Assembly (NCBI GenBank): GCA_903857865.1
Contig: CAIOGO010000004.1
Coordinates: 71,846 to 135,845 of the forward strand
Direction of reading: 5' to 3'
Origin: an uncultured bacterium
GTDB taxonomy: Bacteria; Bipolaricaulota; Bipolaricaulia; UBA7950; UBA9294
Length of the DNA: 64,000 nt
The position numbers were made by a program, and so were the translations under genes. Below are positions 1 to 64,000 of the stretch, in pieces (position 1 is the first letter of the stretch; the number at the start of each line of letters is the position of its first letter). The notes under the pieces were generated by a model. The model had not been told where the DNA came from. It ran no database searches and saw nothing but the letters and a program-made list of their open reading frames with translations.

Positions 1-727
1 CGTCGGCAGAGATGTCGAGGAGGTGCTGGTCGTGGAGCATCTCCTCAAACAGCGCTTGGCCGATCGCGAAATCGCCGCGCGCGTGCGGGACGATGTTCGA
101 ACGCAGGAAGCGCGTGTAGTCGTCGACCGCGGCGGCCGCCCGGCGAGCGGCGACGGCGACCTGTGGGAAGAGCCACGGCGTGCGCAGCGCGAGGAGTGGC
201 ACGAGGATCGTGAACAGCTGGCGGCCTTGCGTCGCGCTTTCGATCGCTATCTCCGCCCAGGCAGGGGGAACGCTTTCCGGGACGAGGTTTTTCTTCGCTT
301 CGGCGAGCACGCGCGGAACCTCGCGTAGCCGACCTAGAACAGCCTTCATGCGGACGGGGAACGGCGCGAAGTCACGCACGAGGATGAGGAAGACGCCACC
401 GAGGCACTCGTCGACGTACGTGCCCGGCGAACGCTCGTGAGTGCGAAGGGGCTCGATTTCACGTAGGAAGGAGCGCACGAGGCGTACGACCACGGTGTGG
501 TCGACGGCGGTGTCCGGTCCGAAGGTCGATGTGTCCATCGCGTCGAGTTCCCGCAACGCCTGACGGAACTGAGTCTCCTGTCGGCGCAGCGCGTCGACGC
601 TGTGCTCGCCAAGGCGATGGTCGAAGCGGTGGTCTCCGAGCTGAGTGGCTGCGACCGGCGCCTCGGTGAGCATCTGGCTCACGAACGTATCAACGGCAGA
701 GTAGAACGCAGTTTCCTTCTGGTTCAC
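1..727 (-). CDS. DUF885-family protein, N-terminal part (cut by window edge)
   Basis: Reading leftward from a GTG at 727, an open frame runs to the window edge without a stop (242 codons). The start is backed by AGGAGAG about 7 nt upstream. The N-terminus has the pattern seen in DUF885 proteins (LGDHRFDHRLGE followed by a helical region), a family of mostly secreted or cytoplasmic proteins distantly linked to zinc peptidases. The catalytic HExxH-like part would lie in the missing C-terminal half, so activity cannot be judged. No signal peptide is visible. The family call rests on recalled similarity; the reading frame itself is secure. Confidence 0.7.
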   Translation of the reverse strand, partial: MNQKETAFYSAVDTFVSQMLTEAPVAATQLGDHRFDHRLGEHSVDALRRQETQFRQALRELDAMDTSTFGPDTAVDHTVVVRLVRSFLREIEPLRTHERSPGTYVDECLGGVFLILVRDFAPFPVRMKAVLGRLREVPRVLAEAKKNLVPESVPPAWAEIAIESATQGRQLFTILVPLLALRTPWLFPQVAVAARRAAAAVDDYTRFLRSNIVPHARGDFAIGQALFEEMLHDQHLLDISAD

Positions 728-901
728 AGCTGTCTCTCCTCTCCGCCGTCACCGGCGCGGCGACGGCCGGACAATCCTACCCGAGATCCCGCGGCGCGCG
801 GAAACGCCTTCCGTGAGTCTCGCGCGTTGGCCGCGGCGGTGAGCCGTTGAGGATGCAGAGCTGTCGTGTGCTGCAGCGGCCGTGCGGCCCGGGAGGAATC
901 G

Positions 902-930
902 TTGACGTGCCTCTGTGCTCCTGTTATGTT
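902..930 (+). promoter_or_regulatory. Sigma70-type promoter of the PrsW-like gene
   Basis: TTGACG at 902-907 and TATGTT at 925-930 are separated by exactly 17 nt. The predicted start of transcription is near 937, about 55 nt before the ATG at 993. Confidence 0.6.
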
Positions 931-992
931 GGGGCCGCGTTGAGTGGGGGAGGAGGCGGGCGCATGGCGCGGCGCGTCAGGCACGAGGCGCG

Positions 993-1811
993 ATGAACAT
1001 CCAAACGGCGCTGGCGATCGTCTTCACCGTCCTGCCGATCGTCGTCCTGCTGTGCTACTTCTACACGCGCGACGTTCACCGCGAACCGCGGACGGCTCTC
1101 GTCAAGACCTTCCTACTGGGGCTTCTTGTCACGATTCCCGCGATCCCTCTCACGCTAGGCCTGAGTGCGGTTCTGCCGCTCTTCTCTCCTGGACCGTTGC
1201 TGGCGGCGCTCTACGATGCCTTCGTCGTCGCAGCGATCCCCGAGGAGCTGCTCAAGTTGCTGGTTGTTGCCCTCTACTGCGCACGGCGCGTGAGCTTCGA
1301 CGAGCCGATGGACGGCATCGTGTACGGAGCGACCGCTGCGTTGGGCTTCGCCGCGCTCGAGAACGTGCTCTACGTGGTCGGCGGAGGGCTGACGGTCGCG
1401 TTAGTGCGGAGTGTGACCGCGGTCCCGATGCATGCCATCATGGGTGCGGTCCTCGGCCACTACATTGGGCGGGCTCGCTTCGGAGGCGGCCGACGCATCG
1501 ACATCTGGAAGGGCTGGGGAATCGCCGTGCTCATGCACGGACTGTACGACTTCGGTCCGATGGCCTTCTCCCGCTTGGCGGGGCAGGAGACGCCGCCTGC
1601 AGGCATGGGCCTCCTCTTGCTGGGGTTCCTCCTCCTATTCCTGGCGGTCGTGATCACGTCGGGCGTTTCTATGGGACGACTCATCCGGCGTCTGCGCGCC
1701 GAGCAGCTCGTGGTCCATCCACATGCGCGGGAGGGAGGCTCCGCGGCGGCTGCGCCGCTCAGCCCACAGGGAGCAGCGGAGGGAAGCGATGTGCCTCGAC
1801 AGGTGCCGTAA
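993..1811 (+). CDS. PrsW-family intramembrane metalloprotease
   Basis: The 272-residue product is a multi-pass membrane protein of the PrsW (glutamic-type/CAAX-protease-like) family, whose founder cleaves the anti-sigma factor RsiW in Bacillus. Visible family motifs are EELLK (about residue 87), GFAALEN (about residue 118) and a histidine helix with HAIMG...GHYIG (about residues 147-157), followed by a later conserved MHGLYDF segment. At least six hydrophobic segments are apparent. ATG 993 was chosen because the first transmembrane segment starts right after it; the frame is open upstream to 915 but that extension is arginine-rich and not hydrophobic. The substrate is unknown; no anti-sigma factor lies nearby. 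Confidence 0.82.
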   Translation: MNIQTALAIVFTVLPIVVLLCYFYTRDVHREPRTALVKTFLLGLLVTIPAIPLTLGLSAVLPLFSPGPLLAALYDAFVVAAIPEELLKLLVVALYCARRVSFDEPMDGIVYGATAALGFAALENVLYVVGGGLTVALVRSVTAVPMHAIMGAVLGHYIGRARFGGGRRIDIWKGWGIAVLMHGLYDFGPMAFSRLAGQETPPAGMGLLLLGFLLLFLAVVITSGVSMGRLIRRLRAEQLVVHPHAREGGSAAAAPLSPQGAAEGSDVPRQVP

Positions 1812-1852
1812 CCTTGGGCGGCGCGGATGCCCGTCACTCATCCGGGCGCTGG

Positions 1853-2680
1853 CTACTCGCCGCCGAGCCACTCACCTCGCACGATGGTGATGGCCTTGCC
1901 GCTCAAACGAACGCGGTCGCTGGCGACGCTGTCGCGGGCGGCGTCGCTAGCCACAGTACAGCGGACGATGCCACCGCGTGCCGATGCCTGGAAGCCGACC
2001 AGGTCGCCTTTTCCCAGCTTCCCTTGCCAATACGGAGCGAGGGCGCAGTGCGCCGATCCGGTCACGGGATCCTCGTCGATCCCGACGCCCGGCGCGAAGA
2101 AGCGCGACACGAAATCCACGCTCGGGGTCCCGCTGCGAGCGGTGATCATCACGCCGCGAACGCCGAGCTTGCGGAGCGCGGCGAAGTCGGGCGTCGCCAC
2201 GCGAACGGCGCCCTCGCTCTCGACCTCGACGAGGTAATCGAAGCGCGTCTTCCCCACGTAGAGAGCGCGCAGACCGATCGCTTCGAGGAGTCCTTCCGGC
2301 GCAGCGGTCTCGCTCGGCGGATTGGCCGGGAAGTCGAGTTCGATCCACTCGCCCTGCCGCACGGCCGTGAGGAGGCCGCTCTGGGTGTGAAATCGAGCGG
2401 TCTCCGCGGGCGCGAGTTCGCCCAGTTCCCAGAGTGTGTGCGCCGTGGCCAAGGTGCCATGCCCGCAAAGCGCGACCTCGGCGGCCGGCGTGAACCACCG
2501 CAGGTCGAAGTCGCCATCGTCGCGTCGGCACACGAACGCCGTCTCCGACAGGTTCATCTCCGCCGCGGCGCGCTGCATCCACTCCGCGATCACACCCTCG
2601 GTCAAGAGACACACCCCGGCCGGGTTCCCCGCGAACGGCCGGTCGGTGAACGCGTCGACGTGTTGGAATCGAATCGCCAT
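1853..2680 (-). CDS. PhzF-family isomerase/epimerase-like protein
   Basis: The 275-residue protein begins with FQHVDAFTDRPFAGNPAGVC, the classic N-terminus of the PhzF family (two-fold diaminopimelate-epimerase-like fold). Further family signatures are SETAFV with the catalytic glutamate near residue 45, a CGHGTLA segment near residue 70, and DPVTGSAHCAL towards the C-terminus. PhzF itself isomerises a phenazine precursor, but most relatives, as here without phenazine genes, have unknown small-molecule substrates. ATG 2680 has AGGAGG 7 nt upstream, so the upstream in-frame start at 2695 is disfavoured. It is transcribed away from the arsenite exporter. Confidence 0.88.
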   Translation of the reverse strand: MAIRFQHVDAFTDRPFAGNPAGVCLLTEGVIAEWMQRAAAEMNLSETAFVCRRDDGDFDLRWFTPAAEVALCGHGTLATAHTLWELGELAPAETARFHTQSGLLTAVRQGEWIELDFPANPPSETAAPEGLLEAIGLRALYVGKTRFDYLVEVESEGAVRVATPDFAALRKLGVRGVMITARSGTPSVDFVSRFFAPGVGIDEDPVTGSAHCALAPYWQGKLGKGDLVGFQASARGGIVRCTVASDAARDSVASDRVRLSGKAITIVRGEWLGGE

Positions 2681-3001
2681 CGATGACCTCCTCATGCTGT
2701 GTGCAGTTCGAGTCTACTTGGTTCACCGTTGGCGATCGGGCATGCAGAATGGGGTGCAGAAGCACGACATGGGCTCTCCCGGGATGCCCCGCGAGCGTTC
2801 GAGGCCCCCTCGGGAGAGAGGCACCGCCGTCCGGGGTGTCTGGGCGACGGCTGCGGAGTCCGCCGTTCGGGCGAACCGTCATCCCGCGATTGGCAAGTAG
2901 AGATCGAACTCCCACTTCTCCGCGTCGGGCTCGCCGGGTCCCGCGGCACGGGTACAATCGGCCGCCGCCTGATTGGCGGTCGAGGGAAGGGAAGGTTGAC
3001 G
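2681..3001. other. Divergent intergenic region, phzF-like / ACR3
   Basis: These 321 nt separate two divergently transcribed genes and hold no convincing reading frame. A possible -10 box TACAAT lies at 2953-2958 for the rightward gene, but the matching -35 position (CTCGCC) is poor. No ArsR gene or clear operator palindrome was seen. Confidence 0.4.
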
Positions 3002-4000
3002 ATGCGGGGATTCGAGAAGTATCTGGCGCTGTGGGTGGCCTTGTGCATGGGGCTCGGGCTGCTCTTGTCGCAGACGGTGCCTGGGGTCAGCGAGGCGATC
3101 GATTCCTGGCAGGTGCGAGGGGTGTCGGTGCCGATCGGAATCTGCCTCTTCCTCATGATGTACCCGGCGATGCTCAACCTTCAGGTCGCCGAACTGCGGA
3201 AGCTGCGCGCCAACCCGAAGCCGATCCTGATCACGCTCTTCTCGAATTGGATCCTCGCTCCCCTCGTGGCTCTAGGGCTCGCGGCTCTCTTCCTCCGCGG
3301 CAACGAGCAGCTCATGGTCGCCGTGCTCTTGCTCGGCGCGAGCCCGTGCACGGCAATGGTGCTCGTGTGGGGTAAGCTGGCGGAAGGGAATCAGGAGCAG
3401 AATGTCGTCAACACGAGCCTGAACACGCTCACGATCATGGTGCTCTACGTTCCGATCGTGTCCTTGCTGACGGGCCTCCAGAACATCCCGCTCGATCGCG
3501 TCCTGTTGGCCATCTCTGCCGGAGTCTTCATCGGCGCGCCACTGGTCGTGGGGATCCTAAGCAAGCGTCTTCTCGTTCGTGCCAGGGGGCAGGACTGGTT
3601 CGAGCGAGTCTACCGGCCCGTCGTCGGCAAGGTTGCGATCGTCGCCCTGCTCCTGACGCTCGTCGTCCTGTTCGCGCTGAACGGCGAGGTGCTGCTCCAC
3701 CACGCCGATCAGCTCTTGCTTGTGTCGGCGCCGCTCTTGGTCGGGTTTGCGATCGTCGTGGGGTTCAATCTGCTCGTGACGCGAGTGCTCAGACTCCGCT
3801 ACCGCGAGGCGATCATCACGACGATCATCGGATCGTCGAGCCACTTCGAGATCGCAATTGCTTCGGCCGTCGCCATGTACGGCGTCGGCTCGTACGCGGC
3901 GCTCGGGACGACGATGGGCCTGTTCTGGGAGGTGCCGGTCATGCTCAGCCTCGTCTACCTCGGGAAGGCCCTGCGGCGCCGCGGATTCTGGCTCGCGTAG
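3002..4000 (+). CDS. ACR3-family arsenite efflux permease
   Basis: The 332-residue, roughly ten-helix membrane protein belongs to the bile acid/arsenite/riboflavin transporter superfamily. The segment SPCTAMVLVWGKLAEGNQEQ near residues 117-136 matches the ACR3 signature, including the cysteine required for As(III) transport, and EVPVMLSLVYL near the C-terminus is also characteristic. ACR3 extrudes arsenite using the proton motive force. ATG 3002 follows GGAAGG and begins just before helix one; the longer in-frame extension is not membrane-like. No arsR or arsC is adjacent, so regulation and any arsenate reduction must be encoded elsewhere. The next gene starts 28 nt downstream. Confidence 0.87.
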   Translation: MRGFEKYLALWVALCMGLGLLLSQTVPGVSEAIDSWQVRGVSVPIGICLFLMMYPAMLNLQVAELRKLRANPKPILITLFSNWILAPLVALGLAALFLRGNEQLMVAVLLLGASPCTAMVLVWGKLAEGNQEQNVVNTSLNTLTIMVLYVPIVSLLTGLQNIPLDRVLLAISAGVFIGAPLVVGILSKRLLVRARGQDWFERVYRPVVGKVAIVALLLTLVVLFALNGEVLLHHADQLLLVSAPLLVGFAIVVGFNLLVTRVLRLRYREAIITTIIGSSSHFEIAIASAVAMYGVGSYAALGTTMGLFWEVPVMLSLVYLGKALRRRGFWLA

Positions 4001-4028
4001 GGGCTGCAGTGGTAGGCATCGTGGTCTG

Positions 4029-4763
4029 ATGATTCGGACGATCGAAGAGCTATCGATGAACGCCTGGCCCGCTCTGCGGTCTGTGGCCTGCGACGGTTGG
4101 GTCTTGCGGTTCTCCAACGGCTACACCCGCCGCGCCAACTCGGTCCATCCGCTGTACCTACCAAGCCGCGATCTGGCCGAGAAGATCGCCGAGGCGGAGC
4201 GGCTGTATCAGGAGCGCGGTCTCCCCGCTATCTTCAAGCTGACGGCCGAGAGCCAGCCTCGCGCCCTTGAGGCGGCGCTTGTCGAACGTGGCTACGAAGT
4301 CGAAGCCGAAACGAGCGTCCGCGTTGCCGATCTCGGACCGATGGGAAGCGTTGCGGCCGTCGACATCGAGACTTCCTGGGGCAATGCCTCCGAGTGGCGT
4401 GAAGCGTTCCACGGGATGAGCAGGGTGGCACCGGAGCACCAGGCCACTCACGAGCGGATCTTGGCGTCGATCTCTCCCTTGGCGGGCTTTGCCGCGGTCC
4501 GACAGGACGGACGGATCGTCGGGTGCGGACTCGGCGTCGTGCAGGACGGATGGCTCGGCGTGTTCGACGTCATCGTCGACGGGGCCGCGCGTCGGCAGGG
4601 ACACGGCGAGCGACTGATGCGGGGACTCATGGCGTGGGGACAGCGGATGGGCGCCGACAAGGCCTACCTTCAAGTCATGCAGAGCAACGTCGCGGCGGTG
4701 AGGCTCTACGAGGGACTGGGCTTTCGCGAAGCGTATTCCTACTGGTACCGCGTCAAACGTTGA
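4029..4763 (+). CDS. GNAT acetyltransferase, Rv0428c-like
   Basis: The 244-residue protein has an N-terminal part with WPAL...DGWVLRFSNGYTRRANSV and a C-terminal GNAT domain (about residues 110-244). The acetyl-CoA loop appears as RRQGHGERLMRGL, followed by QVMQSNVAAVRLYEGLGF, the usual beta5-alpha4 end of the fold. The two-part layout resembles the mycobacterial Rv0428c group; acceptor substrates are mostly unknown. ATG 4029 is the first good start after the exporter stop, and the gene may be co-transcribed with it. Confidence 0.82.
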   Translation: MIRTIEELSMNAWPALRSVACDGWVLRFSNGYTRRANSVHPLYLPSRDLAEKIAEAERLYQERGLPAIFKLTAESQPRALEAALVERGYEVEAETSVRVADLGPMGSVAAVDIETSWGNASEWREAFHGMSRVAPEHQATHERILASISPLAGFAAVRQDGRIVGCGLGVVQDGWLGVFDVIVDGAARRQGHGERLMRGLMAWGQRMGADKAYLQVMQSNVAAVRLYEGLGFREAYSYWYRVKR

Positions 4764-4896
4764 TGGAGAGACCGCACGCGTCTTCCGGATACGCATGCGG
4801 GCGCTGAGCGCCTGCGGGGTGCAGCACCGCGGGACCGCCCGGCGGAGCAACTTCCTCATCGCGTGACACAAGCGCGCCAACGGTGCGACCGCCCTG

Positions 4897-4902
4897 TAGA
4901 AT
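4897..4902 (+). promoter_or_regulatory. Possible -10 box (TAGAAT) before mgsA
   Basis: TAGAAT lies 58 nt before the mgsA start. It resembles the TAGNNT -10 boxes seen elsewhere in the window, but no acceptable -35 element is found at 16-18 nt. Confidence 0.3.
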
Positions 4903-4960
4903 GGGCCGGGCAACGCAGTGTCGAAGCGATGGCACCACCGTCGAAAGGAGGGATGCAGGC

Positions 4961-5434
4961 ATGGCCTACAGGAAGATCGCCATGGAGCACGACAAGAGGA
5001 TCGCCTTGGTCGCACACGACAACAAGAAGCACGACCTGGTGGAATGGGCAAAGTACAACCACGTGCTCCTGGAGCACCACACGATCTTCGCGACCGGGAC
5101 GACGGGCGAGATCCTCGAGCGGGAGCTTGGTTTCACGGTCCACAAGCTGCAGAGCGGGCCGCTTGGCGGGGACCAGCAAGTAGGCGCCAGAATCGCTGAC
5201 GGCGAGATCGACTTCCTCATCTTCTTTTGGGATCCCCTCGAGCCGCAGCCGCACGACCCTGATGTCAAGGCCCTCCTGCGCATGGCGATCGTCTGGAACA
5301 TCCCCATCGCCTGCAATCGCGCTTCGGCCGACTTCATGATCTCCTCTCCGCTGATGGACGGCGACTACGACCGTCTCGTGCCTGACTACGACGGCTACCG
5401 ATCTCGGAGGATTCCTGGTCCTGAGAGCGGCTGA
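4961..5434 (+). CDS. mgsA: Methylglyoxal synthase
   Basis: The 157-residue protein converts dihydroxyacetone phosphate to methylglyoxal and phosphate, a bypass of lower glycolysis that relieves sugar-phosphate excess. Diagnostic segments are IALVAHDNKK (phosphate-binding start), TGTTG, GPLGGDQQVG and the catalytic FFWDPLEPQPHDPDVKALLR, with the active-site aspartates present. Length matches the family (about 150). ATG 4961 has GGAGG 8 nt upstream; an in-frame start at 4883 lacks one. A phosphofructokinase and other glycolytic enzymes lie elsewhere in the window. Two small genes follow in the same direction. Confidence 0.93.
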   Translation: MAYRKIAMEHDKRIALVAHDNKKHDLVEWAKYNHVLLEHHTIFATGTTGEILERELGFTVHKLQSGPLGGDQQVGARIADGEIDFLIFFWDPLEPQPHDPDVKALLRMAIVWNIPIACNRASADFMISSPLMDGDYDRLVPDYDGYRSRRIPGPESG

Positions 5435-5504
5435 TATCCGGGCGTTGAGACGCTCGTTGCGATGGCGATCGCACATCGGCCAGACGGGTCACGAGGAGGC
5501 CGGC

Positions 5505-5657
5505 ATGAACGCAAGAACGGAGGGGATGATTGCGATGGCGGCCGCTGTGCTCGTCCTCTTCAGCTCGATGTGGGATCCGCGCGCATCCGTCGTCGTGTCG
5601 GTTGTTGCGCTGGCGGGATTCGGCGCCCATAGGTTCGCGCGCCAGGGCAAGGCGTAG
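5505..5657 (+). CDS. Small membrane protein, 50 residues
   Basis: I do not recognise this family. The short frame has a strong ribosome site (GAGGAGG, 7 nt before ATG 5505) and encodes two hydrophobic stretches (about residues 8-22 and 26-42) separated by a short polar turn containing WDPR, ending in a basic tail. That layout suggests a helical hairpin in the inner membrane. It directly precedes the next small gene, with the stop at 5657 and the next possible start at once after it, so both are probably on the mgsA transcript. Confidence 0.6.
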   Translation: MNARTEGMIAMAAAVLVLFSSMWDPRASVVVSVVALAGFGAHRFARQGKA

Positions 5658-5723
5658 ATGGATAGCGGGCACGGTGTGCAGACGGCCCGCGTTCAGGCTG
5701 TCGCGGGAGAGGGAGGAGCGTCG

Positions 5724-5978
5724 ATGCATCCCGTTCAAGAAGGCGGCCTTGGCTTCTCGTACCAGGAGATGAAGGGCGGCACCGTGTTCATTCGCCGCCT
5801 CGGGCGGGTCGTGACGCGCCTGCGCCACGGCGCGGCGCGCGACTTCCTTGCCGAAGTCGAGGGCGCATCGCCAGCCGACGCGCAGGAAACGATGGCGCAC
5901 ACCACGGGGAACTACAAGCGCGGCAACGAACGCCGGGCCGCCGAGCATCCGCGCAACCAGGGCTCGCGGCGCGCGTAG
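5724..5978 (+). CDS. Hypothetical basic protein, 84 residues
   Basis: The function is not recognised. ATG 5724 is preceded by GGGAGGAG and was preferred to the in-frame ATG at 5658, which lacks a ribosome site. The N-terminal half (VQEGGLGFSYQEMKGGTVFI) looks like a folded strand-rich unit; the C-terminal third is rich in Arg, Asn and His and is probably disordered. It is co-directional with the preceding membrane protein and converges on tlyA. It could be nucleic-acid binding by charge alone, but that is only inference. Confidence 0.55.
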   Translation: MHPVQEGGLGFSYQEMKGGTVFIRRLGRVVTRLRHGAARDFLAEVEGASPADAQETMAHTTGNYKRGNERRAAEHPRNQGSRRA

Positions 5979-6001
5979 GTTCTCGCAGGGGCACCGTGGT
6001 G

Positions 6002-6727
6002 CTATCGCGCGTGGAGGAAGAACTCGACGTTGCCCTTCTCTCCCTGAACCGGCGAGACCATCTCGTCGACCACGTTCCACGGGGTTTCGTCGCGGAGGAA
6101 GCGGGCGACATCCTGCAGTGCCTTGGCCTGCGCGGCCGCGTCCTTGACGACGCCGTCCTTTGGCAAGACGTCCTTGCCCACTTCGAACTGCGGTTTGACG
6201 AGGGCGACGAGATCGCCGCCAGGAGCGAGGATCTCGACGAGCGGCGGCAGGATCAACTTGAGCGATATGAAGGAAACGTCAACCGTCGCGAGGTCGATGG
6301 GCTCGTCGATGTCCTTCGGCTCGAGGTAGCGGGCGTTCAAGCCCTCGCGAGCGACGACGAGCGGATGGCTGCGCAGGCGCGGGTGGAGCTGATCGTGGCC
6401 GACGTCGATGGCATACACCTTGGCGGCGCCGTGCTGGAGGAGGCAGTCGGTGAAGCCTCCGGTGGAAGCGCCCACGTCGAGGCAAACGCGCCCTTTCGGA
6501 TCGATGCGGAACCGTTCGAGCGCCGCTTCCAGCTTCTCCCCGCCGCGGCTCACATACGGCTCGTAGCCAAGGATCTCGATCTCGGCCTCAGAGTCGATGG
6601 GGTGGCCGGGGCGGCTGACGATCTGGCCATTCACCTTCACGCGCCCGGCCTCGATCATGCGCTGAGCACGTGACCGACTGCGGATCAGCCGGCGCTCCTT
6701 GATGACCTTGTCGAGGCGCTCTTTCAT
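6002..6727 (-). CDS. tlyA: TlyA-family 2'-O-methyltransferase (S4 + FtsJ domains)
   Basis: The 241-residue protein has an N-terminal S4 RNA-binding domain (RLDKVIKERRLIRSRSRAQR, about residues 4-65) and an FtsJ-like SAM domain beginning at CLDVGASTGGFTDCLL (about residue 82). The DVSFISL and KPQFE motifs of the TlyA group are present. Characterised TlyA enzymes methylate 2'-OH groups of 16S and 23S rRNA. ATG 6727 starts the S4 domain exactly; upstream in-frame sequence overlaps the aminotransferase on the same strand and is not conserved. It is the last gene of the leftward ddl group, 100 nt after the aminotransferase. Confidence 0.9.
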   Translation of the reverse strand: MKERLDKVIKERRLIRSRSRAQRMIEAGRVKVNGQIVSRPGHPIDSEAEIEILGYEPYVSRGGEKLEAALERFRIDPKGRVCLDVGASTGGFTDCLLQHGAAKVYAIDVGHDQLHPRLRSHPLVVAREGLNARYLEPKDIDEPIDLATVDVSFISLKLILPPLVEILAPGGDLVALVKPQFEVGKDVLPKDGVVKDAAAQAKALQDVARFLRDETPWNVVDEMVSPVQGEKGNVEFFLHAR

Positions 6728-6827
6728 CGCGCCGCAATGACCGTGTTGAGTTTCTGTTTCATCGCGCTCGCGACGACCGTGACAATGAGCCTCTTCGTCG
6801 CGCCCCGATGAGGCCGCCAAACCCGTC

Positions 6828-8051
6828 TCATCGGACTGAGGCCACGCCCGCCTTCTCTTCGACGTACGCCGCGAGGCCGGCCTTGAGGACTTCGACCGCG
6901 CGCACAAGCTTCGGCTCCTCCAAAACGTAGGCGAGCCGGACCTCGTTCGTCCCCATGCCAGGCGTCGCGTAGAAGTCGGCGCCCGGAGCGACCATGACGG
7001 TTTCGCCGTCGAGTTGGAAGTCGGTGAGCAGGTACTTGGCGAACGCTTCCGAGTCGTCGATCTGCGGGAACTTGACGAAAATGTAGAACGCTCCCTCCGG
7101 CCTTCGACAGACGACCCCGGGAATGGACTGGAGCGCGTCGAACAGCGTGTCGCGGCGCGCGTGGAACTTGCGCACGATGGCGGCGATGTCCTGCTTGTGA
7201 TGCGGATCCTTGAGGAACGCGACGAGCCCGAGCTGCTCGAATGTCGGCGGCGACAGGCGAATCTGGCACAGCTTGTTGACCGCTGCGTGGAGTTCCTTGT
7301 TGCGGGTCGCCAGGCAGCCGATGCGGGCGCCGCAGGCCGAGAGGCGCTTGGAGATCGAGTCGACGAGGATAGCGTTCCCGGCCAGCTCGGGGAACGACAT
7401 GATGCTCGTCGCCTCACCGTCGTACATCAGTTCGCGATACGGCTCATCCGAGATGATGAACAGGTTATGCTTCAGGGCGAGCTTCGCGAGTCCCGCGACC
7501 TCGTCGCGCGTGTACCCGACGCCGGTAGGATTGGCCGGGTTCGAGAAGAGGATCGCTCGCGTGCGGGGCGTGATCAGCTTCTCGATCTCCGCCATCGGCG
7601 GCAGGTGGAAACCATCCTCGATCCGGGTTGTGATCGGGACGACTCGGTTGCCGTTCATCGTCGAGTGCCCGACGTAGTTCGGGTAGAACGGCTCCGGGAT
7701 CAGGACTTCGTCCCCCGGGTTGCACGTCGCCTGCAGCGCGAAGCAGAACGCCTCGCTGCCGCCGATCGTCACGATCAGCTCATCGTGCGCAAGATGGATG
7801 CCGAGTTCGGCGTAGTACGCGCACATCGCGTCGATCGTCTCGGCAATGCCCATCGCCGGGCTGTAGGAAAGCACATCGACCTTCGCGTTGCGAACTCCCT
7901 CCATGAACGAAGTCGGGGTTGGAATGTCCGGCTGCCCGATGTTCAGGTGGTAGACCGCGATGCCGCGCTTCTTGGCCGCGTTGGCGAGCGGAGTGAGTCG
8001 CCGAATCGGTGACCCTTTGAGAGACTTCGCGCGTTCGGAAATGCTAAGCAT
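6828..8051 (-). CDS. PLP-dependent class I/II aminotransferase
   Basis: The 407-residue fold-type I aminotransferase has the expected N-terminal LNIGQPDIPTP substrate segment, the NPANPTG motif binding the cofactor, SDEPY (aspartate to the pyridine nitrogen) and the Schiff-base lysine in DSISKRLSACGARIGC (about residue 238). The closest annotated relatives are aspartate-type aminotransferases, but substrate cannot be fixed from sequence. The start ATGCTTAG overlaps the stop of the upstream hydrolase by 8 nt, indicating translational coupling in the ddl operon. Confidence 0.88.
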   Translation of the reverse strand: MLSISERAKSLKGSPIRRLTPLANAAKKRGIAVYHLNIGQPDIPTPTSFMEGVRNAKVDVLSYSPAMGIAETIDAMCAYYAELGIHLAHDELIVTIGGSEAFCFALQATCNPGDEVLIPEPFYPNYVGHSTMNGNRVVPITTRIEDGFHLPPMAEIEKLITPRTRAILFSNPANPTGVGYTRDEVAGLAKLALKHNLFIISDEPYRELMYDGEATSIMSFPELAGNAILVDSISKRLSACGARIGCLATRNKELHAAVNKLCQIRLSPPTFEQLGLVAFLKDPHHKQDIAAIVRKFHARRDTLFDALQSIPGVVCRRPEGAFYIFVKFPQIDDSEAFAKYLLTDFQLDGETVMVAPGADFYATPGMGTNEVRLAYVLEEPKLVRAVEVLKAGLAAYVEEKAGVASVR

Positions 8052-8685
8052 GGCTGAGAACCCACACCTCCAGAGTCTCGGGCAGCGTCGCCTTCGTCAG
8101 GTCGACGTCCGAGCTCCCGATGTGTCGCACATTGTCCATGGTCCGCAGAAACTCGTCCACCGGCGCGATGGGCCAGTCGGCGATCTGCTTTGTGCGGTAG
8201 TGCATTGGGAAGACCAGGCGAACGTCGGGGAGCTGGCGAACGACTCCCGCTGCCGTCGCTGCGTCGATGGTGTAGTACCCGCCGACAGGCGTGAAGAGCA
8301 CTTGGACGCCGCGCAGGGCGGCGACCTGCGTCTTGTCGAGCGGCGCGCCGAGGTCGCCCAGATGAGCCAGGCGAATGCCCTCGAGAGTGAAGGCGAAGAT
8401 TGTGTTCTGCCCTCGCTGGGAACCTCCGGACGCGTCATGCGACGAGGCGATGCCGACGATCTCAAGTCCGCCCGCGCGGTGCGCCCCGACTCCGCGCACC
8501 GCGGCCGGCTTCCCCGACACACGGTCCACGGCGTTGTGGTCATGGTGCTCGTGACTGACGGTGACCGCGTCCGCGGTGACGGCGGGAAAAGCGCAAGGCA
8601 CCTTGGCGGCAAACGGGTCGGTGAGGAGGCGCCCCTCCTTTGCCGCAATGAGGAAGCACGCATGCCCAATCCAGGTGATCTTCAT
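8044..8685 (-). CDS. Metallo-beta-lactamase-fold hydrolase (UlaG/UPF0173-like)
   Basis: The 213-residue protein opens with KITWIGHACFLI and contains the metal motif SHEHHDHN (about residues 48-55), followed by LAHLGDLG and a late conserved histidine in FPMHYRTK. This is the L-ascorbate-6-phosphate lactonase-like (Lactamase_B_3) group, broadly annotated as metal-dependent hydrolases. It is coupled on both sides: ATGA overlap with ddl upstream and an 8-nt overlap with the aminotransferase downstream. The substrate is unknown; a link to cell-wall metabolism rests only on its position after ddl. Confidence 0.85.
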   Translation of the reverse strand: MKITWIGHACFLIAAKEGRLLTDPFAAKVPCAFPAVTADAVTVSHEHHDHNAVDRVSGKPAAVRGVGAHRAGGLEIVGIASSHDASGGSQRGQNTIFAFTLEGIRLAHLGDLGAPLDKTQVAALRGVQVLFTPVGGYYTIDAATAAGVVRQLPDVRLVFPMHYRTKQIADWPIAPVDEFLRTMDNVRHIGSSDVDLTKATLPETLEVWVLSHA

Positions 8686-9641
8686 GGCTCCATCTCCTTG
8701 TCGGCCGTGGCCAGCATGCGCACGACGAGGTCCTCGTAGGTGATCCCTGCCGCCTGCGCCGACCTCGGCAGGTCGCTCATCGGGGTCATCCCCGGGAGGC
8801 TGTTCACCTCGAGCACGAACGGGGCGTTCTCGTCGGTCAAGCGCACGTCGACGCGCGAGTATCCGTAGCAGCCGAGGGCCTCGTGAGCCCGCACGGCGTC
8901 CGATTGGACGGCCTCCGTGACTTCGTCGTCGAGCGGCGCCGGGGTGAGGAACTCGGCGATTCCGTCTGTGTACTTCGCCTCGTAGTCGAAGAACCCGCCA
9001 GGCGAGCGAACCTCGACGATCGGGAGGGCGACGTGGCGACCATCGATTCGGAGGACGCCGACGGTGAGCTCTCGCCCGGGGATGAAGGCCTCGACGAGCA
9101 GCGTCTTGAACTCCGCGACGATGGAACGCGCAGCGCGCTCGAGCTCGTCGGCATCACGCACGATGTGCACGCCGAGCGTCGAGCCGGCATCGCGGGGTTT
9201 GGCGACGAGGGGAAACGAGAGCTGCCCGCGGACGTCCGCGAGGAAGCGCCCGAGGTCCTGCTTGCCGAATGCGAGTCCGCTGGGTGTGGGCACACGCTTC
9301 TGCAAGAAGAGTGCTTTGGACTCTCCCTTGTCCATCGTTCGGTAGCTGGCCAAAGCGCCCGAGCCGGTGTACGGAATGCCCATTACGTCGAGTAAGAGCT
9401 GCACGGTGCCGTTCTCTCCGCTGCCCCCGTGCAGGCACGAGAGGACGACGTCGATGCCGGTGAGCCGGGGAACGAGGTCGTTCAACGTGTCAATGCAGAC
9501 CAGTTCAGCGTTGTACCCCAGAGCGACGAGCGTCCGATGGACGCTCTCGCCCGACACAAGGGAGACAGCGCGCTCTGGGGAATCTCCGCCGGCCAGCACC
9601 GCGATCCTGCGGCGATCAGATGGCATCTCAGACATAGGCAT
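8682..9641 (-). CDS. ddl: D-alanine--D-alanine ligase
   Basis: The 319-residue ATP-grasp enzyme joins two D-alanines for the UDP-MurNAc-pentapeptide of peptidoglycan. N-terminal IAVLAGGDSPERAVSLVSG, LHGGSGENG, PYTGSG, the ATP-grasp core FPLVAKPRDAGSTLGV, and the C-terminal EVNSLPGMTPMSDLPRSA are all diagnostic. Two ATGs lie close together (9641 and 9635); 9641 has GGAG at suitable distance. Heads a leftward operon with an MBL-fold hydrolase and an aminotransferase. The gene starts only about 100 nt from the divergent 16S promoter. Confidence 0.95.
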   Translation of the reverse strand: MPMSEMPSDRRRIAVLAGGDSPERAVSLVSGESVHRTLVALGYNAELVCIDTLNDLVPRLTGIDVVLSCLHGGSGENGTVQLLLDVMGIPYTGSGALASYRTMDKGESKALFLQKRVPTPSGLAFGKQDLGRFLADVRGQLSFPLVAKPRDAGSTLGVHIVRDADELERAARSIVAEFKTLLVEAFIPGRELTVGVLRIDGRHVALPIVEVRSPGGFFDYEAKYTDGIAEFLTPAPLDDEVTEAVQSDAVRAHEALGCYGYSRVDVRLTDENAPFVLEVNSLPGMTPMSDLPRSAQAAGITYEDLVVRMLATADKEMEP

Positions 9642-9721
9642 GAGTATACTCCAGCCCGCGACAGGTCCCACCATCGAGACACGCAGTGAAAGCCGAGATG
9701 GGAAAAGGATTGGACGCTTCC

Positions 9722-9750
9722 TTGACAACGTTCCGGGGGCCGCCTATACT
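9722..9750 (+). promoter_or_regulatory. Near-consensus sigma70 promoter of the 16S rRNA gene
   Basis: TTGACA (9722-9727, a perfect consensus -35) and TATACT (9745-9750) are 17 nt apart. Transcription would begin near 9757, giving a leader of about 90 nt. The spacer is GC-rich, unlike the discriminator-type sequences of many rrn promoters. Confidence 0.85.
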
Positions 9751-9807
9751 CCCCGCTGTTGTTGGTCCTTGAAAAGTGGATAGCGTGGTAAGTGTTCTTT
9801 GCGAGCA

Positions 9808-9823
9808 CACTGATCATTCAGTG
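9808..9823 (+). other. Hairpin in the 16S rRNA leader
   Basis: CACTGA and TCAGTG (9808-9813, 9818-9823) can form a six-base-pair stem with a TCAT loop. An alternative self-complementary pair TGATCA/TGATCA spans 9811-9827. Either could take part in pre-rRNA processing; no matching sequence downstream of 16S was recognised. Confidence 0.4.
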
Positions 9824-9845
9824 ATCAACTCGAAATAGCGAATAA

Positions 9846-11408
<1,563 letters not shown>

Positions 11409-11420
11409 CTAGGGAGTACC

Positions 11421-11460
11421 GGGACCGACAACCCGTGATCAGAACCACGCTGTCCCTTTT
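11421..11460 (+). terminator. Possible terminator just after 16S rRNA
   Basis: GGGAC (11421-11425) pairs with GTCCC (11452-11456) around an inner CGTG/CACG stem, and TTTT follows directly. The stem is interrupted, so strength is uncertain, but its place 13 nt after the mature 3' end fits a monocistronic 16S transcript. Confidence 0.45.
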
Positions 11461-11611
11461 CAACCTTCTTCCCCTCGAGCGTGCTGTTGTCCACATCACC
11501 GTGGGACGCTTGTACCCTTTTCGGAGCGTGAATCTTCCCCCGCTTCGCCATCCGTTTCCTCTTGCCCCACTCGTCCGCCCTGTAGCCTCTCACCGGTGAA
11601 AGGGAGGACGG

Positions 11612-12274
11612 ATGCTATCCACGGCCAGTGAGAAAGCGAGCTTCGCTCGGCTGCTGACGGATCTCGGCGATCTGGTGCACGTCGAACGCGGCGAGACGAT
11701 CTACCATCCCGGCTCAGCAAGCACCTCCGTGTTCGTGGTCGAGAAGGGACGAGTCAAGCTGGCCTACCTCGACGAGAGCGGCAAGAAGCTGACGCTGTCG
11801 ATCCTCGATCAGGGGGAAATCTTCGGCGAGATGTGCCTAGTCGGGGAGAAGTTCCGGAGGCATCTTGCGTCGGCCGTCGACGACACGATCCTGCGCTGCG
11901 TCCCACGGAAGGAGTTCACGGACGCGATCAGCACCGACCTCGACGGGTTGCAGCAACTCGTGCGTCACTTCGCGTTACGAATGCGCGAGTATGAGGAGAC
12001 GCTCGAGGACCTCGCCTTTCGCGACATCCAGGCTCGACTGTCGCGCCAACTGCTGAAGCTATCCGACGAGTACGGGGTGGCAACGAAGGAGGGAATCCTC
12101 ATTGGGTTCCCGGTGACGCACAAGGAGCTCGCGGACATGATCGGATCTGCGCGCGAGAATACCACGCTCGCGCTCAATCGGTTCGAGCGCGAGGGGATCC
12201 TCAACAAGAGTCGCTACAGAATCGTCATCAAGAACGAAGCGGGTCTCCGCCAGAAGATTCAAGTCCAACAATAA
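11612..12274 (+). CDS. Crp/Fnr-family transcriptional regulator
   Basis: The 220-residue protein has an N-terminal cyclic-nucleotide-binding beta-roll (about residues 20-120, with GEIFGEMCLVGE at the phosphate-binding-cassette position), a long dimer helix, and a C-terminal winged helix-turn-helix (about residues 150-210; THKELADMIGSARENTTLALNRF is the recognition region). There is no N-terminal cysteine cluster of the FNR type, so it is not an obvious iron-sulfur oxygen sensor. ATG 11612 follows GGGAGG. It stands alone between 16S rRNA and a terminator-like hairpin. The ligand and regulon are unknown. Confidence 0.9.
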   Translation: MLSTASEKASFARLLTDLGDLVHVERGETIYHPGSASTSVFVVEKGRVKLAYLDESGKKLTLSILDQGEIFGEMCLVGEKFRRHLASAVDDTILRCVPRKEFTDAISTDLDGLQQLVRHFALRMREYEETLEDLAFRDIQARLSRQLLKLSDEYGVATKEGILIGFPVTHKELADMIGSARENTTLALNRFEREGILNKSRYRIVIKNEAGLRQKIQVQQ

Positions 12275-12301
12275 TCAGGTCATCCCATCTGAGGCGATGA
12301 C

Positions 12302-12345
12302 CGCGCGGCGCGGAAGGGCTCTTCTGCGCCGCGTCTTCGTTTCCA
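12302..12345 (+). terminator. Hairpin after the Crp/Fnr gene
   Basis: GCGGCGC and GGAAG (about 12306-12316) pair with TCTTC and TGCGCCGC (about 12320-12333), followed by a T/C-rich stretch TCTTCGTTTCC. This is a plausible intrinsic terminator with an imperfect T tract. Confidence 0.55.
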
Positions 12346-12405
12346 CGAAGGGTCTCTGGCATGAGGTGGCGCCCTCCCGTCGCGCTCCTCCCGGCCGGCG
12401 GAGTG

Positions 12406-12434
12406 TTGCCCGTCAAGGTGCCCTCTTGTAGACT
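12406..12434 (+). promoter_or_regulatory. Promoter of the WD40 gene
   Basis: TTGCCC (12406-12411) and TAGACT (12429-12434) lie 17 nt apart, 63 nt before the WD40 start. Confidence 0.5.
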
Positions 12435-12497
12435 CCGCCCCGCACCGGGTCGCTGAGTCTGCGTGTGGGTCCAGGGTTCCGTCAAGGAGGACGAGGA

Positions 12498-13526
12498 ATG
12501 AAGCGCGCTGCAACGCTGCTCGCAGTTCTTGGCATCGCAATCGCCGCCGGCGGTGCCGGGCGCACAGCTGGCGCGGCGCCTCTCCCGACGCTTGAGGCAA
12601 TCACCGTGCAGAACGTGGGCAGGCTTGAGCTATTGAGAACCCTGGAGATCCCGGGCTACAAGAAGGGCGCCGTGAGCCAATGCAGCGTGGCCTTCAGCCC
12701 CGACGGCCGGCTGCTCGTCGCGGCGTGCGGCGAGAGCCAGGTGCCCGTCTGGGACGTGCAGACGGGGTCCATCGTGCGGGTTCTCTACGAAACGCCCCAG
12801 CACATCGTCGCGTGTGCCTTCAGCTCCGACGGCCGGCGCCTCGCTTGCGGCGGCTTCGACAACGCCATCACGCTATGGGATCTCTCGACCGGAGAGACGA
12901 CGGCCGGCTTCGGCGTGCATGCCGGCCCGGTGTGGGAGCTTGCCTTCAGTCCGGACGGGCAGACGCTCGCCTCGTGCAGCCTGTCGGCCGACGTGCGCCT
13001 TTGGGACCTCAGCACGCGCACCATGATGTGGAGCTATTTGGGCGCGAGCAGCTACCTCAGTGTCGCCTTTGCGCCGTCGGGCAAGACCATCGCATGCGGC
13101 GGCCGATGGGACGGGGTCAGCATCCTGGACGCGACGACCGGGCAGCTCCTCGCGAAGCCGAGCGGACCCTCCTACGCGCCTGTTGGTGACGTGGCCTTCA
13201 CCTTCTCCGGTGACATTCTGGCTGCGGGCGCCGACGATCGCGCGATCCACCTCTGGGACGCACCTACTTGCCAGGCCCTCGGGACGCTCCAAGGTCACCG
13301 CGGCTACGTGAACGGCATCGCCTTCAGTCCGGACGGGGCTCTGCTCGCATCGGGCAGCCACGACAAGACCCTAGGGATCTGGGACGTCGCCGGGCAGCGG
13401 CTGCTCAAGACGCTAGAAGGCCACACCGCGCAGGTCCTCCGTGTTGCCTTCAGCCCCGACGGAACGCTCCTCGCGTCGACGAGCTGGGACGGGACCGTCC
13501 GCCTGTGGGGAGTCCCCGCACCGTAA
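12498..13526 (+). CDS. Secreted WD40-repeat beta-propeller protein
   Basis: The 342-residue protein has a Sec signal peptide (KR followed by a hydrophobic core, probable cleavage near AGA-AP, residues 26-28) and then about seven WD40 blades. Repeats are recognisable by VAFSPDGRLL...VWD, FSSDGRRLACGG...LWD, FSPDGQTLAS...LWD, FAPSGKTIACGG, FTFSGDILAAG...LWD, FSPDGALLASGS...IWD and FSPDGTLLAST...LWG. The propeller fills the protein, so it is probably a periplasmic or cell-surface scaffold rather than an enzyme. ATG 12498 follows GAGG. The partner is unknown. Confidence 0.85.
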   Translation: MKRAATLLAVLGIAIAAGGAGRTAGAAPLPTLEAITVQNVGRLELLRTLEIPGYKKGAVSQCSVAFSPDGRLLVAACGESQVPVWDVQTGSIVRVLYETPQHIVACAFSSDGRRLACGGFDNAITLWDLSTGETTAGFGVHAGPVWELAFSPDGQTLASCSLSADVRLWDLSTRTMMWSYLGASSYLSVAFAPSGKTIACGGRWDGVSILDATTGQLLAKPSGPSYAPVGDVAFTFSGDILAAGADDRAIHLWDAPTCQALGTLQGHRGYVNGIAFSPDGALLASGSHDKTLGIWDVAGQRLLKTLEGHTAQVLRVAFSPDGTLLASTSWDGTVRLWGVPAP

Positions 13527-13845
13527 GTCCGGCCTCGACGTGGACGCACATTGGGCAGGGCGCCGGCCCCAACGTCGGCCTCGTCTTCGGCGGATGGGGC
13601 TACATCAAGCTCCTCTGGGTCGACGCGGCGTTGCGAGGCCGGGGACACGGGACGCGTCTCCTCCAGGTGTGGAAGAGGAAGCGCTCCGCCTTGGGTGCCG
13701 GAACGCCCACCTCGACACGTATAGCTTCGAGGCGCGGCCGTTCTACGGGAAGAACGGCTACGAGGTATTCGCCACGCTCGACGACTTCCCGCCGGGGCAC
13801 CAGAAGCACTTCTTACGCAAGCGGCTGGGGACGGAGATCCGATGA
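13527..13845 (+). pseudogene. Broken GNAT acetyltransferase (5'-truncated, frameshifted)
   Basis: Two frames together reconstruct a GNAT C-terminal domain. The first frame (from about 13545) encodes GGWGYIKLLWVDAALRGRGH followed by GTRLLQ; the second (from about 13670 to 13845) continues VEEEALRLGCRNAHLDTYSF and then PFYGKNGYEVFATLDDFPPG. The switch lies near 13668-13676 and needs one or two bases to restore. About 50 N-terminal residues are also missing and no start codon with a ribosome site is present. It abuts the WD40 stop. A real pseudogene is most likely; the frameshift alone could be a sequencing error, but the missing 5' end could not. Confidence 0.75.
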
Positions 13846-13954
13846 GCTTCCGCAGGCCTGCTGCTTCGTCGAGGCGGAGCGCGGTCGATGTGCGGTCGTG
13901 GAGGAATCCCCTAGGGATGGCGGGCGCCCGCTCGTCCTTTGCACCCGGCGGAGC

Positions 13955-13982
13955 TTGATCGATCGAGTCTGTCCTGTAGGAT
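13955..13982 (+). promoter_or_regulatory. Promoter of the phosphofructokinase gene
   Basis: TTGATC (13955-13960) and TAGGAT (13977-13982) with a 16-nt spacer, about 70 nt before the start codon. Confidence 0.5.
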
Positions 13983-14052
13983 GTGAGCTGGCAGCGCGCC
14001 GGCCGACGATAGCCCGCGCGCTGGCGCCTCACAGAGGCTGGACAGGAGCGCG

Positions 14053-15270
14053 ATGGCGACGGCGATCAAGCGAATTGGAATCATCACGAGCGGCGGGGAC
14101 TGCGGCGGCCTGAACGCGGTCATTAAGGGCGCGGCCTTGGCCGCGGAGAGGCACGGCATCCGCACCTTCGTTATTCCGAACGGGTACGCGGGGCTCTACA
14201 ACCTGGTCGACTTCGACTGCCTCGTCGAGCTCACGCCGGAGCGTCTCGAGGGGGTTGAGGCATCAATCGCCGGCGCGGAGAGTGGGCACTCGCGCGTCCA
14301 GCTGAAGAAGGTCGCGGATCCTGGCAAGTACGATCGAATCCGCCAGGGCCTCGCCAAGTTCAGCCTTGACGCGCTCCTCATCAGCGGAGGAGACGATACG
14401 GGGAACGTGATGCTCGACCTGGCCGCTCAGGGCGTGCGTTGCGTGCACGCGCCGAAGACGATGGACCTCGATCTTCAAACCTACTCAGTCGGCGGGGACT
14501 CGACGATCAGCCGCATCGCCGACTACGGGCGCGATCTCAAGACCACCGGGCGTACGCACAATCGGGTCATTGTCGTCGAGGTGTTCGGGCGCTACGCCGG
14601 GCACACGGCGTTCCGCGGCGGCATCGCCGCGGAGGCGGACGCGATCCTCATCCCGGAGATCCCCGTCGACTTCGACCTCCTCTACGAGCACATGCAGCGG
14701 ACCTATTGGGGACGCATCGCCGCGAGCGACGTGCGCGCGGGGACGTACCTGACCGTTGTGGCCGAGGGGTTGACCGACGCTTCGGGCTGCGAGTTGGTCG
14801 ATGAGTCGGCGGGCTGCGACGCCTTCGGGCATAAGCGGCTGGCCGGCGCCGGCAAATATGTCTGCGCCGAACTGACGAAACGGCTCAAGGCCGACTCGGA
14901 GACGCAGGTCCGGATGCGCGAGTTCGGGATGTTCGTCGAAGATTCGTACGAGATCCCCGAGGTCCGTTCGGTGACCCCCGGGCATCTCGTCCGGTGCGGC
15001 GAGACGTCGGCCTACGATGTGAACTTCGGGCTCGAAGCCGGAGCCGCGGCGGTCGAGTTGCTCGTTCGCGGGATAGACGCTGTCACGGTCGCCGAGGTGC
15101 GCGGAAGCGCGATCCGCTACATGAAAACCGCGGAAGCAATCCGGCAGCGGCACGTCGACCTGGCTCAGGTCGCCTTCCATGAGAACCTGGGCGTCTGCTT
15201 CGGCCGTTCCCCGGCGAAGCTCAAGTTCGAGTTCGTCGCGCTCACCTCGCCACCCGAGCGGTACATGTAG
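14053..15270 (+). CDS. 6-phosphofructokinase, pyrophosphate-type signature
   Basis: The 405-residue enzyme belongs to the PFK-A family that phosphorylates fructose 6-phosphate. The donor site reads GGDDT (about residue 112) where ATP enzymes have GGDGS; an aspartate here and the lysine of PKT (about residue 136) are the established markers of pyrophosphate-dependent forms, which work reversibly. The catalytic stretch is KTMDLDLQT, so the usual TIDND has leucine in place of asparagine. The substrate segment VVEVFGRYAGHTAF is normal. ATG 14053 is a clear start. The gene is monocistronic, ending before a hairpin array. Confidence 0.85.
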   Translation: MATAIKRIGIITSGGDCGGLNAVIKGAALAAERHGIRTFVIPNGYAGLYNLVDFDCLVELTPERLEGVEASIAGAESGHSRVQLKKVADPGKYDRIRQGLAKFSLDALLISGGDDTGNVMLDLAAQGVRCVHAPKTMDLDLQTYSVGGDSTISRIADYGRDLKTTGRTHNRVIVVEVFGRYAGHTAFRGGIAAEADAILIPEIPVDFDLLYEHMQRTYWGRIAASDVRAGTYLTVVAEGLTDASGCELVDESAGCDAFGHKRLAGAGKYVCAELTKRLKADSETQVRMREFGMFVEDSYEIPEVRSVTPGHLVRCGETSAYDVNFGLEAGAAAVELLVRGIDAVTVAEVRGSAIRYMKTAEAIRQRHVDLAQVAFHENLGVCFGRSPAKLKFEFVALTSPPERYM

Positions 15271-15309
15271 GCGCCGGCGGCTGAACGCTGCTGAGCATCG
15301 TTCAGCTAG

Positions 15310-19299
<3,990 letters not shown>

Positions 19300-19415
19300 T
19301 CAACGGACGCGAGGGAAGGCGTTGCGCGTTCGAGGGATGTCTAGATTCCCCAGAGATGAGGCATAACCGGGACGTTGGAGGTTGTTCGGCGAACGCGAAC
19401 GTATGGAGGCATCGT

Positions 19416-19643
19416 ATGATGAAGAGACTCGTGGTTGTAGGGATGGTTGTTGCACTCCTCCTCGGCGTGGCTGTGAGCGTGCTTGCCGACCCGATTCACG
19501 TGGGTGGCGGGCCGAAGCTCACCAGCACCCCGATCCATGTCGGTGGCGGGCCAATGCTTCTGGGGTCCCCGATTCATGTCGGCGGGGGACCGCAGCTCAT
19601 GAGCGCGCCAATTCACGTCGGCGGGGGGCCATTGGCGGAGTAG
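19416..19643 (+). CDS. Secreted short protein with four PIHVGGGP repeats
   Basis: This 75-residue product is not a family I recognise. A typical Sec signal peptide (KR followed by about 17 hydrophobic residues, probable cleavage after VLA, residue 24) precedes a mature part made almost entirely of a 13-residue repeat. The units begin PIHVGGGP at residues 26, 39, 52 and 65 and have variable linkers (KLTST, MLLGS, QLMSA, ending LAE). There is no cysteine. GGAGG lies 6 nt before ATG 19416 and 9 nt before the adjacent ATG 19419. Regular His-Gly units could bind metal, assemble as a surface fibre, or be cut into identical peptides; none is shown. Confidence 0.75.
   Translation: MMKRLVVVGMVVALLLGVAVSVLADPIHVGGGPKLTSTPIHVGGGPMLLGSPIHVGGGPQLMSAPIHVGGGPLAE
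19491..19640 (+). repeat. Four tandem 39-nt coding repeats
   Basis: Units start at 19491, 19530, 19569 and 19608 (the last one shortened to 33 nt). Synonymous differences between copies, for example in the His, Val and Gly codons, show that the amino-acid pattern has been kept while bases diverged, which argues for selection on the protein. Confidence 0.8.
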
Positions 19644-19844
19644 TCTGGAAGCGTTCGGGCCTCGGTGAGGCCATAGAAGAGGATGTGAGGGTGGCGAGCG
19701 TGCTCGTCACCCTTGCCTTGTTTGGCGCAGCTGTAGGTTCTCGGGCGTCGCACGGTGACAGCGGGTCGGCTTGGAGGCAGAATCGTCTGTGCCGGACGCA
19801 CCACCGGGTGATGGGCGGAAGGGTGGCGCTGCGAGGAGAGTGGC

Positions 19845-20756
19845 GTGGTCAAAGGGTTGACGCTCGGAAAGGCTGACGAGGACGCGCAGAGGGCGGCGAA
19901 GCAGTCGTCGTCCGTTGAGCTTCTCGTGCAGCATCGAGCGCTCGAAGTGACGCGGCACCGAATCGCCGCTGGGAAGCACTTCTACCTTGACGAGGCGAGC
20001 GAGTGGTCGGGGTTCGAGTTCTTGTATGTGATTCGGGGCACGCTCACGCTCTCGAGCGGCGAGGGCAAGACGGCGGTCCATGAGGGCGAGTACCTCCACC
20101 ACCACGGCCTACCAGAGCGAGCATACTTCCGAGTTGATGAAGACCTCGAGCTGCTCATGGTTTCGTCCCCGCCGAGCTATCACCTGGTCAAGGACGAGAT
20201 CCAAGAGATCATGGCGCTGGCGCGATCCGTCGAAGAGAAGGACGAGGCGACGGAGGGCCATTGCCATCGACTTGAGCGTTTGGCCATCCGCACGGGGGAG
20301 CGACTGGGTCTGCCCGGGCAGCGGCTGATCGATCTCTCGTACGGCGCGTACCTGCACGATGTGGGCAAGGTGCGCGTGCCCGATGGCATCTTGAACAAGC
20401 CGGGCCGACTCACGGATGAGGAGTGGGTGGAGATGCGGCGCCACCCGGAGCACGGGGCGGCGATGCTCCGCGAGAAGAGCTTCCTCAGGGCGGCAGCCCA
20501 GATCGTCGTCAGCCATCACGAGAACTACGACGGAAGCGGCTACCCACATGGTCTGCGCGGCGAGGAAATTCCCATGGAGGCGCGCGTTGTCTCGGTCGTC
20601 GATGCGTACGACGCCATCACCTCGGAGCGGCCCTACCAAGTTGCGGGGGCGAAGTCCAAGGCGGTCCAGGAGCTGCGGCTAAACGCGGGGACGCAGTTCG
20701 ATCCGCGGGTCGTGCGGGCGTTCTTGTCGGTGATCGGGGAGGACGAGCTTGCGTAG
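19845..20756 (+). CDS. Cupin-HD-GYP protein, predicted c-di-GMP phosphodiesterase
   Basis: The 303-residue protein joins an N-terminal cupin domain (about residues 20-110, with YVIRGTLTLSSGEGK and HEGEYLHHHGLPERAYF) to an HD-GYP domain (about residues 135-300). Catalytic and signature residues are intact: HDVGKVRVPDGILNKPG and HHENYDGSGYP. HD-GYP enzymes hydrolyse cyclic di-GMP, so the cupin is a probable ligand or metal sensor controlling turnover. GTG 19845 follows GAGGAGAG. It overlaps the start of a 57-residue membrane protein by 8 nt. No diguanylate cyclase is in the window. Confidence 0.88.
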   Translation: MVKGLTLGKADEDAQRAAKQSSSVELLVQHRALEVTRHRIAAGKHFYLDEASEWSGFEFLYVIRGTLTLSSGEGKTAVHEGEYLHHHGLPERAYFRVDEDLELLMVSSPPSYHLVKDEIQEIMALARSVEEKDEATEGHCHRLERLAIRTGERLGLPGQRLIDLSYGAYLHDVGKVRVPDGILNKPGRLTDEEWVEMRRHPEHGAAMLREKSFLRAAAQIVVSHHENYDGSGYPHGLRGEEIPMEARVVSVVDAYDAITSERPYQVAGAKSKAVQELRLNAGTQFDPRVVRAFLSVIGEDELA

Positions 20757-20922
20757 CCCATCGCTCGGTCGTTGGAAGCACCTGGCGATCCTGATTCCCC
20801 TCGGATTGGCCATCGGCGCGATCGGTGGCCTCGTGTGGAAGGATCTGTTGTTCGGCATCGCCGTGGGAGGAGGATTCGCCGTGCTCTATGGCCTGCTCTT
20901 CGCCCTGCGCAACGTGAGGTAG
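20749..20922 (+). CDS. Small two-helix membrane protein, 57 residues
   Basis: A frame too short for usual gene finders starts at TTG 20749, with GGGGAGGA 5 nt upstream, and overlaps the HD-GYP stop by 8 nt. It encodes two hydrophobic helices (about residues 11-29 and 33-51) separated by WKD, with basic ends RWKH and RNVR. The coupled start and strong ribosome site support a real gene. It is not a known family to me; the location suggests a membrane partner of the phosphodiesterase. Confidence 0.65.
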   Translation: MRSPSLGRWKHLAILIPLGLAIGAIGGLVWKDLLFGIAVGGGFAVLYGLLFALRNVR

Positions 20923-20975
20923 CGCAGAGAGAAGGGACCGCGGCCATGGCTCTGCCGACGGGAAGCCATGGCTAG

Positions 20976-21009
20976 GGAGAAGGGGGCAGCCTAGGCTGCC
21001 CCCTTCTCC
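20976..21009. terminator. Perfect 34-nt palindrome, bidirectional terminator candidate
   Basis: The left arm GGAGAAGGGGGCAGCC is exactly complementary to the right arm, and the two meet at CCTAGG in the centre. It lies between converging genes. A second inverted repeat CCAGAGAG/CTCTCTGG follows at about 21045-21064. It resembles the stem at 15495-15525 (shared GAGAAGGG-GCAGC). Confidence 0.65.
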
Positions 21010-21063
21010 TGGCCTTCTATGCCCTCTTCTGGTCTCACCCAGAGAGACAGTCTCCCTCTCTGG

Positions 21064-22383
21064 CTACAGCTTCGGCATCAGGGTCGCGAACGCTCGCTCG
21101 AGGTCCGGCTGCCCGATCTCCTGTAGCTCGTAGCGAACGCGCGTCGTCGGGACCTTGAACTTGAGGAGTCGACCGAGGTCGATGGGGGTTCCAATGACGA
21201 TGGCGTCGCACTCCACGCGGTCGACCGTCTTCTGGAGATCGCGTATCTGCTTCTCACCGTAGCCCATGGCGGGGAGCAGCTTGCCGATGTCGGGGTACTT
21301 GCGGAACGTCGCGGTGAGGGAGTCGACCGTGTAGGGACGAGGGTCGACGAGTTCCGCGGCACCGAAGCGCTGGGCGGCGATCACGCCGGCCCCATACTCC
21401 ATCCCGCCATGCGTGAGCGTCGGGCCGTCCTCGATCACCAGGACACGCTTGCCGCGAATGATGCTGGGATCGTCGACCTGGATTGGGGAGGCGGCCTCGA
21501 TCACGAGCGCGTGGGGGTTCATCCCCATCACGTTCTCGCGGACGAAGTGGATGTCCTCAAGCGACGCGGTGTCGACCTTGTTGATGATGATCACGTCGGC
21601 CAACCGCACGTTCACACCGCTCGGGTAATAGAGCAGCTCGTGGCCGGCGCGGTGCGGGTCGACGACGACAATGGAGAGGTCGGGTTTGTAGAAGCAGAAG
21701 TCGTTGTTGCCGCCGTCCCAGATGATGACGTCTGCCTCTTTCTCGGCTGCGCGGAGGATCTTCTCGTAGTCGACGCCGGCATAGACGATGGTCCCGTTGT
21801 CGATGTGGGGCTCGTACTCCTCCCGCTCCTCGATCGTGCAGTGATGCTTCTCGAGGTCGGCATACGTCGCAAAGCGCTGGACTTCTTGCGCGACGAGGTC
21901 GCCATACGGCATGGGGTGACGAATGACGGCGAGCTTCTTCCCCTTCGCTTTCAGGATGTCGCACACGCGACGCGTCGTTTGGCTCTTTCCGGAGCCCGTC
22001 CGGACCGCAGTAATCGACACGAGGGGCTTCACGGACTTCACCATCGTGGAGGCAGGCCCGAGCAGTATGAAGTCCGCGCCGGCTGCATTCACCTCGGCCG
22101 AGCGTTCCATGACGTACTGATTCGAGACGTCGCTGTAGCTGAACACCACGAGATCCGCTTTCTCTTCCTTGATCAGGGTCAGCAACTCGCTCTCCGCGTG
22201 GATGGCGATCCCGTTCGGATAGAGCTTGCCCGCCAGTTCGTGCGGGTACATCCGCCCAGCGATGTCCGGGATCTGCGTGGCCGTGAACGCGACGACTTCG
22301 TAGTCCTGATGGTTCCGGAAGTAGACGTTGAAGTTATGGAAGTCGCGGCCGGCAGCCCCCATGATGATGACCCGTCGTTTCAT
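21064..22383 (-). CDS. Cyclic 2,3-diphosphoglycerate synthetase homologue (COG2403 GTPase)
   Basis: The 439-residue protein matches the cDPGS/COG2403 family: an N-terminal Rossmann-like part (RRVIIMGAAGRDFHNFNVYF), a P-loop domain with RTGSGKSQTTRR (about residue 130), and WDGGNNDFCFYKPDL, NKVDTA and GADVIAA-like C-terminal segments. In methanogens the enzyme makes the thermoprotectant cyclic 2,3-diphosphoglycerate; bacterial homologues are common but their role is unproven and they are often labelled simply as GTPases. ATG 22383 begins the conserved region. It stands alone, convergent with the HD-GYP pair. Confidence 0.83.
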   Translation of the reverse strand: MKRRVIIMGAAGRDFHNFNVYFRNHQDYEVVAFTATQIPDIAGRMYPHELAGKLYPNGIAIHAESELLTLIKEEKADLVVFSYSDVSNQYVMERSAEVNAAGADFILLGPASTMVKSVKPLVSITAVRTGSGKSQTTRRVCDILKAKGKKLAVIRHPMPYGDLVAQEVQRFATYADLEKHHCTIEEREEYEPHIDNGTIVYAGVDYEKILRAAEKEADVIIWDGGNNDFCFYKPDLSIVVVDPHRAGHELLYYPSGVNVRLADVIIINKVDTASLEDIHFVRENVMGMNPHALVIEAASPIQVDDPSIIRGKRVLVIEDGPTLTHGGMEYGAGVIAAQRFGAAELVDPRPYTVDSLTATFRKYPDIGKLLPAMGYGEKQIRDLQKTVDRVECDAIVIGTPIDLGRLLKFKVPTTRVRYELQEIGQPDLERAFATLMPKL

Positions 22384-22493
22384 GCGATTGTCTCCCTCTG
22401 TTGCAGGACTCGAATGTCCGCATTATGCGGTGCGGGGGAAACGTCTTCAAGGAGGCTTGTGCAGAGCAGTACGCGCGCTTATCATCGCATGCC

Positions 22494-23006
22494 ATGTCCG
22501 TCGCCAACCTCATCACGCTTGCCCGCGGGGCGCTCGTGGCGCCGGTCGTCTACCTCCTCCTCTCGGGTCAGCGCACGGCCGCCGCAGTCCTCTTCGTCGT
22601 CGTCTGCATCGGTGACATCGTCGACGGCATGGTGGCGCGGGCCCGCCATGAGGTGACGCCTCTTGGGAAGGCTCTGGATCCGATTGTGGACAAGGCGCTG
22701 TACGTGTCGCTCCTTTCCGCGCTGCTCGTGCTCACAGAACTGTCCCCATGGGCGTACGGGGCGTTTCTGGCTCCGCAGTTCGGCCTTGGCGTAGGTGCAA
22801 TCTTCCTGCAGGTGAGGAGGCGGAAGGTCCAGGCGGCGCGCCTCATAGGGAAGGCTGCTTCTCTGCTGTCGTTCCTTGCGCTCCTCTTCCTGCTCGTGCG
22901 CTGGCCCGGAGGCCCGGAGCTCTTCTACGCGGCGATCGCCGCGACGTACGCGGCCGGTGTGGACTACTACCTCGCCGCGCGCTCGCTGGAGAAGTCGACC
23001 CCGTAG
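22494..23006 (+). CDS. CDP-alcohol phosphatidyltransferase
   Basis: The 170-residue membrane enzyme carries the complete family signature DIVDGMVARARHEVTPLGKA followed by LDPIVD, i.e. D-x2-D-G-x2-A-R-x8-G-x3-D-x3-D with all metal-binding aspartates. Family members transfer a phosphatidyl group from CDP-diacylglycerol to an alcohol such as glycerol 3-phosphate. The acceptor is not certain here; length and lack of extra domains fit a PgsA-like or cardiolipin-type enzyme. Five to six hydrophobic segments are seen. ATG 22494 starts the first helix. Its 3' end overlaps the convergent RluD-type gene by 40 nt. Confidence 0.87.
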   Translation: MSVANLITLARGALVAPVVYLLLSGQRTAAAVLFVVVCIGDIVDGMVARARHEVTPLGKALDPIVDKALYVSLLSALLVLTELSPWAYGAFLAPQFGLGVGAIFLQVRRRKVQAARLIGKAASLLSFLALLFLLVRWPGGPELFYAAIAATYAAGVDYYLAARSLEKSTP

Positions 23007-23881
23007 GTGTCCCACGGGAAGGTGGCTGGGGGCGGCGCCTCGAACGTGAGCGTCGCGCCGGTCGCGGGGTGTAGGATCGTGAGCTTCCATGCGTGCAGAA
23101 GGAGGTTCGCGTTGGGCGGGCCGCCGTACAGCGTGTCGCCGACGACGGGGTGGCCGATGTATGTGAAGTGCACGCGGATCTGGTGAGTTCTTCCAGTCCG
23201 AGGGCGCACGAGAACAAGCGAGCGGTCCAACTGACGCTGGAGGACGCGGAATTCCGTCTGGGCCGTGCGGCCGTCCAGGCGGACGGCCATTCGGCGGGGC
23301 GCACGAGGATCGCGACCGACGGGCGCATCAATGCACCCCTCGGATTCGCCGAACGATCCCACCACGAGCGCGACGTACAGCTTCTCGACGACGCGTTCCG
23401 CGAATTGGCGCTTCAGCGACGCCAAGGCGCGCGGGGTCTTCGCAACGACGAGGATGCCTGTCGTTTCCTTGTCGATCCGATGGACGATGCCGGGACGAGC
23501 AGGGTCGTCGGACGCGGGCAGGGTCCTCGTCGCCAGCAAACCCTCCACGAGCGTGGTCTTTCCAGTGGTTCCTGCTCCGGGATGGACGATGAGTCCCGCC
23601 GGTTTATTCACCGCCAGCACCTCGCTGTCCTCGTATACGATGTCCAGGGGCAACGGCGCCGGGGTTAGGATCTGGGGCATTCTCTGTTCCCAAGCGACTT
23701 GCTCGCCGATGCGAAGGCGGTGAGACGGCTGCAGGACCGGGCGGCCGCCGATCGAGACGCGTCCGTCTCGGATTTGCCGCTGGATCTCCGCACGAGAAAC
23801 GTGACCCTCCAGCGCGACCAGGAATTGGTCGAGGCGGCGACCTTGATCTTCGGGGCCGATCTTTCGGGAGATCTGTTCCAT
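22967..23881 (-). CDS. rluD: RluD-family 23S rRNA pseudouridine synthase
   Basis: The 304-residue enzyme has an N-terminal S4 domain (RRLDQFLVALEGHVSRAEIQ, about residues 14-75) and a RluA/RluD catalytic domain with VYEDSEVLAVNKPAGLIVHP and the active-site HRIDKETTGILVVAK (catalytic aspartate about residue 142), then RTGRTHQIRVHF. RluD-type enzymes isomerise uridines in large-subunit rRNA, though RluA/RluC-like targets cannot be excluded. ATG 23881 was chosen by homology; no strong ribosome site lies upstream. Divergent from nusA. Confidence 0.9.
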   Translation of the reverse strand: MEQISRKIGPEDQGRRLDQFLVALEGHVSRAEIQRQIRDGRVSIGGRPVLQPSHRLRIGEQVAWEQRMPQILTPAPLPLDIVYEDSEVLAVNKPAGLIVHPGAGTTGKTTLVEGLLATRTLPASDDPARPGIVHRIDKETTGILVVAKTPRALASLKRQFAERVVEKLYVALVVGSFGESEGCIDAPVGRDPRAPRRMAVRLDGRTAQTEFRVLQRQLDRSLVLVRPRTGRTHQIRVHFTYIGHPVVGDTLYGGPPNANLLLHAWKLTILHPATGATLTFEAPPPATFPWDTYGVDFSSERAAR

Positions 23882-23897
23882 CGCGTCAGGGATTCGT

Positions 23898-23926
23898 TTG
23901 TCCGCGCTCGCGGACTTCCGTATAAT
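23898..23926 (+). promoter_or_regulatory. Promoter of nusA
   Basis: TTGTCC (23898-23903) and a perfect TATAAT (23921-23926) with a 17-nt spacer. The resulting leader is about 135 nt and contains an inverted repeat GGTGGTCGCCC/GGGCGACCAC near 23956-23979 that could regulate expression. Confidence 0.7.
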
Positions 23927-24067
23927 GCCCTCGTCGCGTATCCGAGCGAGCGAGGGGTGGTCGCCCCAGGGCGACCACGTTGTTTCCTGCGTGAGGGTAT
24001 GGAAAGAGGGACGAGAAGTCCACTTCCGCGGGGGGTGGGCGAGGATGCGTGGCGGAGACGGAAGACG

Positions 24068-25027
24068 ATGAACATTGAGTTTATTGAGGCGCTGGAAGAG
24101 ATGGCAAAGGAGAAAGGGATCCCGCGAGAGGATCTCTATGCGGCCGTTCGCAAGGGACTTGCCGCCGCGTTCGCAGAAGAGCACGGGCTCGACGATGAGG
24201 ACATCGACGTCGAGATCGACCAGCACTCCGGCGACATCACCATTCGAGGCCAGCGTATCGATCTTGCCAAGTTCGGGAGGATTGCGACGAAGAAGGCCGA
24301 GGAGACGATCCGACAGGAGATCGTCCAGCGACGTCGGGAGATCGTCCATGGCTTGTTTGCGTCGCGCGTCGGTGAAGTGATCAGTGGATCGATCCACCGA
24401 TTCGAGGGGAAGAGCGTGTGGGTCAACCTCGGAGAAGCCGAAGCGATTCTTCCTGAGGCGGAGCGGATTCCCGGGGAGCGGTACCACGCCGGCGAGCGGC
24501 TGCGCGCGTATCTCGTCAGCGTCGAGGAGACGCAGGGCGACCCGCGAATTCTCCTGTCTCGGACGCGGAAAGAGTTCGTCGCCGCCCTCATGCGGCTTGA
24601 GGTTCCCGAGTTGGAGGAAGGCATCCTGGTGATACGCGCCATTGCGCGCGAGCCGGGACGTCGCTCGAAAGTGGCGGTCGAGTCCCTCGATCGCAACGTA
24701 GATCCGGTGGGGACGTGCGTCGGGGCGGGAGGCGCCCGCGTGCGCATGGTCACGCGCGAACTGTCGGGGGAGAAGATCGATCTCGTCCGGTGGAGCGATG
24801 ACCTGGTCCAGCTGTTGAAGAATGGACTCGAGCCGGCCCGTGTCCTTTCGGTGGAACTCAACGAGGAGACGAGGAAAGCGAAGGTCGTCGTGCCGGACGA
24901 CGAGCTCTCCTTGGCCATCGGGAAGGGCGGCCAGAACGTGCGACTGACCGCGAAGCTCCTCGGGTACGACATCGACGTGACGAGCCCGTCCGAAAGCGCG
25001 GCTGCCGCAGCCGCAGCCGCAGTCTAG
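24068..25027 (+). CDS. nusA: Transcription elongation/termination factor NusA
   Basis: The 319-residue protein carries the N-terminal RNA-polymerase-binding domain (FIEALEEMAKEKGIPREDLY), an S1 domain (about residues 105-170), KH1 (DPVGTCVGAGGARVRMVTRE) and KH2 (LSLAIGKGGQNVRLTAKLLG). It lacks the C-terminal acidic repeats of E. coli NusA, as in many bacteria, and ends in a short alanine run. NusA modulates pausing, termination and antitermination, including on rRNA. The usual rimP and infB partners are absent; nusA is alone with its own promoter, followed about 250 nt later by rny. Confidence 0.95.
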   Translation: MNIEFIEALEEMAKEKGIPREDLYAAVRKGLAAAFAEEHGLDDEDIDVEIDQHSGDITIRGQRIDLAKFGRIATKKAEETIRQEIVQRRREIVHGLFASRVGEVISGSIHRFEGKSVWVNLGEAEAILPEAERIPGERYHAGERLRAYLVSVEETQGDPRILLSRTRKEFVAALMRLEVPELEEGILVIRAIAREPGRRSKVAVESLDRNVDPVGTCVGAGGARVRMVTRELSGEKIDLVRWSDDLVQLLKNGLEPARVLSVELNEETRKAKVVVPDDELSLAIGKGGQNVRLTAKLLGYDIDVTSPSESAAAAAAAAV

Positions 25028-25235
25028 GGCCGCAAACGATCCGCCCGCGCTCCTGGATCCGCCGCGGGAAACGCTGCTCCTCGATCGAAGGGCCGCGTAG
25101 CGTTCTCGCAGCCCAATGAAGACAGCCTCAGGCAAGTGCCCGGACGTGTGCCGTTCGTGGCGATCCCCTATGCGGGCGTGTCTCCTTCCTGCCCTCGCGC
25201 CGTTGCCGCGTCCATGCCGCAACGAAGGAAGAGGG

Positions 25236-25241
25236 TATAAT
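25236..25241 (+). promoter_or_regulatory. Perfect -10 box (TATAAT) before rny
   Basis: TATAAT at 25236-25241 sits 35 nt before the rny start. The -35 position is poor (CATGCC), so an activator or an extended contact may be needed. Confidence 0.45.
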
Positions 25242-25275
25242 CGGACGCAAACTGGGCGAAGGGGAGTGGCGAGGC

Positions 25276-26793
25276 TTGGGCACAGTACTGAACACGGTCA
25301 GCGCGATAGTCAGCTTGGTGGCCGCCGTGCTCATCGGCCTGTTGATAGGGAGCGTACCTCGCCGCCGGAGAGAAGCCGAGATTGTCGCTCAGGCCGAAGA
25401 GGAAGCGGATCGCCTCAAGAAAGAGAAGCTCCTCGAGGGGCGTCAGCACATCGAGGAGCTGAAGGACGAGTTCGAGGAGCGGGCCAAGCGGCGCGAGGAG
25501 GAAGTTGCCCGCGCCGAGGCGCGCATCCTTCGCCGGGAGGATCGACTCGGCAAGAAAGCGTCTCAGCTTGAGAAGACTGAGGATTCCCTGCGCGTCGACG
25601 AAGAAGAAATGCTCCGACTGAAGGAAGAGGGGATACGTCTTCTCGAGCAGGAGAAGCAGCAACTCGAGCACACCGCGGAGTGGACGCGCGAGCAAGCGCG
25701 CGAGCACCTGCTCAAGGTCGTGGAGAACGAGTCCCAGCTCTACTTCTCGAAAAAGATGGAGGAGATCGAGCGCAAGGCGCGCGACGAGGCCGAGGAACGA
25801 GCGGCCCACATCGTGGCTACCGCGGTTCAGCGATACGCCGTCGAGTACATCGAGCAGAACGCGGTCAGCTCTGTCCCTCTGCCGTCAGAGGACTTCAAGG
25901 GCCGGATCATCGGCCGCGAGGGACGCAACATCAAGACGTTCGAGGCTCTAACAGGCGTCGAGTTGCTGGTTGACGACACGCCCGAGATGGTCGTTCTTTC
26001 CTGTTTCAACCCCCTGCGGCGGGAGGTGGCGCGCATGGCGCTGACTCGGCTGATCGAGGACGGCCGGATCCACCCCGCACAGATCGAAGAGAAGGTGCAG
26101 CGCGCGAAGGCGCGTCTCGCGGACCGTGTCAAGGAGGAAGGGAAGAAGGCGGCGTTCGATCTTGGGATCGATCTTCATCCCGAGTTGGCCGCACTCCTCG
26201 GGCGGCTCCGCTATCGCACGAGCTATGGCCAGAACCAGCTCGTCCACTCGATCGAAGTGAGTGTCGTAGCGAAGATCCTTGCCGACGAGCTTGGGTTGAA
26301 CGCGAAGAAGGCGAAGAGGGCCGGCCTTCTGCACGACATCGGAAAGGCCGTTGACCACGAGGTCGACGGGCCGCACGCTCTGATCAGCGCCGATCTAGCG
26401 CGGCGGTATGGCGAGAGCCACGACGTGGTGCAGGCGATCGCCGCCCACCATGAGGACATCGAGGCGGTGGGAATCCTCGACGTGCTCGTCCAAGCCGCCG
26501 ACGCGCTCTCCGCTGCGCGCCCCGGGGCGCGCCAGGAAACCTACGAACGATACGTCCAGCGGCTGCACGATCTCGAAGAGCTGTGCCGGTCGTTCCCGGC
26601 GGTCCAAGAGGCCTACGCGATCCAGGCGGGACGTGAAGTCCGCGTGATGGTCCAGCCCGACCGAGCGAACGACGAGCTTGCCGCCAAGCTGGCCTATGAC
26701 ATTGCGCGAGCGATCGAAGAGGAATTGAGTTACCCCGGCGAGATCAAGGTCAATGTCGTGCGACACACACAATTCTCTGAGAACGCGAAGTAG
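25276..26793 (+). CDS. rny: Ribonuclease Y
   Basis: The 505-residue endonuclease starts mRNA decay at the membrane. An N-terminal transmembrane helix (about residues 8-26), a long coiled coil rich in Glu, Arg and Lys (about 30-190), a KH domain with GRIIGREGRNIKTFEALTGV (about 210-270) and an HD domain with LLHDIGKAVDHE (about 350) are all in the standard order. The start is TTG 25276 after GGGGAG. With PNPase also in this window, the core of a Gram-positive-like decay machinery is visible. A SpoVS-like gene follows after 16 nt, taking the place often held by ymdB/spoVS. Confidence 0.95.
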   Translation: MGTVLNTVSAIVSLVAAVLIGLLIGSVPRRRREAEIVAQAEEEADRLKKEKLLEGRQHIEELKDEFEERAKRREEEVARAEARILRREDRLGKKASQLEKTEDSLRVDEEEMLRLKEEGIRLLEQEKQQLEHTAEWTREQAREHLLKVVENESQLYFSKKMEEIERKARDEAEERAAHIVATAVQRYAVEYIEQNAVSSVPLPSEDFKGRIIGREGRNIKTFEALTGVELLVDDTPEMVVLSCFNPLRREVARMALTRLIEDGRIHPAQIEEKVQRAKARLADRVKEEGKKAAFDLGIDLHPELAALLGRLRYRTSYGQNQLVHSIEVSVVAKILADELGLNAKKAKRAGLLHDIGKAVDHEVDGPHALISADLARRYGESHDVVQAIAAHHEDIEAVGILDVLVQAADALSAARPGARQETYERYVQRLHDLEELCRSFPAVQEAYAIQAGREVRVMVQPDRANDELAAKLAYDIARAIEEELSYPGEIKVNVVRHTQFSENAK

Positions 26794-26809
26794 CGCAGCG
26801 AGGCGGGCA

Positions 26810-27211
26810 ATGAAAGTGCTCTGGGCGTCCGCGACGACGGATCCGACAGCCGCGCGTGGCGCCGTTGCGAGCGGAGTTCGCGAGGCGGGTGCCGCCGAGG
26901 CTCAGGTCGGCGGTTCCTGCGTCATGAACCGGGCCGTGGGAGACGTTGCCCGAGAGTGCTTGGTGTGCGCAGCGTGCGGTGTGGATGCGTTCTGGGCCCC
27001 GGGATTCGCCAGCGCCCAGGCTGCGGAGGATGAAGGGGAAGGACGGGGATCTGCTTCCGGGTCTGTCCTCGGCAACGACGTCCGCACGGCGACGTGTCGA
27101 GCGCGTCGTGACCGAGTGGGCGACGTCCTGCGCAAGGGTTCCTTGTTCCGCGAAGGCCGCGTCTGTACCATTCGGACGAATCCTGCAATTCTGGTCAAGG
27201 GAGTGACGTAG
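26810..27211 (+). CDS. SpoVS-like protein with extended C-terminus
   Basis: Residues 1-70 align without gaps to the SpoVS family: MKVLWASA, P at 12, [16 protein letters not shown], then G...MNRAV...VA and GVD...APGF. SpoVS is a small Alba-fold protein of about 86 residues; in Bacillus it is needed for sporulation, and it is also found in non-sporulating phyla. Here the C-terminal strand motif (normally ERTAIKL) is not recognisable and a basic, cysteine-containing tail of about 55 residues follows, for a total of 133. Position directly after rny matches the SpoVS neighbourhood elsewhere. No frame with the standard ending was found in the other two frames. Confidence 0.68.
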
Positions 27212-27215
27212 AGCG

Positions 27216-29822
27216 ATGTCCACGTACTTGAAGCGCCATCAGAAAGCGGTCATTTGGGCCGTCATCATCTCGTTTGTCATCGGGGCGGGCGGACTGATCA
27301 GTCTCGATCGTGCCGGGGTCTTCAACAGCAAAACGTCCGGGACGAGCTCGACGCAGCCGAAGTTCGCTGCGATCGTCGAAGGCGACAAGGTCAGCCTGGA
27401 GACGCTCAACGCGCGGGCGACGCAGTTGATGACTCAGTACAAGAATCTCTACACCCAGGCGGGCATGGACCCGACTACGCTGTTCAACGGCGCGTCCGGC
27501 GCGATGCTCAAGCTGCGACTTGAGTCCGGCGCCCTGTCGGACCTGATTCGTGAGACCATCTACGCTCAAGAGGCGCGCAGCCGCGGGATCCGGGTGGCCG
27601 ACTCCGTCGTCGACGCGGAATTGGCCACGCAGTACGGGCAAGTCCTCACGTCGAATGGAATCACCGAGGCCCAGCTGAAGGTGTATCTCGAGGCCCAAGG
27701 ACAGACGCTCGAGAGCTTCAAGGCGTCGTTGCGTCCGTCGATCGCGACACAGCTCTTTGTGAGTGCCGTCAACGCGGAAGTGGCACCAAGCTCGACGCCC
27801 ACGGAGGATGAGCTTGCGAGCTACTTCGAGAAGAACATCGCCAAGTACGACACCGGGGAGCAGGTCCACGCGATGCACATTCTCGTGGCTGATCTCGCTA
27901 CCGCGCAGCAAGTCGAGAAGGAACTCATCGCAGGTGCCGACTTCGCGGCGCTGGCGGCCAAGTACTCTACGGACACAGGCAGCAAGGCCAAGGGTGGCGA
28001 TCTCGGGTGGTTCGAGCGCGGGAAGATGGTGACGGAGTTCGAGGACGCCGCGTTCGCTCTGCAACCCGGGGAAACAAGCGAACCTGTCAAGACCCAGTAC
28101 GGGTATCACATCATCCGCGTCGTGGAGCGGAAGGACGCGCACACGCCGACGCTGGCCGAGATTCGCAGCCAGGTGCTGGCGGACGTGCAGACGGAGAACC
28201 GGACCACGCAAGGCCAGGCCTGGTACACCGAAGTTCGCAAGACCAAGAAGGTCGAGATTGGCATCCCCGTCGTGCAGGCGTTCATGATGCAGGAACAGAA
28301 CATCGATCGCGGGTTGGCGGAATTCGAGCGCCTGCGATCCGAGGACAAGGGGACGGATCCATACCTGTCGTACTACATCGGACAGATCTACGAGGCCAAG
28401 GCGAGTTCGGCCGCGAGCGGACGGACGACGCTGGAAGCCACAGCGTCGCCGACTCCGGAACAGGTCAGCCAGATTGCGCAATTGAAGGCGATCGAGAAGG
28501 AGAGCAAGGACAAGGCGTTGGCGGCGTACGTCGCCCTGGTGGAGGACGGCGAGGTGGACGAGGGTCTCCTGACGAAGATCCTCAACTTCGATCCCGGCAA
28601 TATGGTGGCGATGATGGCGATGGGAACCCTCCTCGCGGAGAAGGGAGACTCGGCGGGGGCACAGACCCGCTACGAGCAAGTCATCTCCGCCAACCCGCAG
28701 TCGTCGGACGCTCTCATCGTTTCGGCCGACCTCGCGCAGAAGGACGGCAACTACGCGCTCGCCAGGCAACGGTTCCAGCAGGCGCTGGCGCTTCGGGCGC
28801 GCGATGCGAGCCTGGAGCTCAAGTTGGTCGCCGTGCTCCTCGCCCTGGACGACGTCGCCGGGGCGGACGCCATGGCGGCGGCGATCCGCCAGACCGATCC
28901 GCAGAACTCCCGCCTCGCGATTGCCGAGGCCGATGTGGCCAAGGCGAAGCTAGGGCGGGCTGTGGGGGAGCGCGACGCGCTCAAGGCCAAGTCGAATCGC
29001 ACGGCGGCGGAGGAGACGCAGTTGGCTGCCCTGGGGCGCCAGGTTGACGAGCTGTACCAGGCTGCGGTCACGCGTTACGAGACCGCCATCAAGGCCGGCG
29101 GAAACCTCGATCTCAACGTGAAGCTCGGCGAGACCCACCTCCTGGCTGGGAAACTCGACGCGGCCGAGAAGGAACTCCAAGCGGTTCTCGTTCGATCTCC
29201 GTACCGCGCCGACGCATACGAGGGCCTCGCCAAGGTCAACCTCGCCCGCGGCCAGACGGACAAGGCGCTCGAGCAGCTGCGGACGGCGCTCGCGCGCTCG
29301 TTCGACAGCAACCAACGCATTCGCCTTGCCGAGCAGATCGTGAGGCTTGACCCGAAGGACACGTCGACGCGACTCCGCCTGGCGAAGCTGTACAGCGACG
29401 ACGGCCAGTCGAGCGCTGCCATTCGCGAGTTCGGTCAGCTCATCGCGGCCGACCCGGCGATCGAGGACGCGTATTCCGGCATCGCCAAGGCCTACGTGGC
29501 CAGCGGCGAGTACGATTCGGCTCTCGACTACCTCAAGCGTGGAGTGGCCGGCGTCAAGCAGGATGCGGCGAAGATTCGCCTGTACCAGCAGGTTGTCGAT
29601 ACCGACCAAGCGGACGTCGGGCAGGGCAAGCCGCTCTCGTCCGCCGGCCTCGATGCGCTCATCGAGATCGCCAAGCTCGATATCTCGCGCGGCGACACGA
29701 CCGATGCTCGGAATCGTCTCACGCAGGTACAGGCCGCAGACAGCAAGTACCGCGCCTCGGAAGTGTCCGCGCTGTCGGAGCAACTGGGCCCGGCAACCTC
29801 TGCGCCCGCATCCAGCCAGTGA
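27216..29822 (+). CDS. Membrane-anchored parvulin peptidyl-prolyl isomerase fused to TPR array
   Basis: This 868-residue protein starts 4 nt after the SpoVS-like stop. Order: a cytoplasmic KRHQK stretch, one transmembrane helix (about 12-30), a SurA/PrsA-like N-domain (about 45-200), a rotamase domain (about 213-308; [10 protein letters not shown]...[13 protein letters not shown]...[20 protein letters not shown]), then about 500 residues of tetratricopeptide-like repeats (for example [59 protein letters not shown]). It is predicted to be an extracytoplasmic folding factor with a large protein-binding platform. SurA and PrsA lack such a TPR half. Confidence 0.85.
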
Positions 29823-30427
29823 TCGGCGATGACCTCGCCCGCCTCGTCGAGCTGACGGCCCGGCTGCGGGATCCTGTCCACGGGTGCCCTTGGGATCTTG
29901 CGCAGGATCACGTCTCCCTGCGCCCGTATGTCGTGGAAGAGGCCCATGAGGTCGTCGCCGCGATCGACGCGCGCTCTCCCGAGGCCCTCGCCTCGGAACT
30001 CGGGGATCTCCTGCTGCAGGTACTCCTGCACAGCCGACTCGCCGAGGAGGCGGGGGAGTTCACCCTCCGCGATGTGATGGCCTCCCTGGAAGAGAAGCTC
30101 GTGCGGCGACATCCGCACGTGTTCGGCGACGCGCCGAAGGACCTCGGCCTCGGGTCGATTCACGCGCAGTGGGACGAGACGAAGGCCGCGGAGCAGCAAC
30201 ACAAGGCTGTCCTGCCGACGTTGCTCGCGGCGCGAAAGCTCGTGGCCGGAGTGCGCGAGTCGTCCCTTCTGTTCGATCTCGCGAAGTCATCGGACCGCGA
30301 CGTGCAGGCGGGCGGCGAATTGCTGCTGGCGATCAAGCGATCGTGGGAGTCGGGCGTGGATCCGGAGATCGCGCTGCGCAAGGCCATGGACCGAATCGAA
30401 GCGGCGGGGGGAGAGCGCGGTGCGTGA
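29819..30427 (+). CDS. mazG: MazG nucleoside triphosphate pyrophosphohydrolase
   Basis: The 202-residue all-alpha NTP pyrophosphatase removes abnormal or excess NTPs. The helical metal-binding motif is complete: EEAHEVV with [12 protein letters not shown] downstream (EExxE and ExxD acidic residues). The N-terminal [17 protein letters not shown] is typical. E. coli MazG has two such domains; here one full domain plus a divergent C-terminal half is seen. GTG 29819 overlaps the preceding stop (GTGA), so translation is coupled to the isomerase gene. Confidence 0.9.
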
Positions 30428-30680
30428 GGAAGCCCTCGTCTACTGGGTGGGGACGTCGGAAGAGGAGATCCACTTCATCGACTCGATTCTGAGCGCGTAC
30501 GACGGGGTTGCGTGCGTTCGCCGGGAGTTCAAGCTGGAGGATGGACAGGCGCTGTATAAAGTCTACGTGACGGCAGGCATGGAACGGGAGTTCCTCGACG
30601 TGATGGGAAGACTGCGCACGAGGGCGGACATCCGGTCGGTGACTCGAGGCGAGGACGATGCGGCTCTTCCGAGCGAATGA
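30420..30680 (+). CDS. DUF4911-like small protein
   Basis: The 86-residue protein starts at a GTG overlapping the mazG stop by 8 nt. The pattern EEIHFIDSILSAYDGVACVR...LYKVYVTAGMEREFLDVM resembles DUF4911 proteins, small alpha/beta domains of unknown function. The start of yqeG lies inside its end (23-nt overlap). Strict coupling of four genes suggests coordinated expression, not necessarily one pathway. Confidence 0.65.
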   Translation: MREEALVYWVGTSEEEIHFIDSILSAYDGVACVRREFKLEDGQALYKVYVTAGMEREFLDVMGRLRTRADIRSVTRGEDDAALPSE

Positions 30681-31101
30681 GGTCGCGGCCTCGGTGTTCG
30701 ACGTCGACTACGGGCGACTGTGGTCGATGGGAGTGCGCGCGCTCCTATTCGATCTCGACAACACCCTCGGCCGACGCGGCTCGAAGAGCCTCGGCGACGG
30801 GGCGCGGGAGTTGCTGCACGAGCTCGAGCAGCGTGGCTTTCGCGTCGGAATCCTGACGAACCGCAAGCGGCGCCGGGCGGACGAACTGGCGGCGGAGCTC
30901 GCACGGGAGTTCACGATTCTCGACGTGGCTCGCAAACCGTCGCGAAAGGGCTACGCGAGCGTGCTCGCCCAGTTGGGCGAGGCCCCCGCTACGGCAGCAA
31001 TGATCGGCGACCGCCGACTCACCGACATCCTCGGGGCGAATCGAAGCGGCATCTACTCGATCCGCGTGAGAGGCTTCCGCAAGCGAATCGAGAGTCGTTG
31101 A
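30658..31101 (+). CDS. yqeG: YqeG-family HAD IIIA phosphatase
   Basis: The 147-residue HAD protein has motif I as LLFDLDNTLGRRG (both aspartates present), TNRKRRRADEL as motif II region, KPSRKGY and the acidic motif IV MIGDRRLTDILGANRSGIYS. Family members include YqeG of Bacillus and mitochondrial PTPMT/GEP4-like phosphatidylglycerophosphate phosphatases; a role in phospholipid synthesis is possible since a CDP-alcohol phosphatidyltransferase lies 8 kb away, but is not shown. Last gene of the coupled group. Confidence 0.85.
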   Translation: MRLFRANEVAASVFDVDYGRLWSMGVRALLFDLDNTLGRRGSKSLGDGARELLHELEQRGFRVGILTNRKRRRADELAAELAREFTILDVARKPSRKGYASVLAQLGEAPATAAMIGDRRLTDILGANRSGIYSIRVRGFRKRIESR

Positions 31102-31184
31102 CACTCGATTCGCCCGCGTCCGGCCCCGTCGACGCCGGATTCGCCGCGGCCGGCTCCGCCGATGCCGGATGCGTAGGCGTGCGC

Positions 31185-31214
31185 TTGGTCCCTCCTTCCG
31201 GGTTCGGCTATCAT
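31185..31214 (+). promoter_or_regulatory. Promoter of the argF-citrate-lyase operon
   Basis: TTGGTC (31185-31190) and TATCAT (31209-31214) with an 18-nt spacer. A short inverted repeat GTCTC/GAGAC follows near 31233-31250, between promoter and start codon, and could be an operator or attenuator element. Confidence 0.5.
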
Positions 31215-31276
31215 TCCTACGACGCCCGAACCGGGTCTCAGACTGCGAGACAGGGGCGGCAGGAGGAAACTGGCCC

Positions 31277-32188
31277 ATGAAGGCTCGTCATCTCGTATCG
31301 TTGCGCGACGTGTCATCGGAAGACATCCTGGAGATCCTGGACGTCGCTCGTCATCTCAAGCTGGAGCATCGTGCCGGGGTGCGTCACGCCCAACTCGCCG
31401 GCAAGACGCTGGCGATGGTCTTTCAGAAGCCCTCCCTGCGGACGCGCGTGTCGTTCGAGGCGGGTATGTGGCAGCTCGGCGGGCACGCCATTTACCTCGG
31501 CCCCAGCGATATCAAGCTCGGCGAACGCGAGACGACGGAGGACATTGCGCTGAATCTATCGCGGTTCTGCGACGGGATCATGGCGCGCGTGTTCAAGCAC
31601 GAGACGGTGGTCGAGCTGGCGAAGCACGCGACCGTGCCCGTCATCAACGGCCTGTGTGACATGGATCACCCCTGTCAGGCGCTGGCCGACCTGCTCACGG
31701 TGTGGGAGAAGAAGCGAAGGTTCGACGGTCTGACGCTGGCCTTCATCGGTGATGGGAACAACGTCGCCCACTCACTCATCGACGGTTGTGCCAAGGTCGG
31801 CATGTCGTTCCGCATTGCGTGTCCATCTGGCTACGAGCCGAACGCGGACGTCGTCGCCGCGGCGCGGGCTCTTGGCGCGTCGGTCGAGATCACCCACGAT
31901 CCCCATGAGGCCGCCCGAGGCGCGGACGCTCTGTATACGGACGTGTGGGTCAGCATGGGCCAGGAAAGCGACGCGAAGTCGAAGCAGAATGCGTTTCGCG
32001 GGTTTACGATTGACTCCAAGCTCGTCGAAGTCGCCAACAAGGGCGCGGTCATTCTCCACTGCCTGCCGGCACACTACGGCGAGGAGATCACCTACGAAGC
32101 CTCGCGGAGCCCGGGGAGCGCGATCTTCGACCAAGCCGAGAATCGCATGCACGCTCAGAAGGCTGTCCTCGCCCTGCTGATGTCGTAG
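31277..32188 (+). CDS. argF: Ornithine carbamoyltransferase
   Basis: The 303-residue enzyme transfers carbamoyl phosphate to ornithine, giving citrulline. The carbamoyl-phosphate loop reads KPSLRTRVSFE (Leu where STRTR is usual), followed by LGPSDIKLGERE, MDHPCQALADLLT, FIGDGNNVAHSL, DVWVSMGQE and HCLPAHYGEE with the ornithine-site cysteine. These are OTC rather than aspartate-type features. ATG 31277 has AGGAGG 9 nt upstream. It is the first gene of the operon with citrate-lyase-like genes; only 8 nt separate it from citDE. No other arginine gene is present in the window. Confidence 0.92.
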   Translation: MKARHLVSLRDVSSEDILEILDVARHLKLEHRAGVRHAQLAGKTLAMVFQKPSLRTRVSFEAGMWQLGGHAIYLGPSDIKLGERETTEDIALNLSRFCDGIMARVFKHETVVELAKHATVPVINGLCDMDHPCQALADLLTVWEKKRRFDGLTLAFIGDGNNVAHSLIDGCAKVGMSFRIACPSGYEPNADVVAAARALGASVEITHDPHEAARGADALYTDVWVSMGQESDAKSKQNAFRGFTIDSKLVEVANKGAVILHCLPAHYGEEITYEASRSPGSAIFDQAENRMHAQKAVLALLMS

Positions 32189-32196
32189 GAGGAACG

Positions 32197-33399
32197 ATGC
32201 CGAAGGAAATCGTCGCCGGATCGGACGCGAAAGGCGACTGCTGCGTCACCGTGACGGCTGCCAAGGCGCTCGCTGTCGCCGTGGCGACCGACGATCCCAA
32301 CCTATTCGAGCGGGGGATCCGCGAGGTCGTGGACGAGACGCTGGCGGCGCTCGCGCCGCAAGGCCGAGTCAAGGCCACCGTCTCCGTCGCCGACAAAGGC
32401 TCTCTCAATTACGTCATCGCGGCTCGAGTCGAGGCGGCCGTTCGCCTCGCGTTCCCGGAGATCCCGGCCATCGCGCCCAAGGTGCGGCGTCGGCCGAGCG
32501 AAAAGGACGCGCCGCGCCGCAGCCGCCTGTACGCTCCCGGGAACAACCCGCGCATTCTCGTAGGCATCGAGCTCCACGGCGCCGACTGCGTGCTCGTCGA
32601 CCTCGAGGACTCCGTGCCGCCCGCCGAGAAGCCGGCAGCCCGCGTCCTCGTGAAGCACCTGCTCTGTGCCATCGACTTCCCGAACGAGGTCTGGGTGCGG
32701 ATCAACCCGCTCTCGCTCGGAGGCGCCGACGACGTTCGCGAGGTCATCCTGGCGCGGCCGCACGGCGTCGCCTTGCCAAAGGCTGAGTCGAAGGACGATG
32801 TCGTCGCCCTATCCAAGGAGCTGGCGAAGGCTGAGCAGGCCGTCGGCGCCCCCCTTGGGTCGACGTGGATCATGCCCATCGTTGAGACGGCGAAGGGCGT
32901 CCTCCACGCCGCGGAGATCGCGGACGCCGATCCGCGCGTCGCCGTTGTTGCGTTCGGCGCCGAGGACTTCACGCGCGATGTCGGGGCGCGGCGTACGCTG
33001 GAATCCCTCCTCTTCGCGCGTTCGATGATCGTCGCCGCGGCCAAGGCGGCGGGCGTGCAGGCCTCGGACACCGTCTACGCCGACGTCGACGACGAAGTTG
33101 GCCTGGCGGCCGAAGCGAAGCTCGCGCGTGACCTCGGCTTCGACGGGAAGGGCGCCATCCATCCGGGACAGGTTCCGGCGTTGCACGCCGCCTTCACCCC
33201 GAGTGAGAAGGAGATGGACGAAGCGCGGAAGATCGTCGCGGCGGCGGAAGAGGCCGAGGTGCAAGGAATCGGAGCCATCGCGATCGGTGGGAAGATGGTT
33301 GACCGACCGGTGCTTGAGCGGGCAAGGCGCGCACTGCGTCTGGCCGACAGGCTATCAGGGCGATTGACCAGCCCGTCGGCTGGAAAGGAGTCCCGATGA
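32197..33399 (+). CDS. CitD-CitE fusion: citrate-lyase-like acyl-carrier and beta subunits
   Basis: Residues 1-90 match the citrate lyase gamma (CitD) carrier protein (VVDETLAAL...VSVADKGSLNYVIAARVEAA) and residues 105-390 the CitE lyase subunit of the HpcH/HpaI-like aldolase family (RSRLYAPGNNPRILV, DCVLVDLEDSVPP, RINPLS, PIVETAKGVLHA, GAEDFTRDVG, GFDGKGAIHPGQ). In separate-gene systems CitD carries a phosphoribosyl-dephospho-CoA on a serine of an S-x-D motif. Here the aligned bases read KGDCC, i.e. lysine instead of that serine. CitE residues for Mg and substrate appear intact. The stop overlaps the citF start (ATGA). Confidence 0.87.
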   Translation: MPKEIVAGSDAKGDCCVTVTAAKALAVAVATDDPNLFERGIREVVDETLAALAPQGRVKATVSVADKGSLNYVIAARVEAAVRLAFPEIPAIAPKVRRRPSEKDAPRRSRLYAPGNNPRILVGIELHGADCVLVDLEDSVPPAEKPAARVLVKHLLCAIDFPNEVWVRINPLSLGGADDVREVILARPHGVALPKAESKDDVVALSKELAKAEQAVGAPLGSTWIMPIVETAKGVLHAAEIADADPRVAVVAFGAEDFTRDVGARRTLESLLFARSMIVAAAKAAGVQASDTVYADVDDEVGLAAEAKLARDLGFDGKGAIHPGQVPALHAAFTPSEKEMDEARKIVAAAEEAEVQGIGAIAIGGKMVDRPVLERARRALRLADRLSGRLTSPSAGKESR

Positions 33400-34940
33400 A
33401 GAACGCGCTCGGCCGTGAGATTCCGAAGACGATCGGCAGCCGTTCCGTCGAAGCGTACGCTGGCGCGTTTGCCAAGAAGCGGTCCGGCTTGAAGGCGCCG
33501 CAGCCGCAGAAATCGTGCGTGCCCGGTGAGAACAAGGTCCTCCCGTCGCTTGAGGCCGCCATCGAGGCGACCGGCCTCAAGGATGGAATGACGATCTCGT
33601 TCCATCACTCGTTCCGCGAGGGCGACCGCGTCATCAACCAAGTCGTCGACGCCTGCGCCCGGATGGGGTTGAAAGACCTGCGGCTCTTCCCGACCGCGCT
33701 CTTCGGCACGCATGCGAAGCTCGTCGACCACATCAAGTCGGGCGTCGTCTCCCGCATCGAGGGTTCGATGAACGGGCCGGTCGGCGCCTACATCTCGCAG
33801 GGTGGGAAGCTGCGCGAGCCGGCGACCCTGCGTTCGCACGGCGGCCGCTGGCGGGCGATCGAGTCGGGCGACGTGGCGATTGATGTCGCGTTCATCGCCG
33901 CCTCGCAGGCCGACGCTTACGGCAACGCGAACGGCATCAACGGCCGGACGCCGTGCGGACCGATCACTTTCTGCATGGTGGACGCGCAGTACGCGAAGAA
34001 GGCCGTCGTCGTGACAAACGAGCTGGCGCCGTACCCGGCGTACCCGCTCGAGATCCAGCAGGGCTGGGTCGACTACGTCGTCGTGGTCGACGAAGTGGGC
34101 GACCCGGAGCAGATCGCGTCCGGCACGCTCGAGATGACGAAGTCCCCAGCACGCCTGCGCATCGCGCGCCTGGCCGCCGACGCGGTCGTCGCCTCGCCCT
34201 ACTTCAAGGACGGCCTGAGCTTCCAGGGCGGCGCGGGCGGCGTCTCACTCGCTGCGACGATGTACCTTGCCGAGGCGATGGAGAAGGCGAAGATCGTTGG
34301 TGGATTCGTGATGGGCGGCGGGACGCGGATCATGGTCGAGATGCTCCACAAGGGCCTCGTCCGCACGATTCTCGACGGCCAGGCGTTCGACCCGATCGCC
34401 GTCGCGTCCCTCGGTGTGGATCCGGCGCACGTGATCATGAATCCAGGTCTCTATGCGAATTACGACTCGCGCGGCTGCGCGACCTACATGCTCGACGCCG
34501 CCTTCCTCGGAGCGACGGAGGTCGACCTCGACTTCAACGTCAACGTGAACACGCACTCCGACGGACGATTGCTGCACGGCATTGGAGGGCACCAGGACGT
34601 GGCCGCCGGCGCGAAGATGACCGTGATCACGGCGCCATCGATCCGCGGCCGCCTGCCGGTGATCCTGGACCGCGTCACGACCGTGACGACGCCGGGCGAA
34701 GTGATCGACGTGATCGTGACGGAACGCGGCCTCGCCGTGAACCCGAAGCGCGGCGACCTCAAGGAATGCTTCCTCGAGGCCGGGCTCCCGGTGCGCGATA
34801 TCGTCGAGCTGAAGGCCGAGGCCGACGGGCTCGTGCGCCCGCTCGGGAAACCCGTGTTCGGAGACGAAGTCATCGCCGCGATCGAGTGGCGCGACGGAAC
34901 CGTAATCGACGTGGTGCGAAAGGTGGAAGGATGGCAGTGA
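33396..34940 (+). CDS. citF: Citrate lyase alpha subunit-like CoA/acyl-carrier transferase
   Basis: The 514-residue protein matches CitF throughout: GREIPKTIG at the start, MTISFHHSFREGDRVINQV, SGVVSRIEGSMNGPVG, LRSHGGRWRAIESGD, NGINGRTPCGP, GGAGGVSLAATMYLAEAM, GLYANYDSRGCATYMLDA and the NVNTHSDGRLLHGIGGHQD block. CitF exchanges acetate on the carrier for citrate; it has a CoA-transferase fold. It is translationally coupled to citDE upstream (ATGA) and overlaps the HD gene by 10 nt. The accessory genes citC, citX and citG, which charge the carrier, are absent here. Confidence 0.93.
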   Translation: MKNALGREIPKTIGSRSVEAYAGAFAKKRSGLKAPQPQKSCVPGENKVLPSLEAAIEATGLKDGMTISFHHSFREGDRVINQVVDACARMGLKDLRLFPTALFGTHAKLVDHIKSGVVSRIEGSMNGPVGAYISQGGKLREPATLRSHGGRWRAIESGDVAIDVAFIAASQADAYGNANGINGRTPCGPITFCMVDAQYAKKAVVVTNELAPYPAYPLEIQQGWVDYVVVVDEVGDPEQIASGTLEMTKSPARLRIARLAADAVVASPYFKDGLSFQGGAGGVSLAATMYLAEAMEKAKIVGGFVMGGGTRIMVEMLHKGLVRTILDGQAFDPIAVASLGVDPAHVIMNPGLYANYDSRGCATYMLDAAFLGATEVDLDFNVNVNTHSDGRLLHGIGGHQDVAAGAKMTVITAPSIRGRLPVILDRVTTVTTPGEVIDVIVTERGLAVNPKRGDLKECFLEAGLPVRDIVELKAEADGLVRPLGKPVFGDEVIAAIEWRDGTVIDVVRKVEGWQ

Positions 34941-35467
34941 GAGACGAGATCCGAAAGGTTCTGCCGGAAGTCGACGAGATCCAGGACAAGGCGCTGCGCG
35001 ACAAGGTCCTCGCGACGTGGGAGGCCGGCCTCGCCCGCGGTGGCTGGAAACCCGCCGACATCGCGCGGATGCCGTTCACGCTCCTGAAGCCGGTCAAGAT
35101 CTCGTTCGCGGACCACGTCCGCGCCGTGACCAAGATCTGCATCGCGGCTTCCGACACGTTCGACGAGATCTACAAGGGCGAGTTGAAGCTCAAGCGCGAC
35201 ATCCTCATTGCCGGCGCGCTCCTGCACGACATCGGCAAGCTGCTTGAGATCGAAGAGACGAACGGCAAGTTTGGGAAGTCGAAGGATGGCGCCCTCGTGC
35301 GGCACCCGTTCTCCGGCGTGGCGCTCGCTGACGCGCAGGGCCTGCCCGCCGAGGTGCTCCACATCATCGGCGTCCACTCCAAAGAGGGCGACCACGGCAA
35401 GCGCACGGCCGAGGCGATCATCCTCCATCTCGCCGACTTCATGAACTTCGATCCGCTCGAGGGGTGA
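34931..35467 (+). CDS. HD-domain phosphohydrolase in the citrate-lyase operon
   Basis: The 178-residue protein carries an HD metal-dependent hydrolase domain: KISFADHVRAVT (first His), LIAGALLHDIGKLLE (HD pair, about residue 98), RHPFSG, IIGVHSKEG (His) and the late LHLADFMNFD (Asp). It begins inside the citF end at ATG 34931 (GGAAGG upstream) and stops 4 nt before the LeuC-like gene. Such stand-alone HD proteins often act on nucleotides; within this operon it might trim a CoA-derived cofactor or serve as a repair enzyme, which is only inference. Confidence 0.8.
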   Translation: MAVRDEIRKVLPEVDEIQDKALRDKVLATWEAGLARGGWKPADIARMPFTLLKPVKISFADHVRAVTKICIAASDTFDEIYKGELKLKRDILIAGALLHDIGKLLEIEETNGKFGKSKDGALVRHPFSGVALADAQGLPAEVLHIIGVHSKEGDHGKRTAEAIILHLADFMNFDPLEG

Positions 35468-35471
35468 GACC

Positions 35472-36743
35472 ATGGGACAGACCTTTGCCCAGAAGGTGTT
35501 GGCGAAGAAGGCGGGGCTCCCGTCGGTCGCCGTCGGCCAGATCGTCGACGTCGAGCCGGACTTCTGCCTGTCGCACGACAACACCGCCGCGATCGCGAAG
35601 ACGTTCGCCAAGTTCGGCGTCGAGAAGGTGAAGAACCCCGAGCGGTTCGTCATCGTGCTCGACCACACCGTCCCCGCGTCGACCGAGGAGTACGCGAAGG
35701 GGCACAAGGAGATCCGCGAGTTCGTCGCGAAACAAGGGATCAAGGCGTTCTACGACGCCGGGGTCGGCATCTGCCATCAGGTCCTGCCCGAGATGGGCTT
35801 TGCCCTACCCGGCAGCCTCGTTCTTGGCTCCGACTCCCACACGACGGCCTACGGGGCGCTTGGCGCCTTCTCCGCCGGAGTCGGCCGCTCGGAGATGGCC
35901 GCCCTCTACGCGACGTCGCGCATCTGGCTCAAGACGCCGGCCTCATTCAAGATTGAGGTAGTGGGCAAGCTGAAGGAACCTGTCACGTCGAAGGATCTCG
36001 TCCTCAAGATCATCGGCGACATCGGCGCCGACGGTGCGCTCTACAAGTCGGTCGAGTACGCGGGCGAGGCGATCGAGGCGATGAGCCTCTCGTCGCGCCT
36101 CGTTCTCTCGAACATGGCGGTTGAGATGGGGGCGAAGAACGGCTACTGCGCGCCAGACAAGAAGACGTTCGCCTTCCTCGAGCACCGCGCGGTCGCCGAG
36201 TACACGCCCATCTATCCCGACGCTGAGGCTGTGTACGAGAGAACCCTGGGTTACGACGCCTCGAAGCTCGGCCCGCAGGTCGCGAAGCCGCACACGGTCG
36301 ACAACGTCGCCCCCGTTGAAGAGGTCGAGGGCACGAAGATCCACCAGGCCCTGCTCGGCACCTGCACCAACGGCCGGCTCGAGGACCTGCGCCTGGCCGC
36401 GCGATATCTCGAAGGGAAGAAGATCGCGAAGGGCGTGCGCATGATCGTCCTGCCCGCGTCGCAGGAAGTGCTGCTCGAGGCCCTGCGTGGAGGACTGATC
36501 GAGATCTTCGTCCGCGCCGGAGCGATGGTCCTGAGCCCCGGTTGCGGCCCCTGTTTGGGTGCGCACCAGGGCGTCTTGGCGGCCGGCGAAGTCTGCATCT
36601 CGACCGCGAACCGCAACTTCCAGGGCCGCATGGGCTCGTCCGAGGCTTCGACGTACCTCGCCTCTCCGGCGACCGTCGCCGCGTCGGCCGTGGCAGGCGT
36701 GATCACCGATCCTAGGAAGGTTGGCCGTGGAGGTGGCGCATGA
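35472..36743 (+). CDS. Aconitase-superfamily large subunit (LeuC/homoaconitase-like)
   Basis: The 423-residue protein is a type-2 isopropylmalate-isomerase-like dehydratase large subunit. The three [4Fe-4S] ligand cysteines are visible in LLGTCTNGRLEDL (about residue 302) and SPGCGPCLGAHQG (about residues 358-361). LGSDSHTTAYGALGAFSAGV and VEPDFCLSHDNTAAI are family hallmarks. Such enzymes isomerise hydroxy-acids by dehydration and rehydration: isopropylmalate, homocitrate, citramalate or dimethylmalate types. Its partner follows with an ATGA overlap. The neighbours suggest a citrate- or citramalate-related substrate rather than leucine synthesis, since no other leu genes are present. Confidence 0.9.
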   Translation: MGQTFAQKVLAKKAGLPSVAVGQIVDVEPDFCLSHDNTAAIAKTFAKFGVEKVKNPERFVIVLDHTVPASTEEYAKGHKEIREFVAKQGIKAFYDAGVGICHQVLPEMGFALPGSLVLGSDSHTTAYGALGAFSAGVGRSEMAALYATSRIWLKTPASFKIEVVGKLKEPVTSKDLVLKIIGDIGADGALYKSVEYAGEAIEAMSLSSRLVLSNMAVEMGAKNGYCAPDKKTFAFLEHRAVAEYTPIYPDAEAVYERTLGYDASKLGPQVAKPHTVDNVAPVEEVEGTKIHQALLGTCTNGRLEDLRLAARYLEGKKIAKGVRMIVLPASQEVLLEALRGGLIEIFVRAGAMVLSPGCGPCLGAHQGVLAAGEVCISTANRNFQGRMGSSEASTYLASPATVAASAVAGVITDPRKVGRGGGA

Positions 36744-37237
36744 TCGAGGGCAAGGTCTGGAAGTACGGCGACGACGTCAACACGGACGTCATCTTCGCCG
36801 GCAAGTACACGTACAAGCCGATGACGCCGGCCGAAATGGCCGAGCACGCGCTCGAGGACCTCGACCCGACGTTCGCCAAGGGCGTGAAACCGGGCGACAT
36901 CCTCGTGGCCGGCGCCAACTTCGGCTGCGGCTCGTCGCGCGAGCAAGCGGCCACCTGCATCAAGGCCTCCGGCGTCGCCGCGGTGATCGCCGTGACGTTC
37001 TCGCGCATCTTCTTCCGCAACGCGATCAACGAGGGCCTGCCCGTCGTCGAGCTTGCCGACGGGACGACCATGATCGCGAAGGACGACACGATCAAGATCG
37101 ACTTCGAGAAGGGCGTCGTCATCCACAACGGCAAGGAGTACCGCTTCCCCGCGTTGCCCAAGGAAGTGCTCGCCATCCTCAACGACGGCGGACTCATCCC
37201 GCACGTGAAGAAGGCGTTAGCGAACGCAAAGCCCTAG
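36740..37237 (+). CDS. Aconitase-superfamily small subunit (LeuD-like)
   Basis: The 165-residue swivel-domain subunit completes the dehydratase. Family motifs are YGDDVNTDVIFAGKYTY, GANFGCGSSREQA and FSRIFFRNAINEGLPV. The substrate-recognition loop after NTD reads GKYTYKPMTP, unlike the YLVY or YLRT-type loops described for isopropylmalate and homoaconitase enzymes, so its specificity cannot be assigned. The start overlaps the large-subunit stop (ATGA). It is the last gene of the operon; CAAAGC/GCTTTG inverted repeat at about 37227-37254 may end transcription. Confidence 0.9.
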   Translation: MIEGKVWKYGDDVNTDVIFAGKYTYKPMTPAEMAEHALEDLDPTFAKGVKPGDILVAGANFGCGSSREQAATCIKASGVAAVIAVTFSRIFFRNAINEGLPVVELADGTTMIAKDDTIKIDFEKGVVIHNGKEYRFPALPKEVLAILNDGGLIPHVKKALANAKP

Positions 37238-37397
37238 CCCAAGGCGTAGCTTTGGCCGGCGAACCCCTAGCCAGGACATGACGGAACGCCGTGGCCGGTC
37301 GCAGAAGCCTGGAGCCCCTGCGCACCGAGGCTGCGACTGCCTCGCAATGCGCTGTCTCCGTACAATGGCGGGACTTGCAGCTCAGCGAGGTGACGGC

Positions 37398-37705
37398 ATG
37401 GTACGGATCGCGGTGGACGAGAAGATGATCGCGGCGTTCTGCCGCGAGCACCGGATCCGACGCCTCGCGCTTTTCGGATCCGCGCTGCGCGACGACTTCC
37501 AGCCCGAGAGCGATGTTGATGTCCTCGTCGAATTCGAGCCTGGGTCTGCGCTCGGGCTCCTGCGGATCGCGCGCCTGGAGCGCGAACTCTCGCCGGCCTT
37601 TGGCGGACGGAAAGTGGACCTGCGGACCCCCAGGATCTGAGTCGCCACTTCCGTCAGAACGTGCTCGACCACGCCGCGGTGCACTATGCGGATAGGAAGG
37701 GACGC
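37398..37705 (+). pseudogene. MNT-domain nucleotidyltransferase, frameshifted near the C-terminus
   Basis: From ATG 37398 the frame encodes an 80-residue minimal nucleotidyltransferase with the active-site LALFGSALRDDFQPESDVDVLVEF (written here only as GSALRDD then SDVDVLVEF; all three acidic residues present). It stops at 37640 after VDLRTPRI. The usual family ending resumes in another frame directly after the C5 run at 37626-37630: QDLSRHFRQNVLDHAAVHYA. One added C restores it. MNT proteins pair with HEPN toxins and can AMPylate them; no HEPN gene follows. A HicB-like gene is next. Confidence 0.72.
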
Positions 37706-37786
37706 TCCTCCGTCGCCCAGTGCGTGGGAGTGCCAGCCGGCGCAACATGGCCCGTAGCAGGGCAGCCGTTGCCGCCAGAGAGGTGA

Positions 37787-37981
37787 GTGAGCGTGGCGTG
37801 CACCTACACAGCGGTAACCAAGCAGGATGGGGAATGGTGGATCGGCTGGATTGCGGAGATCCCCGGGGTCAACTGCCAGGAGCGCACGCGCGAGGAGCTT
37901 CTCGCCAGCTTGAAGACGACGCATGCCGAGGCGTTCGACCTCAACCGTAACGACGGCGCCCTCTTCTCAGACGGCAAGTAG
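37787..37981 (+). CDS. HicB-like antitoxin-family small protein
   Basis: The 64-residue protein reads YTAVTKQDGEWWIGWIAEIP then GVNCQERTREELLASL, the HicB partial RNase-H-like fold typical of type II antitoxins. No DNA-binding extension and no HicA toxin gene are present, so it is either an orphan or a remnant. GTG 37787 and GTG 37793 are both possible starts after AGAGAGG. Confidence 0.72.
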   Translation: MSVACTYTAVTKQDGEWWIGWIAEIPGVNCQERTREELLASLKTTHAEAFDLNRNDGALFSDGK

Positions 37982-38011
37982 GCACCTGGGAAACCGTGGG
38001 CCGCCGGCGGC

Positions 38012-39208
38012 CTAGAGGTCGGCCCACGAGGTGGCGACGACGCCTGAGCGGCGGACCGAAGTGTCACCACCGTAGATGAGTGCGGCGGGCGCGTCGGGCG
38101 TGCCGGCGAGTTGGAGCCAGTAGCGCAGCCCGACGAACGCATCCTGAGCGAGGGTCTCTCCCGATTTGACCTCGATGGGAACCAGTTCCGCACCGCGGTC
38201 GAGCAGGATGTCCACCTCATGGCCGATCGAATCCCGCCAGAAGTAGAGGTCTGGCTCCTCGCCTCGGTGGAAGGCGTTCTTCAAGAGTTCAGACACGACG
38301 AAGCTCTCGAAGACTGCGCCGCGCGACGAATGGGTGCGGAGCTCGTCGGGTGAGCGGATGCGGAGAAGGTAGGCGAGGAGGCCCGTGTCGAGGAAGTAGA
38401 GTTTCGGGCTCTTCACCAGCCGCTTGTTGAAGTTGCGATGATGCGGACGGAGAAGAAGGATGAGGAAGCTGGCCTCCAAGACGGAGATCCAGCGCCGCGC
38501 CGTCGGCTGAGAAACGCCGCAGTCCGCCGCGAGTGACGATAGGTTAAGGAGTTGCCCGTTCCGCCCGGCGCAGAGCCGGACAAAGCGGCCGAAAGCCTCG
38601 AGATCGCCCACGTTCAGGAGCTCGCGAACGTCGCGCTCAACGTAGGTGCGATAGTAGTTGGCCAACCAGTTCTGGGGCCGCAGGTCCCGATCGTGGATCG
38701 CCGGGTAGAACCCCGTGAAGAGAGCTTCCATGAGATCCGCTGCCTGAGGCTTCTCGCGCGAAGGCGCTGTCCGTCCCAGAGTCTTGAGCGAGAGTGGTGG
38801 GCGCTCCTGCAGCTCGGACCACGCGAACGGCAGCAGGTGCAGGATGGCGGCGCGGCCGGCGAGCGACTGACTGACGGTCCGCATCAAGCGGAAACTCTGG
38901 GAGCCGGTGAGGATGTAGCGCCCGTTCGTCGTCTCACGATCCACCGCAGTCTGGATGTACGAGAAGAGCTGGGGGACGCGCTGGACCTCGTAGAGGATGA
39001 CGCGCTCGCGGAACTGGGCGAGGAAGCCGTGCGGATCCGCCGTCGCGAACTCGCGTTGGTCTGGATCCTCAAGGCTCGCGTAGGCGTGGTTCGGGAATGC
39101 TACTTTGGCGAGCGTCGTCTTGCCCGATTGGCGAGGCCCCGTCAGCGTGACGATCGGGTACTGCCGCGCTGCACGACGGAGCACGGGCTGTAGCACACGC
39201 TGGATCAC
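38012..39208 (-). CDS. AAA ATPase with DUF4143 domain; altered Walker B
   Basis: The 398-residue protein has the N-terminal AAA_14 ATPase (Walker A TGPRQSGKTTL, about residues 23-33; sensor ILTGSQSF) and C-terminal DUF4143 with a restriction-like fold (DTGLLAYLL, GAVFESFVVSEL, GHEVDILLD...IEVKS). The Walker B position, normally VILDEIQR, reads VILYEVQR: tyrosine replaces the metal-binding aspartate. These ATPases occur in mobile and accessory DNA with unknown roles. GTG 39208 follows AGGAGG. It converges on the HicB-like gene. A degenerate fragment of the same family lies just upstream on the other strand. Confidence 0.88.
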   Translation of the reverse strand: MIQRVLQPVLRRAARQYPIVTLTGPRQSGKTTLAKVAFPNHAYASLEDPDQREFATADPHGFLAQFRERVILYEVQRVPQLFSYIQTAVDRETTNGRYILTGSQSFRLMRTVSQSLAGRAAILHLLPFAWSELQERPPLSLKTLGRTAPSREKPQAADLMEALFTGFYPAIHDRDLRPQNWLANYYRTYVERDVRELLNVGDLEAFGRFVRLCAGRNGQLLNLSSLAADCGVSQPTARRWISVLEASFLILLLRPHHRNFNKRLVKSPKLYFLDTGLLAYLLRIRSPDELRTHSSRGAVFESFVVSELLKNAFHRGEEPDLYFWRDSIGHEVDILLDRGAELVPIEVKSGETLAQDAFVGLRYWLQLAGTPDAPAALIYGGDTSVRRSGVVATSWADL

Positions 39209-39229
39209 GAAGCCTCCTTTTCAGATCTG

Positions 39230-39258
39230 AGTGTACAGTTTCAACATCCAATGTTCAA
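39230..39258 (-). promoter_or_regulatory. Promoter and possible operator of the DUF4143 ATPase gene
   Basis: On the minus strand TTGAAC (complement of 39253-39258) and TACACT (complement of 39230-39235) are 17 nt apart. An inverted repeat AACAT-CCA-ATGTT (39243-39255) covers the spacer and -35 box, a good place for repressor binding. Confidence 0.6.
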
Positions 39259-39305
39259 TCTGTAAGGACGGCACGAGAACAGCATCCTGATCGCGATTCT
39301 GCGGC

Positions 39306-39599
39306 ATGCAGACGACAGGGCCAGATCTCGTTGGCATCGAGAGGCAAGACCCTCGCGTCCTGGTCGATTGCAAAAGTGAGAAGCGGTGGCGTGATAATCA
39401 TCCACACGGTGGTGGAAGAACACCCACGAAGCAGCTAGTTGTGCGCGGGCTTGAACTCCTCAAGGAACTCGCCGGCGAGCGGTTTCGACGTGGCATCGTG
39501 TTGTACTCGGGGAGACAGTGTGTCCCGCTGGGGAAAGATCTGCACGCCCTCCCGATCGAATCGCTGTGGCGGATCAGAGCGCAGAACAGGCGCGCGTGA
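39306..39599 (+). pseudogene. C-terminal remnant of a second DUF4143 ATPase
   Basis: The frame encodes PDLVGIE near its start and LVVRGLELLKELAGERFRRG followed by IVLYSGRQCVPLGKDLHALP and ESLW. This is the characteristic end of DUF4143 ATPases. The ATPase domain and most of DUF4143 are missing and there is no ribosome site, so it is a gene fragment. Its last 70 nt are part of the 138-bp tandem duplication that follows. Confidence 0.7.
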
Positions 39600-39803
39600 C
39601 GCTCTCTCCGTCTCGATGCTCCGAGCGAGTGAAACACCAAGAATGAAGATTTGACCCCGCCGCCCCTGGGGAAAGACCTGTACGCTCTTCCGATCGAATC
39701 GCTGTGGCGGATCAGAGCGCGGAACAAGCGCACGCGACGCTTTCTCCGTCTCGATGCTCCGAGCGAGTGAAACACCGAAAGTGAAGATCTGACCCCGCCG
39801 CCC
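39528..39803 (+). repeat. Tandem duplication of a 138-bp unit
   Basis: 39528-39665 and 39666-39803 are two adjacent copies with few differences, each beginning CTGGGGAAAGA and ending GACCCCGCCGCCC. Each copy includes the last codons of the DUF4143 fragment and a short non-coding tail with CCGAGCGAGTGAAACACC. The arrangement looks like unequal recombination or element insertion. Confidence 0.85.
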
Positions 39804-39940
39804 CATTCCGCGGACACCTGACTCGCTCGTAGTGCATGCCCACAGGCGGCCCTGTACCTCGGCTCCTGCGAGTGTGTCAATGCAAGACCGGGCCCCGACG
39901 CTCCGACGGGAAGTGGAAGTGGCGCAACTCGAGGAGTCAC

Positions 39941-40279
39941 TCACCAACCGGCAGCGCCTTTGCCACCAAGTTCCTGTCCCAATCGTTCCGTGAACATCAC
40001 GAGACCCCTCTGTGCTCCCCCTTCTGTCAGGAGGCCCTCTTTCCGCTGGGTCTGGATTGCCACCTGGGTCTCTTCCCCACTCATCGATATCCTGAGGGTG
40101 ACATAGACCCAATTGGTGGCCCAGGTGACCTTGAGTCTGCCAGCGATGATGCCAGTCTCACGCGACACGCTCTCGACTTCGCCAAGTTCGCCCAAGACGC
40201 GCTGGCACGCTTCCGCGACGCTCTTCGGTTCGGCGCGAAAGGACAGGGTCTGGTCTGCTCTTGATTCCGTAATTGGCAT
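39941..40279 (-). CDS. Hypothetical protein, 112 residues
   Basis: I do not recognise a family. ATG 40279 has AAGGAG 6 nt upstream. The protein alternates strand-like and helical stretches (SVAEACQRVLGELGEVESVS, GIIAGRLKVTW, WVYVTLRISM, TQVAIQTQ, GGAQRGLVMFTERLGQEL), looks soluble and has no signal peptide, cysteine or obvious catalytic motif. It resembles small alpha/beta domains of the kind used for ligand binding. It lies in the degenerate accessory region but its frame is intact and codon use is normal. Confidence 0.6.
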   Translation of the reverse strand: MPITESRADQTLSFRAEPKSVAEACQRVLGELGEVESVSRETGIIAGRLKVTWATNWVYVTLRISMSGEETQVAIQTQRKEGLLTEGGAQRGLVMFTERLGQELGGKGAAGW

Positions 40280-40393
40280 TGGTTCTCCTTCTCGCCGGGC
40301 ACTCTGCCCTGCCCTATATCGGCTTAGTCTCCCGGACAGTCTATTGCCCTCTCGGCAACGGAGCGAACCGCCAAGGGTTCTCCGGAGGGTGGA

Positions 40394-40681
40394 TTACTTG
40401 AGTCCGGCCACCTGGGCCGCGACTCGCTGCCTCCGATCACACAGCGTCTCGAACTCGGCAGGCGGGATGTTCCCGATCGGCTCCAACAGACGTCGATTGT
40501 TTGACCAGTCTACCCAGCTGGGTGTCTCCGGCTCGACGGCCGTCACGCTCTCCCACGGACCCGGTTGCTCGACGACCTCCATCTTGTACAGCCCAATCAT
40601 CGTCTCTGCCAAGGCGTTGTCGTACGCGTCGTCGGCGTAGCCTACCGATGATGCGGTCCCCGCCACCCAGGTCCGGTTCAC
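40394..40681 (-). pseudogene. IS3-family transposase (OrfB) C-terminal remnant
   Basis: The frame encodes SVGYADDAYDNALAETMIGL, KMEVV, PGPWESV, WVDWSNNRRLLEPIGNIPPA and EFE, the end of the DDE integrase core of IS3/IS2-type transposases (the last catalytic glutamate lies in NALAE). The rest of orfB, orfA and terminal inverted repeats are missing. Upstream sequence switches at about 40670 into a 58-bp repeat that recurs 271 bp further on. Confidence 0.85.
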
Positions 40682-40727
40682 CGTGGTCGGGACAAACAGC
40701 GCCTCCTTGGGTCACGGATTCGGCGTC
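40670..40727 (+). repeat. 58-bp direct repeat, copy A
   Basis: It starts GGTCCGGTTCACCGTG and ends GGTTTCGGCGTC-like (here GGATTCGGCGTC). It matches copy B at 40941-40998 at roughly nine positions in ten by eye. It borders the IS3 remnant. Confidence 0.75.
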
Positions 40728-40940
40728 GATTGCGTCGAACTGCGGCCCTGAGGCGGCAGCGCCGCCTGACAACCTGCTCGTGCCCGGGCAATGAGAAGGG
40801 CGACAGTCTCCGGCCTGTTCGTGCGGCCTATCGTGCCGCACTGAGGAGTTGAGCGGTATGCGTGATCGCGAGACCTGACCCCGGCGCCCTCCCGCCACCG
40901 AAGGAACGAGCAGCCTCAAGCTCATCGAAGGACAGCACCG

Positions 40941-40998
40941 GGTCCGGTTCACCGTGATCGGGACGAACAGCGCTTCCTTGGGCCACGGTTTCGGCGTC
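40941..40998 (+). repeat. 58-bp direct repeat, copy B
   Basis: Second copy of the sequence at 40670-40727, in the same orientation, without IS3 sequence beside it. Confidence 0.75.
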
Positions 40999-41073
40999 TT
41001 GCCTCGAGATCCGGCCGGGGTACGGCACGCACGGAGCGCGTAGCGCAAGACCTGCCCTCGGCGCTCCGGCTGG

Positions 41074-41103
41074 TGGACCCATGGCTAGTGTACGCGGTAG
41101 ACT
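41074..41103 (+). promoter_or_regulatory. Possible promoter of the lipoprotein gene
   Basis: TGGACC (41074-41079) and TAGACT (41098-41103) with an 18-nt spacer, about 40 nt before the start. Confidence 0.4.
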
Positions 41104-41144
41104 GCAGCTCGGAGGATTGCCGAGGGTAGAGGAGGTTGCCTGAC

Positions 41145-41513
41145 ATGAGAAGCACAGCACGCGTCGCAGCGACACTGGCACTCGGCCTCTTAGTCGCGAC
41201 GATCGCCGCAGGTTGCTGGACGCCAGATCCGAGCCCGGTCGTACTGCACTTCGAGGGGGAAGCCGGGATGCTGACGGACCCCTTCACCCTTCCGGCCGGC
41301 GTCTACCGGGCCACGCTAACGACAACAGGCTACTGCATCGTCCATGTCGTGCCAGTAGCTGCTCCGGCCGACATCACGTACCTGTTCGCGTGTTCAGCAG
41401 GAGAAGCGACAGCTGGCGAGAGTGCGCTCTATGTGTCAGACAGCAGCCGCATCATGCTGGAGTTCTCCAATGTCACGGCCCACTACGAGCTCGAGTTTGA
41501 GGGCATCGAGTAG
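41145..41513 (+). CDS. Predicted lipoprotein, 122 residues
   Basis: A type II signal sequence is clear: basic MRSTAR, hydrophobic core and lipobox IAAGC with the modified cysteine near residue 24. The mature part is strand-rich (VVLHFEGEAGMLTDPFTLPA, YRATLTTTGYCIVHVVPV, MLEFSNVTAHYELEFEG), suggesting a small beta-sandwich anchored in the membrane; two further cysteines could pair. ATG 41145 follows AGAGGAGG. No family was recognised. It precedes the membrane HNH protein by 88 nt. Confidence 0.72.
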   Translation: MRSTARVAATLALGLLVATIAAGCWTPDPSPVVLHFEGEAGMLTDPFTLPAGVYRATLTTTGYCIVHVVPVAAPADITYLFACSAGEATAGESALYVSDSSRIMLEFSNVTAHYELEFEGIE

Positions 41514-41601
41514 GTTTGCGAAACCAAAGGACAGATTGGGATGATCCCGGCTCTCTACTGCAAGGGAAACGAGCTCGCCGCCGTAGCCCAGGAGTAGGAA
41601 C

Positions 41602-42048
41602 GTGAGGACGACACCATGGTTGCCGAAGGAGCTCCTGCCCAGACGCGGGTCATGGGTCTGGTATGCGCGAGATGCCGTCTTTGCCGGCGTGTCGGTGGCC
41701 ATAGCGCTCATACTGCTATGGCGTCCGCCTGACTGGGTATTGGCCATTGCCTCTGCCAGCAGCGCTCTCCTTATGGGCGGGTACGAAGCCATCAAGGGCT
41801 GGAGAGCGCCTGCCAAGTGGCGAGCTCGGCAGAGTGCCTACTACAGGACTCCGATGTGGCAGGCCAGAAGGCGCGAGATTCTGCAGCGAGACAACTACAA
41901 GTGCCGTCATTGCGGCGAGCGGGCTGATGACGTGCACCACCTCAGTTACAGCGCAGATCACGACGAGCCTGATGGCCAACTCGTCGCGCTGTGCAGGGAG
42001 TGTCACGAAGAGGCACATGGACGGAGGTTCGACAGTGCCGTCGGTTGA
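41602..42048 (+). CDS. Membrane-anchored HNH endonuclease
   Basis: The 148-residue protein joins two hydrophobic segments (about residues 24-42 and 45-62) to a C-terminal HNH domain (about residues 85-145). The domain has CRHCGERADDVHHLSY and LCRECHEEAH: a CxxC/CxxC zinc-binding pair around the HH...H catalytic core. WQARRREILQRDNYKC is the usual HNH lead-in. GTG 41602 follows CCAGGAG. The nuclease would face the cytoplasm. HNH enzymes are common in restriction and mobile DNA; membrane anchoring hints at action at DNA entry, not proven. Confidence 0.8.
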   Translation: MRTTPWLPKELLPRRGSWVWYARDAVFAGVSVAIALILLWRPPDWVLAIASASSALLMGGYEAIKGWRAPAKWRARQSAYYRTPMWQARRREILQRDNYKCRHCGERADDVHHLSYSADHDEPDGQLVALCRECHEEAHGRRFDSAVG

Positions 42049-42427
42049 GAGGGGTGCTCGACTCCTCAGGGCGATGAGATCTACCACCTGCTCGAAGCCA
42101 CAGGGTCGGATCTGGGGTCTCGACATGAAGAGGCAAGATTGGATCCTGACGTCCAGACTGCTCGGAGCGAGCAGCCGTCTACGTCGTGCCGAACGAGCCT
42201 GGAGTTGCAGGCGCAACTCCCTAGCTGTCCGGTACAGCTGGACAGCCACCGTCCCCTGCACAAAATCCGATGGTAGACCCCGCCGCCGTGACTCCGTCGC
42301 CCCGTTGCCCAGCATGCTTTGGTTGTGACCTATGGTCTGCTAATGTAGGATGTACTGCAACTGGGAGCCGGTCTCTTGAGGACGCAAGGATACGGGTTGC
42401 TGGAGTGTGCGGGAAGTGGGACGTGCT
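42049..42427. other. Non-coding gap before the OLD-like gene
   Basis: This 379-nt gap has no supported gene. It carries a partial dispersed motif GTAGACCCCGCCGCC (42273-42287) and the promoter of the next gene. Confidence 0.45.
42323..42351 (+). promoter_or_regulatory. Promoter of the OLD-like gene
   Basis: TTGTGA (42323-42328) and TAGGAT (42346-42351) with a 17-nt spacer, 77 nt before the chosen start. Confidence 0.55.
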
Positions 42428-44209
42428 GTGCAGTTTACGAGAGTCGATTTCGTCCGGTTCAAGGCGTTCAAGTCTTTCAGGCTGACCCTCGACCACTTCA
42501 ACATCCTTGTTGGGCCGAACAACGCCGGCAAGTCCACGGTCCTGTCGGCATTCCGAATCCTCGCCGCTGGCATCAGGAGAGCGAACCAGCGGAAGGCTCA
42601 GATGCTGGAGTACGCTGGCGGCGCTCGTTTTGGCCACATCATTGACCTCAGTGCCGACACGATTGCAGATGAGAACATCTTCTATAACTACGAAGACGAG
42701 GAGCCAGCGTCCGTCACATTCACCCTCTCAAACGGCAATCAGCTCGTGCTGCTATTCCCGGAACGCGGTATCTGCTACCTGATCGCGGACGATCCGTCCG
42801 CACAGGTACTCACGCCAGCTGTCTTTCGCTCTCGGTTCAACTGCTCGATAGGATTCGTGCCGATTCTCGGTCCGGTTGAGCAGCATGAGAGGGTGTTTGA
42901 GAAGGAGGCTGCACGAGCAGCGCTGTTCAACTACAGAGCCGCGCGCAACTTCCGGAATATCTGGCATCACTATCCCGAGCATTTTGACAGGTTCCGAGAA
43001 CTGCTCAGAGAGACCTGGCCAGGCATGGACATCCAGCCCCCGGAAATCGATACGTCGTACGAGAAGACGGAACTCAAGATGTTCTGCCCGGAAGAGAGGA
43101 TTCCGCGTGAGATCTTTTGGGCTGGGTTTGGGTTTCAGGTGTGGTGCCAGATGCTTACTCACCTGGTACAGTCAGCAGATGTGTCGCTCTTCCTCATCGA
43201 CGAGCCAGACATCTATCTTCACTCAGACCTCCAGCGTCAGCTACTGACCCTGCTGCGCAACCTGGGTCCAGACATACTTATCGCGACGCACTCGACCGAG
43301 ATCATTGCAGAAGCCGAAGCCAACGATATCGTGCTGATAGACAAGCGAAAGCGGAGTGCGCGTCGGATCAAGGACCCATCTCAGCTGAGTGAGGTGTTTG
43401 GGTTCCTGGGATCCAACCTGAATCCAACGCTCACCCAGCTTGCGAAGACGCGGCGGGCCGTGTTCGTGGAGGGAAAGGATTTCCAGGTTCTGGGCAAGTT
43501 CGCACGGAGACTTGGATTGACTGAGATCGGGAACAGAGCTCACTTCGCCGTGGTCCCTGTAGAAGGGTTTAGCCCCGATCGCATCAGGTCCATCAAGCGC
43601 GGTATCGAGACCACGCTAGGTGGAAGGATCGGTGCGGCCGCAATCCTTGATAGGGACTACCGATCGGATGATGAATGCGAGGCTATCCTGGAGTCGTGTG
43701 AAGAGTTCTGTGATCTGGTTGTCATCCACGCATGCAAGGAGGTCGAGAACTTCCTGCTAGTTCCCGCTGCTCTGGACCGAGCTGCCAGCAGGAAGCTTGA
43801 GGAGCGCGCGCGCCGAGTGGGCAAGACTCTGACGTACTCGCCCAGCGCTGGGACCGTCCTACAGTCCTTTGCTGCATCGAAGAAGAGCTATGTCGTGTCA
43901 CAGTACCTCGCGAAGAAGAGAGCGTTCGTCCGGCGAGGCAGTATCAACGTGCAAGAGACGACGCTCAACGAACAAGTGCTGGACGAACTGGAGACGGCCT
44001 GGGCGGATGAGACACGCCGTCTGCAGCTGATTCCAGGGAAGGAAGCAATGAGCGCGCTCGGCCGGCACCTACAAGAGAAGTACAGCACCAGTGTCACACC
44101 GTCGCTGGTCATCGACTGCATGCGCGAGGAGGATGTCCCCTTGGAGGTCACGGACCTGCTCTCCAGGCTCGCGAAATTCGTCAAGCGCGAAGCGCGGAAG
44201 ACCGGCTGA
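42428..44209 (+). CDS. OLD/PARIS-like protein: ABC-type ATPase fused to TOPRIM/DUF4435-like domain
   Basis: The protein (593 residues from GTG 42428; GTG 42407 also possible) begins with an SMC/ABC-like ATPase: Walker A GPNNAGKST (about residue 29), Walker B LFLIDEPDIYLHSDLQRQ (about 257) and H-loop ATHSTEII (about 292). The second half has VEGKDFQVLGKFARRLGL, ILDRDYRSDDECEA and CKEVENFLL, the acidic pattern of TOPRIM/DUF4435 nucleases. OLD nucleases and PARIS (AriA plus AriB) defence proteins share these parts. Codon and base use is visibly less GC-rich than in flanking operons, suggesting transfer. Confidence 0.82.
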   Translation: MQFTRVDFVRFKAFKSFRLTLDHFNILVGPNNAGKSTVLSAFRILAAGIRRANQRKAQMLEYAGGARFGHIIDLSADTIADENIFYNYEDEEPASVTFTLSNGNQLVLLFPERGICYLIADDPSAQVLTPAVFRSRFNCSIGFVPILGPVEQHERVFEKEAARAALFNYRAARNFRNIWHHYPEHFDRFRELLRETWPGMDIQPPEIDTSYEKTELKMFCPEERIPREIFWAGFGFQVWCQMLTHLVQSADVSLFLIDEPDIYLHSDLQRQLLTLLRNLGPDILIATHSTEIIAEAEANDIVLIDKRKRSARRIKDPSQLSEVFGFLGSNLNPTLTQLAKTRRAVFVEGKDFQVLGKFARRLGLTEIGNRAHFAVVPVEGFSPDRIRSIKRGIETTLGGRIGAAAILDRDYRSDDECEAILESCEEFCDLVVIHACKEVENFLLVPAALDRAASRKLEERARRVGKTLTYSPSAGTVLQSFAASKKSYVVSQYLAKKRAFVRRGSINVQETTLNEQVLDELETAWADETRRLQLIPGKEAMSALGRHLQEKYSTSVTPSLVIDCMREEDVPLEVTDLLSRLAKFVKREARKTG

Positions 44210-44330
44210 ATGCGGCCTGATGGGGTGACGGGGCCAGGTCTGTGGATCACACACTGAAGGAGGCGGGAAGGATCCCACATACGGCATACTCCTCGTAGCC
44301 CGGTGAGCAGCGCCGAGTGAGGAGGACGCG

Positions 44331-45276
44331 ATGAAGGCCATCGTCTACGAGAAGTATGGGTCTCCCGACGTTCTCGAACTGAGCGACATCGACAAGCCGG
44401 CCGTTACCGACGACGGCGTCCTGGTGCGCATTCGCGCGGCGTCGGCGAATCCGTACGATTGGCACTTCATGCGGGGCAAGCCATACTTCACGCGGCTGAT
44501 GTTCGGGCTCTTCAAGCCGAAGGCCCACGGCCTGGGCGCGGATCTGGCCGGCGAGGTCGAGGCGGTTGGGAAGGACGTGACGCGGTTCCGCCCAGGCGAT
44601 GCGGTCTTCGGTGAAGGCGCCGGGTCGTTCGCCGAGTACACGTGCGTTCCGGAGCGCTGGCTGGCACCGAAGCCGGCGAATCTATCGTTTGAGCAGGCGG
44701 CGGCGGTGCCGATGGCGGGAGTCACCGCCCTGCAGGGTCTGCGCGACCGCGGGAAGATCAGGGCGGGGCAGAAGGTTCTGATCCTCGGCGCATCCGGAGG
44801 CGTGGGCACGTTTGCGGTGCAGATTGCCAAGTCGTTCGGCGCCGAGGTCACCGGGGTCTGCAGCACGCGGAACGTCGAGATGGTCCGCTCGATCGGTGCC
44901 GACCACGTCGTCGACTACACCCGCGAGGACTTCACGCGAAGCGACGCGCTATGACCTGATGCTTGACACCGTGGGGAATCGATCGCTCCGCGAGTGCCGC
45001 CGAGTGCTCAGCCCTCAGGCGGTCTACGTCCATGTCGGAGGGCGAATGGCCCGCGTCCTGACGTTGCCGATCGTCTCGCCGTTCGTGAGCCAGAACCTGG
45101 TGCAACTCATCGCGAAGCGCAACAAGGACGATCTCGAGTTCCTCAAAGGGCTCATCGAAGCCGGAAAGATAACGCCCGTCATCGACCGGACCTACCCGCT
45201 GAGTCAGGTTCCCGAGGCCATCCGGTATCTCGAAGAAGGCCACGCCCGCGGCAAGATCGTCATCACGGTGAATTGA
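44331..45276 (+). pseudogene. NAD(P)-dependent alcohol dehydrogenase/quinone reductase (MDR), frameshifted
   Basis: The first frame (44331-44954) covers the GroES-like domain and NADP site LILGASGGVGTFAVQIAKSF but stops after YTREDFTRSDAL. The second frame continues from about 44942 to 45276 with RYDLMLDTVGNRSLRECRRV...GKIVITVN. Removal of a single G near 44939-44941 (GACGCGC) rejoins them to a full-length enzyme of about 314 residues without zinc ligands. A strong start (GAGGACG before ATG 44331) suggests recent damage or a sequence error. It is oriented away from the defence-like genes. Confidence 0.85.
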
Positions 45277-45315
45277 GAAGGCCGGCTCCAGTCCTCTCGC
45301 CTTGTCGGGAAGCTG

Positions 45316-45461
45316 CTGGCCGGACACACTCTCGGAGCGAGCTGGCCAGTGGCTACTCGCGGCGGTGTAGCTGGCTCCTCGCTCTGCGAGGAGCTAGGGA
45401 CGATGGCTACTCGGCTAGGCCGAGTAGCTGGGGACGAAGCGTGATGGGGGGCGGCTTCGTC
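45316..45461. repeat. Cluster of four hairpins
   Basis: Successive inverted repeats: CTGGCC/GGCCAG (45316-45349), GCTCCTCGC/GCGAGGAGC with loop TCT (45374-45394), GCTACTCGGC/GCCGAGTAGC with loop TAG (45406-45428), and GACGAAGC/GCTTCGTC (45433-45461). CTAG lies in or beside two of them. The 252-nt gap (45277-45528) has no gene. Same style as the array at 15310-15616. Confidence 0.75.
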
Positions 45462-45528
45462 TGTACCGTCGGGCGATTGGGGGGCTTCGTCAGATCCGGG
45501 CAGACGCCAGTCTTGGAGAAGGGGGAAG

Positions 45529-45855
45529 ATGATTCACGAACTGCGTATCTACGAGTGTGTACCAGGCCGACTACCCGCGCTGCACCAGCGTTTCGAGACG
45601 GTCACGCTGCGAATCTGGGAGCGGCTCGGCATTCGCCAAGCGGGGTTCTGGACGGCGGTGATTGGCGAGTCCAATCAGACGCTCTACTACCTGCTCGAGT
45701 GGGAGAGCCTGGCTGAACGAGAGACGAAATGGGCCGCCTTCGTGCAGGATCCCGAGTGGCTGAAAGCGCGGGCCGAAACGGAGAAAGACGGCCCAATCGT
45801 CGCTAAGGTCACGAACTACATCCTCGAGCCCACTCGCTACTCCAGCGTGCGCTGA
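45529..45855 (+). CDS. NIPSNAP-family protein
   Basis: The 108-residue ferredoxin-like alpha/beta barrel protein has the NIPSNAP signature: HELRIYECVPGRLPALHQRF, GIRQAGFWTAVIGESNQTLYYLLEWESLAERE, and WAAFVQDPEWLKARAETE. The family is widespread, dimeric and poorly understood; animal members relate to mitochondrial function. ATG 45529 follows GGGGGAAG. It stands alone after the hairpin cluster. Confidence 0.88.
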   Translation: MIHELRIYECVPGRLPALHQRFETVTLRIWERLGIRQAGFWTAVIGESNQTLYYLLEWESLAERETKWAAFVQDPEWLKARAETEKDGPIVAKVTNYILEPTRYSSVR

Positions 45856-46066
45856 GCGCACTGCGTCTACCGCAGAGAGCGCAGAGCGTTGCGGAGAACG
45901 ACTAGGGACACAAACCCTATTTCGGGTGGAACCGGTTCTACCGACGAGCGCGCCCTCCGCCAGTCCGTGTTCCACGAGAGGGAGCTTCGCGCGGGAACGG
46001 ACCTGGCGACGCGAAGCCTGACCCAGTAGCGCGCGGCCGGGCGGCGCTACACGAATCCTGCAGGAC

Positions 46067-46095
46067 TTGTCGGATCCGCACTGCACTGTTACGCT
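46067..46095 (+). promoter_or_regulatory. Possible promoter of the acyltransferase gene
   Basis: TTGTCG (46067-46072) and TACGCT (46090-46095) with a 17-nt spacer, 34 nt before the start codon. Confidence 0.4.
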
Positions 46096-46128
46096 CGCGG
46101 CTAGCCCGGATCCTGAGGAGGCGCGGAG

Positions 46129-47205
46129 ATGGCAGAACGCGAGAGGCTCTACTACCTCGACAACCTCAAGGTGGCGCTGACGGTTCTCCTCATCGCTCAC
46201 CATGTAGGCCAGGCCTACGGGCCGACGGGTGGGACGTGGCCGATCCAGGAGACGGCGCGGGCGGCGCTGCTCGGGCCCTTCTTCACCGTCAACCGTTCGT
46301 TCTTCATGAGCCTCTTCTTCCTCATCTCCGGCTACTTCGTGGCGCGATCCTTCGACGCGAAGCCCGGTTGGCCGTTCGTGAAGAGCCGGCTCCTCCGTCT
46401 CGGGGTCCCGCTTCTCGTCTTCTCGCTGCTCATGATCCCGCTCCAGATCTTCGTCTTTGGCGCTCCGGGCTCTGACGGTCCCGGGTCGGCGTGGCCGATC
46501 GACGTCGGGTATATGTGGTACGTCGAGCACTTGCTCATCTTCAGCCTGGCCTACGCGCTATGGCGCGTGATCCGCGGACGGCGTGGAGCTCCGATTCCGA
46601 CCGAAGCCCATCCTCTGCGCGTCTGGTCGGTACTCGTGTTTGCGGTGCTGCTCGCGGCCGCTTCCGCCGCGATCCGAATCGCCTACCCGATCGACCGGTG
46701 GGTCTACCTCCTCGGCTTCTTCCGGGTCGCCTTCGCCGACGTGCCGCGCGATCTCTCGTTCTTCGTTCTCGGTATCGTCGCCTTCCGACGGAACTGGCTG
46801 AAGACCGTCACGGCGAAGGCGGGGCGGAACTGGCTCGTCGTCGGCGTGGCACTGGTCGCGTTCTGGTACGCCTACGCGCTCGGCCTATACAAGATCCTGC
46901 CGATCAGCGGGATCGGGTTCGACGTCGTCCGCGTCCTGTGGGAGGCGGTCTTGTGCTGTGCTCTCTGCATCGGCCTCATCGTCCTCTTCCGCGAGAGGAT
47001 CAACGTCCACGGGCGTTTGGCGGTCGCGCTTGGCAAGAGCCAGTACGCGGCCTACATCTTCCACGTGCCTGTGATCCTGGCGTTCCAGTTCGCCATCCTG
47101 AACGTCAGCCTGCCGCCGCTCGCGAAGTTCGCGCTCGTCACCCTGGCCAGCATCCCGGCGACGTTCGTGATCGCGAACGCTGTCCGTAGGCCGCTTCATC
47201 TCTAG
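46129..47205 (+). CDS. Acyltransferase-3 family integral membrane protein
   Basis: The 358-residue, about ten-helix protein begins RLYYLDNLKVALTVLLIAHH, with the conserved His of the acyltransferase-3 family, then FFMSLFFLISGYFVARSF and FVKSRLLRLGVPLLVFSL. These enzymes add acyl groups to extracytoplasmic sugars or lipids such as O-antigen and glucans; the substrate here is unknown. ATG 46129 follows GAGGCGGAG. Followed by a promoter and an MFS transporter. Confidence 0.9.
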   Translation: MAERERLYYLDNLKVALTVLLIAHHVGQAYGPTGGTWPIQETARAALLGPFFTVNRSFFMSLFFLISGYFVARSFDAKPGWPFVKSRLLRLGVPLLVFSLLMIPLQIFVFGAPGSDGPGSAWPIDVGYMWYVEHLLIFSLAYALWRVIRGRRGAPIPTEAHPLRVWSVLVFAVLLAAASAAIRIAYPIDRWVYLLGFFRVAFADVPRDLSFFVLGIVAFRRNWLKTVTAKAGRNWLVVGVALVAFWYAYALGLYKILPISGIGFDVVRVLWEAVLCCALCIGLIVLFRERINVHGRLAVALGKSQYAAYIFHVPVILAFQFAILNVSLPPLAKFALVTLASIPATFVIANAVRRPLHL

Positions 47206-47232
47206 GCGGCACCGGACGTTGCTGACGACAAG

Positions 47233-47262
47233 GTTCACAGAAACATCACATTGTTCTATTAT
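47233..47262 (+). promoter_or_regulatory. Promoter of the MFS transporter with motif shared with bamA
   Basis: TTCACA (47234-47239) and TATTAT (47257-47262) are 17 nt apart. The 19-nt string starting GTTCAC at 47233 (GTTCACAGAAACATCACAT) recurs before bamA with two differences. It contains TCAC twice, 11 bp apart, like a direct-repeat operator on one DNA face. Confidence 0.55.
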
Positions 47263-47360
47263 CATGCGCACGGCGTCCGGAGGGAGGCCGGGCAACGAGA
47301 CGCCGCGGAGACGGAACCCACATAGGTTCTGCTACTGGTGCCGTACGTCCAGGAGACAAA

Positions 47361-48707
47361 ATGAAGCGCGAGCAGTTCAAAGGGATGGGTGTGTTCACGG
47401 CGATCTGGGCTGGCCAGCTCTTGTCGCTCCTCGGCACGGGGATGACGCAGTTCGCGATGACGATCTGGGCGTGGCAGAGGACGGGGCAGGCGACGGCGCT
47501 TGCGCTCGTCGGCGTCTGCGCTTTCGCGCCGGTCATCCTCGTGAGCCCGCTCGCGGGGGCGATCGTCGATCGGGCGAATCGGAAGCTCATGATGATCCTC
47601 TCCGATGCGGCGGCCGGGCTCGGAACCCTGACGATCCTCTTCCTTCACCTTTCCGGAAGCCTCGAGGTCTGGCACCTGTACATCGTCGTTGCGTTCATCG
47701 GGACGTTCGGCGCGTTCCAGTTCCCGGCCTACTCCTCGACGATCAGCGTGTTGGTCGATAAGTCGCAGTACGCGCGGGCGAGCGGCATGATGTCGCTCGC
47801 CGGCGCGATCTCGGGCGTGTTCGCGCCGGTTGCGGCCGGCATCTTGCTCGCACCCATCGGAATTGGCGGAATCCTTGGCGTCGACCTCGCGACGATGACG
47901 GCGGCGATCGTCATCCTCCTCTTGGCACGGATACCGCAGCCGACGGCGTCGGCCGAGGGTGCAAAGGGGCGCGGCTCTCTCTTCCGCGAGGCGGCCTACG
48001 GGTTCCGCTACATCCTCGCGCGGCGCGGCCTTCTGGGCCTGTTGGGGATGTTCTTCTTGTTCAACGTGACGACGACCTTCGGATTCACGGTGCTCGCGCC
48101 GATGATTCTCGCCCGCACCGGGAACAACAGCCTCATCCTGGGCAGCGTCCAGTCGGCGGCCGGCATCGGCGGTGTGGTTGGCGGCGTGCTTCTCAGCCTG
48201 TGGGGCGGCCCGAAGCCTCGCGTGCACGGGGTCCTGATCGGCTGCGCGCTCGGCGGGGTGATCGGGCTCGCCGGCGTAGGCATCGGGCGGTCGCTGCCAG
48301 CATGGGCCACAGCGATGTTCGTGATGGCGATGATCTTCCCTACCGTGAACGCCTCGAGTCAGACGATCTGGCAGTCGAAGGTTCCGCCGGATCTGCAGGG
48401 TCGCGTCTTCTCCGTCCGCCTGATGATGGCCCAGTTCGGGTCACCGCTGGCGATGCTCCTCGCCGGACCGCTTGCGGATCGTGTGTTCGAGCCGGGGATG
48501 CGATCTGGGGGTGCGCTTGCCCGCGTCTTTGCGCCGCTTGTCGGCACAGGTCCGGGCGCGGGAATGGCGCTCATGCTTGTGTTTGGCGGAGTCTTGGCGA
48601 TGGTTGCCGCGCTGGTGGGCTACGCGTATCGTCCGCTACGCACGGTCGAGGCGACGCTTCCTGACCACGACGCGGAGGTCGCGGGCGCTGCTCCAGACGG
48701 CACTTGA
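47361..48707 (+). CDS. MFS transporter
   Basis: The 448-residue protein is a twelve-helix major facilitator of the multidrug/EntS-like (MFS_3) group. The N-terminus FTAIWAGQLLSLLGTGMTQF and the loop 2-3 motif VDRANRKLMM are typical, as is the QTIWQSKVPPDLQGRVFS segment after helix ten. An export function (drug, siderophore or metabolite) is likely. ATG 47361 follows AGGAGA. It converges on coaD with a gap of 78 nt. Confidence 0.9.
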   Translation: MKREQFKGMGVFTAIWAGQLLSLLGTGMTQFAMTIWAWQRTGQATALALVGVCAFAPVILVSPLAGAIVDRANRKLMMILSDAAAGLGTLTILFLHLSGSLEVWHLYIVVAFIGTFGAFQFPAYSSTISVLVDKSQYARASGMMSLAGAISGVFAPVAAGILLAPIGIGGILGVDLATMTAAIVILLLARIPQPTASAEGAKGRGSLFREAAYGFRYILARRGLLGLLGMFFLFNVTTTFGFTVLAPMILARTGNNSLILGSVQSAAGIGGVVGGVLLSLWGGPKPRVHGVLIGCALGGVIGLAGVGIGRSLPAWATAMFVMAMIFPTVNASSQTIWQSKVPPDLQGRVFSVRLMMAQFGSPLAMLLAGPLADRVFEPGMRSGGALARVFAPLVGTGPGAGMALMLVFGGVLAMVAALVGYAYRPLRTVEATLPDHDAEVAGAAPDGT

Positions 48708-48785
48708 GGCTTTTCGCGGGCCGCAGCCTGAGGGAGAACACGCCACACGATCGGAACGGGTGAGCACAGAATGGCTCCGTGGGCT

Positions 48786-49274
48786 TTACTTCGCGGGGAA
48801 CTTCTCGCGTAGCGCCTTCTCGACCGACTTCGGCACGAAGTTCGCGACGGCGCCGCCGTAGCGGGCCACTTCCTTGACCATCGAGGAGGCGAGAAAGCTG
48901 TAGTTGCCGGCCGTCATGAAAAAGACGCTCTCGAATTCCGGGGCGAGGTCGCGGTTGGCGAGCGCCATCTGGAATTCGTACTCAAAGTCGGAGTTGGCAC
49001 GCAGGCCGCGCACGATGGCATCGGCGCCGTGGATGCGCGCGCACTCGACGAGGAGGCCGTCATAGCTCGTGACCTCGATTCCGCTCACGCCCTCCTCGCG
49101 CAGCGCCTGCTTCGTCAACTTGACTCTCTCCTCCAGGGTGAAGAGCGGGTTCTTGTGCGGATTCGCGACGACGGCGATGACGAGCTTCGAGAACAGCTTG
49201 CACGCGCGGCGGGCAATGTCGATGTGTCCGTGAGTGATCGGGTCGAAGCTTCCCGGGTAGATCGCGACGGCCAT
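48786..49274 (-). CDS. coaD: Pantetheine-phosphate adenylyltransferase
   Basis: The 162-residue enzyme makes dephospho-CoA from 4'-phosphopantetheine and ATP. N-terminal AIYPGSFDPITHGHIDIARR holds the TxGH nucleotidyltransferase motif; VRGLRANSDFEYEFQMALAN and YSFLASSMVKEVARYGG complete the signature. ATG 49274 starts the first strand; a longer in-frame start at 49295 adds seven unconserved residues. It follows the M16 protease by 42 nt on the same strand. CoA supply also matters for the citrate-lyase-like and PFOR enzymes, but no direct link is shown. Confidence 0.95.
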   Translation of the reverse strand: MAVAIYPGSFDPITHGHIDIARRACKLFSKLVIAVVANPHKNPLFTLEERVKLTKQALREEGVSGIEVTSYDGLLVECARIHGADAIVRGLRANSDFEYEFQMALANRDLAPEFESVFFMTAGNYSFLASSMVKEVARYGGAVANFVPKSVEKALREKFPAK

Positions 49275-49316
49275 GGTGTCAGAATCGTATCCCACTCCGC
49301 CCGTGGGGACAAAGCT

Positions 49317-50576
49317 CTACTCTTGCGCGGGCCCCACGGTGACGAGGTTGACGCCCTCCGGCTGGTCGTAGCGCTGCACGGCGGCGTGCACGGCCTCCGC
49401 ATCCACGGCGGCGAGCTTCTCCAGAATCTCATCAGGCGACAGAATCTTCCGGTCGCTCAGCGACGCGTTGCCAAGGCGCATGGCGCGGTGCGCGTTCGAC
49501 TCGAGGCCGAGGATGAAGGACCCGCGCAGCCGGGACTTGGCGAGCGCGATCTCCTCGGAGGGAATGGGCTCGGTGCGCAGGCGTTCGAGCTCGTCGATGA
49601 GAAGGGCGACGACGGTGTCGGCGGTGCCGGGGGCCACGGCGGCGTACGAGAGCCAGAATCCGGCGTCGCTGAACCGGTTGACGGCACTCTGTACGACGTA
49701 GGCCAGGCCGCGTTCTTCGCGGATGGCCGTGAACAGGCGCGAGCTCGTCCCGTCGCCGAGGACGGAGTTCGCCACCTCGAGCGGATAGCGGTCCGGGTCG
49801 GTCGCGAGAGGTCCGGGCAGCCCGAGGTAGATGTGCGTCTGGCCGGTCGGTTGGATGTGATGGGCTCGCAACGTCTGGAAAGCCGGCGGTGTGCGGTGGA
49901 CGCCCCTTTGTGCGCTCTGTGGCGGTATCTTCGGGGCGCGGCGCTCGATGTCGGCGACAAACGCCTCGGTATCGATGGCACCCGCCGCGGCGATGACGAT
50001 GTTCGACGGGCGGTAGAAGACGTCGTGGAACCCGACGACATCGTCTCGGGTCGCGGCCTCCATGGAGATGCGGGTGCCGAGCACGGCGCGCGACAGCGGA
50101 TGGTTGTCGGCCCACAGGCCCTCGACAAACTGGTCGAAGGCCCTCTGTTCGGGGTCGTCGTCGTAGCCGCGGATTTCCTCGAGAACTACGTTGCGCTCGA
50201 GCTCGATCTTATCCGGCGCAAACGCCGGGTTGAACACGAGGTCGAGCAGGAGATCCGTCGCTTTGGCGATTCCATCGGCGGGCACGTCCGCGTAGTAGAA
50301 TGTGGACTCCTTGCCGGTGGCCGCGTCGAGAAAGCCCCCGACCGAGTCAATCTCCTGGGAGACTCGCAGGGCGCTCCGCGTGGTCGTCCCTTTGAACAGT
50401 AGGTGCTCGAGAAAGTGAGCCAGCCCTGGCGCGTGGCCCGGATCATCTCGCGATCCTACGTTGATCCACACGCCGACGCTCACGGAACGGGACTGCGGAA
50501 CCTCCTCGACGAGGATCCGCAGTCCGTTCTCCAGCTTGAAGCTTCGCGTCCCGTCGTAGAGCGTTGTGCCTACCAA
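49317..50576 (-). CDS. M16-family zinc peptidase
   Basis: The 419-residue protein matches bacterial processing-peptidase-like M16B proteins. The inverted zinc motif AHFLEHLLFKGT (HxxEH, about residue 58) is intact, with the third-ligand region LERNVVLEEIRGYDDDPEQ further on. The C-terminal half is the inactive paired domain (GDGTSSRLFTAIREERGLAY). TTG 50576 overlaps the pnp stop by 7 nt; pnp-M16 adjacency is common in many bacteria. Probably degrades peptides or processes exported proteins. Confidence 0.93.
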   Translation of the reverse strand: MVGTTLYDGTRSFKLENGLRILVEEVPQSRSVSVGVWINVGSRDDPGHAPGLAHFLEHLLFKGTTTRSALRVSQEIDSVGGFLDAATGKESTFYYADVPADGIAKATDLLLDLVFNPAFAPDKIELERNVVLEEIRGYDDDPEQRAFDQFVEGLWADNHPLSRAVLGTRISMEAATRDDVVGFHDVFYRPSNIVIAAAGAIDTEAFVADIERRAPKIPPQSAQRGVHRTPPAFQTLRAHHIQPTGQTHIYLGLPGPLATDPDRYPLEVANSVLGDGTSSRLFTAIREERGLAYVVQSAVNRFSDAGFWLSYAAVAPGTADTVVALLIDELERLRTEPIPSEEIALAKSRLRGSFILGLESNAHRAMRLGNASLSDRKILSPDEILEKLAAVDAEAVHAAVQRYDQPEGVNLVTVGPAQE

Positions 50577-53293
50577 CGGTCCTCGGCTCCGAGCGACGAC
50601 TCCTCTTCGGTCTGAAGCGGCTCGGTCTCGACGGCCGGGGGAGGCGCATCCTCCTTTGGCGCATGCGGTCGCCGCCGCCGCTCGGGTTCGCGCTGGGCCT
50701 CCGGCTCGCGGCGCCGTTGCGAGTCGCGCGGAGCCTCCGCGTCGCGACGTGTGGCTTCGGGATCGCGTCGTGGCTGCCGCTCTGGCTCAGGAGCCTGCTC
50801 GGGCTCCGCCGCACGCTCTTGCTCGGGCTCGCGTACCTTCGAGCCTTCGGGCTCGATGCGGCGCAGCTTGTAGCGGCCGCGGTCGTCGATGTTCAGCACT
50901 TCGACCTTGACGCGGTCCCCCGTGCGGACGATGTCGGTCACGCGGCGCACGTACTCTTCGGACAGGGCCGAGATGTGGATCAGGCCCGTCACGTCCGGCG
51001 CGAGCTCGACGAACGCTCCGTAGTCCGTCGTGTTCGTGACGGTGCCGTCGATGATGGCGCCTTGTTCGATCTGCACCGGCGGTGGGCCGTCCGGCTTCCG
51101 CGTAGCGCCGCTGCCTCCGCGGCGCGGGCCTTCGCGGTCTCCTCGCTCGCCACGGCCGCCGCGGGCTCTCGGCTCACGAGGCGTCGCCTCGGCTCCGTCC
51201 TCAATGCGGCGTAGGTCGGGACGCCCCATCTTGTCCTCGCCGATGACCTCGATCGTCATCTCGTCACCGACAGACACGATGTCGCGAACATTCTCGACGT
51301 ATCCTGAAGACAGGTTCGAGACGTGAACCAAGCCTTCGCCGCCGCCGCGCAGCTCCACGAAGGCACCGAAGTCCACGATCCGCGTTACGTGCGTCTTGAG
51401 GATCGTGCCTACCTCCAGCTCGGAGGTGAGGTCCTCAATGCGCTGCTTGGCCGCCGTCGCCGATTCGCCGTCGACGGACGCGATTCTGACTGTGCCGTCG
51501 TCGGCGATGTCGATCTCGGCGCCGGTGTCCTCGATAATCTGGCGGATCGTCTTGCCTCCGGGTCCGATGACGAGGCCGATCTTGTCGACGGGGATTGTGA
51601 TCGTGATCAGTTTCGGCGCGTATGGCGAGAGTTCGGCGCGTGGACCGGCGATCGTGCGCTCCATCTCATCAAGAACGGCCGAGCGCGCCCGCTTCGCTTG
51701 GTTGAGGGCTTGGCTCAGGGTGGCGCTGTCGATGCCGCCGACCTTCACGTCGAGTTGGAAGCCCGTGACGCCGTCGCGCGTGCCGACGACTTTGAAGTCC
51801 ATGTCCCCGAAGTGGTCTTCGGTGCCGAGGATGTCGGTCAGGATGACACGGCGATTCGTGAGCGAGTCCTCGATCATGCCCATCGCCACGCCGGCGACGG
51901 CCTTACGAATCGGGACTCCCGCATCCATCATGGCGAGCGAGGCGCTGCACACGGTCGCCATGGAGGAGGAGCCATTCGACTCGAGGATCTCCGACACCAC
52001 GCGGACGACGTAGGGGAAGTCCGCCTCGCTCGGGATGACGGCCTGGAGAGAGTTCTCAGCCAGATAGCCGTGTCCGATGGAGCGACGGCTGGGGGACCCC
52101 ATGCGGCCCACCTCGCCGACGGAGAACGGCGGGAAGTTGTAGTGCAGCATGAAGCGCTTCCGTCCGTCAAGCATCATCTGGTCGATGATCTGCTCGTCGG
52201 TGCGCGTGGCCCCGAGGGTCACGATCCCCAGGCTCTGGGTCTCCCCGCGGGTGAACAGCGCCGAGCCGTGCGTGCGTGGCAGGACCCCGACGCGGCACGA
52301 GATGGGTCGGATGTCCTCCGGTCCCCGGCCATCCAAGCGCAGACCGCGGTCGAGGATTTGGTGGCGCATGTACTCCTTGAGAAGTTTGTCCACGGCGGCG
52401 CCAAGTGCTGCGGCGCTTGCAGGGAGCACAAGCCCGTTCGGATCGCGCAACGCCAGCTTCTCCACGGCCCGCTCGCGCAGGATGTCGACGAAGTCGGCTC
52501 GCGCCTGCTTGCTTCCCAAGGTGTGAAGGTTCGAGAATTCGTTCCACACGAGATCGCGCACCTGGGCGGAGTTCACTCCACTCAGAGCGGGCGTGGGGGC
52601 AAGCACAACCGTCTTCACCGGCGCGACGCGCTCGGCGAACCGCTTCTGGAGTTCGATGAGCTGCCGGATCGCGGTGTGCGCGAGTTCGATCGCCTCGACG
52701 ACCTCGGCCTCGGACAACTCGTCCATCATGCCTTCGACCATCGTGACGGTCTTCTCCGTGCCGGCAACAGAGATATCCACTCCGCCTGTCGCCAGCGCAT
52801 CGCCGTCGGGGTTGACGACCAGATGGTCATCCTTTCGCCCGATCTTCACGGCCGCAATCGGCCCCTGGAACGGGGCACTCGAGATCATGAGAGCCGCGGA
52901 GGCGCCGAGGATCGCGAGGACGCTTGGCGAGCAATCCGGCTCGGCGGAGAGAACGGTTGCGATGATCTGGACTTCCTCGTTGTACCCATCGGGGAAGAGC
53001 GGCCGGATAGGACGGTCGATCATGCGGCCGCTCAGCACGGCGGCGTCACTCGGCCTGCCTTCTCGTTTGAAGAAGCCGCCCGGGATCTTCCCGGCGGCGT
53101 AGAAACGCTCCTCGTAGTCGACACGCAGGGGGAAGTAGTCCTTCTCCTCCTTGGCTTTGGCCGTCACGACGGTCACGAGGACATGCGTGTCCCCGTACGT
53201 CGCCAGCACGGCGCCGTCCGCCTGCCGTGCGATTTGGCCTGTTTCGAGAGCGAGCTCCTTCCCGTTGAATAGAATGCTTTCGCGAATGTACAT
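50570..53293 (-). CDS. pnp: Polynucleotide phosphorylase with two S1 domains and charged tail
   Basis: The 907-residue 3'-5' exoribonuclease is about 200 residues longer than usual. Two RNase PH domains (catalytic core with GPGGKT-preceding KAGS-type region; FTRGETQSL and GDMDFKVVGTRDGVTGFQLD), a KH domain (IGLVIGPGGKTIRQIIEDTG, about 563-620) and the normal S1 (about 622-690) are followed by an RGG-like linker, a second S1 (YGAFVELAPDVTGLIHISAL, about 742-812) and a tail rich in Arg, Glu and Pro (about 815-907). ATG 53293 lies 7 nt after rpsO; the ribosome site GAGGAG is within the rpsO end. Confidence 0.95.
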   Translation of the reverse strand: MYIRESILFNGKELALETGQIARQADGAVLATYGDTHVLVTVVTAKAKEEKDYFPLRVDYEERFYAAGKIPGGFFKREGRPSDAAVLSGRMIDRPIRPLFPDGYNEEVQIIATVLSAEPDCSPSVLAILGASAALMISSAPFQGPIAAVKIGRKDDHLVVNPDGDALATGGVDISVAGTEKTVTMVEGMMDELSEAEVVEAIELAHTAIRQLIELQKRFAERVAPVKTVVLAPTPALSGVNSAQVRDLVWNEFSNLHTLGSKQARADFVDILRERAVEKLALRDPNGLVLPASAAALGAAVDKLLKEYMRHQILDRGLRLDGRGPEDIRPISCRVGVLPRTHGSALFTRGETQSLGIVTLGATRTDEQIIDQMMLDGRKRFMLHYNFPPFSVGEVGRMGSPSRRSIGHGYLAENSLQAVIPSEADFPYVVRVVSEILESNGSSSMATVCSASLAMMDAGVPIRKAVAGVAMGMIEDSLTNRRVILTDILGTEDHFGDMDFKVVGTRDGVTGFQLDVKVGGIDSATLSQALNQAKRARSAVLDEMERTIAGPRAELSPYAPKLITITIPVDKIGLVIGPGGKTIRQIIEDTGAEIDIADDGTVRIASVDGESATAAKQRIEDLTSELEVGTILKTHVTRIVDFGAFVELRGGGEGLVHVSNLSSGYVENVRDIVSVGDEMTIEVIGEDKMGRPDLRRIEDGAEATPREPRARGGRGERGDREGPRRGGSGATRKPDGPPPVQIEQGAIIDGTVTNTTDYGAFVELAPDVTGLIHISALSEEYVRRVTDIVRTGDRVKVEVLNIDDRGRYKLRRIEPEGSKVREPEQERAAEPEQAPEPERQPRRDPEATRRDAEAPRDSQRRREPEAQREPERRRRPHAPKEDAPPPAVETEPLQTEEESSLGAEDRW

Positions 53294-53300
53294 GTAGTGC

Positions 53301-53573
53301 TCAGACTCCTCTGATCTCGAGACGCTCAAGGAGCGTCTTGTACGCTGACAAGTCACAGCGCTTGATGTACTTCAGAAGGCGCCGGCGCTGGCCGACGATT
53401 CGTCGCAGTCCGCGTTGCGAACTGAAATCCTTCTTGTGTTGGTTGAGATGCGCGGTCAGCTCTTGGACGCGCTCCGTGAGGAGCGCGACTTGCACGGCCG
53501 CAGATCCAGTGTCCTTGTCTCCTTGACCGAATTCGCGAACGATCTCCGCCTTCTTCTCCACTGCCAAACCCAT
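53301..53573 (-). CDS. rpsO: Ribosomal protein S15
   Basis: The 90-residue primary 16S-binding protein has the standard sequence GDKDTGSAAVQVALLTERVQ, LTAHLNQHKKDFSSQRGLRR and VGQRRRLLKYIKR. ATG 53573 has GGAGGAGG 5-12 nt upstream. The rpsO-pnp order is highly conserved. A run of ten G (ten C on this strand) lies 23-32 nt upstream of the start, inside the gap to mtaD. Confidence 0.97.
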   Translation of the reverse strand: MGLAVEKKAEIVREFGQGDKDTGSAAVQVALLTERVQELTAHLNQHKKDFSSQRGLRRIVGQRRRLLKYIKRCDLSAYKTLLERLEIRGV

Positions 53574-53631
53574 TCCTGCCTCCTCCCACGTCCGAGGGGG
53601 GGGGGATGTTCCGCCCTCCCAGGCGGGGTAG

Positions 53632-54906
53632 CTAGTCTCTACGCAACCTCTTGGCGAGGCGCGCGACCTCCGATTGTACCCGCTCTTCGTCGATGGTGAG
53701 CAACCGGCGATCTCTCAGTAGGGGCCGGCCTCCAACGAACACGTCCGTCACGTCCGAGGCCTGGGACGCGAAGGCGAGCGTCGATCTTGCATCGTGCGGA
53801 GGAGCGGTGTGGGATCCCTCGACGTCCATGAGCACGACGTCGGCCGGGTCGCCTGGCTCGATGCCAGCCTTCGGGAGGTTGAGTGCGAGCCGTCCCTCGG
53901 TGGTGGCGAGCGAAAGCGCATCGCGGGATGAGAGGGACCGGGCGTCCTCGGATAGGGCTCGAGCGACCAGGCACGCGAACCGCAGTTCCTCCAAGACGTC
54001 GAGCCGATCGTTCGACGCTGCGCCGTCCGTGCCGATGGCGACGCGTACTCCCCGATCCCTCATGGCGCGGACGGGAGCGATGCCGCTGCCCAACTTGGCG
54101 TTGCTCTTGGGGCAATGGGCGACGCGGACCCCGTTGCGGGCGAGAATATCGATGTCGGCGGCGTCGACATGGACGCAGTGCGCGGCTAGCGTCGGAACGG
54201 CGAGCACGCCAAGATTCTCGAGGTAAGCGGGAGGTGTGAGCCCCGTCTTCTGCCGCCACGCGTCGACCTCGTCTCGCGTCTCCGACAAGTGCGTGTGCAG
54301 CATCAGTCCGCGCTCTGCCGCCAGCGACGCGGCCCCTCTCCAGACATCGTCGCCGCAGGTGTACACGGCGTGAGGGCTGACGGCTACAGCAATCCGGCCC
54401 TCCGCCTTGCCGTGCCATGCCGCAGCAAAGCGCTCCGCCTTCTCGAGTTCCGCTCTGCCTCCCTCCGACAAGGATGGAGCGATCATCCCGTACGAGAGAA
54501 GCGCGCGAAGGCCGCTCTCGCTCGTCGCCCTTGCCACCGCGTCGCTGTGGAAGTACATATCGGCGATGGCGACAACGCCGCATCGGATCGACTCCGCGAG
54601 CGCAAGGAGCGAGCACCAGTAGACATCGTCGGGTTCGAGCGCCCTCTCGATCGGCCAAACGTGCTGCTCAAGCCAGACAGAGAGCGGAGCATCGTCGGCA
54701 AGACCGCGGAGGAGCACCATCGGCAGGTGCGTGTGTGCGTTCACCAGTCCCGGGATGGCCAATCGACCGCGTGCTTCAACGACCTCGTCGCCTTTCGGCC
54801 ACGTAGCATCGGGTTCGCCGACGCGATCAATGACGCCATCCGCGATGCGGATGGACGCGAACCCGGGGTGATCGAATCGCCGGACTTCCCGTAGAACCGT
54901 GCCCAT
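53632..54906 (-). CDS. mtaD: 5-methylthioadenosine/S-adenosylhomocysteine deaminase-like amidohydrolase
   Basis: The 424-residue metal-dependent amidohydrolase (TIM barrel) has the metal motif LVNAHTHLPMVLLRG (about residue 58), VSPHAVYTC, HLSETRDEV, AAHCVHVD, CPKSNAKLGSG and GTDGAASNDRLD. These match the MtaD/SAH deaminase group, which deaminates adenine in methylthioadenosine or S-adenosylhomocysteine to salvage methionine and homocysteine; guanine or chlorohydrolase-like substrates are possible. ATG 54906 follows GGGAG. It is first in the leftward series mtaD, rpsO, pnp, M16, coaD. Confidence 0.9.
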   Translation of the reverse strand: MGTVLREVRRFDHPGFASIRIADGVIDRVGEPDATWPKGDEVVEARGRLAIPGLVNAHTHLPMVLLRGLADDAPLSVWLEQHVWPIERALEPDDVYWCSLLALAESIRCGVVAIADMYFHSDAVARATSESGLRALLSYGMIAPSLSEGGRAELEKAERFAAAWHGKAEGRIAVAVSPHAVYTCGDDVWRGAASLAAERGLMLHTHLSETRDEVDAWRQKTGLTPPAYLENLGVLAVPTLAAHCVHVDAADIDILARNGVRVAHCPKSNAKLGSGIAPVRAMRDRGVRVAIGTDGAASNDRLDVLEELRFACLVARALSEDARSLSSRDALSLATTEGRLALNLPKAGIEPGDPADVVLMDVEGSHTAPPHDARSTLAFASQASDVTDVFVGGRPLLRDRRLLTIDEERVQSEVARLAKRLRRD

Positions 54907-54935
54907 GACTCCCTTGTGACCGCGAGACCGGCCGA

Positions 54936-54964
54936 ATTCTACTGCTGCAATGTGCTCTACACAA
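54936..54964 (-). promoter_or_regulatory. Promoter of mtaD
   Basis: On the minus strand TTGTGT (complement of 54959-54964) and TAGAAT (complement of 54936-54941) are 17 nt apart, 30 nt before the start codon. It may also drive rpsO and pnp, since no clear promoter was found in the 58-nt gap before rpsO. Confidence 0.6.
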
Positions 54965-55014
54965 TGGGTGACCGGAGACTTGGCTTGATGGCGGAGGAGA
55001 AGATAGGATAGGAC

Positions 55015-55380
55015 ATGATGGATCAAGCGGGAGTAGGTGCGGCTGCCGAGGAACAAGCGTGCCGTGTCCTCCGCGCGGAGGGGTACCTCATTGTGGCCCG
55101 CAACTGGCGCACGCGGTTCGGCGAGATCGACATCGTAGCACGCGACGGAGAGGTTCTCGTGTTTGTCGAGGTCAAGGCACGATCCAGCTCGGGCTACGGC
55201 GGCGCAGAAGGCGCAGTGGGGCCGGCCAAACAGCGGCGCATCATAGCGGCAGCCAAGGCATTCCTCGCGGCGAATCGGTGCGAGTTGGCGTCGCGGTTCG
55301 ACGTGGTGGCGATGGAGGGGAATGACGTGCGGATCCTGCGTGACGCATTCCAGGTCGACGATGTTTGGCCGTCTTCTTAG
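55015..55380 (+). CDS. yraN: YraN/UPF0102 nuclease-fold protein
   Basis: The 121-residue protein has the UPF0102 pattern: GAAAEEQACRVLRAEGY, NWRTRFGEIDIVARDG, LVFVEVKARSSSGYGG. This is the PD-(D/E)XK-like fold of Holliday-junction-resolvase relatives; the ExD...ExK residues are present. Function is unclear. Two ATGs are adjacent (55015, 55018). It overlaps the comM/yifB start by 20 nt, a common pairing. Confidence 0.9.
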   Translation: MMDQAGVGAAAEEQACRVLRAEGYLIVARNWRTRFGEIDIVARDGEVLVFVEVKARSSSGYGGAEGAVGPAKQRRIIAAAKAFLAANRCELASRFDVVAMEGNDVRILRDAFQVDDVWPSS

Positions 55381-56896
55381 CGGAGTGGTGGTCGGAGTCG
55401 AGGCGAAGCTGATCGAGGTCCAGTGCGACGTCGGCGGAGGGCTCCCATCGTTCCAGATCGTGGGCCTCCCAGACAAGGAGGTGTCGGAGAGTCGCGAGCG
55501 CATCCGCAGCGCGATCCGCAACTGCGGGCTGACGTTCCCGCCTGGAAGGATCACCGCCAATCTGGCTCCAGCGGATCTCCGGAAGCAGGGCGTTGGGTTC
55601 GACTTGCCGATCGCCCTCTCCATTCTGATTGCGTCAGGCCAAGTAGGAGTTCCAGCATCGCGACTGCTCATCGTGGGGGAACTCGCGCTCAATGGCGATG
55701 TGCGAAGCGCCCACGGTATCCTGCCCCTGGCGCTTGAGGCGAGTCACAACAAGCTTGACGGCATGATGGTGCCGGCCGACAACGCGGCCGAGGGCGCTCT
55801 CGTTCCTGCGCTTAGCATCCATCCGATTCGCTCGCTGAACGAGGCCATCGCCGTTCTGCAGGGCGTTGGGCCGCGCTTCGTCATGGACGTGTCTGCGGCG
55901 GCGGCGGGCGAGATGACGCAGAAGCCGGTCGAGCACGATCTGTCCGAAGTGCGAGGCCAGGTGGCTGCGAAGCGGGCGCTTGAGATCGCCGCTGCCGGCG
56001 GTCACAACCTCTTGCTCATCGGCCCCCCCGGCGCCGGCAAGAGCATGTTGGCTCGCTGCATCCCAGAACTCCTGCCCCCGTTGTCCTTCGATGAGGCTCT
56101 TGACGTGACACGCATCTACAGCGTGGCCGGTCTCCTCAGCGCCGGCGAGGTGCTCGTGCGGCGAAGACCGTTTCGAGCGCCTCACCACACGATCTCGTAT
56201 GCGGGCATGGTCGGCGGCGGACACGGGATCCCGGGGCCCGGGGAGATCACGCTGGCGCATCGAGGGGTGCTCTTTCTGGATGAGATGCCGGAATTCGATC
56301 GGAGAGTCCTGGAGACTCTCCGACAACCTCTGGAAGACCAGTTCGTCACCTTGGCCCGTGCCGGGGTCTCGGTGCGCTATCCAGCGTCGTTCACCCTGGT
56401 CGGTGCAATGAACCCGTGCCCGTGCGGCCATCTGGGCGACGAGAGTCACTCCTGTGCGTGCGCGGTGCAGGACATCCGTCGGTACCGTAGGCACATGTCC
56501 GGCCCACTCCTCGACCGAATCGACCTATTCGTCGATGTGCCGCGGCTCACACCGGATGAGCTCATGGACACGCCGCTTGGCGAATCGACCGACATCGTTC
56601 GCGAACGGGTCGCCCGCGCGCGAGAGCGGCAATGGGAGCGTGCGGACGCCACCGGAGCGGCGAGCAATGCACGTTTGGTGCCCCAGGAGGTGCGCCTTCA
56701 GTGTCACCTCGATGCGGAAGGCAGCCAACTCCTTCGCCGTGCGATCACCCGGTTCGGCCTGAGCGGCCGAGGGCATGGGCGGGTGTTGCGCGTGGCCCGC
56801 ACGATCGCCGATCTCGTGGGTTCGGGCGATATCGGTGCCGCGCACCTTGCCGAGGCTTTGCGGTATCGAAGCGCAAGTCTGTTGCGCGATTCGTAG
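55361..56896 (+). CDS. comM: YifB/ComM-family Mg-chelatase-like AAA+ ATPase
   Basis: The 511-residue protein has an N-terminal Lon-protease-like domain (GLPSFQIVGLPDKEVSESRE, FDLPIALSILIASGQ), a central AAA+ module (Walker A IGPPGAGKSMLARC about residue 223; Walker B GVLFLDEMPEF), a zinc finger (CPCGHLGDESHSCAC) and a C-terminal domain. ComM is a hexameric helicase that promotes branch migration during natural transformation, so this organism may take up DNA. ATG 55361 starts the conserved MFGRLLS. Confidence 0.93.
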   Translation: MFGRLLSGVVVGVEAKLIEVQCDVGGGLPSFQIVGLPDKEVSESRERIRSAIRNCGLTFPPGRITANLAPADLRKQGVGFDLPIALSILIASGQVGVPASRLLIVGELALNGDVRSAHGILPLALEASHNKLDGMMVPADNAAEGALVPALSIHPIRSLNEAIAVLQGVGPRFVMDVSAAAAGEMTQKPVEHDLSEVRGQVAAKRALEIAAAGGHNLLLIGPPGAGKSMLARCIPELLPPLSFDEALDVTRIYSVAGLLSAGEVLVRRRPFRAPHHTISYAGMVGGGHGIPGPGEITLAHRGVLFLDEMPEFDRRVLETLRQPLEDQFVTLARAGVSVRYPASFTLVGAMNPCPCGHLGDESHSCACAVQDIRRYRRHMSGPLLDRIDLFVDVPRLTPDELMDTPLGESTDIVRERVARARERQWERADATGAASNARLVPQEVRLQCHLDAEGSQLLRRAITRFGLSGRGHGRVLRVARTIADLVGSGDIGAAHLAEALRYRSASLLRDS

Positions 56897-56914
56897 GCGG
56901 GCGATCGGGCGCCA

Positions 56915-56949
56915 GTTCACCAAAACATCACATCGACTCTCTAGAGTCG
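56915..56949 (+). promoter_or_regulatory. Regulatory motif and inverted repeat before bamA
   Basis: GTTCACCAAAACATCACAT (56915-56933) matches the motif in the MFS promoter at 17 of 19 positions. An inverted repeat CGACTCT-CT-AGAGTCG (56934-56949) follows at once. If TTCACC is a -35 box, the repeat would lie over the -10 position, where no standard -10 is seen; this may mark another sigma factor or an operator. Confidence 0.45.
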
Positions 56950-57020
56950 TAGACTGGAAACGGTGGTGCTTTCACGGGATACTGAAAGGACAGCAGCTTC
57001 GCTTGATCAGGAGGACAGGA

Positions 57021-59222
57021 ATGAGGAACCGGCTCTTCGGTGCGCTGGTGTTGGCGGGGGTCGCGCTTCTTGGGGGCGCGTTCGTGACGTGGGGCGGCGA
57101 TCTTGTGTTCCCCATCCAGATCACACAGATCAGCATCGAGGGAAATGATCGCGTGGCGACACGCGATGTGCTTGAGGCGATTCCCTTCAAGGTCGGCGAT
57201 ACCCTGAACGAGCAGGCGGATCTCAAGCCGGCCTCGCAAGCGATCTTCGATCTCGGGTGGTTCAGCGAGGTCCTTCCTGAGGTGGCGCAGGATGGAGGGG
57301 TCAGTTTCCGCGTCGTAGAGAACCCCGTCGTCGAGAAGATCGAAGTCACCGGCAACACGAACAAGCGCGACTACAGCTTGTTCGGCGTGAAGCTGTTCAG
57401 CACGGTGCTCGTGCCGACGTCGACCATCCGCAGCATCCTCAGAGACCACGGCGTCAAGATCGGCAAGATCCTGCGCACGAGCGATTTGCAGGAAGCGCTA
57501 GACGCGGTCATAGCGAAATACAAGGACCGTGGCTACGTCCTGGTCATGGTGGGCGACGTGAAGGTGGGACCAACTCTCTCGATCGAGATCATCGAGGGTC
57601 ATGTTGCGGGCAACCGAGTGATTGGACTGAGCAGCGTCCCCATGGAGGTGGCCACGGCACTGATCGACCTTCCCACGGACCGCCCGCTGCGCGAGTCCGA
57701 GCTTCAGACCGTGATGGCCCGCCTGCGGGAGTCGGTGTTCTTCTCCAACGTGGCGGTCGCGCCGGCCGCGGGCCCGACGCGCGACAGTGTCTACCTCGAT
57801 TGGACCCTCACCGAACGCGTCATCCTCGCAACGCCGCTCGCGATCCGCTCGATCGAGATCGAGGGCGTAACGCTCTTCCCGGACGCCATAGCCGCGCGAT
57901 CGGTCGGTGCATTGCCGGACGGTGCGGCGGACAACTACGCCGTGTTGCGTGCGGTGGAGGATCTCTACAAGCTCTACACGCACGCTGGATTCCTCATGGT
58001 GCGCTTCTCCCTCGTGAACGTCGAAGGGGATACCCTGCGGCTGCGTGTCGATGAGGGAATCGTGTCTGAGATTGCGTACGACAAGGATACTCAGACCCAG
58101 CGCCGCGTGTTGGAGAAGCAGCTTGAGATCCACGTCGGGCGGATCTTGACGCGTAACGACCTTCGCGTGTCGCAGCAGGGGCTGAACGCGCTCGGGTACT
58201 TCGATGACATCACGATCAATCCGGAGTGGAGTGACGGCGGCGTGCGCGTGTCGGTCGCGGTGACCGACAAGAAGACGCTTGGAGGGATGAACGGTTCATT
58301 GGCCTACGAGCCCAGCACCGGCGGGATTGTCGGCGACCTGACCGTGACGCAGAGCAATGTTCTCGGCACCGGCCAGGACGTCTCCCTCAGCTATAAACGC
58401 GGTATCTCGTCCGACGGGACACCGGAGACGACCACGTGGGAGTTGGGCTATAACACTCTCGCGACGCGATCCCAATTCGATCGCGTGGGCCTGGATCTCT
58501 ATCGGAAGACGGAGGAAGTGACCGAGGACACGGAGACAGGTACGGAGACGGTCAACTATCTTACGCTGGGCGGTACCCTCAGCTTCAGCTATCCCGTGGC
58601 CGACTACGCCGACCTCGTCATCGGATACCGGCACGACTTGGAGCGCAAGGAGACGGACTTGGATTGGTCTCCGGTCGATTCCATCTCGCTCGCTCTGCAG
58701 GAAGACTCGGCGGACGACGCGAGCTTCCCGATGCGGGGGATGAGGCGCTCGATCACTCTTGAGAAGGCCGGTGGTTTCGCCGTCGGGAAAGAGTACGCGA
58801 AGCTGGATCTCGTTTGGACCCGCTTCCTGCCCGTGTACGATGACCTGTTCCCGGGAGTCGATCGTGCTTGGGCGATCCGCATCAAGGCCGGTCTAGGCGA
58901 CACCGCTCTCGAGGGTGCACAAGCGTACGAGTTCGGGGGTCTCACGACGATTCGCGGCGTGGAGAGCACCACGGTCCAGCGGATGGCCATCGTCAACATC
59001 GAGCATCGACTGCGATTGACCGAGGGCTTCGTGGTCACCGCGTTCGTTGACGCGGGGATGAACCTGGACTCCATCCGATTGGCGGGCGGTGCCGCGACGA
59101 CCGGTTTTGAGTTGGGAATCACGGCGGCGGGCATCCCCGTTCGTCTGGACATCTCCTGGGTTCTCGGCGAGGAGGCCTCGTGGATGCCTCGATTCGATTT
59201 CGGATTTGGGTCGATGTTCTAG
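57021..59222 (+). CDS. bamA: BamA/Omp85 outer-membrane assembly factor
   Basis: The 733-residue protein has a signal peptide (about residues 1-26), a series of POTRA domains (first from FPIQITQISIEGNDRVATRD; others at KIEVTGNTNKRDY, IRSIEIEGVTLFPD and following) and a C-terminal 16-strand barrel (Bac_surface_Ag) from about residue 415 with GMNGSLAYEPSTGGIVGDL, FPMRGMRRSI and the ending FDFGFGSMF, whose terminal aromatic is typical. The barrel loop motif VRGF appears as IRGVES. BamA inserts outer-membrane proteins. ATG 57021 has AGGAGGACAGGA directly upstream. ompH follows after 62 nt. Confidence 0.95.
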   Translation: MRNRLFGALVLAGVALLGGAFVTWGGDLVFPIQITQISIEGNDRVATRDVLEAIPFKVGDTLNEQADLKPASQAIFDLGWFSEVLPEVAQDGGVSFRVVENPVVEKIEVTGNTNKRDYSLFGVKLFSTVLVPTSTIRSILRDHGVKIGKILRTSDLQEALDAVIAKYKDRGYVLVMVGDVKVGPTLSIEIIEGHVAGNRVIGLSSVPMEVATALIDLPTDRPLRESELQTVMARLRESVFFSNVAVAPAAGPTRDSVYLDWTLTERVILATPLAIRSIEIEGVTLFPDAIAARSVGALPDGAADNYAVLRAVEDLYKLYTHAGFLMVRFSLVNVEGDTLRLRVDEGIVSEIAYDKDTQTQRRVLEKQLEIHVGRILTRNDLRVSQQGLNALGYFDDITINPEWSDGGVRVSVAVTDKKTLGGMNGSLAYEPSTGGIVGDLTVTQSNVLGTGQDVSLSYKRGISSDGTPETTTWELGYNTLATRSQFDRVGLDLYRKTEEVTEDTETGTETVNYLTLGGTLSFSYPVADYADLVIGYRHDLERKETDLDWSPVDSISLALQEDSADDASFPMRGMRRSITLEKAGGFAVGKEYAKLDLVWTRFLPVYDDLFPGVDRAWAIRIKAGLGDTALEGAQAYEFGGLTTIRGVESTTVQRMAIVNIEHRLRLTEGFVVTAFVDAGMNLDSIRLAGGAATTGFELGITAAGIPVRLDISWVLGEEASWMPRFDFGFGSMF

Positions 59223-59284
59223 GATGACGACCATCCGATTGGATACACTGAGTTGTCGACGTTTCGCGAGTAAGGAGGATGTCT

Positions 59285-60031
59285 ATGATGCGTAGTCCTG
59301 TTGTGATCGCAATCGCCGCGGTGGCGTTGGTCCTTGCAGCGGGCGCCCTGGTCTTCCAATTCGTGGTTCCCTCAAGGAGTGACGGTGTGAGCCGCGCGGA
59401 CCTCGATGCACTCCGTAGCCAGGTTGCTGCTGTGAAGAGCGGCGGGGCTGGCCTCAAGGTCGCCTTCGTGAACATCGACAACGCCTTTGCCGTGTTCCTG
59501 AACGCGGTCAGCGACCTTCGTCAACGCAGCACGGACAAGCTCCAGGAGATCACGGACCTCCAGAACTCTTTTTCCAATGGCACGGTGACGCAGGACCAGT
59601 ATCAGAAGCGCCTCAACGAGTACAACACGGAGCTGCTTGATGCGAACATCGCGATGTACGCAAACGTCCTCGATCGCATGATCGCCTCTTCGTCCTTCTC
59701 TGACCTACGCGCCGATCTCCAGCGCGTGCGCGAAATGGCCCAATCGCTGCTCGATGAGGCGAAGAACCTCGTTTCGATGGTCAAGGGTGGGGCGATCAGT
59801 TCGAGCGAGTTCCAGACACGTCTTTCGCAGACGCAAGCGAACTATGCATCGCTCGAGAAGATCGTCAACCAGGCATGTGCGGTCAAGATCTCGCAGGCGG
59901 CGCAGAAAGTCGCTATTCCGCGTGGATTTGACCTAGTGCTCATTCAGAAGAACGTCGTCCTCTACTTCAATCCCGCCATGGTCACCGACATCACGGACTT
60001 CGTGAAGTCGGAGATCGCTGGCTACCTCTAG
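59285..60031 (+). CDS. OmpH/Skp-family periplasmic chaperone-like protein
   Basis: The 248-residue protein has an N-terminal hydrophobic anchor or signal (about residues 7-27), then KVAFVNIDNAFAVFLNAVSD, the OmpH/Skp start, and a long helical region rich in Gln, Asn and Ser that would form the tentacles. It is longer than E. coli Skp (about 160) because of an extra C-terminal domain (VAIPRGFDLVLIQKNVVLYF). ATG 59285 is 6 nt after AGGAGG; the ATG at 59279 is too close to it. The order bamA-ompH-fabZ is as in proteobacteria minus lpxD. Confidence 0.88.
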   Translation: MMRSPVVIAIAAVALVLAAGALVFQFVVPSRSDGVSRADLDALRSQVAAVKSGGAGLKVAFVNIDNAFAVFLNAVSDLRQRSTDKLQEITDLQNSFSNGTVTQDQYQKRLNEYNTELLDANIAMYANVLDRMIASSSFSDLRADLQRVREMAQSLLDEAKNLVSMVKGGAISSSEFQTRLSQTQANYASLEKIVNQACAVKISQAAQKVAIPRGFDLVLIQKNVVLYFNPAMVTDITDFVKSEIAGYL

Positions 60032-60049
60032 GGGGGAAGAAGGGAGGTC

Positions 60050-60496
60050 ATGCGCGATATTGAGGCGATTCGGAGACGCATCCCGTTGCGCTTCCCGTAC
60101 CTCATGATCGATCGGATCCTCGAGGAGGGTCCCGGTCGAGTCGTCGCGCTGAAGAACGTCACGATTGGCGAGCCGTTCTTCCAAGGACACTTTCCCGAGC
60201 CGTTCCCGGCCATCATGCCGGGGACGCTCGTGCTGGAGGCGATGGCTCAGACCGCCGCCTTTCTTGTACCGGTGGACGGTGACTCCCCCACGCTCGGGTA
60301 TCTCGTGGGCGTCGAGGCGGCGAGGTTTCGCCGCAAGGTGGTCCCTGGCGACCAATTGAGGCTTGAGGCAACTCGGGTGCGAGCTCGACGCGGGCTCCTC
60401 CAGGCGGAGGTCACCGCCTCCGTGGGCGGCGAGCTCGCGGCGTCAGCGACGCTGTCCCTGCTCGTGGCACGGGATGGCGAAGCGCAAACCCCTTGA
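60050..60496 (+). CDS. fabZ: 3-hydroxyacyl-[acyl-carrier-protein] dehydratase
   Basis: The 148-residue hot-dog-fold enzyme dehydrates 3-hydroxyacyl-ACP in fatty-acid synthesis. It has the family start IRRRIPLRFPYLMIDRILEE, the catalytic histidine in FFQGHFPEPFPAIMPG and catalytic glutamate in LVLEAMAQTAAF. GGGAGG lies 3-8 nt before ATG 60050. Its stop overlaps the start of ftcD. lpxA and lpxC, frequent neighbours in LPS-makers, are absent from this cluster. Confidence 0.94.
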   Translation: MRDIEAIRRRIPLRFPYLMIDRILEEGPGRVVALKNVTIGEPFFQGHFPEPFPAIMPGTLVLEAMAQTAAFLVPVDGDSPTLGYLVGVEAARFRRKVVPGDQLRLEATRVRARRGLLQAEVTASVGGELAASATLSLLVARDGEAQTP

Positions 60497-61380
60497 TGGA
60501 GTGTGTCGCCAACCTGAGTGAAGGCCGTGACATGGCGGCCATCTCGGAGATGGCCGCCGCTGTGCGCCGCACGGGAGCCCGACTCCTGGACATCCACTCG
60601 GATTGCGATCACAACCGCTCGGTCTTTACCATGGTGGGGAACGCCAGTGAGTTGGAGCGCGCCGCGGTGCGGCTCGCCCACGAGGCAGCCGCCCGGATTG
60701 ACCTTCGCGTTCACCGCGGAGTTCATCCCCGCATCGGCGCGCTCGACGTCGTGCCATTCGTCCCGCTTGCCGGATCGACCATGGAGGAGTGCATCGATCT
60801 TGCCCTGCGGGTCGGTGAGCGGATCGCTCGCGAGACGTGTATCCCCGTGTTCCTCTACGGTCACGCGGCCCGTAGGCCAGATCGCACGTCCTTGGCGGTC
60901 ATCCGCCGCGGGGGCATCGAAGGGCTGGCTGCGCGCATTGGCCGTGACGGATGGGTACCCGACTTCGGTCCGCCGACTCTCCACTCTTCGGCGGGGGCGG
61001 TCGCCGTCGGGGCTCGCCCGCCGCTCGTCGCCTACAATGTCTGCCTGGAGACGATGGACGTGGCGCTTGGGCGGTGGATCGCTATGGCGGCTCGTGCGTC
61101 GAACGGAGGGCCGGCGGGGGTTCAGGCTCTCGCCTTCTTCCTCGAGGGACGTGGTTGCATGCAAATCTCGATGAACCTGACCGACGTGGCGGCGACCTCC
61201 GTTGCCGTGGCGTTCTCTTGGGTGTCCGACCTCGCGGCCGCGAACGGCGTGGAGGTGGCATCGAGCGAGATCGTCGGCCTCGCTCCTCGCCGGACCGTGA
61301 TCGGAGCCACAGCGGAGGGCCTGCGTCTCGACGGCCGGCTCGCGGATCGGATTCTGGAGGCACACCTGGAGGAGACGTGA
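60496..61380 (+). CDS. ftcD: Glutamate formiminotransferase
   Basis: The 294-residue protein corresponds to the formiminotransferase half of FtcD: CVANLSEGRD, LDIHSDCDHNRSVFTMVGN, DLRVHRGVHPRIGALDVVPF, FLYGHAA, PDFGPP, GARPPLVAYNV and GRGCMQISMNLTD. It transfers the formimino group of formiminoglutamate to tetrahydrofolate in histidine breakdown. The cyclodeaminase half is not fused and no hut genes are near. It starts with the fabZ stop (TTGATG) and overlaps murD (GTGA), so it is expressed with envelope genes. Confidence 0.93.
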   Translation: MECVANLSEGRDMAAISEMAAAVRRTGARLLDIHSDCDHNRSVFTMVGNASELERAAVRLAHEAAARIDLRVHRGVHPRIGALDVVPFVPLAGSTMEECIDLALRVGERIARETCIPVFLYGHAARRPDRTSLAVIRRGGIEGLAARIGRDGWVPDFGPPTLHSSAGAVAVGARPPLVAYNVCLETMDVALGRWIAMAARASNGGPAGVQALAFFLEGRGCMQISMNLTDVAATSVAVAFSWVSDLAAANGVEVASSEIVGLAPRRTVIGATAEGLRLDGRLADRILEAHLEET

Positions 61381-62705
61381 GCCTTCGTATAGCGGGTCGT
61401 GCTGTAGAGAGCCTCCTCATTGTCGGCTACGGAATGACAGGACGGGCCGTGGCCGGCTTCTGCGAGCGGCGGGGCGTGCGCTTTGCGGTGAGCGAGGCCT
61501 CCGTGCTGTCCGAGGTCGACGAGGCATGGCTGCGGGACCATGCCGCGGAGGTGGAAACCGGAGGACATACGTTGCGGCTGCTCGACTGCGCGGACGCGGT
61601 CGTGGCCAGCCCGGGCGCTCCGGCCCATCTTCCGCTGCTCGCGGCGGCCGCCGAGAGAGGAATCCCGGTATGGTCCGAACTCGACATCGCAGGGGCCGCC
61701 GTGGCGGGAAGGCGACTCGTTGCCGTGACCGGAACGAACGGCAAGAGCACGACGGTGAGCCTCACCGGCGCTCTCCTCGAGCGGAGCGGAATCCGGACGA
61801 CCGTTGCCGGCAACATCGGCCTGCCGTTTCTGGACATCGTCGATGAGGCCGACCGTTGGGACGTTGCGGTCCTCGAGGTGAGCAGCTTTCAGCTTGAGCA
61901 GAGCGTCCTCTTTCACCCGCACGTTGCCGTGCTCCTCAATCTCGCTCCCAACCATCTCGAACGTCACGGGACGATGACGGCCTACATAGCCGCCAAGCTG
62001 CGTCTGTTCTCACATCAGACTTCATTGGATGTCGCGATTCTTCCAGCGAGCCTGGTCGGCACGGTCGATCACGGGCTCGGGCGCCTCGTGCTTTACGACG
62101 AACCATGCCCGCCTTTGCCCCGCGGAAGCGAGGGAATCGGCGAGGTGCGGCGACTCGATCTTGCCGCCGCCGCGTCCGCGTGTTGCGAGATCGTTCCGGG
62201 CTTCGACGCGTCGCGTTGGAGCGTCCAGGAGTTCGCGGAGGCATTGTACCTACCGTTCCGCCAGCAGGCGGTTGGGACGATCGGTGGGGTGCGTTTGGTC
62301 AATGACTCCAAGGCAACGAGCCCTGCGGCGACGATGGCCGCCCTCCGTTCCACGGAGGGACCCGTGGTTCTCCTCCTGGGTGGGCGTTCGAAACGCGGCG
62401 GCTACGACGAGCTTGCTGCCTACTTGTCGGCGTTCTCACCGCGCGGAGTCGTCGTGTTCGGAGAAGCGCGGCAAGAGATTGCCGAACATCTCTCTCGCGC
62501 GGGTGTGGAACACCAGAGCGTGAGCGATCTCGAGACGGCCGTCGCCCTCGGACTCGCCACAGCTCGGCCTGGAGACGCTCTCCTCCTTTCTCCCGCCTGT
62601 TCGAGCTTCGACGCGTTCCGCAGCTACGAGGAGCGGGGCGAGGAGTTCAATCGAATGGCGCGACGCGTGCCCGGGTTCAGAGCAGCGGACGCCAAGGACA
62701 TCTAG
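61377..62705 (+). CDS. murD: UDP-N-acetylmuramoylalanine--D-glutamate ligase
   Basis: The 442-residue Mur ligase adds D-glutamate to UDP-MurNAc-L-Ala. The P-loop VAVTGTNGKSTTVSLTGALL (about residue 118), GNIGLPFLD, LEVSSFQLEQ, LNLAPNHLERHG and NDSKATSPAATMAALRS with LLLGGRSKRG and LLSPACSSFDAFRSYEERGE are diagnostic. GTG 61377 has GGAGG upstream and overlaps the ftcD stop. With ddl (8.7 kb), ftsW and murG, a good part of the murein pathway is present; mraY, murE and murF are not here. Confidence 0.96.
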   Translation: MSLRIAGRAVESLLIVGYGMTGRAVAGFCERRGVRFAVSEASVLSEVDEAWLRDHAAEVETGGHTLRLLDCADAVVASPGAPAHLPLLAAAAERGIPVWSELDIAGAAVAGRRLVAVTGTNGKSTTVSLTGALLERSGIRTTVAGNIGLPFLDIVDEADRWDVAVLEVSSFQLEQSVLFHPHVAVLLNLAPNHLERHGTMTAYIAAKLRLFSHQTSLDVAILPASLVGTVDHGLGRLVLYDEPCPPLPRGSEGIGEVRRLDLAAAASACCEIVPGFDASRWSVQEFAEALYLPFRQQAVGTIGGVRLVNDSKATSPAATMAALRSTEGPVVLLLGGRSKRGGYDELAAYLSAFSPRGVVVFGEARQEIAEHLSRAGVEHQSVSDLETAVALGLATARPGDALLLSPACSSFDAFRSYEERGEEFNRMARRVPGFRAADAKDI

Positions 62706-62846
62706 ACCGCCGCGCGCGGACATCCGTCCGATCCGAACCGAACCAACCTTCGTTCCGCGTCGTACCCCGTTCCTTCCTTCGCCCGGACACATGGCGTACG
62801 CATGACGTGGTGCCTAGCGCCAGCGTGCGAGCGAAGGAGCGTGGCT

Positions 62847-63932
62847 GTGACCGGACGCGCCGATCGGGCGACAGTGCTGACGACGTCTATTCTTGTGCTG
62901 AGTGGGCTCGTCGCCCTTTACAGCGCGAGCGCCCCGTTCTCCCTTCGTCACTACGGGAGTGACATCTACATGCTGGTTCGGCAGCTCGCCGCGGTAGGGG
63001 TCGGAGTCATAGGGCTCCTCGTCTTTGCACGCCTCGACTACAGGCTGCTCCTTCGCATGAACGGAGCGCTTCTCGTGGGATCGATCGGCCTCAGCCTCGT
63101 GACGCTGCTGCCCCTCCCGATCTGCACCGGGGGCTGCTGGTTGTCGCTCGGCCCGTTCGATCTCCAACCCACGGAGTTCGTGAAGCTGGCGCTCATCCTG
63201 TATCTCGCGTCCTCGATTGCGCGCCGCAGGGAGCGCATGAGCACGTTCACCGACGGAATTCTCCCTTACCTGGTGATCCTCGGCGTCCTCGGAGCGATCA
63301 CCCTGAGCCAGCCGGACCTCGGGATGCTGCTCATCTTCGCCGGGCTCACGGCGGCGATGCTCTTCCTCGGAGGCGCGAGGAGGCGGCACTTGGCCTTCCT
63401 CGGGTTGGGTGCGATTCCCCTCGTGTACGTTGCGATTCGCATTGCACCCTACCGTTTCGCGCGTGTCCTCTCGTTCCTGGACCCGCAGGCGTACAGCACC
63501 TCGTCCGGCTATCAGGTTCTGCAGTCCCTCATGGCGGTGGGGGCGGGCGGCATTTTCGGGCGCGGCCTCGGTGCGTCGCGGGCGAAGCTCTTCTACCTGC
63601 CGCAGGCGCACAACGACTTCATTCTTTCGGTCGTGGGGGAAGAAACCGGCATGCTCGGCATTCTCTGCGTCCTTTCCCTGCTCGGCTTTCTCGTTTGGAG
63701 GGCGTTCGCGATCGCGGAGAGCGCGCCGGACGAGGAGGGGCGGCTCATTGCGTACGGGATCGGATGCGCGATCGGCATGCAAGCGCTGGTCAATGCGGGA
63801 GTCACGCTGGGAATCCTCCCGGTGACTGGACTCACCCTTCCCTTCTTCAGCGGTGGAGGCTCGTCGATCCTTGTGACATTGGCGATGGTCGGCGTGCTGT
63901 TGAACGTTTCCAAACAAGGCGGACGGCTATGA
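62847..63932 (+). CDS. ftsW: SEDS-family peptidoglycan glycosyltransferase FtsW
   Basis: The protein (361 residues from GTG 62847; ATG 62802 also in frame) has about ten transmembrane helices and SEDS motifs: GGCWLSLGPFDLQPTEFVKL, LSQPDLGM, SGYQVLQSLMAVGAGGIFGRG, KLFYLPQAHNDFILSVVGEE and GLTLPFFSGGGSS. FtsW polymerises septal glycan with its class B PBP partner. GTG 62847 was preferred because GGAG lies 7 nt upstream and none precedes 62802. It overlaps murG (ATGA). Confidence 0.94.
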   Translation: MTGRADRATVLTTSILVLSGLVALYSASAPFSLRHYGSDIYMLVRQLAAVGVGVIGLLVFARLDYRLLLRMNGALLVGSIGLSLVTLLPLPICTGGCWLSLGPFDLQPTEFVKLALILYLASSIARRRERMSTFTDGILPYLVILGVLGAITLSQPDLGMLLIFAGLTAAMLFLGGARRRHLAFLGLGAIPLVYVAIRIAPYRFARVLSFLDPQAYSTSSGYQVLQSLMAVGAGGIFGRGLGASRAKLFYLPQAHNDFILSVVGEETGMLGILCVLSLLGFLVWRAFAIAESAPDEEGRLIAYGIGCAIGMQALVNAGVTLGILPVTGLTLPFFSGGGSSILVTLAMVGVLLNVSKQGGRL

Positions 63933-64000
63933 GAGTGATGATGGCGGGGGGGGGGACGGGCGGCCACGTGTATCCCGCGATGGCGATCCTTGATGAGCTG
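63929..64000 (+). CDS. murG: Undecaprenyl-PP-MurNAc-pentapeptide GlcNAc transferase, N-terminus
   Basis: The first 24 codons read RVMMAGGGTGGHVYPAMAIL after the initiator, the MurG donor-fold start with the G-G-G-T-G-G-H loop. The rest is outside the window. The start overlaps the ftsW stop. A run of ten G (63946-63955) encodes the glycine loop. Confidence 0.93.
   Translation, partial: MRVMMAGGGTGGHVYPAMAILDEL

Follow-up and report, generated by a model that had tools for sequence, protein, structure and literature searches.

What does a small secreted protein with four copies of one short unit do in an uncultured bacterium, and what is its partner? The ORF lies at 19416–19643 on the forward strand of a 64,000-nucleotide stretch of DNA (the window), which comes from a Bipolaricaulota genome of 2.24 Mb (91% complete). 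Its translation is MMKRLVVVGMVVALLLGVAVSVLA-DPIHVGGGPKLTSTPIHVGGGPMLLGSPIHVGGGPQLMSAPIHVGGGPLAE, with a signal peptide to ..VSVLA followed by DPIHVGGGP-KLTST-PIHVGGGP-MLLGS-PIHVGGGP-QLMSA-PIHVGGGP-LAE, in which PIHVGGGP occurs four times with a 13-residue period. The locus contains the following features.

15607–19155, −: PFOR, divergent neighbour; belongs to the family-conserved gene order, outside the pair
19405–19409, +: Shine-Dalgarno-like GGAGG, 6 bases 5′ of the ATG (sequence)
19416–19643, +: predicted multi-copy secreted peptide precursor, 75 aa (sequence, homologues and copy comparison)
19416–19487, +: predicted signal peptide, ~24 aa, likely cut between ..VLA and D (hydrophobic N-terminus with K/R, A-x-A-like end)
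19491–19514, +: peptide copy 1, PIHVGGGP (translation and copy comparison)
19530–19553, +: peptide copy 2 (translation and copy comparison)
19569–19592, +: peptide copy 3 (translation and copy comparison)
19608–19631, +: peptide copy 4, near the C-terminus, with LAE after it (translation and copy comparison)
19685–19716, +: terminator-like hairpin between precursor and partner gene, 14 pairs (consensus scan only)
19845–20756, +: partner gene, 303 aa, cupin (~1–115) and HD-GYP (~120–300), proposed receptor/effector (Pfam and Foldseek)
19989–19991, +: Asp49 of the partner, best-scoring covariation column against peptide residue 3 (suggestive only)

The precursor and its repeated motif

The ribosome site described in the initial annotation was found as GGAGG ahead of the ATG, and the precursors of relatives likewise have a GG-rich stretch ahead of their start codons. 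A second in-frame ATG at 19419 corresponds to the start position of the g13 relatives. The signal peptide is conserved in sequence among the homologues. Pairwise comparison of the four window copies over the seven core residues PIHVGGG gave 24 synonymous and 0 non-synonymous differences. The earlier reading of a signal peptide and four 13-residue repeats with synonymous divergence is confirmed. The initial annotation had named no known family, and the protein had no match above cut-off in Pfam, NCBIfam or PHROGs.

Elsewhere in the window, a 138-bp unit is present in two tandem copies with 90% matches (39528–39804).

Protein and profile searches in 100 Bipolaricaulota genomes detected the precursor in the window's family, with 22 genomes from eight genera and 3/3 congeners among them; a second gene in G014 and an extra ORF in G004 are additional copies beside this count. 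Named relatives found in a genome-contig search were mostly from Bipolaricaulota MAGs. Because homologues are present in all three congeners and family-wide, at the same position in the gene order, the window ORF is real, far beyond chance, and a chance ORF was ruled out. The initial annotation had called it a real, selected, secreted repeat product and proposed a search of related genomes with a comparison of repeat numbers. Since homologues were indeed present in close relatives, with the repeat number varying from two to five, the lack of homologues that would have counted against this view was not observed.

In the family, each precursor contains 2–5 units of the form P-[IV]-x-[VI]-G-G-x, the first of them immediately after the signal peptide and the last at the extreme C-terminus, except in g1, g13 and G032, in which 1–4 residues lie beyond the last unit. 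No constant cleavage site was seen around the internal copies of the family precursors. The unit is almost constant within a protein and varies between genera (PIHVGGG, PVHVGGG, PINVGGL, PINVGGT, PINVGGE, PIQVGGT, PIEVGGE, PIHVGGS, PVHVGGS, PVHIGGS and PIHVPGG), with a mean copy identity of 0.997 within proteins vs. 0.727 between representatives (0/20000 permutations). The between-copy differences summed over 23 genes were 305 synonymous vs. 5 non-synonymous (pN/pS 0.0065), for copies chosen by the motif pattern, by which degenerate or decayed copies may be missed. In addition, the serine of GGS is encoded by TCN in one copy and by AGY in another in G018, G009 and G014; therefore, amino-acid identity is selected and is not merely a trace of recent duplication. 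These comparisons show strong selection for identical copies within each protein, with a motif that shifts from genus to genus.

Two loci depart from the usual arrangement. In G014, an apparent tandem precursor pair spans two contig ends (L049:18033–18281 and L050:16095–16343); the signal peptides of the two genes have clearly diverged and the repeat motifs are identical, also in DNA, so a recent copy or conversion is likely. G004 has, between its MFS exporter gene and the usual precursor, a leaderless four-copy ORF of ~40 residues, VSKPINVGGTYSTPIDVGGNYSTPIDVAGDYSTPIDVGGK (L054:9492–9614, i.e. G004:C57:55492–55614), with a GTG start after an AAGGAGG-like site.

A linked cupin/HD-GYP gene

The gene order in the family is PFOR (reverse), an MFS exporter in some members, the precursor (forward), the cupin/HD-GYP gene (forward) and an ATPase (reverse). 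The divergent placement from PFOR that had been pointed out was confirmed, and PFOR was rejected as the partner, as it is common only to the gene order inside the family. The partner, missed at that stage, is the downstream cupin/HD-GYP gene at 19845–20756. Its orthologue is present in 23 family genomes with the precursor adjacent in 22/23, a count in which the linkage in G014 and G027 spans contig ends or partial contigs. Only G007 departs from this: its gene order is the same, with no intact precursor. Its partner gene (L100:3714–4628) shows an in-frame loss of ~31 residues, including the first HD-GYP histidine. Neither gene was found in the ten family genomes of genera g6, g8, g9 and g10.

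The gap between the precursor and the cupin/HD-GYP gene is ~22–30 bp in some genera and ~200–270 bp in others. In the window the genes are ~200 bp apart with the terminator-like hairpin between them, which was counted against the signalling reading; the control of the hairpin scan gave a mean of 0.4 terminator-like sites in shuffled sequence. Only g2, g3 and g4 have an EntS/MefA-like MFS gene between PFOR and the precursor (L042:10233–11531 and orthologues), and its product may serve as a peptide exporter.

Beyond the window's family, four other families have a few genomes with cupin/HD-GYP orthologues, at 39–52% identity. Several carry added C-terminal domains; in L102, L105, L106 and L107 these are GAF- and GGDEF-like by eye, so that synthesis and breakdown of c-di-GMP may be combined in one protein. 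Among the tested neighbours from the window's family, only the cupin/HD-GYP gene is common to these loci. Directly upstream of it lies a small signal-peptide protein with one motif copy at the C-terminus, ending in ...VTFDPIHVVGG (G062), ...ACFDPIHIGGSGG (G059), ...VEVDPIHVTK (G051), ...DNPISIGGSGQN (G048) or ...ECFDPINIID (G069); ...FDPIHIGGSGG is one of these endings, and G069 has in addition a tandem pair ending in ...FDPPTLIG and ...FDPPKLIG. Several of the single-motif proteins have a ~70-residue pro-domain in common, and a profile of them retrieved further proteins in G082 (...FDPIHVIGG, directly ahead of the cupin/HD-GYP fragment there) and G074 (...FDPIHVIGS, located at the end of a contig). 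The pair is adjacent in 22/23 family genomes and in six other Bipolaricaulota genomes, with measured gaps of ~20 to 270 bp.

A search for a signal-like N-terminus with a C-terminal P-x-x-V/I/L gave 30 ORFs in 476 kb of test loci, 29 of which adjoin the cupin/HD-GYP gene, and no candidate at 20 other HD-GYP loci of the phylum used as control (98.8 kb). No precursor ORF was recognisable beside the cupin/HD-GYP gene in G054 and at one of the two G048 loci, and in G039 the relevant DNA is masked. Overall, the pairing of the peptide gene with the cupin/HD-GYP gene persists across different genomic contexts, and other families hold a simpler form with one C-terminal copy.

Furthermore, a full-length cupin/HD-GYP gene is present on each of two Bacillota megaplasmids, with the gene of a small secreted protein behind it; this protein ends in ...VEVEIDPMTVH in Peptoclostridium acidaminophilum DSM 3953 and in ...QNVPVTLFN in Pontibacillus sp. 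ALD_SL1; both endings are weakly like the motif. No such cupin/HD-GYP protein was detected past 1e-12 in 289 non-Bipolaricaulota genomes, and Spo0A was found in 0/72 sampled outgroup genomes. A phage origin was rejected: viral contigs contained no relatives of precursor or partner, and PHROGs contained none of the window precursor. A "phage" HD-GYP match, MT837853, has a response-regulator-like N-terminus, no cupin and no peptide.

The partner matched HD_5 in Pfam (3.5e-39). Foldseek returned the HD-GYP structures 4mcw, 4r8z and 9rbz together with cupins, and the nearest solved sequences are HD-GYP phosphodiesterases. The structure model of the partner is of mediocre quality (pLDDT 70). H139, HD171-172, H200, HH224-225, GYP232-234 and D253 are invariant in 16 orthologues; the HD-GYP domain, with its metal ligands and GYP motif, is present. 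The partner is predicted to break down c-di-GMP; the window genome has nine GGDEF matches. The HxH metal motif of cupin motif 1 is absent in the family, in which the aligned segment reads W-x-G-F-E-F-x-Y. Neither a signal peptide nor a membrane segment was seen in the partner sequence, and no TPR domain was found by Pfam or fold.

Covariation between the partner and residue 3 of the peptide was also evaluated. Over the full set, the Asp49 column scored best of all columns: Asp49 is present in 20/20 partners of His-type peptides, plus G082, and absent in 9/10 partners of other peptide types, with G069 (DPINIID) not fitting the pattern. The cupin of G054 has Tyr in this column. Inside the family, cupin columns 92 and 118 tie with column 49, and their covariation is confounded by a possible single ancestral switch. 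Because the Asp49 pattern requires ~4 switches on the HD-domain tree, only two of them on well-supported branches, the Asp49/His3 covariation is not significant and is taken as a suggestive lead, not a result.

Peptide signalling and alternative readings

The ORF is probably the gene of a multi-copy peptide-pheromone precursor, the product of which would change c-di-GMP via the cupin/HD-GYP protein. The initial annotation had raised a precursor cut into near-identical peptides as its second guess, and this fits best, with processing as a predicted step. The signal would have the core P-I-H-V-G-G-G and probably one additional residue before it, as in DPIHVGG. After Sec export, cleavage by signal peptidase would expose the first copy, and the other copies may be freed by further proteolysis. 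The peptide could then be re-imported, for example by an oligopeptide permease (the window genome encodes four SBP_bac_5 uptake proteins), and bind the product of the adjacent gene, a cytoplasmic cupin/HD-GYP protein, at its cupin domain. Such binding would alter c-di-GMP phosphodiesterase activity and thereby a density- or kin-dependent behaviour. The signal peptide, the constrained identical units, their genus-wise changes, the single C-terminal unit elsewhere and the linked sensor/effector together fit the prediction for a peptide signal with a private receptor.

Alternatively, the product may stay uncut, as a small secreted or envelope repeat protein whose units dock one partner in adhesion, the envelope or a polymer scaffold, with the HD-GYP protein regulating the same surface lifestyle. 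The signal peptide and repeats are compatible with this, and the same unit pattern would arise if all units bound one fast-evolving partner. However, in other families the copy number is one and the motif sits at the very C-terminus, which suits a released peptide better; the mature protein is only ~35–80 residues long; and the sole linked gene that is independent of context encodes the protein without signal peptide or membrane segment. We therefore regard an uncut scaffold as unlikely.

A peptide antibiotic or modified peptide (a bacteriocin or RiPP-like multi-core precursor) that leaves the cell through the MFS protein and is regulated by the HD-GYP protein seems improbable. The EntS/MefA-like gene of g2, g3 and g4 and the leaderless four-copy ORF beside the MFS gene in G004 would suit it, whereas the MFS gene is absent at the locus in the window's genus and others, and all precursors except that one small ORF carry a Sec-type signal. 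Moreover, the core shows strong conservation, the neighbourhoods scanned contained no recognisable modification enzyme or immunity gene, and no NCBIfam RiPP model matched above cut-off.

More improbable still is an envelope regulator in which the C-terminal motif, as a tag for a protease or PDZ domain, governs signalling or degradation in the envelope upstream of c-di-GMP and no re-import takes place. The position of the motif at the extreme C-terminus in many members and the c-di-GMP-type enzyme as partner agree with such a tag, which nevertheless leaves the internal and N-terminal copies without a role and places the sensor-like cupin domain in a linked product that has no signal peptide or membrane segment. 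Finally, the initial suggestion that one His per unit binds metal or haem, in whose favour the regular spacing of four His-Val-Gly-Gly-Gly units in the window's protein speaks, was rejected because the ligand is not conserved: G006, G029, G023, G017 and G004 have Asn (three genomes), Gln or Glu in place of His in every copy, with the unit otherwise kept.

Relation to known systems

Read as a signalling pair, the locus resembles the RRNPPA systems of Bacillota (Rap-Phr, NprR-NprX, PlcR-PapR and AimR-AimP) in being a two-gene cassette of a small secreted propeptide beside a receptor-type gene, with a cytoplasmic receptor there and a cytoplasmic partner proposed here. RRNPPA propeptides adjoin the receptor gene and carry the pheromone at the C-terminus, some with up to six copies that are identical or nearly so (PMC9765709); here, a conserved motif lies at or near the C-terminus in all precursors, and the two Bacillota loci have the partner gene followed by the peptide gene, the same order as in RRNPPA. 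In contrast, the partner is a cupin plus HD-GYP protein with no TPR domain found, multiple copies are the rule in the window's family and the exception there, one copy directly follows the signal peptide, and the host is a member of the Bipolaricaulota. Since the defining TPR receptor is absent, the pair is not a member of RRNPPA.

The streptococcal pheromone SHP3-C8, DIIIIVGG, which acts through an Rgg receptor (PMC3150281), is likewise a short C-terminal peptide with Asp first, a hydrophobic middle and a Val-Gly-Gly end, comparable to DPIHVGG. SHP precursors are short, single-copy and PptAB-exported and have Rgg receptors, whereas the precursors here have a Sec-type signal peptide, and no HTH-TPR (Rgg-type) partner was found in the neighbourhood. 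The resemblance between these very short sequences is most likely convergence.

Yeast alpha-factor-type precursors are eukaryotic, are processed by Kex2/Ste13 at fixed spacer sites and signal through GPCR receptors (see also PMC5850478). No such spacer rule was seen in the Bipolaricaulota precursors. Both share a signal peptide with identical units that change together between species.

The partner resembles HD-GYP phosphodiesterases with sensor domains (4mcw, PA4781 4r8z and DvhD 9rbz) in its catalytic domain, ligands and GYP motif, and differs in having an N-terminal cupin as the sensor and a gene linked to a secreted peptide gene. We know of no solved HD-GYP relative that is paired with a peptide. 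The literature search, which covered few subscription journals, returned no paper with HVGGGP and none describing such precursors or the pairing of a peptide with a cupin/HD-GYP protein; judging from titles and abstracts, papers with both cupin and HD-GYP seem to contain them incidentally. In this uncultured phylum, the precursor and cupin/HD-GYP protein look like a pair for peptide-based signalling between cells that has not been described before.

More tentatively, and at somewhat less than even confidence, the pair may represent a new class in Bipolaricaulota and some Bacillota, in which a secreted peptide directly controls c-di-GMP via cupin/HD-GYP, multi-copy precursors are family-wide and dialects co-evolve with the cupin pocket. 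To our knowledge, peptide pheromones with cytoplasmic receptors have been described essentially from Bacillota, with TPR receptors. If the reading is true, a peptide and a one-protein c-di-GMP enzyme would constitute a new receptor class for peptide signals, with related pairs in the Bacillota isolates P. acidaminophilum DSM 3953 and Pontibacillus sp. ALD_SL1, and, in a deep-branching uncultured phylum, would link a population signal directly to c-di-GMP.
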